Part shown: positions 1 through 35,678 of the stretch, piece by piece
Numbering within the stretch: position 1 is the first letter of the stretch
Layout: each line of letters begins with the position of its first letter
Source: Draconibacterium orientale
GTDB taxonomy: Bacteria; Bacteroidota; Bacteroidia; Bacteroidales; JAADGE01
Reading direction: 5' to 3'
Assembly: GCA_020721645.1 (NCBI GenBank)
Contig: DYMH01000010.1
Coordinates: 1 to 35,678 of the forward strand
Length of the DNA stretch: 35,678 bases
Made by a program: the position numbers and the translations under genes
The notes under the pieces: generated by a model
The model's database searches: none
Seen by the model: only the letters and a program-made list of their open reading frames with translations
Told to the model about the DNA's origin: nothing

Positions 1-2
1 AA

Positions 3-30
3 AAAAAGCCTTTCAATCGAAAGGCTTTTT
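3..30 (-). terminator. Rho-independent terminator after serA
   Basis: A perfect 12-bp inverted repeat (positions 3-14 and 19-30, AAAAAGCCTTTC with its complement) encloses a 4-base loop. It is flanked by an A run on the left that becomes a T run on the minus-strand transcript. It begins 23 bases beyond the serA stop. The T tract on the other arm would let it work from both sides. Confidence 0.75.
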
Positions 31-52
31 GAAGTTTAGAATATCTCCCGGT

Positions 53-976
53 CTATTTATTCACCTGAAAAGTTATATCTCCTCGTTCAAAGAAATTTAT
101 TATTTGAACAGCAGCTGCTATACCTGCGTTTACATTTGCTTCTTCGGTTTGTGCTCCCGATTTTTTGGGTGTAAAAAAATATCTGCCCGGAAATTTTGCA
201 GCAAATTCTTCTTTATTATCAGGTTCAATATCCGAAAGATAGATAAAATCGGACCGTTCCGCCATAATTTTCAGTAAATCGGGTTCGTTCATGATTTCTT
301 TCCGGGCGGTATTAATCAAAACAGCACCCTTTTGCATTTTGTTCAACAACTGAAAGTCTATTGATTTTTTTGTATCTGCCGTAGCAGGAATGTTGAGTGA
401 AATATATTGGCAGGCTTCATACAATTCTTCGGCGGAGTCGAAAGCTTTCACGTCGTCTTTTTCAATTACTTCTTTCGGAACAAAAGCATCGAAAGCATTC
501 ACTTGCATACCAAACCCTTTGGCAATGCGGGCAATATTTCGTCCCACGTTTCCGTAGGCATGAATACCCAATGTTTTACCTTTGAGTTCTGAACCGGATT
601 TTCCGCTGAAAAAATCGCGTGCTGCAAAAACCATCATTCCGAGTGCCAATTCGGCAACGGCATTGGAATTTTGCCCCGGTGTGTTCATCGCCACAGTGCC
701 CTTGGCAGTGGCTGCGGCTAGGTCGATATTGTCGTAGCCGGCACCTGCACGAACAACGATTTGTAATTCCGAAGCAGATTCAATAACTTCTTTATCAACA
801 ATATCGCTGCGAATAATGATGGCATGAACGTTTTTTACAGCGTCCAACAATTGTTGTTTTGAGGTATATTTTTCGAGCAAAACAAATTCGTTGCCCGAAC
901 TTTCGACAACGTTTCTGATTTTCTGAACAGCCTCTTTTGCAAAGGGTTTATCGGTGGCTAAGAGAATTTTCTTCAT
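53..976 (-). CDS. serA: D-3-phosphoglycerate dehydrogenase, short form with catalytic Lys
   Basis: Oxidises 3-phosphoglycerate to 3-phosphohydroxypyruvate with NAD+, the first step of the phosphorylated serine pathway, in the cytoplasm. At 307 residues it has only the substrate and NAD domains; the C-terminal ACT regulatory domain is absent. The nucleotide-binding loop is at residues 137-145 (GIHAYGNVG), the conserved VRAGAGYDNID stretch is near 75-85, and the catalytic Arg (NTAR) is at 225. The acid (DIEP) is at 251. The usual TPH histidine is replaced by TPKK (Lys271). This Arg-Glu-Lys arrangement is the lysine subtype of short PGDH, known from Bacteroidota and Entamoeba. serC lies upstream on the same strand, 203 bases away. 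Lack of the ACT domain suggests no serine feedback through that domain. Confidence 0.93.
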   Translation of the reverse strand: MKKILLATDKPFAKEAVQKIRNVVESSGNEFVLLEKYTSKQQLLDAVKNVHAIIIRSDIVDKEVIESASELQIVVRAGAGYDNIDLAAATAKGTVAMNTPGQNSNAVAELALGMMVFAARDFFSGKSGSELKGKTLGIHAYGNVGRNIARIAKGFGMQVNAFDAFVPKEVIEKDDVKAFDSAEELYEACQYISLNIPATADTKKSIDFQLLNKMQKGAVLINTARKEIMNEPDLLKIMAERSDFIYLSDIEPDNKEEFAAKFPGRYFFTPKKSGAQTEEANVNAGIAAAVQIINFFERGDITFQVNK

Positions 977-983
977 TTTTTTA

Positions 984-1018
984 AAAGTATTTAGTAATTA
1001 GTAAATAGTATTTAGAAA
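984..1018. repeat. Heptad word array, 5 units (serA 5' side)
   Basis: Five consecutive 7-base words: AAAGTAT, TTAGTAA, TTAGTAA, ATAGTAT, TTAGAAA. The array begins 8 bases upstream of the serA start codon. It is one of 17 short-period arrays found at gene boundaries in this window. Confidence 0.75.
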
Positions 1019-1095
1019 AACCTGAAAAAGAAGTGGTTGAAAATTTTACACAGCATTTATTTCATGCATTTTTTATACTATATTTTTAAAACATA

Positions 1096-1132
1096 AAAAC
1101 ACTGTCAGGTCTTGCAGACACTGACAGGTTTT
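1096..1132 (-). terminator. Bulged hairpin between serC and serA
   Basis: AAAAC, CTGTCAG and GTCT pair in order with GTTTT, CTGACAG and AGAC around a TGC loop. One unpaired A sits on each arm (1101 and 1120). Read on the minus strand the stem is followed by a short T run, so it could terminate or attenuate serC transcription before serA. It could also be a REP-like intergenic palindrome. No second copy was seen in the window. Confidence 0.45.
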
Positions 1133-1144
1133 AAGAAATTATCA

Positions 1145-1176
1145 GCACATCATCGCATCAAAAAATCAAGGCATCA
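1145..1176. repeat. Octad word array, 4 units (serC 3' side)
   Basis: Four 8-base words, all ending in ATCA: GCACATCA, TCGCATCA, AAAAATCA, AGGCATCA. The array stops 3 bases short of the serC stop codon. Its first 24 bases match the array at 8646-8669 with two differences, so the two belong to one word family. Confidence 0.7.
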
Positions 1177-1179
1177 AAT

Positions 1180-2238
1180 TTAGTGTTTTGCTTCAAATTC
1201 TTTCATCACATCAACCAAAGCCTGAACGCTTTCTTTTGGCAGTGCGTTGTATGTCGAAGCTCGGAATCCGCCTACCAAGCGATGTCCTTTCAAGCCCAAC
1301 AATCCTTTCGATTCGGCAAATGCACCAAATTCTTTTTCAAATTCTTGGTAACCTTCTGCCATAACAAAGCAAATATTCATACGAGACCTGTCTTCTTTAA
1401 CCACCGTACCTACAAAACATTTGTTACGGTCGATTTCATCATAAAGCAACTGAGACTTTTCGATATTTTGTTTTTCCATACCTTTTACACCGCCGTTTGC
1501 CTTGATCCACTTTAAAGTTTCCAAAGCCGTAAAAATTGGAATAACAGGCGGTGTGTTGTACATCATATTATCAATGTGAATTTTGTAATTCAACATCGAC
1601 GGGATTTTATGCTCAACTTTGCCCAAAACATCGTGTCGAACAATGGCAAAGGTTAAACCGGCAGGGGCTAAATTTTTTTGTGCTCCGCCGTAGACAATTG
1701 CATATTTTGAAACATCAATCGGGCGACTGAAAATATCCGACGACATATCGGCTACCAAAGGAATTGAGCCGAAATCGAGGTCTTCAAAAATTTCGGTTCC
1801 GTAAATCGTATTGTTTGTTGTGATATGGATATAATCCGAATCATCGGAAACAATATAATTCTTGGGCAAAGCGTGGAAAGTCGTTGCTTTAATTTCTTCA
1901 ATTTCGCCGAACATTTTAGCTTCTTTCATCGCTTTTTCTGCCCAAACGCCTGTATTAACATAAGTTGCCTTTTTACGCATGATGTTGAAAGGAACCATCG
2001 CAAACTGCAAACTTGCACCGCCGCCCAAAAACAGCACGGTATAACCTTCCGGTATGTTCAACAATTCTTTGAACATTTCTTGTGCTTGAATGTATACAGC
2101 ATCAAATTCTTTCGAACGATGCGAAATTTCGGCTAATGATAAACCTGTGTTAGCAAAATTTTTCAAAGCCTCAATGGTTGCATCGATTGCGGGTTGGGGC
2201 AGGATAGAAGGACCTGCGTAAAAATTGTGTACTTTCAT
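1180..2238 (-). CDS. serC: Phosphoserine aminotransferase
   Basis: PLP enzyme that transaminates 3-phosphohydroxypyruvate with glutamate to give phosphoserine; it supplies serine and can also act in the pyridoxine route. The start is taken at the ATG at 2238 (352 residues) because the family begins with the conserved FYAGPS...LP segment right after it; an ATG seven codons further upstream adds only non-conserved residues. The PLP lysine lies in [11 protein letters not shown] (about residue 188), and the active-site DMSSD motif is near 164. The C-terminus contains [17 protein letters not shown], which binds substrate phosphate in this family. It precedes serA in the same direction, so the two catalyse consecutive steps. 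Confidence 0.95.
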
Positions 2239-2308
2239 ATTTTTAGTGAATTTAATCAAATCCGATATTTTGTATGTCGGACAATGATTGGTTTGTTTTA
2301 TTTATTTT

Positions 2309-2316
2309 TATATTTG
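2309..2316 (+). promoter_or_regulatory. Putative -7 box for the TPR gene
   Basis: TATATTTG matches the Bacteroidota -7 consensus TAnnTTTG. A TTG sits 18 bases upstream (2288-2290), near the expected -33 distance. It would give a leader of about 115 bases before the GTG at 2439. Confidence 0.4.
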
Positions 2317-2438
2317 TTGCTGACTGCAAAATTGCAAAATATTTTTATAAAATTCTCTCTTTTAGAATGATTTTTGTCAGTCGTTTCTTATTTTTGAAAA
2401 TCCGAAAAATCCATATTTCTTAACCAAAATCTTAAAAC

Positions 2439-5108
2439 GTGAAAAAAATATTAACCTTATTATTTATCACTTTAATTTCGACCGAAATTTTTTCTCAAAA
2501 TCAAGTAATTTATGATAAAACAGAAAACAAAACGTTCACTGTTAGTTCGCAAAATGCCGATGCTTGGTTGAATCAAATTCTCCAAACTCTTGCTCGTGCA
2601 TACGGAAAACCTACTTCTGCTGTGCGTTTTCAATTTGCTTTTGAGCAAAATAATCAAATTTCTACACGAGGAAATCAGTTGAATTTTTTCGCTTCAATCA
2701 AAAAAATAAAAATTACAGGCGATTGTAAATACAAACATTTCGGACTGGAAGATTTGCTCGTTCCCGAAAAATTGGATTTCGAGCTTAAATGGCTGAAAGG
2801 CAATCAAATATTAGGAAATTATACACTAAGAAATGTAAAAATAAATTCGGGTGAAACCGAAATATTGAATAAAACAATAACAGATACTTTACACGGAACG
2901 AATTATTCCATATCGCTCGAAAATTATGTTTTCAATTACACGGGCAACAATGTTAATGAGTTGAATGACAAAGTGAATCAAATTGATACCTACCATTCTC
3001 AATTAGAAATTGTGAGCCGAAAAATTACGGAAATCACACAAATAAATTCCGAACCGGAAGATTTACGCAGAATGCCGAATTTAGATAAGATTTACGATTA
3101 TAAAAACATCGCAACCTCAAATTTGGATTTGATACGCAACACCGAAAATCAAGGTTTCTACAAAAATCTTGTTCAAAAAGGAGAAGACCCTTCTGAATTT
3201 TCCAAAAAAATTGAACAACTTGAACACAAAAGCAGGAAACTGTTAACCAACAGCGAAGATGTTTTGAGTCATTTGGACGAGATATACTACAATCGCGGCA
3301 TGGAAATGCTTTCGAGAAACAATCCGGGCGGTGCAGACCAAATGTTCAATGTTTCAATACAAAAAAATCCAAATTTTGCTCCTTCGCATTTTCAGCTTGC
3401 TCGACTCTATTATAACGGAGGAAATGTCGGGCGTGCGATTGATAAAATATTTGAAATCAGACGAATGAATCCTGATCCGCAAACAAAACAACAAACCATA
3501 GAATTTGCCGACGGCATTTATAAAGATTTCATACTTCAAGCAAACGACCTGAACAATCGCGGAATGTTCGACCGTGCAATGGCTGTTTTAGCCGATGCCA
3601 AAAAACTGTGTACCGATTTCCCGGAAGTTCGCTGCCTCGCCAACATGGATAACGAATATTCGCGTGCTGTGAACGGAAAATATGATATTATACTTCACGA
3701 TTTTGACGCATCTTTTAAAGCAAATAAACTTGTTGATGCCGAAAAAATTATCAATGTCGCAAAAAATTATCGCGAAAGCAATATGATGTTTTTGCCGGAC
3801 GACGGCGATATTGTTGATAGATTGAACGATCTGTATTTCAAATATATCAGTTTAGCAGAAAGTGAAAATAAACAACTATTGTACGATAAAGCAATGTCAC
3901 ATTTAATTGAAGCACAACGAATTTGTACTTCCTATCGCGAAATGACGTGTTCGCCCGAATTGGACACTCAATATTTAATTGCCAACACTGGTATATATCA
4001 ACGAAAACTGAACGAATCTGAAAAAAAATTCCGTGAAGCAAATTACGACGCTTCCGAAAATGCGTTGAACGATGCCATGGCATATCGATTGAAATACGGC
4101 GTAAATCCCGACAATCGTGAGCAGGAAATGCAAATTGCCATCAAACAAAAAATTCATGATAAATTAATTGCCGATGCTTTGAAATTAGAACAAAACAAAA
4201 ACTTTGAATCGGCTTTGCAGAAATATAAAGATGCCAGAAATTTGGAAAATCAGTTTTCGATTTCGCCCAATAAATTTCTCGAAAAATACATCAACGGAAG
4301 TGCTAAATCGCTGATTATTCAGAAAATTGCAGAAGGGGAATCGGCTGTTGCGATTAATGATTTAACAAAAGCCCGCAATTCATACAGTCGTGCACAACTT
4401 TTGCAGGGCGAATATCCGTTGGCTGATGATCGCGAAATTAACAAAGCTCTTGGCACATTGAAAGATAAGATTTTCAAACAAGAATGTATAAACGCTCAAA
4501 CGGAATATGATAAAATAATAGCAGGAGCCTTGAGTTTTGAAGCTGTAAAAGATTATATATCAGCCGATAATACAATAAACGAAGCTTTGAAATATTCTTC
4601 GGATTTTCCGTATTGCGGAATAAATATCAAACCTGCATTGGATAAAAAACATGAAATTGAAGATGCCGTAACGTATTCTAAAAAAATGAATACTTTATTC
4701 AACAGCATCAAAAATTCTGATTTTCAGACAGCTATTAATTTATATATCGACGCGTCGGAATTTTATAAATCGAAAAATATTGTGCGATACGGAACGCAAC
4801 ACGATGACCTGTACAGTTTTATATTAAAACAAAATTCAAATTTCATTAATTTTACTGCAGGATGGTATATGGACAAAAAGGAATTTGACAAGGTTCAGGA
4901 ATTGTTTAAAGTATTGAAAACCCGTAATTTTGATAAATCATATACCGAAAATAATCAGAAAAAATTTGCGGCACTTATGGCTCAAAAAGATTATTCCGAA
5001 AATCCGGCAGCCGAATATAAATCGAACATTACCAAATATTTCGGCGACGATAAATTTTTCAAAGCTTTTGGAAAAGAATATAAAAAACAGTGGAAGAGGT
5101 TGAAGTAA
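2439..5108 (+). CDS. Secreted TPR-repeat protein of unknown function
   Basis: 889 residues starting at GTG, since a typical signal peptide (MKKILTLLFITLISTEIFSQ) follows at once; no lipobox is present. Residues about 20-180 form a beta-rich N-terminal region without a recognised domain. From about residue 180 onwards the chain is alpha-helical with degenerate TPR-like pairs, for example YNRGMEMLSRNNPGGADQMF and the ARLYYNGG segment after it, plus repeated motifs of the type DAKKLCTDFPEVRC / EAQRICTSYREMTC. The paired cysteines in those repeats could form disulfides in the periplasm. The protein probably acts in the periplasm or at the outer membrane as a scaffold; substrate and partner are unknown. 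It stands alone on its strand. Confidence 0.85.
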   Translation: MKKILTLLFITLISTEIFSQNQVIYDKTENKTFTVSSQNADAWLNQILQTLARAYGKPTSAVRFQFAFEQNNQISTRGNQLNFFASIKKIKITGDCKYKHFGLEDLLVPEKLDFELKWLKGNQILGNYTLRNVKINSGETEILNKTITDTLHGTNYSISLENYVFNYTGNNVNELNDKVNQIDTYHSQLEIVSRKITEITQINSEPEDLRRMPNLDKIYDYKNIATSNLDLIRNTENQGFYKNLVQKGEDPSEFSKKIEQLEHKSRKLLTNSEDVLSHLDEIYYNRGMEMLSRNNPGGADQMFNVSIQKNPNFAPSHFQLARLYYNGGNVGRAIDKIFEIRRMNPDPQTKQQTIEFADGIYKDFILQANDLNNRGMFDRAMAVLADAKKLCTDFPEVRCLANMDNEYSRAVNGKYDIILHDFDASFKANKLVDAEKIINVAKNYRESNMMFLPDDGDIVDRLNDLYFKYISLAESENKQLLYDKAMSHLIEAQRICTSYREMTCSPELDTQYLIANTGIYQRKLNESEKKFREANYDASENALNDAMAYRLKYGVNPDNREQEMQIAIKQKIHDKLIADALKLEQNKNFESALQKYKDARNLENQFSISPNKFLEKYINGSAKSLIIQKIAEGESAVAINDLTKARNSYSRAQLLQGEYPLADDREINKALGTLKDKIFKQECINAQTEYDKIIAGALSFEAVKDYISADNTINEALKYSSDFPYCGINIKPALDKKHEIEDAVTYSKKMNTLFNSIKNSDFQTAINLYIDASEFYKSKNIVRYGTQHDDLYSFILKQNSNFINFTAGWYMDKKEFDKVQELFKVLKTRNFDKSYTENNQKKFAALMAQKDYSENPAAEYKSNITKYFGDDKFFKAFGKEYKKQWKRLK

Positions 5109-5174
5109 AGGAATTGTTTCGTATTTTGAAAGTAATATTAAATTTTGTAAAATGAAATATTAATTTTTGCAGAT

Positions 5175-5377
5175 ATGATAATTGAAACAAAATCGAAAAA
5201 TGAAATTTTAAATACCTTAAAAGATTTTAAACCGATACTTTCGCAAAAGTATCATGTTTTACAAATCGGCTTATCCGGCTCTTTTACCGTTGATAATCCA
5301 CACGAAAAAATGCGACATAGAGATTTTAATTGATTTTTAAAAATCGTTTATTGATTACGAATTAAAGAAATTAATTC
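5175..5377 (+). pseudogene. Frameshifted MNT-type nucleotidyltransferase remnant
   Basis: An ATG at 5175 opens a 52-codon frame with the family N-terminus (EIL..LK..KP.LSQKYHV..IGLSGSF), ending in TGA at 5331-5333. From about 5311, one frame over, the DNA reads CDIEILIDF and then a stop. This is the position where small MNT nucleotidyltransferases have SDIDILIDF in the GSx10DxD motif. After the stop, the same second frame continues KSFIDYELKKLI up to the end of the convergent gene at 5378. At least one frameshift, one in-frame stop and loss of the C-terminus make it a decayed gene. MNT proteins are usually the antitoxin of HEPN/MNT modules; no HEPN partner is present. Confidence 0.65.
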
Positions 5378-5668
5378 TCAAACTTTTAATTTCCGTTTTC
5401 TCAAAACAACAATCAACATTGCAATTTGCAAAATAAAAGCTGTGGCATTTGTTAATAATATTGCCAGTGCTCTGAAACGAATGCCGTAGAAAGTCCAAAA
5501 AAGAAAAATCAAAACCCAGCCGAAAACATAAGAAAGCGACAAAGTGCTTTTTTCTTTCGAGCGATATTCTTTTATCACTTGAAAAAAAATGATGATGCAC
5601 GTGAGCAAACCGATGCTAATTCCAACAATTTCAAAGCCGTTTTCCGGAATAAAATCAAGAAAATTCAT
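5378..5668 (-). CDS. SemiSWEET / PQ-loop family membrane protein
   Basis: 96 residues with three transmembrane helices (about 14-32, 47-62, 66-89), the layout of a single SemiSWEET triple-helix bundle that dimerises to move sugars across the inner membrane. The PQ-loop position reads FFQVIKEY (Gln kept, Pro replaced by Phe), followed by the family's S-lysine-rich loop and STLSLSY. The conserved Asn of helix 3 is in LLTNATAFIL. The substrate cannot be told from sequence. It is the last gene of a minus-strand group, 15 bases after the HAD phosphatase, which suggests a link with phosphosugar turnover (inference). Confidence 0.75.
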   Translation of the reverse strand: MNFLDFIPENGFEIVGISIGLLTCIIIFFQVIKEYRSKEKSTLSLSYVFGWVLIFLFWTFYGIRFRALAILLTNATAFILQIAMLIVVLRKRKLKV

Positions 5669-5683
5669 TTTATAATGTGTTGA

Positions 5684-6349
5684 TTAAAAGAGATTTTTAT
5701 TAACTTCGTTGAATTTTGAAATTGTTTGGTATTTGGAAGTTTCATGTCTTTCGTAAGACGAATTAACTTTGAATATTTTACCAATTCCGGCATTTTCAGC
5801 GGCTTGTATGCCAATATCCGAATCCTCGAAAACAATGCAATTTTCGGGTGATGTTTTTAAAATTTCGGACGCTTTCAAATAAATATCGGGAGCCGGTTTC
5901 GCCTTAAACGAATTGTTGTTTAAAACAACTTGTTCGTAATCAAACCACTGTTTTAATTTCAAATATTCGAAAAAAAAATCAACATTTTCTTTTCCTGAAG
6001 CCGTGGCAATTGTAAATGGAATGTGTTTTAATTTTAGAAAATCGAAAAATTCGACAGCACCCGGAGCCAATTCTAAATGAAATTTTGTAATCATTTGTTG
6101 ATAAATCGACTCTTTTTCCAGTATAAAAGTGTTGATTTGAGAATCGGTCAATTTTTTCCGGAACAAATCCGGCAAAATATCGTGATTTGTACGCCCGTGA
6201 ATCCGAATTTTTTTCTCATTTTCAGCCAAAAGTATGTTATGTTTTGCCAAAAATATATCCCAAGCCGAATTATGAAAAAGCGTATCCCAAAAAAGTGTAC
6301 CGTTAAAATCAAAAATAACAGCTTTGTATTTCAATTTAGATTCTTGCAT
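5684..6349 (-). CDS. HAD phosphatase, beta-phosphoglucomutase-like
   Basis: 221-residue cytoplasmic HAD hydrolase of the beta-PGM-like subfamily with an alpha-helical cap (about 20-85). Motif I reads DFNGTLF (Asp14 nucleophile); the second Asp, the usual general acid, is Asn16. Motif II is TIATASG (Thr near 113), motif III is the Lys of KAKPAPDIY, and motif IV is FEDSDIGIQAAENAG, the subfamily hallmark. DFNGT variants occur in working phosphatases, but loss of the acid argues for a phosphatase rather than a mutase. It lies 39 bases after the amidohydrolase and 15 before the SemiSWEET gene. The substrate is probably a phosphosugar. Confidence 0.85.
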   Translation of the reverse strand: MQESKLKYKAVIFDFNGTLFWDTLFHNSAWDIFLAKHNILLAENEKKIRIHGRTNHDILPDLFRKKLTDSQINTFILEKESIYQQMITKFHLELAPGAVEFFDFLKLKHIPFTIATASGKENVDFFFEYLKLKQWFDYEQVVLNNNSFKAKPAPDIYLKASEILKTSPENCIVFEDSDIGIQAAENAGIGKIFKVNSSYERHETSKYQTISKFNEVNKNLF

Positions 6350-6389
6350 TTTAGTTTTTTCTTTTGTCTTGATACTTGTATCTTGCGTC
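6348..6389. repeat. Heptad word array, 6 units, filling the gap between two genes
   Basis: Six 7-base words: ATTTTAG, TTTTTTC, TTTTGTC, TTGATAC, TTGTATC, TTGCGTC. The array starts inside the HAD gene's start codon (6347-6349) and ends on the first base of the amidohydrolase stop (6389-6391), so the whole intergenic space is array. TCTTGATACTTGT (6367-6379) recurs exactly at 17651-17663. Confidence 0.75.
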
Positions 6390-7657
6390 TATTTCGCCAT
6401 TTCGGCCCACAATCGCAGCGATTGTTCTTTCGAGAATTTCAGAATTTCTTTCTCATCAACCGTAATTATTTTTCGGTCGCGGACAATCAATTTTCCTTGC
6501 GAAATAACGTATTGAACATGGTTTGAATTGATGCCGAATACAAAATGTCCGAAAAAATTATTTTGGTTAATTTCCGTGGGTGAATCATAATCGAGAATCA
6601 CCAAATTATTTTCACCGTCGCCTTCAAAATTATTGATTTGCAAATAATTATGAACATTTCTGAAACGATTGTAAATACCGGGAAAATCTACCGAATCGAA
6701 ATTCTGACCCACAAAAAATGCAGATTTTGCACTGTGCAACATGTCGCTGTGCATTCCGTCGGTTCCGAGAATTACTTTGTCGGAAATATCTTTTGAATTA
6801 AAAAATCCAACTCTGTTATTTAAGTTACTGTCGGTGTTTTGAACAACAAATGCTTTTGAATCGGCAATTAGTTTCCGTTCGTGTTCATCGATATGCAAAC
6901 AATGCCCGAGAATGGTTTTCGAGGAATTGAGCATTCCGTAATCGTTTAAACGCTCAACTACCCGTTTTCGGTGATTATCGATGCAGTGCGTTTCATCGTA
7001 CAAATCCTCGGCAACATGGATGTGAGCTCCACTCGCTGTTTCAGAAATTAAATCAGCGGCTTTTTTCATTGTGTCATTTCCTACTGTAAACGAAGCGTGC
7101 AGTCCGACCAATCCTTGGCGTTTTTTTAGATAATTTTCGGTTTCTGCAAGACCTTCCGCCGCTTTATCCAATCCGTCTCGGTCTGTGATTTCGTAACACA
7201 AAAGATGATCTACGCCGACTTCATCAAACGCTTTTGCAATAATATTCAAAGAACCCGAAATATGATTCGGCGAAGCGTGATGGTCGATTGCGAATGTCGC
7301 ACCGGCTTTGGCACATGCAATGGCGGTTGTTAGTGCACTTGCGCGAATCATATCGGCATCGAGAGCCTTATCCAAAGTCCACCAAACGTATTGAAGAATT
7401 TCTCTGAAATTGCCGGGATTTTTTTTAGGAGCATCCATGCCGCGAGCCAAAGCAGAATAAACGTGATGATGACCGACAACAAAAGACTTTGTTACCAATT
7501 TCCCTTCGCAATCAATAATTTCGGCTTCGGAATCGAAAGGAAAATATTGGTGGAAAATAATTTTGCCTTGTTTGCCTTCCTGAACTTCAATGTGTCCTAT
7601 CCTGAATTCTAAGGTTTTATGGTCGATATAGGTTGCATTTTTTAAAATCAAAGCCAT
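6389..7657 (-). CDS. SsnA-like amidohydrolase (aminohydrolase family)
   Basis: 422-residue metal-dependent hydrolase of the cytosine deaminase/chlorohydrolase superfamily. Metal ligands are visible in GHHHVYSALARGM (near 63), IDHHASPN (near 125), HVAEDLYDE (about 217), GHCLHIDEHE (about 250) and GTDGMHSDM (about 302). The ARGM..P....NF.EIL...WW.LDKALD pattern is that of the SsnA group, usually found in selenium-dependent xanthine/purine degradation clusters. No xanthine dehydrogenase or selenium gene is nearby, so the substrate is open. The first gene of a three-gene minus-strand run, with a good -7 box just upstream. Confidence 0.85.
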   Translation of the reverse strand: MALILKNATYIDHKTLEFRIGHIEVQEGKQGKIIFHQYFPFDSEAEIIDCEGKLVTKSFVVGHHHVYSALARGMDAPKKNPGNFREILQYVWWTLDKALDADMIRASALTTAIACAKAGATFAIDHHASPNHISGSLNIIAKAFDEVGVDHLLCYEITDRDGLDKAAEGLAETENYLKKRQGLVGLHASFTVGNDTMKKAADLISETASGAHIHVAEDLYDETHCIDNHRKRVVERLNDYGMLNSSKTILGHCLHIDEHERKLIADSKAFVVQNTDSNLNNRVGFFNSKDISDKVILGTDGMHSDMLHSAKSAFFVGQNFDSVDFPGIYNRFRNVHNYLQINNFEGDGENNLVILDYDSPTEINQNNFFGHFVFGINSNHVQYVISQGKLIVRDRKIITVDEKEILKFSKEQSLRLWAEMAK

Positions 7658-7679
7658 GTTTATATTTTTTTTTAGAAAA

Positions 7680-7687
7680 CAAAAGTA
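7680..7687 (-). promoter_or_regulatory. Putative -7 box for the amidohydrolase-HAD-SemiSWEET run
   Basis: On the minus strand the sequence reads TACTTTTG, matching TAnnTTTG, 22 bases before the start codon at 7657. The same octamer precedes two other minus-strand genes here (13437-13444 and 28777-28784). No clear -33 TTTG was found. Confidence 0.45.
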
Positions 7688-7742
7688 CCGAAAATTCTTT
7701 TAATTGATGAAAAAAATTATTTTTGCTTAAAATTATCAATAA

Positions 7743-8579
7743 ATGAAGCAACAAAACAATATACATGCTGTAAAAATCGACTTAAACAAAGTGATTCGGA
7801 GTCAAAAAAATTGGTTTATTCGCCATATTCCAAATTTTGTGATTTATTTTCTGCGAAAACTCATACACGAAAATGAAATAAACGAAGCCATTGAAAAGGA
7901 TAAAAATTCATACGGAATCGATTTTATCAAAGGAAATTTGGAATATTTGAATATTACGATTGATACTTTGGGAACCGAAAATTTGCCCGAAACAGGGCGA
8001 TTTATTTTTGTGGGTAATCACAGTTTGGGCGGAATTGATGTTTATGCAGCACTCGTATCGGTTTATGAAAAATTTCCGAAAATTAAAATTATTGCCAATG
8101 AAATATTGATGAGTGTGCACAATTTAAAAGATATGTTATTGCCTGTCAATGTGTTTAATAAAAACGGGCAAGAGGTAAAAGAAAACATCAACAAAGTTTT
8201 GGCAAGTAATGATTTGCATTTAATGACATTTCCGGCAGCCGAAGTTTCACGTAAATATAAAGGTGTTGTACAAGATCGCAAGTGGAATAAGAGTTTTATA
8301 CGAAGTGCTGTTAATTATCAACGAGATATTATTCCAATTTTAATAGATGCTGAAAATTCAAAATCTTTTTATCGTTTTGCACGTTTTCGCAAATTGTTAC
8401 AAATCAAATTCCCTGTTGAATTGATTTTGTTGTCGAATGAATTATTCAAAAAACGGAATTCTACAATTCGGGTTATCATCGGAAAACCGATATCCTATCT
8501 GCGTTTTACCAATAAACATACCGATTCGGAATGGGCACAAATTGTGAAAGATGAGGTTTATAAATTGAACGAAAAATAA
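7743..8579 (+). CDS. PlsC-like acyltransferase (Bacteroidota NHSLGGID type)
   Basis: 278 residues, predicted peripheral membrane acyltransferase of the lysophosphatidic-acid acyltransferase superfamily. Motif I appears as GNHSLGGIDVY (about 92-102), with His and Asp five residues apart instead of four, the form typical of a Bacteroidota subgroup often labelled hemolysin-like. The motif III region TFPAAEVSRKYKG (about 160) supplies the acyl-acceptor binding site, and PILIDAENS resembles motif IV. Related proteins acylate glycerol-3-phosphate or the hydroxyl of ornithine/glycine lipids; which applies here cannot be decided, and no N-acyltransferase partner is adjacent. Starts at ATG 7743, divergent from the amidohydrolase. 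Confidence 0.75.
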   Translation: MKQQNNIHAVKIDLNKVIRSQKNWFIRHIPNFVIYFLRKLIHENEINEAIEKDKNSYGIDFIKGNLEYLNITIDTLGTENLPETGRFIFVGNHSLGGIDVYAALVSVYEKFPKIKIIANEILMSVHNLKDMLLPVNVFNKNGQEVKENINKVLASNDLHLMTFPAAEVSRKYKGVVQDRKWNKSFIRSAVNYQRDIIPILIDAENSKSFYRFARFRKLLQIKFPVELILLSNELFKKRNSTIRVIIGKPISYLRFTNKHTDSEWAQIVKDEVYKLNEK

Positions 8580-8618
8580 TTTTTTTTTGATATTGACGCT
8601 AATCATTTTGACTTTTTG

Positions 8619-8626
8619 TATATTTG
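8619..8626 (+). promoter_or_regulatory. Putative -7 box for the SPFH/NAD-kinase-like pair
   Basis: TATATTTG fits TAnnTTTG, with a TTG 23 bases upstream (8593-8595), slightly longer than the usual spacing. It would start transcription about 50 bases before the SPFH start codon and put the octad array in the leader. Confidence 0.45.
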
Positions 8627-8645
8627 ATTTTCAAACAAGAAACCG

Positions 8646-8685
8646 GCACATCACCGCATCAATAAATCATCTAATCTAAAAATCA
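8646..8685. repeat. Octad word array, 5 units, ending in the SPFH start codon
   Basis: Five 8-base words: GCACATCA, CCGCATCA, ATAAATCA, TCTAATCT, AAAAATCA. The last base of the last word is the A of the ATG at 8685. The first three words match the array at 1145-1168 with two differences. Confidence 0.7.
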
Positions 8686-9692
8686 TGTTCGGAATCAAAT
8701 ATATCAAATTCGAAGCAATGACCTATGTCATTCATTATAAAAACGGAAAAATCAGTAAAGAAGGTCGCGGATTGTCGTTTTTCTATTCAGCACTCAGTTC
8801 GTCAATTGTTGCAATTCCGGTGGGAAGTAACGACATACAGTTTATTTTCAACGAAACCTCGTCGGATTTTCAAAACCTGACAGTTCAGGGACAAATTACG
8901 TATCGCATCGAAAATCCAAAACAACTGGCTGATGTTTTGGATTTTACTGTTGATTCGGGTGGTACCGTTCGCAGCGATGATTTTGAAAAACTCAAACAAC
9001 GTTTGATGAACGAAGCCCAAACGGCAGCTTCAGCTTATATTCAAAGTATGCAGATGCGAAGTACTTTAACATCAGCAAAAACAATAGAACAACAAATTAC
9101 GGAAGGTTTATCAACATCGGTTGCCGTAAAATCTCTCGGAGTTGCCGTAATGGGAGTGAACGTAACGGCAGTAAAGCCAAATCCGGCAATGTCGAAAGCT
9201 CTGGAAACAGCCACACGCGAAGCGTTGCAACAAGAAGCAGATGCGGCGATTTACGAACGCAGGAATTTTGCCGTGGAACAAGAACGCAAAATCAAAGAAA
9301 GTGAACTGAACACTGAAATTGCAGTTGAAGAAAAGCAACGCCAAATTACGGAAAAGAAAATGGAGCGAGAAGTTTTGCAATCAGAAAACTCGCGTAAATT
9401 ACGAGAAATGAATACCGATGCCGATATTGCCGTTGAGCTGAAACGAAAATCGCTTGTCGATGCAAAAATAGAAAACGAAAAAAAAGAAGCAGATGCAAAA
9501 CGTTATGCACTCGAAGCTACACTTGAACCGTACAAAGAAATGGATTGGAAAATTTTGTCGGCAATCAGCGGAAATAACAACGTACAAAATAATATTGCTT
9601 TGGCTTTTCGAGAATTGGCTGAAAATTCGACGAACATCAACAATCTGAACATCACTCCGGATTTGTTGCAAAGCATTATTCAGCAACGATGA
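8685..9692 (+). CDS. SPFH/band-7 domain protein
   Basis: 335 residues. The band-7 fold occupies about 1-170: an N-terminal beta segment (IKFEAMTYVIHYKNGK...GRGLSFFY), then IPVGSNDIQFIFNE and the LTVQGQITYRIENPKQL core strand-helix. Residues about 175-285 form a charged Glu/Lys/Arg-rich coiled coil (ERRNFAVEQERKIKESE and onwards), and the C-terminus is short. No transmembrane helix precedes the domain, so it is a soluble or peripheral scaffold that likely oligomerises. It is followed after 46 bases by the NAD-kinase-like gene on the same strand, with a promoter-like box only before this gene, so the two are probably co-transcribed. Confidence 0.85.
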   Translation: MFGIKYIKFEAMTYVIHYKNGKISKEGRGLSFFYSALSSSIVAIPVGSNDIQFIFNETSSDFQNLTVQGQITYRIENPKQLADVLDFTVDSGGTVRSDDFEKLKQRLMNEAQTAASAYIQSMQMRSTLTSAKTIEQQITEGLSTSVAVKSLGVAVMGVNVTAVKPNPAMSKALETATREALQQEADAAIYERRNFAVEQERKIKESELNTEIAVEEKQRQITEKKMEREVLQSENSRKLREMNTDADIAVELKRKSLVDAKIENEKKEADAKRYALEATLEPYKEMDWKILSAISGNNNVQNNIALAFRELAENSTNINNLNITPDLLQSIIQQR

Positions 9693-9738
9693 AAATTCTA
9701 AAATTTTATACAATTACCGATATATTGTCGATTATAAA

Positions 9739-10779
9739 ATGAACAATTACGGAATCGAAAATGCAATCATTGTTCGAAATAAAACTCGTTTGGAGTTGCT
9801 AACTGCACGTTTCAACACACAGTCGCAGGCGAAGTTTTATATCGAACAATCGCAAAAATCGTACAAAGCAAAAAAAGCTGCAGTTTTACCGCAGGTTTCA
9901 AAATCAGAACAGACGAATGCTAAGGTGGTTCCTCAAAAACAGGTTGCAGCAAATCAAGATGCCGATTTTTCGGAATACGAAATCGAAAATAAAAAGTTTT
10001 ACGATTCGTTGGCTTTGATCAAAAAAATCATCGGAGAATCGCTGAAAATCAAAGAAATAGACCAAAGTTTTTTGCCCAATTTTGTTTTCAGCGAAAAAGA
10101 TTTGGTTTTCGTTGTCGGGCAGGACGGATTGGTGGCAAATACGGCAAAATATGTAAATAATATTCCGATAATTGCCATAAATCCCGACAATTCTCGTTAC
10201 GACGGGGTTTTACTTCCATTTTCGCCCGATAATTTTGCAACAGCTTTGGCGAATGTTTTGAACAATTCGTATCAATCCCGAAAAATTACAATGGCAGAAG
10301 TGAAACTCAACGATGGACAGCGATTGCTGGCTTTCAACGATTTTTTTATCGGTGTTACATCGCATTCTTCCGCACGTTATCAAATTACAATCGGCGAGCA
10401 AACAGAACCGCATTCGTCGAGCGGAATTATTGTCTCAACAGGAGCCGGTTCAACGGGTTGGTTGAGTTCTGTTTTCAATATGGCGAACGGAATTATTCGC
10501 TCTTTTTCGAATCAAATTCCGCTCAATTTTAAAAAAGTATCGCAGGAATACGAAAATCTGTTTTATGTTGTACGAGAGCCTTTCGTAAGCAAAATATCGC
10601 GGGCGGAAATTGTTGCCGGAGAAATTTTGAAAGGAGAAGTTATGACTTTGGAATCGTTTATGCCAAGCAACGGCGTGATTTTCAGCGACGGAGTGCAAGC
10701 TGATTTTCTGCAATTTAATTCCGGAGCAATTGCCGAAATTGGAGTGGCGAGAGAAAAAGCGATATTGGTTACCGGTTAA
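9739..10779 (+). CDS. NAD-kinase-like protein with altered GGDG motif
   Basis: 346 residues of the ATP-NAD/diacylglycerol kinase fold. The nucleotide-phosphate loop, GGDGT in NAD kinases, reads GQDGL (127-131); the second motif NE is ND (200-201); the third is intact as SSGIIVSTGAGSTGW (227-241). A low-complexity polar insert (about 40-80) separates the N-terminal strand from the kinase core. The changes leave the catalytic Asp129 in place, so activity is possible but the ligand may differ. It is a paralogue type, not the housekeeping NAD kinase. Its constant neighbour here is the SPFH protein; convergent with the binding lipoprotein, 10 bases apart. Confidence 0.75.
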   Translation: MNNYGIENAIIVRNKTRLELLTARFNTQSQAKFYIEQSQKSYKAKKAAVLPQVSKSEQTNAKVVPQKQVAANQDADFSEYEIENKKFYDSLALIKKIIGESLKIKEIDQSFLPNFVFSEKDLVFVVGQDGLVANTAKYVNNIPIIAINPDNSRYDGVLLPFSPDNFATALANVLNNSYQSRKITMAEVKLNDGQRLLAFNDFFIGVTSHSSARYQITIGEQTEPHSSSGIIVSTGAGSTGWLSSVFNMANGIIRSFSNQIPLNFKKVSQEYENLFYVVREPFVSKISRAEIVAGEILKGEVMTLESFMPSNGVIFSDGVQADFLQFNSGAIAEIGVAREKAILVTG

Positions 10780-10789
10780 TTTGAAGCAT

Positions 10790-11938
10790 TTATTCCAAAT
10801 GTTGATAGTAGAACAATTGATGTTTTGGTAACAGTTCGGGGTGAAAAATTGATATTAAATCTTTCAAAATTAGATCCGGTCGAACTGTTCCGGATTCCAT
10901 GTAATCGTTACCGCCAAATTCGTTTAAACGTGCATTGCGATTGTAAACTCGGTCTTTTTTCATAGAACGAAAATTAATCAAACGGTCGTCGGCTGCAAGG
11001 ATTTCGGATTTGGATTTTGCTTGCCCCGGATTAATCCAAAACTCTGCCGATTCGCCGATTTGGTAAATTGTTTCAAAAGGCACAGCCGGATTTTCCTCCG
11101 ATTCGTCGTTACGGCGAATGTAATTTCCGCCTGCATCGGCAATCAGTTGTGCAACGTTCGTACGCCCGCCGGCAATGTACCAAACACCTTTCCATGGAAG
11201 ATTTACCAGAACGCTTGGGCGTTTTTTGATGTCTTTTGTTAAATCTTTTAATTTGATATAATTCGATGCAATTTCATCGAATTTCGTTTTTGCGGCATCG
11301 GATTTTTGATAAAAACAAGCGAAAAATTTCAACCATTCCGTAACTCCCAAAATATTAGATTCTTTGTATTCATTCACTTGCACAACTTGTATGCCGATCG
11401 ATTTCATTTTATTGACCGATTCCGAAACTCCGCCGTCAATATCATATACAAAAACCACATCGGGTTTTTCTCGAATCAAAAATTCAAGATTGAGATTATT
11501 TTCGTATCCCACGTCTGTAATCAAATCTGTTTCAAAACCTTGCCGTAATTTGGTATTGAAAACATAATCTTTTCCCGAAACACCGATAATGCTGTGGTTT
11601 TCGTTCAATAAATCGATAAAAGCAATGTGGGTTGTGGAAAGGCAAACTATTTTGCGGACAGGAGTGAAAATAACATGTTCGTTTTTCAGAATTTTTGGAA
11701 CTTTTTGGTTTCTGTCGAGCAAAAAATATTTTTGAACCATATTGTTTGAATTGCTTTTTACCGAAATTTCTGTGAACTCCTTGTACCGATTGATTTTAAA
11801 CTGTTTGGCAAACGATAAAGTATCTGTCGAAAGAACAGTTCCGAGAGGCAGCGAAGATTGAGAACTTCGGTTGCAGGCATTCAAAATTAGAACAGTTAAA
11901 ACACTGAACAAGAGCAAATATTTTTGAGAATATGTCAT
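10790..11938 (-). CDS. Iron-chelate/cobalamin ABC substrate-binding lipoprotein
   Basis: 382-residue periplasmic binding protein of the BtuF/FepB fold, anchored by lipid: signal peptide then lipobox LNAC with Cys22. After a divergent N-terminal segment the first lobe begins at VRKIVCLSTTHIAFIDLL (about 92) and contains IIGVSGKDYV and LEFLIREKPDVVFVYD. The long helix between lobes is near 195-235, and the second lobe has RPSVLVNLPWKG.WYIAGG, LIADAGGNYI and EFWINPG. No permease or ATPase gene is adjacent, so it works with a transporter encoded elsewhere. The ligand (siderophore, heme or cobalamin) is not resolvable. Confidence 0.85.
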   Translation of the reverse strand: MTYSQKYLLLFSVLTVLILNACNRSSQSSLPLGTVLSTDTLSFAKQFKINRYKEFTEISVKSNSNNMVQKYFLLDRNQKVPKILKNEHVIFTPVRKIVCLSTTHIAFIDLLNENHSIIGVSGKDYVFNTKLRQGFETDLITDVGYENNLNLEFLIREKPDVVFVYDIDGGVSESVNKMKSIGIQVVQVNEYKESNILGVTEWLKFFACFYQKSDAAKTKFDEIASNYIKLKDLTKDIKKRPSVLVNLPWKGVWYIAGGRTNVAQLIADAGGNYIRRNDESEENPAVPFETIYQIGESAEFWINPGQAKSKSEILAADDRLINFRSMKKDRVYNRNARLNEFGGNDYMESGTVRPDLILKDLISIFHPELLPKHQLFYYQHLE

Positions 11939-11978
11939 TTTTTGAATCTCGATTTAGAGAAAAAAGTGTTTAATAATT

Positions 11979-13391
11979 TTATTCAATACGTTCAAAAGCA
12001 CCGATATCCGGCTTGGAGTCCGTTGTACGACTGTTGCCCAAAATATCAAAATTAAGAAAAGAGGGAAATTGATTGATGATTTCCAGACTTCCTGCATCTT
12101 TTGCGGGTGTTAAGGTATCGAGCGAACAGTCGTACTCGTAAGGTTTCTTAAATTTTGGGTCGATATTTATCAAATTATCGATAAAATGATTCGAATTGTT
12201 GGTATTAAAATTCTGTTTTGGGTCGATTTTTAAAATACAATTTTCAAAGTGATAGTTAAAAATTCCGGCTTGCGGGAACGAATCCGTAAGCATTTCGCTA
12301 TCCTTATTTCCCCAAATAATACAATTCCCAAAGTAGGCATGGTTTAGTGTATAAACATATGACGTATTGTTGTACTCAAAATAATTATTCAGCACCAGAG
12401 AAGCCGAATTACGAATTGTGTTTTGCCAGTAATTTCCGATTGTACAATTGTAGAACCAATACGAACCGCCCAACATCAAACCAACTGCATAATATCCACA
12501 ATCGTCTATTAAACAATTAGTTGCAAAAACAGTGCTGCTCAAAGCGTAAATCCCTACAAATGAATGATGTTCTATTATCGAATTGTGTATGCTAAGCATC
12601 GGATATTCGTTTTGGACAGAATCTATCCGAATGCCTACAAACGCATTTCGGATTTCGGCATAATTGATGACATTATTACTGCTGACCTTTGTTAAATGAA
12701 TTCCGCTCCATTGATTAGGAACATCGAAATACGGTTTTTCGAGCCGGTCGCCTTCAAAAATAACCGGTTCGTCTTTTGTTCCGTTTACTTTCAGCGTGCC
12801 CAAAACTTGTAACAAAGCATTGCGATGCGAATAGACATGCACCCCCTGCGAAATGGTTAAAGTAGCATTTTGTGCCACTTGTAAGGTGTCGTATATCAAA
12901 TATGGCTTATCGTTGCTCCATGTTTGAGTTTCGATAAGCGAATGTTTGATGAGATGAACGTCCATGCCAAAAGCTGTAAGAACAACTCGTTGGCGGTTGC
13001 CGTTTGTGTTGAAAACCAAAGAATCCTCTTCAATCAAATTACTGTGAGCCGGGTCGATGAGCACTTCAACAAAAATAAATAGACTGTCTTTTGCACCAAT
13101 TTCGATATTTTGAGCAGAATTTCCGGGTGTGCCATTGATATTCAAGCGATACGAAGATGTGGAACCGCCGGCTAAATTAATTGATGAAATTCGAATGGAT
13201 TCGCTGTGTGGGTTGCGAACCATAAAAAACGAAGTTGCTGAACCAACGCTTGCAAAAACGGTGTCGAACAAGACTGAATCGGTCGAAAACTCTAATTTTG
13301 CTGAAGAATCTGAAATAAATTTTTCTTTTTGACACGAAAAAAAGACAAAAATTGAGAAAAAGGAAATTAAAAGGAATTTTGTATTTTTCAT
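11979..13391 (-). CDS. Parallel beta-helix lipoprotein
   Basis: 470 residues from the ATG at 13391. An in-frame start at 13487 exists but lies upstream of the probable promoter box at 13437-13444 and adds no signal; from 13391 a clean lipoprotein signal follows (FFSC, Cys20). The N-terminal part (about 25-170) is Ig-like and beta-rich, with the VSVGSATSFFMVRNPHSESI-type architecture of abnormal-spindle/choice-of-anchor domains. From about 190 to 440 short repeats such as ..GTLKVNGTKDEPVIFEG, NVINYAEIRNAFVGI and IEHHSFVGIYALSSTV form a right-handed beta-helix. The C-terminus ends LGNSRTTDSKPDIGAFE, a common ending in this family. Likely a surface polysaccharide-binding or lyase-like protein; no catalytic residues recognised. 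Confidence 0.8.
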   Translation of the reverse strand: MKNTKFLLISFFSIFVFFSCQKEKFISDSSAKLEFSTDSVLFDTVFASVGSATSFFMVRNPHSESIRISSINLAGGSTSSYRLNINGTPGNSAQNIEIGAKDSLFIFVEVLIDPAHSNLIEEDSLVFNTNGNRQRVVLTAFGMDVHLIKHSLIETQTWSNDKPYLIYDTLQVAQNATLTISQGVHVYSHRNALLQVLGTLKVNGTKDEPVIFEGDRLEKPYFDVPNQWSGIHLTKVSSNNVINYAEIRNAFVGIRIDSVQNEYPMLSIHNSIIEHHSFVGIYALSSTVFATNCLIDDCGYYAVGLMLGGSYWFYNCTIGNYWQNTIRNSASLVLNNYFEYNNTSYVYTLNHAYFGNCIIWGNKDSEMLTDSFPQAGIFNYHFENCILKIDPKQNFNTNNSNHFIDNLINIDPKFKKPYEYDCSLDTLTPAKDAGSLEIINQFPSFLNFDILGNSRTTDSKPDIGAFERIE

Positions 13392-13436
13392 TACCGAATA
13401 GCGATGTATGTATGTTAATACTTGAGATTGATAAAA

Positions 13437-13444
13437 CAAAAGTA
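13437..13444 (-). promoter_or_regulatory. Putative -7 box for the beta-helix lipoprotein
   Basis: Minus-strand TACTTTTG, matching TAnnTTTG, 45 bases before the chosen start at 13391. It sits inside the longer version of the ORF and therefore supports the shorter start. Confidence 0.45.
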
Positions 13445-13648
13445 AATTTTGTTTTCGATTTATCGTTGCCAAATTTTGTATTGACAAAAAATCAAACGTA
13501 TTTTTTTTGAAAAAAATTTTACACGTCCAATCATTTTTCTCAAATAAATTATAAAACCAAAATACTGATTTTTCAAAACGTTTATTTATCTTTGTTCTTT
13601 CAGAATCCGATGAAAAAAACAGGAAATCCTTTATATTGCTTAAAATTG

Positions 13649-13656
13649 TAAATTTG
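13649..13656 (+). promoter_or_regulatory. Putative -7 box for the restriction-modification genes
   Basis: TAAATTTG lies 18 bases before the methyltransferase ATG at 13675, giving a very short leader. A second candidate, TATCTTTG, lies at 13587-13594. Neither has a clear -33 partner. Confidence 0.3.
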
Positions 13657-13674
13657 CAGTATTAAAAATACTCT

Positions 13675-14376
13675 ATGATTAATATCGAAAATAAAAGTTT
13701 AAAAGGGTTCAAGTTTATTGATTTATTTGCCGGTATCGGTGGTTTCCACTATGCCTTATCTTCATTTGGAGCAGAATGTGTTTTTGCATCGGAGTGGGAT
13801 ATTCATGCCGCCGAAACATATGATAAAAATTTCAATTTGAAGCCCCAAGGTGACATTACAAAAATTAGTGCAGATGAAATCCCTTCGCACGATATTTTGT
13901 GTGGTGGATTTCCGTGTCAGGCATTTTCTATTTCAGGAAAACAAAAAGGATTTGAAGACACAAGGGGAACTTTATTTTTTGACATAGCCCGAATCGCAGA
14001 ACAACACAAACCAAAAGTATTGTTTTTAGAGAATGTGAAGAATTTATCACAACACGATGAAGGTAAAACTTTAAAAATAATTTTAAAAACCTTAGAAAAT
14101 TTAAATTACACTGTGTTTTTTAAAGTGTTGAATGCAAGTAAATTTGGCTTACCTCAAAATAGAGAAAGAGTTTATATTGTGGCTTTTAGACAAGATATTG
14201 AATCAAAAAAAATTAATTTTCCTGTTCCTCCAAACACTTCATCATGTTTATTAGATATTTTGGAAAAAAATCCTAAAAATGCAAAAGTTATAAGGCGTGA
14301 TGATATTGAAATGTATAAAGAATATATTCCGCAAAAAACAATTTTTAATGAAATGACTTTATTAAACGCAGCATAA
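13675..14376 (+). CDS. C5-cytosine DNA methyltransferase, lacking TRD and motifs IX-X
   Basis: 233 residues with the catalytic half of an HhaI-type C5-methyltransferase. Motif I DLFAGIGGF (16-24) binds S-adenosylmethionine; motif IV GGFPCQAFS (77-85) carries the nucleophile Cys81; motif VI is ENV (119-121); motif VIII is QNRERVYIV (161-169). The sequence then follows M.HhaI into VIRRDDIEM (205-213), but breaks off: the target-recognition domain (GKGGQGERIYS...LSAYGGG) and motifs IX and X (GNSV) are missing, about 95-110 residues. The stop TAA overlaps the ATG of the next gene by one base, a natural operon join, so the loss looks internal rather than a cut 3' end (inference). The protein as encoded is unlikely to methylate specifically. 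Composition is more AT-rich than flanking genes. Confidence 0.85.
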   Translation: MINIENKSLKGFKFIDLFAGIGGFHYALSSFGAECVFASEWDIHAAETYDKNFNLKPQGDITKISADEIPSHDILCGGFPCQAFSISGKQKGFEDTRGTLFFDIARIAEQHKPKVLFLENVKNLSQHDEGKTLKIILKTLENLNYTVFFKVLNASKFGLPQNRERVYIVAFRQDIESKKINFPVPPNTSSCLLDILEKNPKNAKVIRRDDIEMYKEYIPQKTIFNEMTLLNAA

Positions 14377-15110
14377 TGACTATTAGAGATAAAGCTGTTA
14401 TTACAGGATTGTATTTATCAAAGTTTAGTGAAATTGCATTGAAAGAATTAGGATTTAACTCATTTCAAGAAGCGTTTAATGTTTTGGGATTTTCATTAGG
14501 TAGCAATCCTGCTTCAATAAAAAATTACAGAGATGAATTTGATCCATTATTTCCAAATAATCGAAAAGGGTGGCATAAAAGAGCAATTAGAGATTATTGC
14601 AAACATTTTTATAATGAATTTGTAAATGTTTCATTCAATGAATTTTCAATTTTGATTAAATCTTTTTTAATTGATAATTATGAATTAGAAGAATTTATTA
14701 GTAAAGTTGAAAGAAAAGATTTTTCCGAAAGCATCGCAAAAAGACTATTGACAGGAAAAGCTGCAGAAGAATACTTTAAAAAGGAATATTCTAAAATTCA
14801 AGAATTTAATTTGTTTAATTTGACCGACACTACAAATCTGGCTTGTGGCTTTGATTACAGGCTTTCATTTGATTCTGATTTTTATTGTGTAGAAGTTAAA
14901 GGATTAAATGAAATGAAGGGTAGTATTCAATTTACCGAAAAAGAATATAATGTTGCACAATATATGAAGTCTAATTATTGTTTGTTTATAGTAAAAAACT
15001 TTAAGGAAAACCCAATACATGATGTTTTGTTTGATCCATTAAACTCACAGTTAATATTTAAAGAATTTAAACGAGAAATAATTCAAACAACTTATTCAAC
15101 AGTAATATGA
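14376..15110 (+). CDS. Putative type II restriction endonuclease, DUF3883-like PD-(D/E)XK
   Basis: 244 residues. The N-terminal half (about 1-100) resembles a helical DNA-binding region seen in restriction enzymes of this group (VITGLYLSKF..., GSNPASIKNYRDEFDP, RKGWHKRAIRDYC). The C-terminal half has a PD-(D/E)XK nuclease core: Glu in GKAAEEYF (127-134), Asp160 in GFDYRL, Glu173 and Lys175 in VEVKG, then FTEKEYNVAQYMKSNYCLFIV, the hallmark of the DUF3883 family. Frame, length and motifs are intact. It starts in the stop codon of the methyltransferase and shares ATGA with the next ORF. Specificity unknown. An intact nuclease beside a methyltransferase without its specificity half is anomalous. 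Confidence 0.75.
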   Translation: MTIRDKAVITGLYLSKFSEIALKELGFNSFQEAFNVLGFSLGSNPASIKNYRDEFDPLFPNNRKGWHKRAIRDYCKHFYNEFVNVSFNEFSILIKSFLIDNYELEEFISKVERKDFSESIAKRLLTGKAAEEYFKKEYSKIQEFNLFNLTDTTNLACGFDYRLSFDSDFYCVEVKGLNEMKGSIQFTEKEYNVAQYMKSNYCLFIVKNFKENPIHDVLFDPLNSQLIFKEFKREIIQTTYSTVI

Positions 15111-15286
15111 TAAAATATAAAAGTTGTAGTTGTGAAGATAATTGTTGGGAAGAAATTGTTGTACAAAATGATGAAAATTATCAAAATAAAAATGTAATCT
15201 ATTTTCATTGTTCGTGCTGTGGAGAAGATTTTCGAGTTGAAGATTTTGAAACAAGAGAAGAGCTTTTTTATCTTAAAATAGGCTGA
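15107..15286 (+). CDS. 59-residue Cys-rich protein in the restriction operon
   Basis: Small ORF whose ATG overlaps the nuclease stop (ATGA at 15107-15110), so translation is probably coupled. Cysteines at 7, 9, 13 and 35, 37, 38 lie in two knuckles (KSCSCEDNCW and HCSCCGEDF), the pattern of a zinc-ribbon-like fold, and the rest is acidic (pI clearly low). Possible roles include a metal-binding DNA-contact or inhibitor subunit of the nuclease, or a controller; no helix-turn-helix is seen. I do not recognise the family. Confidence 0.6.
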   Translation: MIKYKSCSCEDNCWEEIVVQNDENYQNKNVIYFHCSCCGEDFRVEDFETREELFYLKIG

Positions 15287-15289
15287 TAA

Positions 15290-15324
15290 GTAATGGTTAA
15301 TTATTAATTGTTAATGAAGTAATG
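15290..15324. repeat. Heptad word array, 5 units, between Cys-rich ORF and endonuclease remnant
   Basis: Words GTAATGG, TTAATTA, TTAATTG, TTAATGA, AGTAATG. The array begins 4 bases after the Cys-rich ORF and ends just before the open frame of the HinP1I-like remnant, so it lies beside the point where the endonuclease gene is broken. Confidence 0.65.
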
Positions 15325-15326
15325 AT

Positions 15327-15707
15327 TTGATTTTGATAAGAATACGGACATTAAAATATACAAATAAATCTGTCCGATTACTTATTAAAATAGAAATTAT
15401 TGCATGGTTAATGAAAAACCAATCGCTTATAGTTTCCGACATTTTAAAGGGTCAGGGGAAATTTGCGGCGGAATGGATGTTAGTTGCACAAAAAACTAAC
15501 GTAAATGCTCGTTGGATACTTAAACCCATGAATTTTTGCATGAATTATTTTGGAAATGGAGAAATTAAAATTACGACAAGAGGAAATTTTAGGATTGGCA
15601 GAATAACAATGCAAAGAAAGGGCGGCGACGGTGGGCGGGAAACAGCAAAAATGTTGCAATTTAAAATCAACCCTGCTGAAATATTCGAAAATCAAGAAGC
15701 GCTATAA
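15327..15707 (+). pseudogene. C-terminal remnant of a HinP1I-like type II endonuclease
   Basis: From about residue 24 the frame follows the last third of R.HinP1I (GCGC-specific, 247 residues) closely: W27, SDILKGQGKFAAEW (37-50), VAQKTNVNARWILKPMN (53-69), ITTRGNFRIGRITMQRKGGD (82-101) and ETAKMLQFKINPAEIF (105-120). R.HinP1I residues 1 to about 150, including the catalytic Asp62 and Gln81-X-Lys83, have no counterpart upstream; there lie only the heptad array and the Cys-rich ORF. The open frame begins at a TTG with no conserved N-terminus. It cannot encode a working nuclease. The methyltransferase upstream is of the HhaI/HinP1I type, so the two fragments may come from one original GCGC system (inference). 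Confidence 0.75.
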
Positions 15708-15772
15708 TATATCAATAAAATCTACCGATTAATATAGTCCGGTCTGTAAAAAATCAAATAATCACACAAAAT

Positions 15773-17563
15773 ATGCGTATCGAAAAAAAATTACATTCTG
15801 AAATATCTACCGCAATAAGAAGTATTTATAACCAAGAAGCTGATTTAGGTAAAATACAAATACAAAAAACCCGTAAAGAATTTACAGGCGATTTTACGGT
15901 GGTTGTTTTTATGCTCTTGGCTTATTCCAAAAAATCGCCCGAACAAACAGCTTCCGACCTCGGAGAATATTTGAAAGCAAATGTAATTGAAGTTTCAGAT
16001 TATAACGTTGTTAAAGGATTTCTGAATATCAGTTTATCCGATAAATTTTGGATGGATTTTTTTGCTGAATGTTTTTCGCAAGATAATTTCGGTTTTACAT
16101 CGACTGAGGCGAACTCGAAAAAAGTTGTTATCGAATATTCTTCGCCCAACACCAATAAACCCTTGCATTTGGGGCATATTCGTAACAATTTAATTGGTCA
16201 TTCGGTGTCGCAAATTCTTAAAGCCTGCGGAAATGAAGTTGTACAGGTAAATTTGGTGAACGACCGAGGCATTCATATCTGCAAGTCGATGGTGGCATGG
16301 GAAGAAACCGGAATGGGCGAAACTCCTGAACAAAACGGTATAAAAGGAGACCGATTGGTTGGAAATTATTATGTACGTTTCGACCAAGAATATAAAAAAC
16401 AAATTGCCGAACTTGTTGCGGGCGGAATGCCCGAAGAACAAGCAAAAGAAGAGGCTGATTGGATGAAAAAAGCCCGAAACATGCTCAAAAAATGGGAGCG
16501 AGGCAACCAAAAAATTCTCGATACATGGAAAATGATGAACGATTGGGTTTATGAGGGTTTTGATAAAACGTATGCCGATTTGGGTATCCGATTCGATAAA
16601 ATGTACTACGAATCTCAAACATATTTACACGGAAAATCAATCGTTCTTAAAGGTCTGAAACAAGGCGATTTAAAACAAAAACCGGACGGGACTGTTTTTT
16701 TGGATTTAACAGAATACGGAATGGACGAAAAAGTCCTTCTGCGTGCCGACGGAACTTCGGTTTATATGACACAGGACATTGGAACCGCAGTGATTCGCTA
16801 CGATGATTTCAAATTTGAAGAAATGATTTATGTAGTTGGAAATGAGCAAGATTATCATTTTAAAGTACTTTCCATTGTTCTCGATAAATTGGAATTTCCA
16901 TGGTCCAATCGCTTAACACATCTTTCTTATGGCATGGTCGAACTGCCCGAAGGCAAAATGAAATCGCGCGAAGGAACGGTTGTCGATGCCGATGAGCTTA
17001 TCGAGGAAATGATACAAACAGCCCGCTCAAATTCCGAAGAACTCGGAAAACTCGAAGGTTTTTCGACCGAAGAAACCGATAAAATACATAAAATCATTGC
17101 ACTGGGAGCTTTGAAATATTTTATTTTAAAAGTTGATTCCAAAAAAAACATCACGTTTAATCCCAAGGAATCCATCGATTTCAATGGAAATACAGGACCT
17201 TTTATACAATACACCGGAGCCAGAATTAATTCTTTATTGAAAAAAGCAGCCGACCAAAATATTTCGGAAAACAGCTCACTTCGCGCGGAAAATCTTTCTC
17301 ACGGAGAAATATCACTTATCAAATTAATTTATGCGTTTCCCGATTCCGTCAAAGAAGCCGGCGAAAAGCGAAATCCGTCGGAAATTGCGAATTATGCCTA
17401 CGAGTTGGCAAAAGAATTTAATCGCATGTATCAAGAATTACCGATTTTGAAAGAAGAAAATGCGGCATCAAAAAATCTGAGAATCGCTTTGTCTACTAAA
17501 ACCGGTTTAATTCTAAAATCAGCCTTATCACTGCTCGGAATCGAAGTTCCGGAAAGAATGTAG
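15773..17563 (+). CDS. argS: Arginyl-tRNA synthetase
   Basis: 596-residue class I synthetase that charges tRNA-Arg in the cytoplasm. The N-terminal Add-1 domain covers about 1-105; the HIGH motif is HLGHIRN in SPNTNKPLHLGHIRNNLIG (about 123-141). The KMSKS loop is the variant GKMKSREGTVVDADEL (about 395). The C-terminal anticodon-binding domain (DALR type) spans about 480-596, with FIQYTGARI just before it. Full length compared with the family (550-600). Starts at ATG 15773, 65 bases after the endonuclease remnant; it is a core gene marking the right edge of the island. Confidence 0.97.
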   Translation: MRIEKKLHSEISTAIRSIYNQEADLGKIQIQKTRKEFTGDFTVVVFMLLAYSKKSPEQTASDLGEYLKANVIEVSDYNVVKGFLNISLSDKFWMDFFAECFSQDNFGFTSTEANSKKVVIEYSSPNTNKPLHLGHIRNNLIGHSVSQILKACGNEVVQVNLVNDRGIHICKSMVAWEETGMGETPEQNGIKGDRLVGNYYVRFDQEYKKQIAELVAGGMPEEQAKEEADWMKKARNMLKKWERGNQKILDTWKMMNDWVYEGFDKTYADLGIRFDKMYYESQTYLHGKSIVLKGLKQGDLKQKPDGTVFLDLTEYGMDEKVLLRADGTSVYMTQDIGTAVIRYDDFKFEEMIYVVGNEQDYHFKVLSIVLDKLEFPWSNRLTHLSYGMVELPEGKMKSREGTVVDADELIEEMIQTARSNSEELGKLEGFSTEETDKIHKIIALGALKYFILKVDSKKNITFNPKESIDFNGNTGPFIQYTGARINSLLKKAADQNISENSSLRAENLSHGEISLIKLIYAFPDSVKEAGEKRNPSEIANYAYELAKEFNRMYQELPILKEENAASKNLRIALSTKTGLILKSALSLLGIEVPERM

Positions 17564-17575
17564 ATTTTTTTAGCA

Positions 17576-17610
17576 GAAAGTAAAAAGTTGAAAGTTAAAA
17601 GTTGAAAGTA
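17576..17610. repeat. Heptad word array, 5 units (argS 3' side)
   Basis: GAAAGTA, AAAAGTT, GAAAGTT, AAAAGTT, GAAAGTA: alternating heptads giving a 14-base superperiod. It lies between the argS stop (17563) and the terminator stem that begins at 17611. Confidence 0.8.
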
Positions 17611-17638
17611 AAAAAGCCGGGAAAATTTCCGGCTTTTT
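17611..17638. terminator. Bidirectional terminator between argS and lipoprotein gene
   Basis: AAAAAGCCGG (17611-17620) pairs with CCGGCTTTTT (17629-17638) across an 8-base AT-rich loop. The GC core with a T run on each strand suits both the argS transcript and the convergent lipoprotein transcript. Confidence 0.85.
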
Positions 17639-17645
17639 AACTATC

Positions 17646-17666
17646 TTGATTCTTGATACTTGTGCT
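17646..17666. repeat. Heptad word array, 3 units (lipoprotein 3' side)
   Basis: TTGATTC, TTGATAC, TTGTGCT. It ends 5 bases before the stop codon of the minus-strand lipoprotein gene. TCTTGATACTTGT (17651-17663) is identical to 6367-6379. Confidence 0.7.
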
Positions 17667-17670
17667 AAAA

Positions 17671-18165
17671 TCAGTTGAAACTGACATTCACAAACTTACC
17701 TTTAATTTCTTCTATTTTACCTGCTTCCGGTATTGATTTGATTCTAAAACTATATGAACCGGTAATTGAATTTTTATCGCGGTCAATATCCGAAATCGTT
17801 ACCGAACCTTCGTAAGAAATAAAAAACTGCGGAGAATCCGAAGCCGATTTTGTCATAATTTTATAAGTCATTCCGCATTGTGCCACCGAAACTCGGGTTT
17901 TATAATCGTATTCCTGTTTGTAAACTCCTTCGTTGACACCTCGAACTGTTATAATCATTGTACTTCGGCTGGTGTTATCAACTTCCGAACCCACAAGAAT
18001 TGTAATGCCTTTTGAAACGGTAATTTTATCGGTGTGTAAAAGAAATTTATTTTTGCCGATTTGGGCATCGAAACTCGGCTCGGGTTGAATATTTTCTGTC
18101 TTTTGACAGGAAAATAAACCGACAGAGAGAAGAAACAACAGAAGCGTATAAATTTTATTTCTCAT
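17671..18165 (-). CDS. Small lipoprotein, DUF6252-like
   Basis: 164 residues. Signal peptide with lipobox LFSC (Cys20), followed by QKTENIQPEP and a beta-rich domain (about 30-164). The pattern FDAQIGKNKF...ITGSYSFRI...EEIKGKFVNV resembles the neighbouring lipoprotein (FSAKIGDAAWTS...ITGTFSFTA...GVFTNV): a shared N-terminal x-F-x-A-x-I-G and a C-terminal ITG-x-F/Y-SF strand. Both belong to the small Bacteroidota lipoprotein family around DUF6252; function unknown. A few residues link a basic signal to an exposed beta-sandwich, so it probably sits on the outer membrane. 21 bases downstream of its paralogue. Confidence 0.7.
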   Translation of the reverse strand: MRNKIYTLLLFLLSVGLFSCQKTENIQPEPSFDAQIGKNKFLLHTDKITVSKGITILVGSEVDNTSRSTMIITVRGVNEGVYKQEYDYKTRVSVAQCGMTYKIMTKSASDSPQFFISYEGSVTISDIDRDKNSITGSYSFRIKSIPEAGKIEEIKGKFVNVSFN

Positions 18166-18186
18166 AGCTCATACATGTTTCAAAAA

Positions 18187-18660
18187 TTATTTCGCCGACA
18201 AAATCAGTACATTTGTAAACACACCTTCGGTAATTGTAATGATGTCGTTCAACGAATTTGCCGCCGTAAAACTGAAAGTTCCGGTAATTCTGTTATCTGT
18301 TAAAGCTGTTACAGTAACTGACCCTGTTGTGGTTAAATATTTTTTTGTACCATCGGTTTCATCGTCCTTGTTTACAAAATAAACAGCATAAGTTTGAGCA
18401 ACACCTTCGAGTGCACTGAAATTGTATGTTCCGGTTTGAGTTGCATGAATTGAAATCAACAATTTCTTTCCTGTTAAATCTGTACCAAAAAAAGTGATGT
18501 AATCGGTGTATTTAGCACCTGTTGTTAATGTTGAAGTCCAAGCAGCATCACCTATTTTGGCACTGAAAGAACCCATAATTTCTTCGCTCGTTTTTTTGCA
18601 ACCATTGAACGAAAACAATACTGAAACTGCTAATAATAAAAGGAATAGATTTTTTTTCAT
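18187..18660 (-). CDS. Small lipoprotein, DUF6252-like paralogue
   Basis: 157 residues. Signal peptide with lipobox FNGC (Cys21) and then KKTSEE. The mature part starts GSFSAKIGDAAWTS and ends in ITGTFSFTAANSLNDIITITEGVFTNV, the DUF6252-type pattern in which FSA.ig..wt..... leads to ..GtFsF.a.......i..G.F...v. Threonine-rich, beta-strand-rich, no cysteine beyond the lipobox. First of a tandem pair on the minus strand; the pair probably arose by duplication. Function unknown. Confidence 0.75.
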   Translation of the reverse strand: MKKNLFLLLLAVSVLFSFNGCKKTSEEIMGSFSAKIGDAAWTSTLTTGAKYTDYITFFGTDLTGKKLLISIHATQTGTYNFSALEGVAQTYAVYFVNKDDETDGTKKYLTTTGSVTVTALTDNRITGTFSFTAANSLNDIITITEGVFTNVLILSAK

Positions 18661-18900
18661 AATTTAATGTTTAGAGTATAAAAATAATAAAAATAATTGA
18701 GATTACAATTTGTTTTCAAAATATTGCACATAATTTTTGCCGAAAATACAATAAAATTCCGTTTGTAATGTAAGAAACTGTTTTTTTTTGAAAAAATTGT
18801 TTGTGTTGATAAAATTCATTTTTGGTTTCATTTATTATTACGTATTTTGTGATGCATATAAATTGTTGTAACAAAGTTTTTCAACTTTCCAATTTTTCGC

Positions 18901-20346
18901 ATGAAATATTTCAAAATAGCTCTGCATTGGCAAATAATTTTTGCATTAATTCCGGCTTCCGTTTTTGGAATTTTATATCCTACTAAATATAAAATCACCT
19001 ACGATTCGTATGAAAAAATTGCAAAAGATGCACCAAAATATTCAATTTCGGAGCAATGTGTTTCGCATTTACAGATTTTCAGAAGCAAAGAACCGCATTC
19101 CGAAAGTCAATTTCTGGCTGAAATTAAAAAAGAGTGTCCTATCTTTTTGGAATACGAAAAAAAAGAATTTCTGCTAAAAAATGCACGTTATAATCCAATT
19201 CTTTCTTATGTTGAATGGATGGGCGAGCTTTTTTTAAGACTGCTGAAAATGATTATTGTCCCCTTGATATTAACCTCAATTATTTCAGGAACAGCCGGAA
19301 TTGGAGCTAATGGAAATTTAGGCAGAATTGGTTTAAAAACAATCATATATTATTTGATAACCAGCGGCTTGGCAATAGTAGTCGGATTATTTCTTGTAAA
19401 TTTGATAAAACCCGGAATGGGAACAGAAATTGGGCTTACCGAATCAGCCGGACAGATAGAATTTACCGAAACTTCTTTCGCCGATTCGCTCATGCAAATT
19501 GTTCCCGAAAATATTTTTAAAGCATTTGCCATGCAGGAAATGCTTTCGATAATTGCATTTTCGATGCTTTTCGGCTATTTTATTTCGCGTGTCGGGCGTA
19601 AATCCCGCGAATTTCTTACCGATTTTTTTAGTTCTGCATTCGATGTCATGATGAAAATCACAACCTTTATTATCAAATTTGCTCCGGTCGGAATATTTGC
19701 AATCATCGCCAAAACAGTTGCCGACCAAGCCGGCGACCCCGAAAAACTACTACTGCTGGTACAAGGAATGGGCAAATTTGCCGCCGTTGTTGTCGGCGGT
19801 TTAGCAATTCACGCATTAATTACTTTGCCTTTTATTTTGAAAATCTTTTCACGCGTTAAACCCTTCAAACATTTTCGAGCTGTTCAAGCCGCATTATTAA
19901 CAGCTTTTTCAACCCGTTCATCGGCTGCCGCATTGTCGTTAACCATGGAGTCGGTCGAAAACAAGTCCGGAGTTTCAAATAAAATTTCAGGTTTCACTTT
20001 GCCATTCGGAGCCACAATCAACATGAACGGAACCGTTTTGTACGAATGTGTTGCCGCCATTTTCATTGCCCAAGCCTACGGAATCGATTTACCCCTCAAC
20101 GAACAAATTATCATTTTTCTCAGTGCATTGCTCGTTTCCATTGGTTCAGCCGGCGTTCCGATGGCAAGTTTATTGATGATTTCGATTGTACTTTCAGCCG
20201 TCGATTTACCTTTGGAAGGAATCGGATTGATTTTAGCCATCGACCCAATTCTCGACATGTTCCGAACATCGGTAAACGTGTGGAGTGATTCGTGTTGTGC
20301 TGTCGTAGTCGCAAAATCAGAAGGCGAAACATTGAAAATACAGTAA
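18901..20346 (+). CDS. Glutamate/aspartate:cation symporter with inserted periplasmic loop
   Basis: 481-residue inner-membrane DAACS-family carrier (GltPh fold). HP1 carries STRSSAAAL (about 335), TM7 has TINMNGTVLYE, HP2 has SIGSAGVPMAS, and TM8 reads ILDMFRTSVNVWSD. The Asp and Arg of LDMFRT match those that select acidic amino acids in GltPh. Between TM1 (about 8-26) and TM2 (about 100-125) lies a hydrophilic segment of some 70 residues, far longer than in GltPh, with Cys53 and Cys79 that could pair in the periplasm. It stands alone; no clear -7 box. Confidence 0.9.
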   Translation: MKYFKIALHWQIIFALIPASVFGILYPTKYKITYDSYEKIAKDAPKYSISEQCVSHLQIFRSKEPHSESQFLAEIKKECPIFLEYEKKEFLLKNARYNPILSYVEWMGELFLRLLKMIIVPLILTSIISGTAGIGANGNLGRIGLKTIIYYLITSGLAIVVGLFLVNLIKPGMGTEIGLTESAGQIEFTETSFADSLMQIVPENIFKAFAMQEMLSIIAFSMLFGYFISRVGRKSREFLTDFFSSAFDVMMKITTFIIKFAPVGIFAIIAKTVADQAGDPEKLLLLVQGMGKFAAVVVGGLAIHALITLPFILKIFSRVKPFKHFRAVQAALLTAFSTRSSAAALSLTMESVENKSGVSNKISGFTLPFGATINMNGTVLYECVAAIFIAQAYGIDLPLNEQIIIFLSALLVSIGSAGVPMASLLMISIVLSAVDLPLEGIGLILAIDPILDMFRTSVNVWSDSCCAVVVAKSEGETLKIQ

Positions 20347-20383
20347 AAACAGCAATAATATTTACAAAACATAAAATAATTCT

Positions 20384-20391
20384 TATATTTG
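20384..20391 (+). promoter_or_regulatory. Putative -7 box for the ABC transporter
   Basis: TATATTTG matches TAnnTTTG, 80 bases before the ATG at 20472. The -33 region shows only TTTAC (20361-20365). It lies 37 bases after the symporter stop, so the transporter probably has its own promoter. Confidence 0.35.
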
Positions 20392-20471
20392 AGAATTGTT
20401 GATATTTGCGTATAATAAAATAATATCACTTAAAGAAAGCAACTTTAAAGCCTTTAATTCGACTTTGCCCT

Positions 20472-23400
20472 ATGAATGAAACCATACTCGGAGCTTTAAT
20501 GCGACTTTTTGCCATAATTGCCAATGTGGAAAAAGAAGGCGTATCGCAAAATGCCCGAACCATCGTAGAATCCTATCTTTCACTTTTATTAAGCAAGGAA
20601 AATGCTCTTCAATATTTACAATTGTTTGATAATTATATCGAAGAACATCATAAAAATAGAGACAGCAGCTCGGTAAAAGTAAAAAAACGAACCTCGCTCA
20701 ATTCAGTTAAAGTTTTGAAAATTTGCAACGAAATCAACGAAGAATTACAACAAGAAGAAAAGGTAATTGTGTTGTTGCGACTTTTTGAATTTATTCGAGA
20801 AGACGAATCAATAACCGATGAAGAGCTGGATTTTATTCATACGGTAGCCGACACATTTAATATAAGTAATGAAGAATATCATCAAATAAAATACTTAATT
20901 ATTGGCAATATAAATGAGATTACTGATAAGCTGAAAGTTTTGATTATAGACAACAATCCGGTTGCCGAAATATCACAGAATGATGAAACTCCCGAGAAAT
21001 TCCGAACAATTTGTGAACCGCATCTCAACGGGCAAATCAATATGTTGTACATCAAAAGCACCAACACGTTTGTATTCAGATATGAAGGCGAACAAGTGCT
21101 TTATCTCAATTCTCATAATATAACACCACACCGAACGTATGTTTTCGACGATGGTTCGGTTATTAAAAGCCCAAAAATCAGTCCGATATATCACAGCGAT
21201 ATTGCCGGAAAATTTATTCATTCGCTCAGCAAAACCAAAATTATTTTCAGTGCCAAAGACATCGAATATCGTTTCAAAGGCAGTGAAAACGGCATTCACA
21301 AATTCAATTTTATCGAACAATCCGGTCGATTAATTGGTATTATGGGCGGAAGCGGTGTTGGAAAATCGACTTTGCTCAATCTGCTCAATGGAAATTATCG
21401 ACCAAACAGTGGTCAAATTACAATCAACGGTTATGATATTCACAATGATAAAGATAAGCTGAAAGGTGTTATCGGATTTGTTCCGCAAGACGATTTGTTG
21501 ATAGAGGAACTCACTGTATTTCAGAATCTTTACTATAATGCCAAACTTTGTTTCAGCAAATTTACAGAACAACAAATTCTCGAAGCCGTAGAAAACGTTT
21601 TGTCAGACTTAGATTTAGAACCTACACGAGATTTAACAGTCGGCGGAGTATTAAACAAATTTATCAGCGGAGGACAACGAAAAAGGTTGAATATTGCCTT
21701 GGAACTGATTCGCGAACCTTCGATTCTGATTGTCGATGAACCAACCTCCGGTCTCTCATCGATGGATTCCGATATGGTAATGTCGCTTTTGAAAGAACAA
21801 ACCTTGAAAGGTAAGTTGGTGATTGTCAATATACATCAGCCCTCATCGGACATTTACAAACTGTTCGACCGCTTGCTGATGCTCGACCGTGGCGGCTATC
21901 CTGTGTTTTACGGAAATCCGATTGATGCTCTTTCGTATTTCAAAAAAGCTGCGAATTTCGCAGGCGGTGATCAAAGCGAGTGTGTTACCTGCGGAAATGT
22001 GAACCCGGAATTGCCGCTGCAAATTCTCGAAGCACGCGTGGTTGATGAACACGGGCGATTTACAAAAGAACGAAAAATTGCCCCACAAGAGTGGTATTCG
22101 GCTTATAAAGAAAAAATAGACCCCAAACGAGCCGAACAAATTAAAGACAGTGAAAAATCGGAATTGCCCGAAAATTATTTTAATATTCCTTCGCGATTCA
22201 AGCAGTTTCGCATTTTTGCCATACGAAATATTCTTTCGAAATTTACCAACAAACAATATTTGCTGATAACATTTCTCGAAGCCCCATTGTTAGCTGTCAT
22301 TTTGGGATATTTCAGCAAATATATCAGCGGCACGGATTTAGACCCGAATGCTTATGTTTTTGCCGAAAATGTGAATTTACCTGCGTATCTGTTTATGGCT
22401 GTTACGGTTGCATTATTTTTCGGAATGACATTGAGTGCCGAAGAAATTATCAAAGACCGCACGATTCTCAAACGTGAAAAATTTCTGAATCTGAGTAAAA
22501 TAAGCTATCTAAACTCAAAAATATTTGTTTTACTTATAATTTCGGCAATCCAAACTCTGTCGTTTATTGTAGTCGGAAATTTTGTACTCGATATACATGG
22601 AATGACCATGAATTATTGGATAGTTTTGTTTACGGCTGCGGCTTTTGCCAATATTTTGGGTTTAAATATTTCGGCATCGCTCGATTCTGTTGTAACAATT
22701 TATATAACAATTCCGTTTATTTTAGTACCGCAGTTGCTTTTCAGCGGCACTATTGTCGATTTTACCAAGCTGCACAGGCGATTTACCACAGCACAATACG
22801 TGCCTGTCATCGGAGATTTGATGACTTCTCGCTGGGCTTATGAAGCACTGGCAGTTACACAATTTAAAGATAATGAATACGAGAAACAATTTTTTGAAGC
22901 CGATAAAGAAAAAAGTGAAGTTACATTTAAATTATCGTATTTGCTTCCTGAATTGGAAACCTACATTACCAAAATAAATTCAAATCTGAAAAACAATGAA
23001 AACCAAAAACAAAATCATCGTTTATTGACGATATTATACAATGAATGCGAGGAATTTGAGGCTGAAACAGATAAAAAATTTAAACTACGTTCTAAATTAA
23101 ATTCAAAAAATTACGATGAAAATATTGGTATTGAATTAAATTCATATTTTAGAACGCTAAAAAATGTCTATGCCAATCGACAATACGAAGCTAATAAAAA
23201 TATAGATGTTATTTTTAATAATATGATAAAAATACATGGGAGTAAAGAAGCAGTTTTTGAATTAAAAAATCTCTATTCCAATAAAAGACTTGCAGATGTA
23301 TTACAAAATAAAACTGATTTAGAATTTGTTAAGGAAGAAAACGGACGTTTGATACAAATGAAAGACCCAATATTTAAAGAACCATCAAATAGATTTGGTC

Positions 23401-23570
23401 GAGCACATTTCTATGCTCCGTTAAAAAAAGTCGGAAATTTGAAAATCGATACTTTTTGGTTTAATATTCTATTTATTTGGATAACAAATTTTATGATTTA
23501 TTTAACTTTGGCATTCGATGTTTTCAGGAAAATTATCGAATTTAAAAGAAAAAAATATTCCAATAATTAG
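20472..23570 (+). CDS. ABCG-like ABC transporter with TerB-like N-terminal region
   Basis: 1032-residue half-transporter with the ATPase before the membrane domain, as in ABCG proteins. Residues 1-150 are helical; LLRLFEFIREDESITDEELDF (about 101-121) and the following DTFNIS.EEY resemble the acidic repeat of TerB-like domains. A beta-rich stretch follows (about 185-250). The ATPase has Walker A GGSGVGKST (292-300), signature ISGGQRKR (398-405), Walker B ILIVDEP (418-424) and H-loop NIHQPSSD. The ABC-2 membrane domain begins near 595, with five helices to about 765, then a soluble segment of roughly 200 residues (770-985) before a last helix (NILFIWITNFMIYL). Cargo unknown. Confidence 0.85.
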   Translation: MNETILGALMRLFAIIANVEKEGVSQNARTIVESYLSLLLSKENALQYLQLFDNYIEEHHKNRDSSSVKVKKRTSLNSVKVLKICNEINEELQQEEKVIVLLRLFEFIREDESITDEELDFIHTVADTFNISNEEYHQIKYLIIGNINEITDKLKVLIIDNNPVAEISQNDETPEKFRTICEPHLNGQINMLYIKSTNTFVFRYEGEQVLYLNSHNITPHRTYVFDDGSVIKSPKISPIYHSDIAGKFIHSLSKTKIIFSAKDIEYRFKGSENGIHKFNFIEQSGRLIGIMGGSGVGKSTLLNLLNGNYRPNSGQITINGYDIHNDKDKLKGVIGFVPQDDLLIEELTVFQNLYYNAKLCFSKFTEQQILEAVENVLSDLDLEPTRDLTVGGVLNKFISGGQRKRLNIALELIREPSILIVDEPTSGLSSMDSDMVMSLLKEQTLKGKLVIVNIHQPSSDIYKLFDRLLMLDRGGYPVFYGNPIDALSYFKKAANFAGGDQSECVTCGNVNPELPLQILEARVVDEHGRFTKERKIAPQEWYSAYKEKIDPKRAEQIKDSEKSELPENYFNIPSRFKQFRIFAIRNILSKFTNKQYLLITFLEAPLLAVILGYFSKYISGTDLDPNAYVFAENVNLPAYLFMAVTVALFFGMTLSAEEIIKDRTILKREKFLNLSKISYLNSKIFVLLIISAIQTLSFIVVGNFVLDIHGMTMNYWIVLFTAAAFANILGLNISASLDSVVTIYITIPFILVPQLLFSGTIVDFTKLHRRFTTAQYVPVIGDLMTSRWAYEALAVTQFKDNEYEKQFFEADKEKSEVTFKLSYLLPELETYITKINSNLKNNENQKQNHRLLTILYNECEEFEAETDKKFKLRSKLNSKNYDENIGIELNSYFRTLKNVYANRQYEANKNIDVIFNNMIKIHGSKEAVFELKNLYSNKRLADVLQNKTDLEFVKEENGRLIQMKDPIFKEPSNRFGRAHFYAPLKKVGNLKIDTFWFNILFIWITNFMIYLTLAFDVFRKIIEFKRKKYSNN

Positions 23571-24295
23571 TTATTTTTTTTGAAAATGCTTGCCAATTTC
23601 ATTTTTATAACGCCCCAAAAAGCTTCGTTGAAAATTCCGCCGCTCATTTTAGATTTTCCTTCGGTGCGGTCTGTAAAAATAATAGGCACTTCTTTAATTT
23701 TATAACCGCGTTTCCACGATTTGAATTTCATTTCAACCTGAAATCCGTAACCTCTCATTTTAATATCGTCGATTCCGATATTTTCCAATACTTTTCGTGT
23801 GTAGCAAACGAATCCGGCGGTTGTATCTTGAACCTGCATTCCTGTTACAAATCGGACGTACGCCGAAGCTCCGTACGACATAAGAATGCGTTTCAAGGGC
23901 CAATTTATTACGCTGATGCCGTTGATGTAGCGAGAACCAACCGATAAATCGGCACCTTCGAGGGCACAAGCATTGTATAAATTGATTAAATCTTTGGGCG
24001 GATGCGAAAAATCGGCATCCATTTCGAAAATATAATCGTATTTTTTGTCGATTGCATAGTGAAATCCGGCAAAATATGCTGTTGCAAGTCCCAGTTTTCC
24101 TTTGCGTTCGAGTATGTGTAATCGTCCTACAAATTCGGTTTGAAGTTGTTTCACTTTTGAGGCGGTTCCGTCGGGCGAATTATCATCAACAACCAATAAA
24201 TCAAATTGTTTGTCGAGTGAGAAAACTGCTCGAATGATTGCTTCTATATTTTCTATTTCGTTGTAGGTCGGGATAATGATAATGCTGTCTGACAC
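23567..24295 (-). CDS. Polyprenol-phosphate mannosyltransferase-like GT2
   Basis: 242 residues. GT2 enzyme of the DPM1 type, which moves a sugar, usually mannose from GDP-mannose, onto a polyprenyl phosphate at the inner leaflet. IIIPTYNEIENI (about 5-16), VVDDNSPDGTASKV (about 35-48), FEMDADFSHPPKDL (DxD near 91-95) and GYGFQVEMKFK with the later RTEGKSKM are all present. No C-terminal membrane domain, so it is the short soluble form. Starts with GTG at 24295, one base from a 14-base tandem repeat. Its stop codon interleaves with that of the convergent ABC gene (TTAG at 23567-23570). Confidence 0.9.
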   Translation of the reverse strand: MSDSIIIIPTYNEIENIEAIIRAVFSLDKQFDLLVVDDNSPDGTASKVKQLQTEFVGRLHILERKGKLGLATAYFAGFHYAIDKKYDYIFEMDADFSHPPKDLINLYNACALEGADLSVGSRYINGISVINWPLKRILMSYGASAYVRFVTGMQVQDTTAGFVCYTRKVLENIGIDDIKMRGYGFQVEMKFKSWKRGYKIKEVPIIFTDRTEGKSKMSGGIFNEAFWGVIKMKLASIFKKNN

Positions 24296-24323
24296 GTTAT
24301 TAATTGTTAGTTATTAATTGTTA
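24296..24323. repeat. Exact 14-base tandem duplication at a GTG start
   Basis: GTTATTAATTGTTA occurs twice without a mismatch (24296-24309 and 24310-24323); each copy divides into heptads GTTATTA and ATTGTTA. It directly abuts the GTG start codon of the DPM1-like gene. Confidence 0.85.
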
Positions 24324-24346
24324 AGAAATCATGATAATTACAGACT

Positions 24347-25381
24347 TTATTTTTTTAAGAAATCGAGTTTGTCGAAAGTTTTTTTCTTTCTCAGAAAAAA
24401 GCTCATAACAATGCTTTTATTATAAGTTTCGGAATGTTTTGTTTCTATTTTTGTTAAATTCATTCGTTTTCGTATGTATTTTGGTATCCATGCGTAAAAT
24501 GCAAAATGAGCTTTGATAACTGCCAAAAAAAATCTGAATTTTCCGTTCAAAAGATAGACTGTTCCAGACATTCCGTCTAAAATTAGGCGTGTAAAAATTG
24601 CCGGAATGAGTCGACGTTTGGGCAAATTTTTCAATAAAAGTAGTAAATTGTTTCGATAATTCAGGAATATTTTTCGCGGATTTTCGTTCGGCAAAGTTCC
24701 GCCCCCGACATGAAAAACGTGAACCGTATTTACATTTTTAATCGAATATCCTTGATTTTTCAATCGCCAACATAAGTCTATTTCTTCCATGTGAGCAAAA
24801 AAATCATTGTCCAGACCACCCAATTTTTTGTATAAATCGGCACGAACAAATAAACAGGCTCCGCTTGCCCAAAACACATCGGAAATTCCGTCGTATTGTC
24901 CGGAATCTTCTTCTAATACGCTGATAATTCGTCCTTTGCAAAACGGATATCCGAATTTGTCGATATATCCGCCTGCGGCTCCGGCATATTCAAATTTGGT
25001 TTTATCGAGATACGAACGCAATTTCGGTGCTGCCGCCGCGATATTCGAGTCTTCGTCCATTGTTTGAACAATCGGAAGTATCCAGTTGGGAGTTACTTTA
25101 ATATCAGAATTCAGTAAAACAAAATATTTAGCATCTATCAAATTCAAGGCACGATTGTAGCCTTCTGAAAATCCGTAATTTTTATCTAAAAGAATGAGTT
25201 GAATTTCCGGATATTTTTTTTTCAGAAAGTCAACAGAATCATCGCCGGAACCATTATCGGCAATAAAAATTTGAGTGCCTTCTTCTTGTGAATATTCGAC
25301 AACAGAAGGCAGAAATTGTTCGAGAAAATTTTTCCCGTTCCAATTCAGGATTACGATTGCTGTTTTTATATTTTGTTTCAA
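24347..25381 (-). CDS. GT2 family glycosyltransferase (rhamnosyltransferase-like)
   Basis: 344-residue inverting glycosyltransferase of the WbbL/RfbF type for cell-surface glycan synthesis, at the inner face of the cytoplasmic membrane. AIVILNWNGKNFLEQF (about 8-23), IADNGSGDDSVDFLK (about 40-54), VLLNSDIKVTPNW (DxD-like NSD, about 88-100) and HMEEIDLCWRLKNQGY (about 196-211, the ED base motif) are clear. The C-terminal 100 residues are basic and amphipathic. The only start that keeps the N-terminal strand is TTG at 25381; those three bases also begin a heptad array. Together with the DPM1-like gene and suhB it forms a minus-strand glycan cluster. Confidence 0.87.
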   Translation of the reverse strand: MKQNIKTAIVILNWNGKNFLEQFLPSVVEYSQEEGTQIFIADNGSGDDSVDFLKKKYPEIQLILLDKNYGFSEGYNRALNLIDAKYFVLLNSDIKVTPNWILPIVQTMDEDSNIAAAAPKLRSYLDKTKFEYAGAAGGYIDKFGYPFCKGRIISVLEEDSGQYDGISDVFWASGACLFVRADLYKKLGGLDNDFFAHMEEIDLCWRLKNQGYSIKNVNTVHVFHVGGGTLPNENPRKIFLNYRNNLLLLLKNLPKRRLIPAIFTRLILDGMSGTVYLLNGKFRFFLAVIKAHFAFYAWIPKYIRKRMNLTKIETKHSETYNKSIVMSFFLRKKKTFDKLDFLKK

Positions 25382-25434
25382 GTATTTAGTATCAAGTATT
25401 TAGTATCAAGTATTTAGTAACAAGACTCAAGATT
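25379..25434. repeat. Heptad word array, 8 units, containing a start codon
   Basis: CAAGTAT and TTAGTAT alternate three times (last word TTAGTAA), then CAAGACT and CAAGATT: 56 bases in exact 7-base register. The first CAA is, on the minus strand, the TTG start codon of the glycosyltransferase. The array would be the immediate 5' untranslated region of that gene. Confidence 0.85.
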
Positions 25435-25468
25435 GATGAAAAACATTTAATTCCATTCATTATTTTCA

Positions 25469-25524
25469 TTTCCACATTCTCAAATTTCCACATTTCCACA
25501 TTTCCAAATTTTCACATTTTCATC
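25469..25524. repeat. Octad word array, 7 units, containing the suhB stop
   Basis: Seven 8-base words: TTTCCACA, TTCTCAAA, TTTCCACA, TTTCCACA, TTTCCAAA, TTTTCACA, TTTTCATC. The suhB stop codon (TCA on the plus strand, 25512-25514) lies within the sixth word, so the last codons of suhB are written in the array. Confidence 0.85.
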
Positions 25525-26312
25525 ATCCTCTTCACAATTTCCGAAAATTCATCGAACGTTCTGCTGTTTGTTGCGATGATTTCTTTCCCGAAAACGTAAT
25601 CATTTCCGCCCGAAAAATCGCAGACTTTTCCGCCGGCACGTTGCACAATGAAAGCTCCGGCTGCCACCTCCCATGGGCTGAGGCTGTATTCGTAGAACGA
25701 TTCAAACCGCCCGCACGCCACGTAAGCCAAGTCGGTAGCTGCCGAACCGATGCGGCGGATTCCGTGCGAATTTTGCATAAAATATTCCAAAGTTTTTAAA
25801 AACCGAGGCATCAGCGAATAATCGTAATACGGAAATCCGGTGGCAACGAGCGAATCGTTTACTGTTTTTCGTGAGGAAACATGAATTTCTTTTTCGTTCA
25901 AATATGCGGCGGAATCTTTCCATGTGTAAAAACATTCGTCTCGTTCGATTTCGTAAACCACGCCGACAACCGTTTCTCCGTTTTCCTGCAACGCAATGCT
26001 GACTGCGAAAGGCGGCAATCCGTGAATGAAATTGGTGGTTCCGTCGAGCGGATCGACAATCCAACGAAATGTTTTCCCTTCTCGATCCGAAGTTCCTTCT
26101 TCGGCAATGAAACCGGCTTGGGGTAGGATTTTCGACAAACCTTCCACCAATTTCGCTTCCGCAGTTTTATCGACATAGCTGACGAAATCGTGCAAACCTT
26201 TTGTTTCGATAACTTCCTCCGAAATTTTATCTTTTTCGGATTTGATAAAATTACCAACTTGGCGGGCTAAATTGCAGGTTTCAGAGGTTATACTTTGAAA
26301 ATTTTGAGTCAT
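25512..26312 (-). CDS. suhB: Inositol-1-monophosphatase family protein
   Basis: 266 residues. Mg2+-dependent phosphatase that hydrolyses inositol monophosphate or a related phosphorylated small molecule. The metal site is complete: EEG (71-73), WIVDPLDGTTNFIHG (84-98) and the C-terminal WEVAAGAFIVQRAGG (about 214-228). K/D/S residues of the N-terminal half fit: KGLHDFVSYVDKTAE. Length is normal (about 265). Starts at ATG 26312. Final codons (VKRMMKM, then stop) fall in the octad array, so the exact C-terminus may vary between strains. It precedes the glycosyltransferase on the same strand. Confidence 0.9.
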   Translation of the reverse strand: MTQNFQSITSETCNLARQVGNFIKSEKDKISEEVIETKGLHDFVSYVDKTAEAKLVEGLSKILPQAGFIAEEGTSDREGKTFRWIVDPLDGTTNFIHGLPPFAVSIALQENGETVVGVVYEIERDECFYTWKDSAAYLNEKEIHVSSRKTVNDSLVATGFPYYDYSLMPRFLKTLEYFMQNSHGIRRIGSAATDLAYVACGRFESFYEYSLSPWEVAAGAFIVQRAGGKVCDFSGGNDYVFGKEIIATNSRTFDEFSEIVKRMMKM

Positions 26313-26352
26313 GTAAGAATTAATATAGTACTTTTTTCAAAGGACAAATTAT

Positions 26353-26580
26353 TTATTTTAAAAGCTCTGTACGAGTGGTGTTAATTTGAGTTGAAATTTC
26401 CAAATAATCCCTATCCGAAAATTCTGACCAATCGCCGGCGAATTGAAGAATTTTTTTTGAATTTTCTTTGGCTTTTTTGTGCTTTAATTGATATGTATGA
26501 AGAATTTGATAAAATTCTGATAAATCATCAATTGGTATTTGATTTATTTCGTTAATGATTGCTTGGTATGTAATTAACAT
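26353..26580 (-). CDS. Orphan antitoxin-like small protein
   Basis: 75 residues, ATG at 26580. The N-terminus is helical (YQAIINEINQIPIDDLSEFYQIL), the middle is lysine-rich, and the C-terminus reads ILQFAGDWSEFSDRDYLEISTQINTTR..L. The pattern AG.W...SD.D......I..TR..L is the toxin-binding tail of small antitoxins that pair with PIN-domain (VapC-like) toxins. No PIN gene is adjacent; downstream is suhB and upstream a small secreted ORF. It could be a solitary antitoxin or a relic. Family assignment rests on the C-terminal pattern only. Confidence 0.55.
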   Translation of the reverse strand: MLITYQAIINEINQIPIDDLSEFYQILHTYQLKHKKAKENSKKILQFAGDWSEFSDRDYLEISTQINTTRTELLK

Positions 26581-26616
26581 AATTTAAAGGTTTTGGCATG
26601 TAAAGTTATGAAAAAT

Positions 26617-26808
26617 TTATATTTTTTGTATGTGTATTAAAATTTTCAAATGATTATATGCTATTGGGGTGTTATAAATTTTAAAGCTTGGTTTTTTCAA
26701 CATATAATTTTTTGTTCCGAAAAAGTCAATTGAATTTAGATTATTCGAAAATACTAACGCAAGTAAAGTAATGATAATAAAAGTGTTAATTGATATTAAA
26801 ATTTTCAT
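26617..26808 (-). CDS. Hypothetical small hydrophobic-N-terminus protein
   Basis: 63 residues beginning one base after the stop of the TumE-like toxin gene (stop codon 26810-26812, ATG 26806-26808). Residues 1-21 are hydrophobic (KILISINTFIIITLLALVF) like a signal or membrane anchor, followed by a short basic tail without known motifs. Close packing with the toxin gene supports translation; absence of any recognisable family lowers confidence. Confidence 0.35.
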   Translation of the reverse strand: MKILISINTFIIITLLALVFSNNLNSIDFFGTKNYMLKKPSFKIYNTPIAYNHLKILIHIQKI

Positions 26809-26809
26809 T

Positions 26810-27190
26810 TTAGAATTTCTTTTTCAAAAAATCATTCACAAAGCTCATAATCTCCCGAATTGCTTTTTCAGGATTATCCGAAATATGGCTTTCTTCAACG
26901 TTTTCTTCCGTTTGATAATGAAAATGTTTCGGGAAAGTCGAAATATTTTTCCATTTCAAATGTGGTGCATTGTCGTGTCTAAATATCGAAGAGTCAAGAT
27001 GTTTTCGCTCCCAATGGTAGCTGTAACGATTTGCCAAACTTATTGAAAACCATACATCGATAAAACTTTCATCTTTTAAAATAATTCGCAATTCATTGGT
27101 AAACGGTTCCAAAATTTCTGAAACATTTTCGAAAAATTCATTGACGATTATTTGTTTCAGTTCCAAAGTGTCAATTATTTTTCCTTTCAT
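26810..27190 (-). CDS. TumE-like toxin (DUF6516 family)
   Basis: 126 residues. The core matches the TumE/DUF6516 family of small toxins: FIDVWFSISLANRYSYHWERK (about 45-65), FRHDNAPH (about 69-76) and TFPKHFHYQ (about 84-92) in the order typical for the family, where conserved His, Asp and Asn residues are the likely active site. The C-terminal helix AIREIMSFVNDFL is also typical. The ATG overlaps the antitoxin stop (ATGA at 27187-27190), the usual antitoxin-first toxin-second order. Toxic activity of the family is inferred from its context; the target is not known to me. Confidence 0.7.
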   Translation of the reverse strand: MKGKIIDTLELKQIIVNEFFENVSEILEPFTNELRIILKDESFIDVWFSISLANRYSYHWERKHLDSSIFRHDNAPHLKWKNISTFPKHFHYQTEENVEESHISDNPEKAIREIMSFVNDFLKKKF

Positions 27191-27483
27191 GCCAATTGTT
27201 TTAGAAATGACTCCAAAATTTCTTGTTTATAAAACAAATGATCGAATTTTTGAAAATCTTTCCAAGAATCTTTTTCATCGACTGTTCCGTTTTCATACAA
27301 TTTTTCAAATTCAAACGGATTTTCGATACAATATTGTTTTTGAATATGAAAAATTGCGGTTTTCACTTCCTGCAAATTTTGTCCGATAAATGCAATCAAA
27401 CTTTCACGCAATAAATCATCGGGCGAATATCCAATTTTTGCAGCAAAATCGTCAATTTCGGTTTGTGGAATTGTTGTTATCAT
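27187..27483 (-). CDS. Cognate antitoxin of the TumE-like toxin
   Basis: 98 residues from the ATG at 27483; a TTG four codons earlier gives a longer frame but no conserved residues. N-terminal ITTIPQTEIDDFAAKIGYSPDDLLRESLIAFI resembles a short ribbon-helix-helix-like segment, then a long helix QNLQEVKTAIFHIQKQYCI leads into FEKLYENGTVDEKDSWKDFQKFDHLFYK, an acidic toxin-wrapping pattern shared with antitoxins of DUF6516 toxins in Bacteroidota and cyanobacteria. It overlaps the toxin by four bases. A TAAATTTG box (27493-27500, minus strand) lies 9 bases before the ATG. Confidence 0.65.
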   Translation of the reverse strand: MITTIPQTEIDDFAAKIGYSPDDLLRESLIAFIGQNLQEVKTAIFHIQKQYCIENPFEFEKLYENGTVDEKDSWKDFQKFDHLFYKQEILESFLKQLA

Positions 27484-27522
27484 ATCATTCAACAAATTTA
27501 ATTTAAAATTCGGAAAATTTTC

Positions 27523-27557
27523 ACTATTCAGTTTTCACTTTTAGTTTTTCCTTCCTC
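27523..27557. repeat. Heptad word array, 5 units, inside the lgt 3' end
   Basis: ACTATTC, AGTTTTC, ACTTTTA, GTTTTTC, CTTCCTC. It covers the lgt stop codon (27524-27526) and the last ten or so codons (LRKEKLKVKTE). TTTTCACTTTTAGTTTTT (27532-27549) is identical to 32638-32655 in the array at the phoH stop. Confidence 0.7.
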
Positions 27558-28687
27558 AACAAATAAATAATTCCCGCAATTCCCGCCAAAACCATAATCA
27601 ACGAAATCATTTCGGCTTGTGTAAATTCGGTTCCGAAAAAGTGATATTTTGTATTAACACGAATCAGTTCGATAAAAAATCGTTCGGTTCCGCCCAAAAT
27701 CAGATAGAATGAAATCAACAGTCCCGGTATTTTTACTATTTTTCGAATCGAAAACAAAATGATAAAGATAATTGTGTTCAGCGTTGTTTCGTAGAATGGT
27801 GTGGGCCAAACGGGTTGGTCCAGAATATGACAATGTTTTCCGTCGCAGCTGTGTATGAGCGAACCTTCGTTGATTACGTTGTGCGGATAATTGTATGCCC
27901 AAGTCCAATCGGGCAGCCAGCTGAGCCATTCGGGTTGTGGGTTTAGATTGGGTACTCCCCAACATCCGTCGCCCGAAACCTGACAGCCGATTCGCCCCAC
28001 GGCATAAGCCAGCGGAATGGCAACGGCTGCAACGTCTAAAAGTTGAATGGTCGGAATTTTATATTTTCGTGTGTAGATTATAACAGCTGTCGAACCAACG
28101 ATTACGCCACCCAAAAATGTGAGTCCGCTGAATGAAAACAGTGTGCCGATTGGGTCGGCAACCAATTGGTCGATATGTTCCAGGCTGTCGAACAATTTAG
28201 CACCAAGCAGTCCGAAAATTCCGGCAACAACCAAAAGATTTCCGGGCAATTGATGCGGAAAAACTTCTTTTTCCTGCCAACCGGGTTTGTCGAGTTTCGA
28301 TTTGTTTTTTTCGCGCCAAGTGCTGAATATCGATATTGCAGCTCCCAAAATTCCGCCGATAAAACTACCGCGTGCCGATAAAATAAATGTTTGCGGATTG
28401 TCCACAAATTCGGTATAATAAATGATTGCTTCTAAAATTTTGAATCCGAGAATAAACCCGACAAGGCCTGAAATAATGAAATCTTTGGCTTTGGCAGGCT
28501 CGCCTACCCATATTTTGAGTTTTACCGATTGCAAAACGCCTTCCTTTTCCTTGCGTCGAAATTCGATTGCCAAAATCCAAACGCCGACCAAAAATGCCAT
28601 GGCTACAAAAAATCCGTAGGTTTGAATCGGCAAAGGAATATTCCAACCGAAAACTTCCTGAAAAAAATGACTGAGTGTGGGATACAT
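27524..28687 (-). CDS. lgt: Prolipoprotein diacylglyceryl transferase
   Basis: 387-residue inner-membrane enzyme that transfers diacylglycerol from phosphatidylglycerol to the lipobox cysteine of prolipoproteins, the first step for the many lipoproteins seen here. Multiple helices; TYGFFVAMAFLVG near the start, RGSFIGGILGAAIS (about 106-119), and the Lgt signature GRIGCQVSGDGCWG (about 237-250), the Bacteroidota variant of GRxGNFxxGE. RVNTK and ERFFIELIR lie in the last third. Longer than E. coli Lgt (291) mainly through loops at about 55-75 and 135-150 and the segment after the signature. Its extreme C-terminus is written in a heptad array. Confidence 0.93.
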   Translation of the reverse strand: MYPTLSHFFQEVFGWNIPLPIQTYGFFVAMAFLVGVWILAIEFRRKEKEGVLQSVKLKIWVGEPAKAKDFIISGLVGFILGFKILEAIIYYTEFVDNPQTFILSARGSFIGGILGAAISIFSTWREKNKSKLDKPGWQEKEVFPHQLPGNLLVVAGIFGLLGAKLFDSLEHIDQLVADPIGTLFSFSGLTFLGGVIVGSTAVIIYTRKYKIPTIQLLDVAAVAIPLAYAVGRIGCQVSGDGCWGVPNLNPQPEWLSWLPDWTWAYNYPHNVINEGSLIHSCDGKHCHILDQPVWPTPFYETTLNTIIFIILFSIRKIVKIPGLLISFYLILGGTERFFIELIRVNTKYHFFGTEFTQAEMISLIMVLAGIAGIIYLLRKEKLKVKTE

Positions 28688-28695
28688 TATAATTA

Positions 28696-28722
28696 TTAAT
28701 TGTTAATTGTTAATTGTTAATG
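28696..28722. repeat. Heptad word array, nearly 4 units (lgt 5' side)
   Basis: TTAATTG three times exactly, then TTAATG. It begins 9 bases upstream of the lgt start codon and lies within the leader if the box at 28777-28784 is used. Confidence 0.8.
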
Positions 28723-28776
28723 TTTGAATTTCGAAAAATATAAAGGAATCGAAATGATAATAAGTTGCGAATTTAA

Positions 28777-28784
28777 CAAAAGTA
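28777..28784 (-). promoter_or_regulatory. Putative -7 box for lgt
   Basis: Minus-strand TACTTTTG, matching TAnnTTTG, 89 bases before the lgt ATG. Same octamer as the boxes at 7680-7687 and 13437-13444. No clear -33 element. Confidence 0.4.
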
Positions 28785-28848
28785 TTTTAAACCGATAATT
28801 CAATATGCGATTTATCGGAAAAATTAAGGTTTTTTAAGATTTGAGTCA

Positions 28849-28876
28849 CAAGTATCAAGTATCGAGTATCAAGTAT
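28849..28876. repeat. Heptad word array, 4 units
   Basis: CAAGTAT, CAAGTAT, CGAGTAT, CAAGTAT in exact register. ACAAGTATCAAG (28848-28859) also occurs, on the opposite strand, in the arrays at 6348-6389 and 17646-17666. It lies between mtaB and lgt. Confidence 0.8.
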
Positions 28877-28895
28877 AAAGAATGAATAAAATGTC

Positions 28896-28922
28896 TTCAT
28901 TACTTTCATTACTTTGATTACT
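28896..28922. repeat. Nonad word array, 3 units, at the mtaB stop
   Basis: TTCATTACT, TTCATTACT, TTGATTACT: the only 9-base period found. It ends one base before the mtaB stop codon (28924-28926), and the heptad array at 28849-28876 lies 19 bases further on. Confidence 0.75.
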
Positions 28923-28923
28923 T

Positions 28924-30222
28924 TCAAGATATCACCACATTTCCTTTTAAATTGTGGCTTTCGGCGATTTCTGTCAGTTCAAAGAGTTTTGTAACATTTC
29001 GCAAATTTTTATCGAACGGAATTTCAACTTTGATGTAATTATCTGTAAATCCGTACATTTTGCCTTTTGAATTGGAGGCTTCAAAAAGTACTTTTCGTTG
29101 TGTGCCGAGATGTTTTTGGTAAAATTCTTTGTGTTTTTGTTCCGAAAGTTGATGTAATTTTTGGCTTCGTTCGGAAATTATTTTGGGTGATATTTTGTCG
29201 TTCATTTCGGCTGCCGGCGTTCCGGGACGAATGCTGTACGAAAATACGTGGAGAAACGAAATGTCGGAATTTTCTAAAAATTGATATGTGTCTGCAAAAT
29301 CTTTGTCCGATTCGCCGGGAAAACCCACAATTACATCGATTCCGATAAAAGCATCGGGCATAATTTCTTTTATTTTTGATATTTTAACTGCAAAAAGTTC
29401 TCTGTTATATCGACGTTTCATCAATTTCAGCAGTTTGTTACTTCCGGATTGCAGCGGAATGTGAAAATGAGGTAAAAATTTTTGCGAATCGGCTGTGAAA
29501 CGGATAATTTCTTCGGTCAGCAGATTGGGTTCAATCGACGAAATTCGGTAACGTTCGATGCCTTCTACTTTATCCAAAGCTCGAATTAAATCCAAAAACG
29601 ACTCGCCCGTTGAGCGACCAAAATCGCCGATATTTACACCTGTGAGAATAATTTCTTTGAAACCTTTTTCCGCAATTTCGCGAGCTTTTTCAACAGTTTT
29701 TTCAATTGCATCGTTTCGGCTCATGCCGCGAGCTTTGGGAATTGTACAATAGGTACATACGTAATCGCAACCGTCCTGAATTTTTAGAAACGAACGTGTT
29801 CTGTCGTTCGATGAATATGCTGCATCGAAACGTGTAACATCATCAATTTCACAGGAATAGATTTGCGGTTCTTTCAATTTTCTGAAATTTTCGATGTGCT
29901 CAAACAGCTTGAATTTTTCGTTCATTCCCAAAACAATGTCCACGCCCGGAATTTCTGCAATTTCCTGCGGTTTGAGCTGAGCGTAACAGCCTGTAATTGC
30001 TATAAAAGCATCGGGCGACGATTTTTGTGCTTTTTTAACAGCTTGTCGGCATTTTTTATCGGCAATGCTTGTTACCGTGCAGGTGTTTATTACGACAACA
30101 TCAACCGGTTCGCCGAATTTAACTTTCTCGAAACCGCGTGCCAAAAAATCTGCCGCGATGGTCGATGTTTCGGAGAAATTGAGTTTGCAGCCAAGTGTGT
30201 GGAAGGAGACTTTTTTGGTCAT
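28924..30222 (-). CDS. mtaB: tRNA t6A37 methylthiotransferase
   Basis: 432-residue radical-SAM enzyme that converts t6A37 to ms2t6A37 in tRNAs reading ANN codons. The N-terminal MTTase domain has three cysteines (HTLGCKLN with Cys12, INTCTVT, ITGCYAQ) for the auxiliary cluster; the radical-SAM motif is DGCDYVCTYCTIPKARG (about 151-167, Cys-X3-Cys-X2-Cys). Substrate motifs GVNIGDFGR, HIPLQSGSNKLLKLMKRRY and VGFPGE follow, and a TRAM domain closes the protein (about 365-432). HTLGCKLN and LQSGS..LLKLM..RY separate MtaB from MiaB and RimO. Complete. Confidence 0.95.
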   Translation of the reverse strand: MTKKVSFHTLGCKLNFSETSTIAADFLARGFEKVKFGEPVDVVVINTCTVTSIADKKCRQAVKKAQKSSPDAFIAITGCYAQLKPQEIAEIPGVDIVLGMNEKFKLFEHIENFRKLKEPQIYSCEIDDVTRFDAAYSSNDRTRSFLKIQDGCDYVCTYCTIPKARGMSRNDAIEKTVEKAREIAEKGFKEIILTGVNIGDFGRSTGESFLDLIRALDKVEGIERYRISSIEPNLLTEEIIRFTADSQKFLPHFHIPLQSGSNKLLKLMKRRYNRELFAVKISKIKEIMPDAFIGIDVIVGFPGESDKDFADTYQFLENSDISFLHVFSYSIRPGTPAAEMNDKISPKIISERSQKLHQLSEQKHKEFYQKHLGTQRKVLFEASNSKGKMYGFTDNYIKVEIPFDKNLRNVTKLFELTEIAESHNLKGNVVIS

Positions 30223-30246
30223 TGAAAATCAGTAAAAAGAATTTGT

Positions 30247-30510
30247 TTAATTATAATGACCTTTACAAGAATAAATAATAACTTTATCGTCAGTAACTTC
30301 GTAAACCAATCGGTGTTCCAAAGAGATTCGTCTCGACCAAAGACCACTTTTTTCATGTTTCAATTGCTCCGGATTTCCGCTGCCTTCAAACGGTGTTCTT
30401 TGAATTTCTTTGATGAGTTTGATAATTTTATTGAAAATCTTTTTGTCGTCGAAAGCCCAAACAGAATATTCATCAAAAGCATTATTTTGGAATGATATTA
30501 CTCGTTTCAT
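30247..30510 (-). CDS. yoeB: YoeB-family toxin
   Basis: 87-residue mRNA interferase of the RelE superfamily that cuts mRNA in the ribosomal A site. Catalytic residues are in place: Glu48 in GSGNPEQLKH, the Arg cluster at 60, 61 and 67 (WSRRISLEHRLVYEV) and the C-terminal CKGHYN (His85, Tyr86). PFEGSGNPEQLKHEKSGLWSRRI is the family core. The toxin ATG at 30510 lies inside the upstream antitoxin frame (29-base overlap), typical of a coupled pair. Length (84-90) is normal. Confidence 0.9.
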   Translation of the reverse strand: MKRVISFQNNAFDEYSVWAFDDKKIFNKIIKLIKEIQRTPFEGSGNPEQLKHEKSGLWSRRISLEHRLVYEVTDDKVIIYSCKGHYN

Positions 30511-30784
30511 GCTTTTTGATTTTTTTTATTTTCGACTCGTCGGTTATTGTCCCTGAAAGTAATTTTTTATTTAGTTCTTCGAATTCTGTTTCATTGAAAT
30601 AAAGCAACTCAGCACCGTTTTCAACATCTTGAATACGGCGAAAAATTTCGTCTTTAACAGTTTCTGTTTTAGGTTTAATCGTAATTTCTATTTCACCGTA
30701 TTTCGAAAACATTACTTCAAGGATATTAGAAATAAAGTTGCCTTTTATATCAGATAATTCACTTATTTTTAGGGTAGTAATCAT
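30482..30784 (-). CDS. Cognate antitoxin of the YoeB-like toxin
   Basis: 100 residues, ATG 30784. The first part (MITTLKISELSDIKGNFISNILEVMF) does not show the usual Phd/YefM fold clearly; the middle is charged, with IKPKTETVKDEIFRRIQDVENGAELLYFNETEFEELNKKLLSG resembling the acidic toxin-binding helix. It overlaps the toxin by 29 bases. Assigned as antitoxin by position and length; it is longer than YefM (about 83) and may be a different DNA-binding class. Confidence 0.65.
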   Translation of the reverse strand: MITTLKISELSDIKGNFISNILEVMFSKYGEIEITIKPKTETVKDEIFRRIQDVENGAELLYFNETEFEELNKKLLSGTITDESKIKKIKKHETSNIIPK

Positions 30785-30849
30785 AGTTTATCTTTTTACG
30801 TTTCAATTTCAAAATTACTTCATTTTATTTTAGAATCCAATTCTGAATT

Positions 30850-31230
30850 TTACGAATTATTAGTCCAAATTGAATCTCGAATTTCAATCAAAATATCGAA
30901 AAAATCGGGTTCTGAACTTGCTGATATTTCGTTCTGCAAATGGACATGATGCGGAAAATTTAATAAATTTGGATGATTTTTGGAGTTATCGTATCTGAAA
31001 ATTAACTCTTTTTCGGAGTTCATAAAATGATATTTATATTTAATTTTCTTTTTTTGAGAAGTATCTATTAATTCCAAAAAAGAAAGTGTAAATTCATTTT
31101 TAAAAATGATTTCACCGAAAATCAAGCCTTGGCTGTCATTGTAGATTTTTTTGCGAGTTGAATAATTGTCCGTAATTTCATTGAATGAATTAATTATCTT
31201 TTCAATTTTCTCGAAATATTTCTCAATCAT
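30850..31230 (-). CDS. Second TumE-like toxin (DUF6516 family)
   Basis: 126 residues. The same family pattern as the gene at 26810-27190 but divergent: IKYKYHFMN, LIFRYDNSKNHPNLLNFPHHVHLQNE, in which RYDN..NHP and FPHHVH hold the conserved Asn, Asp and His. The C-terminal PDFFDILIEIRDSI helix aligns in position with IREIMSFVNDFL. Its ATG lies in the antitoxin's last codons (8-base overlap, 31223-31230). Identity with the other module looks low, so they are more likely separate acquisitions than a recent duplication. Confidence 0.7.
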   Translation of the reverse strand: MIEKYFEKIEKIINSFNEITDNYSTRKKIYNDSQGLIFGEIIFKNEFTLSFLELIDTSQKKKIKYKYHFMNSEKELIFRYDNSKNHPNLLNFPHHVHLQNEISASSEPDFFDILIEIRDSIWTNNS

Positions 31231-31534
31231 ATAATTTTCCCAATTCTTTTTGATTTTTTAAATACAACTCAAAAATACCTGACCAAATCATATAATCATC
31301 TTCATCTCCGAAATTTCCATTTTCAAATTCTGAATAAAATTTTTCGGAATCCATTCTATATTTCAGTTCAAATTTTCTGAGGTCTTTTTCAATATTTGTT
31401 ACAGATCGTTCTAATTCAATTATCTTATTAGAAATCAATTCTTTAAAAAAAATATTTTTGTCAGAATAACTCGAAAGAATATATTTAATTTTTTCTTCCA
31501 ATTGAGGTTGTAAATCCAATTTCAGTGATAACAT
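31223..31534 (-). CDS. Second TumE-like module antitoxin
   Basis: 103 residues from the ATG at 31534, where MLSLKLDLQPQLEEKIKYILSSY reads as a family-type N-terminus; a longer frame to 31609 adds only 25 non-conserved residues. A helix ELISNKIIELERSVTNIEKDL follows, then FELKYRMDSEKFYSEFENGNFGDEDDYMIWSGIFELY, an acidic tail of the kind found in antitoxins of DUF6516 toxins. It overlaps its toxin by 8 bases. Very AT-rich compared with ppx on the right. Confidence 0.6.
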   Translation of the reverse strand: MLSLKLDLQPQLEEKIKYILSSYSDKNIFFKELISNKIIELERSVTNIEKDLRKFELKYRMDSEKFYSEFENGNFGDEDDYMIWSGIFELYLKNQKELGKLYD

Positions 31535-31673
31535 TTTATAGTGATTGATATATTTTGACAGTACGAATTTACGTGATTTTGATTTAAAATCAAAGTTAAT
31601 AATTTCCAAATTAAAGCTGAAAAAACAATTGCATTTTTTAGCAAATCATCAATTTTTCATTATTCATTATCAA

Positions 31674-32561
31674 TTACTTTACGTCAATATGCAACTCATA
31701 CAAATGCCTAATAATTCCATCGGCAACCCCTGTTTTTGGAACGTATATAGTGTTGATTTTCAGAATGTTCAACAAATCAATATAAATTTGTGCGGCAGGA
31801 ACGATAACGTCTGCCCGGTCGGTGCCGAATTGATATGTTCGCATACGGGTTTCAATATCCATTTCTTTCAATTGGGTGAGCAATTGTTTGATACTCTCTT
31901 TTTGAACCGTGCTTTGTGAGCATATTTTACTGATTTTAATGATATTTCCGCCCGAACCTATAACTGTTAGATTTGGGTATTTCATAGAAATTTCAGTCAT
32001 TTTATCCTCAAAATTTTTATATTCCGAAGGTGCGACAACGTTGTGTATCATACGTACCGTACCGATTTGGTAGGAATGCGTCCAAATCAGTTTATCTCGA
32101 TCGAACAGTGTCAGTTGCAAACTGCCTCCGCCCAAATCTGCCGATAAAAAATGCGAGCCTTCGGGCAAATTATATCGGTTTGTTTCAAACAGTAAAAGAG
32201 CTTCTTCTTCGCCGTCGATGGGCTCGACAGCGATTTTTGTTTCTTCAAAAATTCGGCTTAAAATTTCGCTTTTATTGCCCGAACTTCGTGTGGCTGATGT
32301 TGCACAGGCACGGTAATGTTCTACTTTGTAAAAATCAATTAATTCGCCGTAAATACGCATCGCTCGCAACAATTCCTGCATTTTATTTTTGCCGACACTG
32401 CCGGTTAAAAAAACGTCGCTGCCAAGTCGCACAGGCAAACGGAGCAACGCACGTTTTTTTATAACTGCTTCTTTGTACGTGTTGCCGGGATAAATATCGG
32501 AAATAAGTAAGCGTACTGCGTTGGAGCCAATATCGATGCCGGCATAACGTTTTGAAATCAT
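31674..32561 (-). CDS. ppx: Ppx/GppA phosphatase
   Basis: 295-residue member of the ASKHA exopolyphosphatase/pppGpp phosphatase family. YAGIDIGSNAVRLLISDI (about 6-23) is the phosphate-1 motif, CATSATRSSGN (about 105-115) and PIDGEEEALLLFE (about 137-149) complete the active site, LSADLGGGSLQLTLF (about 157-171) is the phosphate-2 motif and VIGSGGNI (about 214-221) the adenosine-like motif. It has only the two-lobe core, shorter than E. coli Ppx (513), as usual in Bacteroidota. Whether polyphosphate or pppGpp is hydrolysed cannot be told. Confidence 0.92.
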   Translation of the reverse strand: MISKRYAGIDIGSNAVRLLISDIYPGNTYKEAVIKKRALLRLPVRLGSDVFLTGSVGKNKMQELLRAMRIYGELIDFYKVEHYRACATSATRSSGNKSEILSRIFEETKIAVEPIDGEEEALLLFETNRYNLPEGSHFLSADLGGGSLQLTLFDRDKLIWTHSYQIGTVRMIHNVVAPSEYKNFEDKMTEISMKYPNLTVIGSGGNIIKISKICSQSTVQKESIKQLLTQLKEMDIETRMRTYQFGTDRADVIVPAAQIYIDLLNILKINTIYVPKTGVADGIIRHLYELHIDVK

Positions 32562-32568
32562 AAATTAA

Positions 32569-32603
32569 TTAGTAATTAGGAATTTGGAATTAGTAATTTG
32601 ACG
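32569..32603. repeat. Heptad word array, 5 units (ppx 5' side)
   Basis: TTAGTAA, TTAGGAA, TTTGGAA, TTAGTAA, TTTGACG. It begins 8 bases upstream of the ppx start codon. TTAGTAA is also the repeated word of the array at 984-1018. Confidence 0.75.
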
Positions 32604-32635
32604 CATGGAAAATGAAAGGAACAAAATATCATTTC

Positions 32636-32670
32636 GTTTTTCACTTTTAGTTTTTAGTTTTTCACTTACA
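32636..32670. repeat. Heptad word array, 5 units, containing the phoH stop
   Basis: GTTTTTC, ACTTTTA, GTTTTTA, GTTTTTC, ACTTACA. The phoH stop (32666-32668) lies in the last word. An 18-base stretch is identical to the lgt 3' array (27532-27549). Confidence 0.75.
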
Positions 32671-33994
32671 GCAAGTCGCTTGCCAGTTCTGCCAAGTAGC
32701 TTCTTTCTCCTTTTACCAAATTTACGTGTGCAAAAATATCTTGTCCTTTCATTCTGTCGGTGAGATACGACAAGCCGTTGGATTTTTTGTCCAAATACGG
32801 CGAATCGATTTGGTTAATATCACCCGTAAAAATCATTTTTGTACCTTCACCTGCTCGCGTGATAATTGTTTTAACTTCGTGCGGTGTCAAATTTTGTGCT
32901 TCATCAATAATAAAATATGATTTTGACAAACTGCGACCGCGAATATATGCCAAAGGTGTAATAATCAACTTTTCTTCTTTCAGAAGTTCTTCAATACGTT
33001 GATAATCTTTACTTTGACGACCGAATTGTTGTTTAATCACACTCAAATTATCGAACAGAGGTTGCATGTACGGACCGATTTTGGCTTGTTCGTCGCCCGG
33101 AAGAAAGCCTAAATCTTTGTTCGACAAAGGAACAATAGGGCGGGCGAGGAGTATCTGCTCAAAATCTTTGAGCAATTGCAAAGCAGCAGCCAAAGCTAAA
33201 AGTGTTTTTCCCGTGCCTGCCTTGCCTGTGAGCGATACCAAACTGATTGCCGGATTCAGCAAAGCATCGAGAGCAAAAGTTTGTTCGGCATTTCGCGGGC
33301 GAATATTGTATGCCGAATGCTTGTTAACGCGACGAATGATTTTATCTGTTGGAACATAAGTTGCCAACGCACTCGAATTTTGACCTTTTAATACAAAATA
33401 GTCGTTAGATACCGGCTTTTCCGAAAATTTAAACTCTTCGGCGGCAATGCCTTCATCAGCTTGATATAACTTAGAAATGAGCGAATCATCGCAATTATCG
33501 AAAGTCGGAACTTCTTTATTAAATTGCTCAACATTTTCAATTTTCCCGGTTTCGTAATCTTCCGAAGCAATTTTCAGGGACTTTGCCTTCATTCTCAAAT
33601 TAATATCCTGTGAAATCAGAACAACAATGCGGTCCTTGTGCTTTTGAGTATAAAAATCGGCAACTGCTAAAATTCTGTGGTCGGCAGTATCTTCTTCGAA
33701 CGAAACTTTCATCTCTTTCGAGAATTTTTTGCCCGGTTCTATAAATAATTTTCCTGCTTTTTCGCCCAAGCTTACACCTTCGGCAAACAATTTTTCTCCG
33801 GCTAAACTGTCCAATTCTCGCATAAATTCACGTGCATGGAAATTTATCAAACTGCTTCCTTTTTTAAATTGATCCAATTCTTCCAAAACAATAATCGGTA
33901 TCACGACATCGTTTTCCTGAAAATTGTAGATACACTTGAAATCGTGCAAAATAACATTGGTATCGAGAACAAAAATTTTGGGTTTTTCGGACAT
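32666..33994 (-). CDS. phoH: PIN-PhoH family ATPase/nuclease
   Basis: 442 residues. The N-terminal PIN domain (about 1-150) has the acidic residues of a ribonuclease: FVLDTNVILHD (Asp11), VLEELDQFKKG and VVLISQDINLRMKAKS. The C-terminal PhoH domain is a P-loop ATPase with Walker A TGKAGTGKTLLALA (about 256-269), QILLARPIVPLSN and Walker B FIIDEAQNLTPHEVKT, then FTGDINQID (sensor). The pairing of PIN with a PhoH helicase-like domain is widespread and thought to act in RNA turnover. Complete at both ends. Confidence 0.92.
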   Translation of the reverse strand: MSEKPKIFVLDTNVILHDFKCIYNFQENDVVIPIIVLEELDQFKKGSSLINFHAREFMRELDSLAGEKLFAEGVSLGEKAGKLFIEPGKKFSKEMKVSFEEDTADHRILAVADFYTQKHKDRIVVLISQDINLRMKAKSLKIASEDYETGKIENVEQFNKEVPTFDNCDDSLISKLYQADEGIAAEEFKFSEKPVSNDYFVLKGQNSSALATYVPTDKIIRRVNKHSAYNIRPRNAEQTFALDALLNPAISLVSLTGKAGTGKTLLALAAALQLLKDFEQILLARPIVPLSNKDLGFLPGDEQAKIGPYMQPLFDNLSVIKQQFGRQSKDYQRIEELLKEEKLIITPLAYIRGRSLSKSYFIIDEAQNLTPHEVKTIITRAGEGTKMIFTGDINQIDSPYLDKKSNGLSYLTDRMKGQDIFAHVNLVKGERSYLAELASDLL

Positions 33995-34002
33995 AATATT
34001 TA

Positions 34003-34037
34003 GTTTAAAAGTTTAAGGTTAAAAGTATAAAGTATTG
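34003..34037. repeat. Heptad word array, 5 units (phoH 5' side)
   Basis: GTTTAAA, AGTTTAA, GGTTAAA, AGTATAA, AGTATTG. It begins 8 bases upstream of the phoH start codon. Confidence 0.65.
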
Positions 34038-34117
34038 TAAGGTAAATTGCATTAAATGATAATTTATTAAAATCATATTTTATTGATTGCCGTCTAAAAA
34101 AACTTTGCGAACTATAA

Positions 34118-34125
34118 CAAAGATA
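34118..34125 (-). promoter_or_regulatory. Putative -7 box for phoH
   Basis: Minus-strand TATCTTTG, matching TAnnTTTG, about 124 bases before the phoH start; the leader would include the heptad array. Part of a divergent 234-base region shared with folC. Confidence 0.35.
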
Positions 34126-34189
34126 AAAATTTTAATTTTCAAACGACAGAGTTTGGGCGAATATTTCGTTTCGACTGAAAAATAAATTA

Positions 34190-34197
34190 TACTTTTG
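34190..34197 (+). promoter_or_regulatory. Putative -7 box for folC
   Basis: TACTTTTG matches TAnnTTTG, with TTTCG at 34164-34168 at the right distance for a -33 element. It lies 31 bases before the chosen folC ATG at 34229 and supports that start over the TTG at 34208, which would leave almost no leader. Confidence 0.45.
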
Positions 34198-34228
34198 TGA
34201 ACAACAATTGAAATTCAAAATCAGAGAT

Positions 34229-35515
34229 ATGAATTATTCCGAAACCGTCGAATATTTATTCAGCCAACTACCGATGTATCAGCATATCGGCAAATCTGCC
34301 TATAAAAATAATCTGGATACAACACAGGCTTTGGATCGTTACAGTTTGCAGCCGCATCGACGTTTTAAAACCATACACGTAGCCGGAACCAATGGAAAAG
34401 GTTCGGTTTCGCACATGCTGGCTTCTGTTTTGCAGGAAGCCGGATACAAAACAGGCTTATATACTTCGCCGCATTTGAAAGATTACCGCGAACGAATACG
34501 CATCAACGGGGCGATGATTTCAGAACAATTTGTTGTAGATTACGTTAATAAATTCAAATCGGTTTTCGACGAATTGAAACCATCGTTTTTTGAAATGAGT
34601 GTCGCTCTGGCTTTCGAGTATTTTGCCGCTGAAAAGGTTGATATTGCTGTTGTTGAAGTAGGAATGGGCGGGCGTTTGGATTCTACAAATATCATCACGC
34701 CTTTGGTTTCGGTGATTACGAATATCAGTTTCGACCATACGCAATTTTTGGGTGATACGCTCGAAAAAATTGCCGGCGAAAAAGCCGGAATTATCAAACC
34801 TAATATTCCTGTTGTTATCGGCGAAGCTGATTCCGGAACGCGCGGTGTGTTTATAAAACGTGCCGACGAAATGAGTGCACCGCTTCATTTGGCAAGTTTG
34901 GTTTTTTCGGCGGAAAATGCACTCGGAAACACCGATGAAGGCAGTATTTTCAATATTTTCAAAGGCGGACGTTTGTATTTTGCCGGATTGAAAACGGATT
35001 TGAAAGGTATTTATCAAAAAAAAAATATAGTAACAGTGTTGCAAACTCTTGAAATTCTGCAAAATCTGTTAAAAATTGATACGAATAAAATTTTTTCGGG
35101 CTTGTCGAAAGTACAGCAAAATACCGGATTCAAAGGTCGATGGCAGGTTTTAGGCAAAAATCCGCTGATTGTGTGCGATACCGGGCATAATGAAGCCGGA
35201 ATTTCGGAAGTAGTTTCGCAAATCAGATTGCAAAAATTCAAACAACTTCATTTTGTTTTAGGAACCGTAAACGATAAAGATATATCCAAAATTTTACATC
35301 TTTTACCCAAAGATGCCTTTTATTATTTCACAAAAGCGTCGATACCCAGAGCTTTAAATGAAAAATTATTAGCCGACCGAGCTGTTGAATTTGGATTGGT
35401 TGGGAATTCATATTCAACTGTAAATGAAGCTTATACCGCAGCGAAGAAAAATGCTGAAAACGATGATATGATTTTTATCGGAGGCAGCACTTTTGTGGTT
35501 GCCGAGGTTGTTTAA
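34229..35515 (+). CDS. folC: Folylpolyglutamate/dihydrofolate synthase
   Basis: 428 residues from the ATG at 34229. ATP-dependent Mur-ligase-like enzyme that adds glutamate to dihydropteroate and folates. P-loop AGTNGKGSVSHMLASVLQEAG (about 52-72), TSPHLKDYRERIRING (about 79-94), VEVGMGGRLDSTNI (about 140-153), SFDHTQFLGDTLEKIAGEKAGIIK (about 166-189) and the C-terminal VCDTGHNEAGI (about 315-325) are all present. Complete and of family length (420-430). The upstream TTG frame adds 7 codons without conservation. Confidence 0.94.
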   Translation: MNYSETVEYLFSQLPMYQHIGKSAYKNNLDTTQALDRYSLQPHRRFKTIHVAGTNGKGSVSHMLASVLQEAGYKTGLYTSPHLKDYRERIRINGAMISEQFVVDYVNKFKSVFDELKPSFFEMSVALAFEYFAAEKVDIAVVEVGMGGRLDSTNIITPLVSVITNISFDHTQFLGDTLEKIAGEKAGIIKPNIPVVIGEADSGTRGVFIKRADEMSAPLHLASLVFSAENALGNTDEGSIFNIFKGGRLYFAGLKTDLKGIYQKKNIVTVLQTLEILQNLLKIDTNKIFSGLSKVQQNTGFKGRWQVLGKNPLIVCDTGHNEAGISEVVSQIRLQKFKQLHFVLGTVNDKDISKILHLLPKDAFYYFTKASIPRALNEKLLADRAVEFGLVGNSYSTVNEAYTAAKKNAENDDMIFIGGSTFVVAEVV

Positions 35516-35540
35516 TGCTTATTTTTTCGATTTTATTCTG

Positions 35541-35613
35541 TTTTTTGATGCGAATTTATTTGTGTAAATTATAAAACTATACTCTTCGCATCAAAATATA
35601 ATGTAAATTATAA
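35541..35613. repeat. Compound inverted and direct repeat after folC
   Basis: A perfect 12-base inverted repeat (TTTTGATGCGAA at 35543-35554, TTCGCATCAAAA at 35585-35596) encloses 30 bases. Two direct copies of TGTAAATTATAA follow (35563-35574 and 35602-35613), one inside and one outside the loop. TCGCATCAAAAAA on the minus strand at 35541-35553 equals 1153-1165 of the serC octad array. It could fold as a large transcript hairpin after folC; the last 65 bases of the window hold nothing else recognisable. Confidence 0.7.
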
Positions 35614-35678
35614 TTTATATTTTGAAATATCAACTTTAAAAATTAACATTAAAAAGACTGCTAATTTGATTCTTTTTT

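Follow-up and report, generated by a model that had tools for sequence, protein, structure and literature searches.

What fills the gap between suhB and a glycosyltransferase gene in Draconibacterium orientale, and do the repeats that make it up govern the ends of the two genes they touch? The gap lies within the window, the whole stretch of 35,678 nucleotides analyzed here (contig DYMH01000010.1), and the gene order on the minus strand is suhB (26312-25512), which encodes a 266-residue member of the suhB-like inositol monophosphatase family (Pfam PF00459, E=1.7e-59), then the gap, and then GT2 (25381-24347), which encodes a 344-residue GT2 glycosyltransferase (Pfam PF00535, E=1.1e-16, residues 9-119). 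The gap is 130 nt long and is made of repeats. Eight consecutive 7-mers, indicated by TRF and lag identity, occupied 25380-25435 of the plus strand (AAGTATT, TAGTATC, AAGTATT, TAGTATC, AAGTATT, TAGTAAC, AAGACTC, and AAGATTG). The true unit of this heptad array was 14 nt, two heptads in alternation (AAGTATT TAGTATC), which TRF reported at 25369-25424 with a period of 14, 4.0 copies, and 92% matches and for which the lag-14 identity was 39/42. An octad array of the CATTTCCA/AATTTTCA type occupied 25467-25524 of the plus strand, as indicated by TRF (25467-25519, period 8, 6.6 copies) and by a lag-8 identity of 39/48. When the gap was shuffled 20,000 times with dinucleotides preserved, neither lag value was reached (0/20,000 each), in support of the two flanking arrays that the original prediction had described. 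Head-to-tail units of about 7 nt, the mark of intergenic short tandem repeats of the STRR/heptamer-array kind, were thus present in the gap.

The octads extended into suhB. The TGA stop codon (25512-25514, minus strand), assigned by translation and giving a C-terminal length that agreed with orthologues, lay inside the octad array together with the last three codons (M-K-M), as had been predicted, and SuhB orthologues ended at the same place (e.g., FMKN* for MMKM* here). At the opposite side, the heptad array had been said to open with the TTG start codon of GT2; the start indeed lies at the array, and the position is refined in that TTG (25379-25381, minus strand) spans the boundary of the first heptad. 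This TTG was the sole start before the nearest in-frame upstream stop, a TAA located 21 nt before it and inside the heptad array. Downstream, no start-like codon occurred before a TTG at codon 79, and no ATG before codon 108, in agreement with the claim that no alternative ATG exists near the GT2 N terminus. GT2 relatives at 58 to 67% identity were found in most of 20 other family genomes. Orthologues were also inspected for a start elsewhere, and their starts, several of which were GTG or TTG, instead scattered within about 4 codons of this TTG (about -4 to +3). We conclude that TTG at 25379-25381 is the only usable start of GT2 and, because orthologous GT2 genes start within about 4 codons of it and SuhB ends where its orthologues do, that the array displaced neither the GT2 start nor the suhB end. 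The gene ends are ancestral in position.

The order of suhB and GT2 was also seen elsewhere, and the gap measured at most 24 nt in the distant relatives L032 and L033, from which we infer that the gap probably grew. In a Prevotellaceae MAG (L107), the same gap was filled by roughly 140 nt of a different sequence that was repeat-like, had inverted ends (GTCATTGCGAGG...CCTCGCAATGAC), and resembled a further dispersed repeat. Of 110 orthologues, this one included, 11 had tandem arrays in the 300 nt upstream of GT2, and the units of these arrays were unrelated; several of these arrays ended within about 12 nt of the GT2 start. In one relative, G008, a stretch of about 300 nt in front of this GT2 gene (L026, 1230-1490) consisted of octads (the GAAAATGTG type, TATAATTG) and nonads (AATTCAGTC), and G005 (L022), of the same genus as G008, had no such repeats there. 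No second-strain copy of the suhB-GT2 gap was found in 21 family genomes, the best match in G006 being about 67% identical.

If arrays that carry a stop and adjoin a start were to slip, they could switch the GT2 start or the SuhB C terminus and so make the gene ends phase variable. A simulation covered all duplications and deletions by 8, 16, or 24 nt within the octads and by 7, 14, or 21 nt within the heptads, with all cut positions weighted equally, whereas real slippage favors matching units. Of 129 octad duplications, 127 had no effect on SuhB and two altered a single residue. Octad deletions left SuhB unchanged in 90 of 129 cases and otherwise lengthened it by 8, 10, or 32 residues; loss of the TGA-bearing unit, with its extension of 8 to 32 residues, is one result that favors phase variation. 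Gain or loss of a 14-nt heptad unit kept the GT2 start in all cases (106/106), and changes of 7 or 21 nt, which amount to half-unit events, moved the start at some positions (by +7, +37, or -78 residues) and likewise favor phase variation. The simulation contained no event that changed both suhB and GT2, and thus array growth or loss does not in general alter both gene ends as the original prediction had supposed. We conclude that the gene ends are mostly buffered against unit changes. The switching of frame or start with unit number that defines a phase-variable SSR was not the behavior seen in the simulation; some losses and half-unit events did matter.

Length differences between strains also bear on phase variation. 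The gap had been expected to vary among strains, and variation was observed at another locus: a TTAATTC array with flanks 99% and 96% identical had seven units here and four in the G006 strain, which establishes one whole-unit length difference, of three heptads, between near-identical strains. The C35 composite had the same length in both strains and differed in its substitutions. The G006 contigs L200, L204, and L210 were 96 to 99% identical to L159, L167, and L006 of this genome (G000) and are probably stray, and the array comparisons for L204 and L210 were partly masked by N runs. Assembly N runs also lay inside heptad arrays at L003 and L176 (G000 contigs C262 and C185), and array lengths in this genome are therefore partly limited by assembly. 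At L228, L286, and L287, heptads were followed by their own inverted copy (e.g., AAGACACAAGAATGGGAAATGACTCATTTCTTGTGTCTT) in a hairpin-like arrangement near gene ends.

Arrays were a habit of the genome. Autocorrelation of its intergenic DNA peaked at lags of 7, 8, 14, 21, and 24 nt, and 135 intergenic arrays were counted in 761 kb, 69 with periods that were multiples of 7 and 32 with multiples of 8; the 761-kb sample was partly picked for array matches, and its unselected part gave the same picture. Copies were thus dispersed and mainly intergenic within one genome, as in the STRR and heptamer arrays. In the same 761 kb, 15 arrays contained a stop codon, compared with 14.6 ± 3.3 when arrays were slid at random within gaps, a test that covers stop codons, start calls having been made by rule. 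An enrichment of stops in arrays was rejected, as the observed number equals random placement. Stops at chance frequency count against phase variation, as do GT2 starts that never moved with 14-nt changes, octad gains that almost never altered SuhB, and the lack of a simulated event affecting both genes, and even with the variable heptad copy number seen elsewhere, we regard phase-variable gene ends as highly improbable.

The roughly 30 nt that separate the heptads from the octads were not a plain spacer. BLAST of the gap against its own genome returned other loci with heptads, spacer, and octads in identical order, and the full order was heptads (AAGTATC), a core (AAGACACAAGATTGAAGAAAA), nonads (TTCATTNNN), and then octads (CATTTTCA). 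The consensus of 12 aligned copies was AAGTATCAAGTATCAAGACACAAGATTGAAGAAAATnnCTTCATTACTTTCATT, with octads after it in most of them. A sequence-only model, R1, detected 26 copies in the genome, and a search with the core pattern found 30 copies with at most 3 mismatches, compared with 0 for a reversed-pattern control. In the gap, R1 matched 25413-25461 (E=3.1e-11), this copy being a member of the training set, the pattern search placed the core (AAGACTCAAGATTGATGAAAA for the consensus AAGACACAAGATTGAAGAAAA) at 25422-25442 of the plus strand, and a degenerate nonad part (unit TTCATTNNN), which resembles the nonad stretch of other copies and falls within the R1 match, lay at 25443-25466 of the same strand. 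A second composite in the window, indicated by TRF and by sequence, occupied 28849-28926 of the plus strand, with heptads at 28849-28880, the core, and nonads at 28896-28926. It was matched by R1 from outside the training set (28867-28910, E=4.2e-9), and the stop codon (28924-28926) of the gene at 28924-30222 fell in its nonads. We conclude from these sequence matches that the suhB-GT2 gap represents one copy, now diverged, of a composite that is dispersed in the genome.

About 26 composite copies sat between unrelated genes. Among the best 60 of 167 matches, similarity between loci was confined to the element or to other repeat arrays and did not involve flanking genes, and thus the copies are not gene duplications. 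The order was also fixed around octads in general: of 43 octad arrays, same-strand heptads were found 5′ of 7 and 3′ of 0, and nonads were found 5′ of 6 and 3′ of 0. These results establish a dispersed family of fixed order and intergenic placement. Octads on their own were divided 16 versus 13 between orientations, and the idea that they are oriented in themselves was rejected.

Orientation of the whole composite was biased. With gene calls made by longest ORF, 17 of 26 copies ran along the transcription of both neighbors and 3 ran against it (p=0.0026), and the composite typically started 0 to 15 nt after the upstream stop. One candidate explanation is a functional intercistronic RNA element that lies along transcription from stop to start and acts in processing, stability, or translation. 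Consistent with an RNA element, the heptads preceded a weak conserved hairpin (UGAAG...CUUCA) in which one change was two-sided and several were of the G-U type, and other heptads precede start codons in Beggiatoaceae (PMC4679880). The consensus folding energy, however, was only -0.5 kcal/mol (RNAalifold), which is unconvincing, and no Rfam family came near its gathering score, the search returning two sub-threshold chance matches of which neither was on the gap. Moreover, both window copies belong to the three anti-oriented exceptions, the octads alone are unbiased, and the composite is absent from relatives that have the orthologous genes. An RNA element is unlikely on this evidence. In the window, heptads adjoin the GT2 start, whereas most composites have octads beside the start.

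The composite was absent from 20 other family genomes, apart from one G006 contig. Over 2.35 kb, that contig shared 99% identity with one of G000, and given the 7% contamination of G006 it is probably a stray from this species. Among 395 genomes of the phylum, the composite core gave scattered single matches only, in numbers similar to those of controls and hence at chance level. At the level of the order, 33 of 119 genomes matched the composite query, mostly through its octad part, and the octad unit alone was more widespread than the composite. Such a lineage-restricted distribution among unrelated genes, together with a position close behind stop codons and a gap that probably grew, could indicate a small nonautonomous mobile element that inserts beside stop codons along transcription. 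Against mobility, neither terminal inverted repeats nor target duplications were seen by eye in the copies inspected, and each array type was also found alone. We think a mobile element improbable.

The gap can be compared with known systems. Cyanobacterial STRR (short tandemly repeated repetitive sequences) consist of 7-nt tandem units that are intergenic and dispersed. The repeats described here share these properties and differ in unit sequence and phylum, and we know of no fixed 7-9-8 composite among STRR. Intergenic heptamer arrays beside gene ends, the TAACTGA direct repeats among them, occur in Beggiatoaceae, Cyanobacteria, and some Bacteroidetes, and TAACTGA-type arrays differ between strains by 7 nt and have stop codons that limit their entry into genes (MacGregor 2015, PMC4679880). 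The arrays here resemble TAACTGA repeats as intergenic heptad arrays with many copies per genome and with mixed heptamers in Bacteroidetes gaps; TAACTGA arrays often lie beside start codons and differ between strains in 7-nt steps (PMC4679880), features seen here at the GT2 start and at one other array, respectively. The arrays here differ in unit, which is AAGTATT/TAGTATC and not TAACTGA, in the linkage of heptads to nonads and octads in an invariant order, and in the placement of most composites, which come after a stop with their octads closest to the following start. One survey ranks satellites derived from heptamers with the most abundant families in bacteria and interprets such satellites as products of local duplication and, in some species, transposition (PMC6749651). 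Like the repeats here, they are short-unit satellites scattered through one genome; the families compared from that survey differ in sequence and are not known to have a composite order (PMC6749651). We conclude that the suhB-GT2 gap belongs to the known intergenic heptamer-array kind. A description of the fixed heptad-core-nonad-octad order was not found in a literature search that mostly covered papers available without subscription, and the 7-9-8 order appears to be undescribed so far.

We read the repeats of the gap as putative intergenic filler, a case of the short-tandem-repeat kind already known. The gap is probably a diverged dispersed composite that forms part of a genome-wide filling by 7- and 8-nt satellites, most likely as neutral filler. 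In such a scheme, the intergenic DNA of this Bacteroidales genome is habitually filled by 7- and 8-nt satellite arrays, copies of the composite would have dispersed from gap to gap, arrays would grow and shrink by whole units, presumably through slippage, and repeats would spread until they met coding sequence. The octads contain recurrent TGA, and the heptads recurrent TTG, TAA, and TGA, on the strand read here, so that a gene end that touches an array would easily find a stop or start inside. The element at the suhB-GT2 gap would itself most likely be neutral. Pure neutrality, however, does not predict the 17:3 orientation bias, for which a preference at insertion or a role at the RNA level may be responsible. 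A tentative proposal, which we consider rather doubtful, is that the 7-9-8 composite constitutes a new family of dispersed elements in this lineage, used or inserted along transcription between one stop and the next start.

The reading of the gap as satellite filler has three consequences. Satellite-like DNA can occupy bacterial intergenic gaps as far as the last codon and leave the gene ends in place. For annotation, stops inside arrays are common in this genome and are usually harmless. Finally, the occurrence of three periods in a fixed order is a constraint on any model of array formation.
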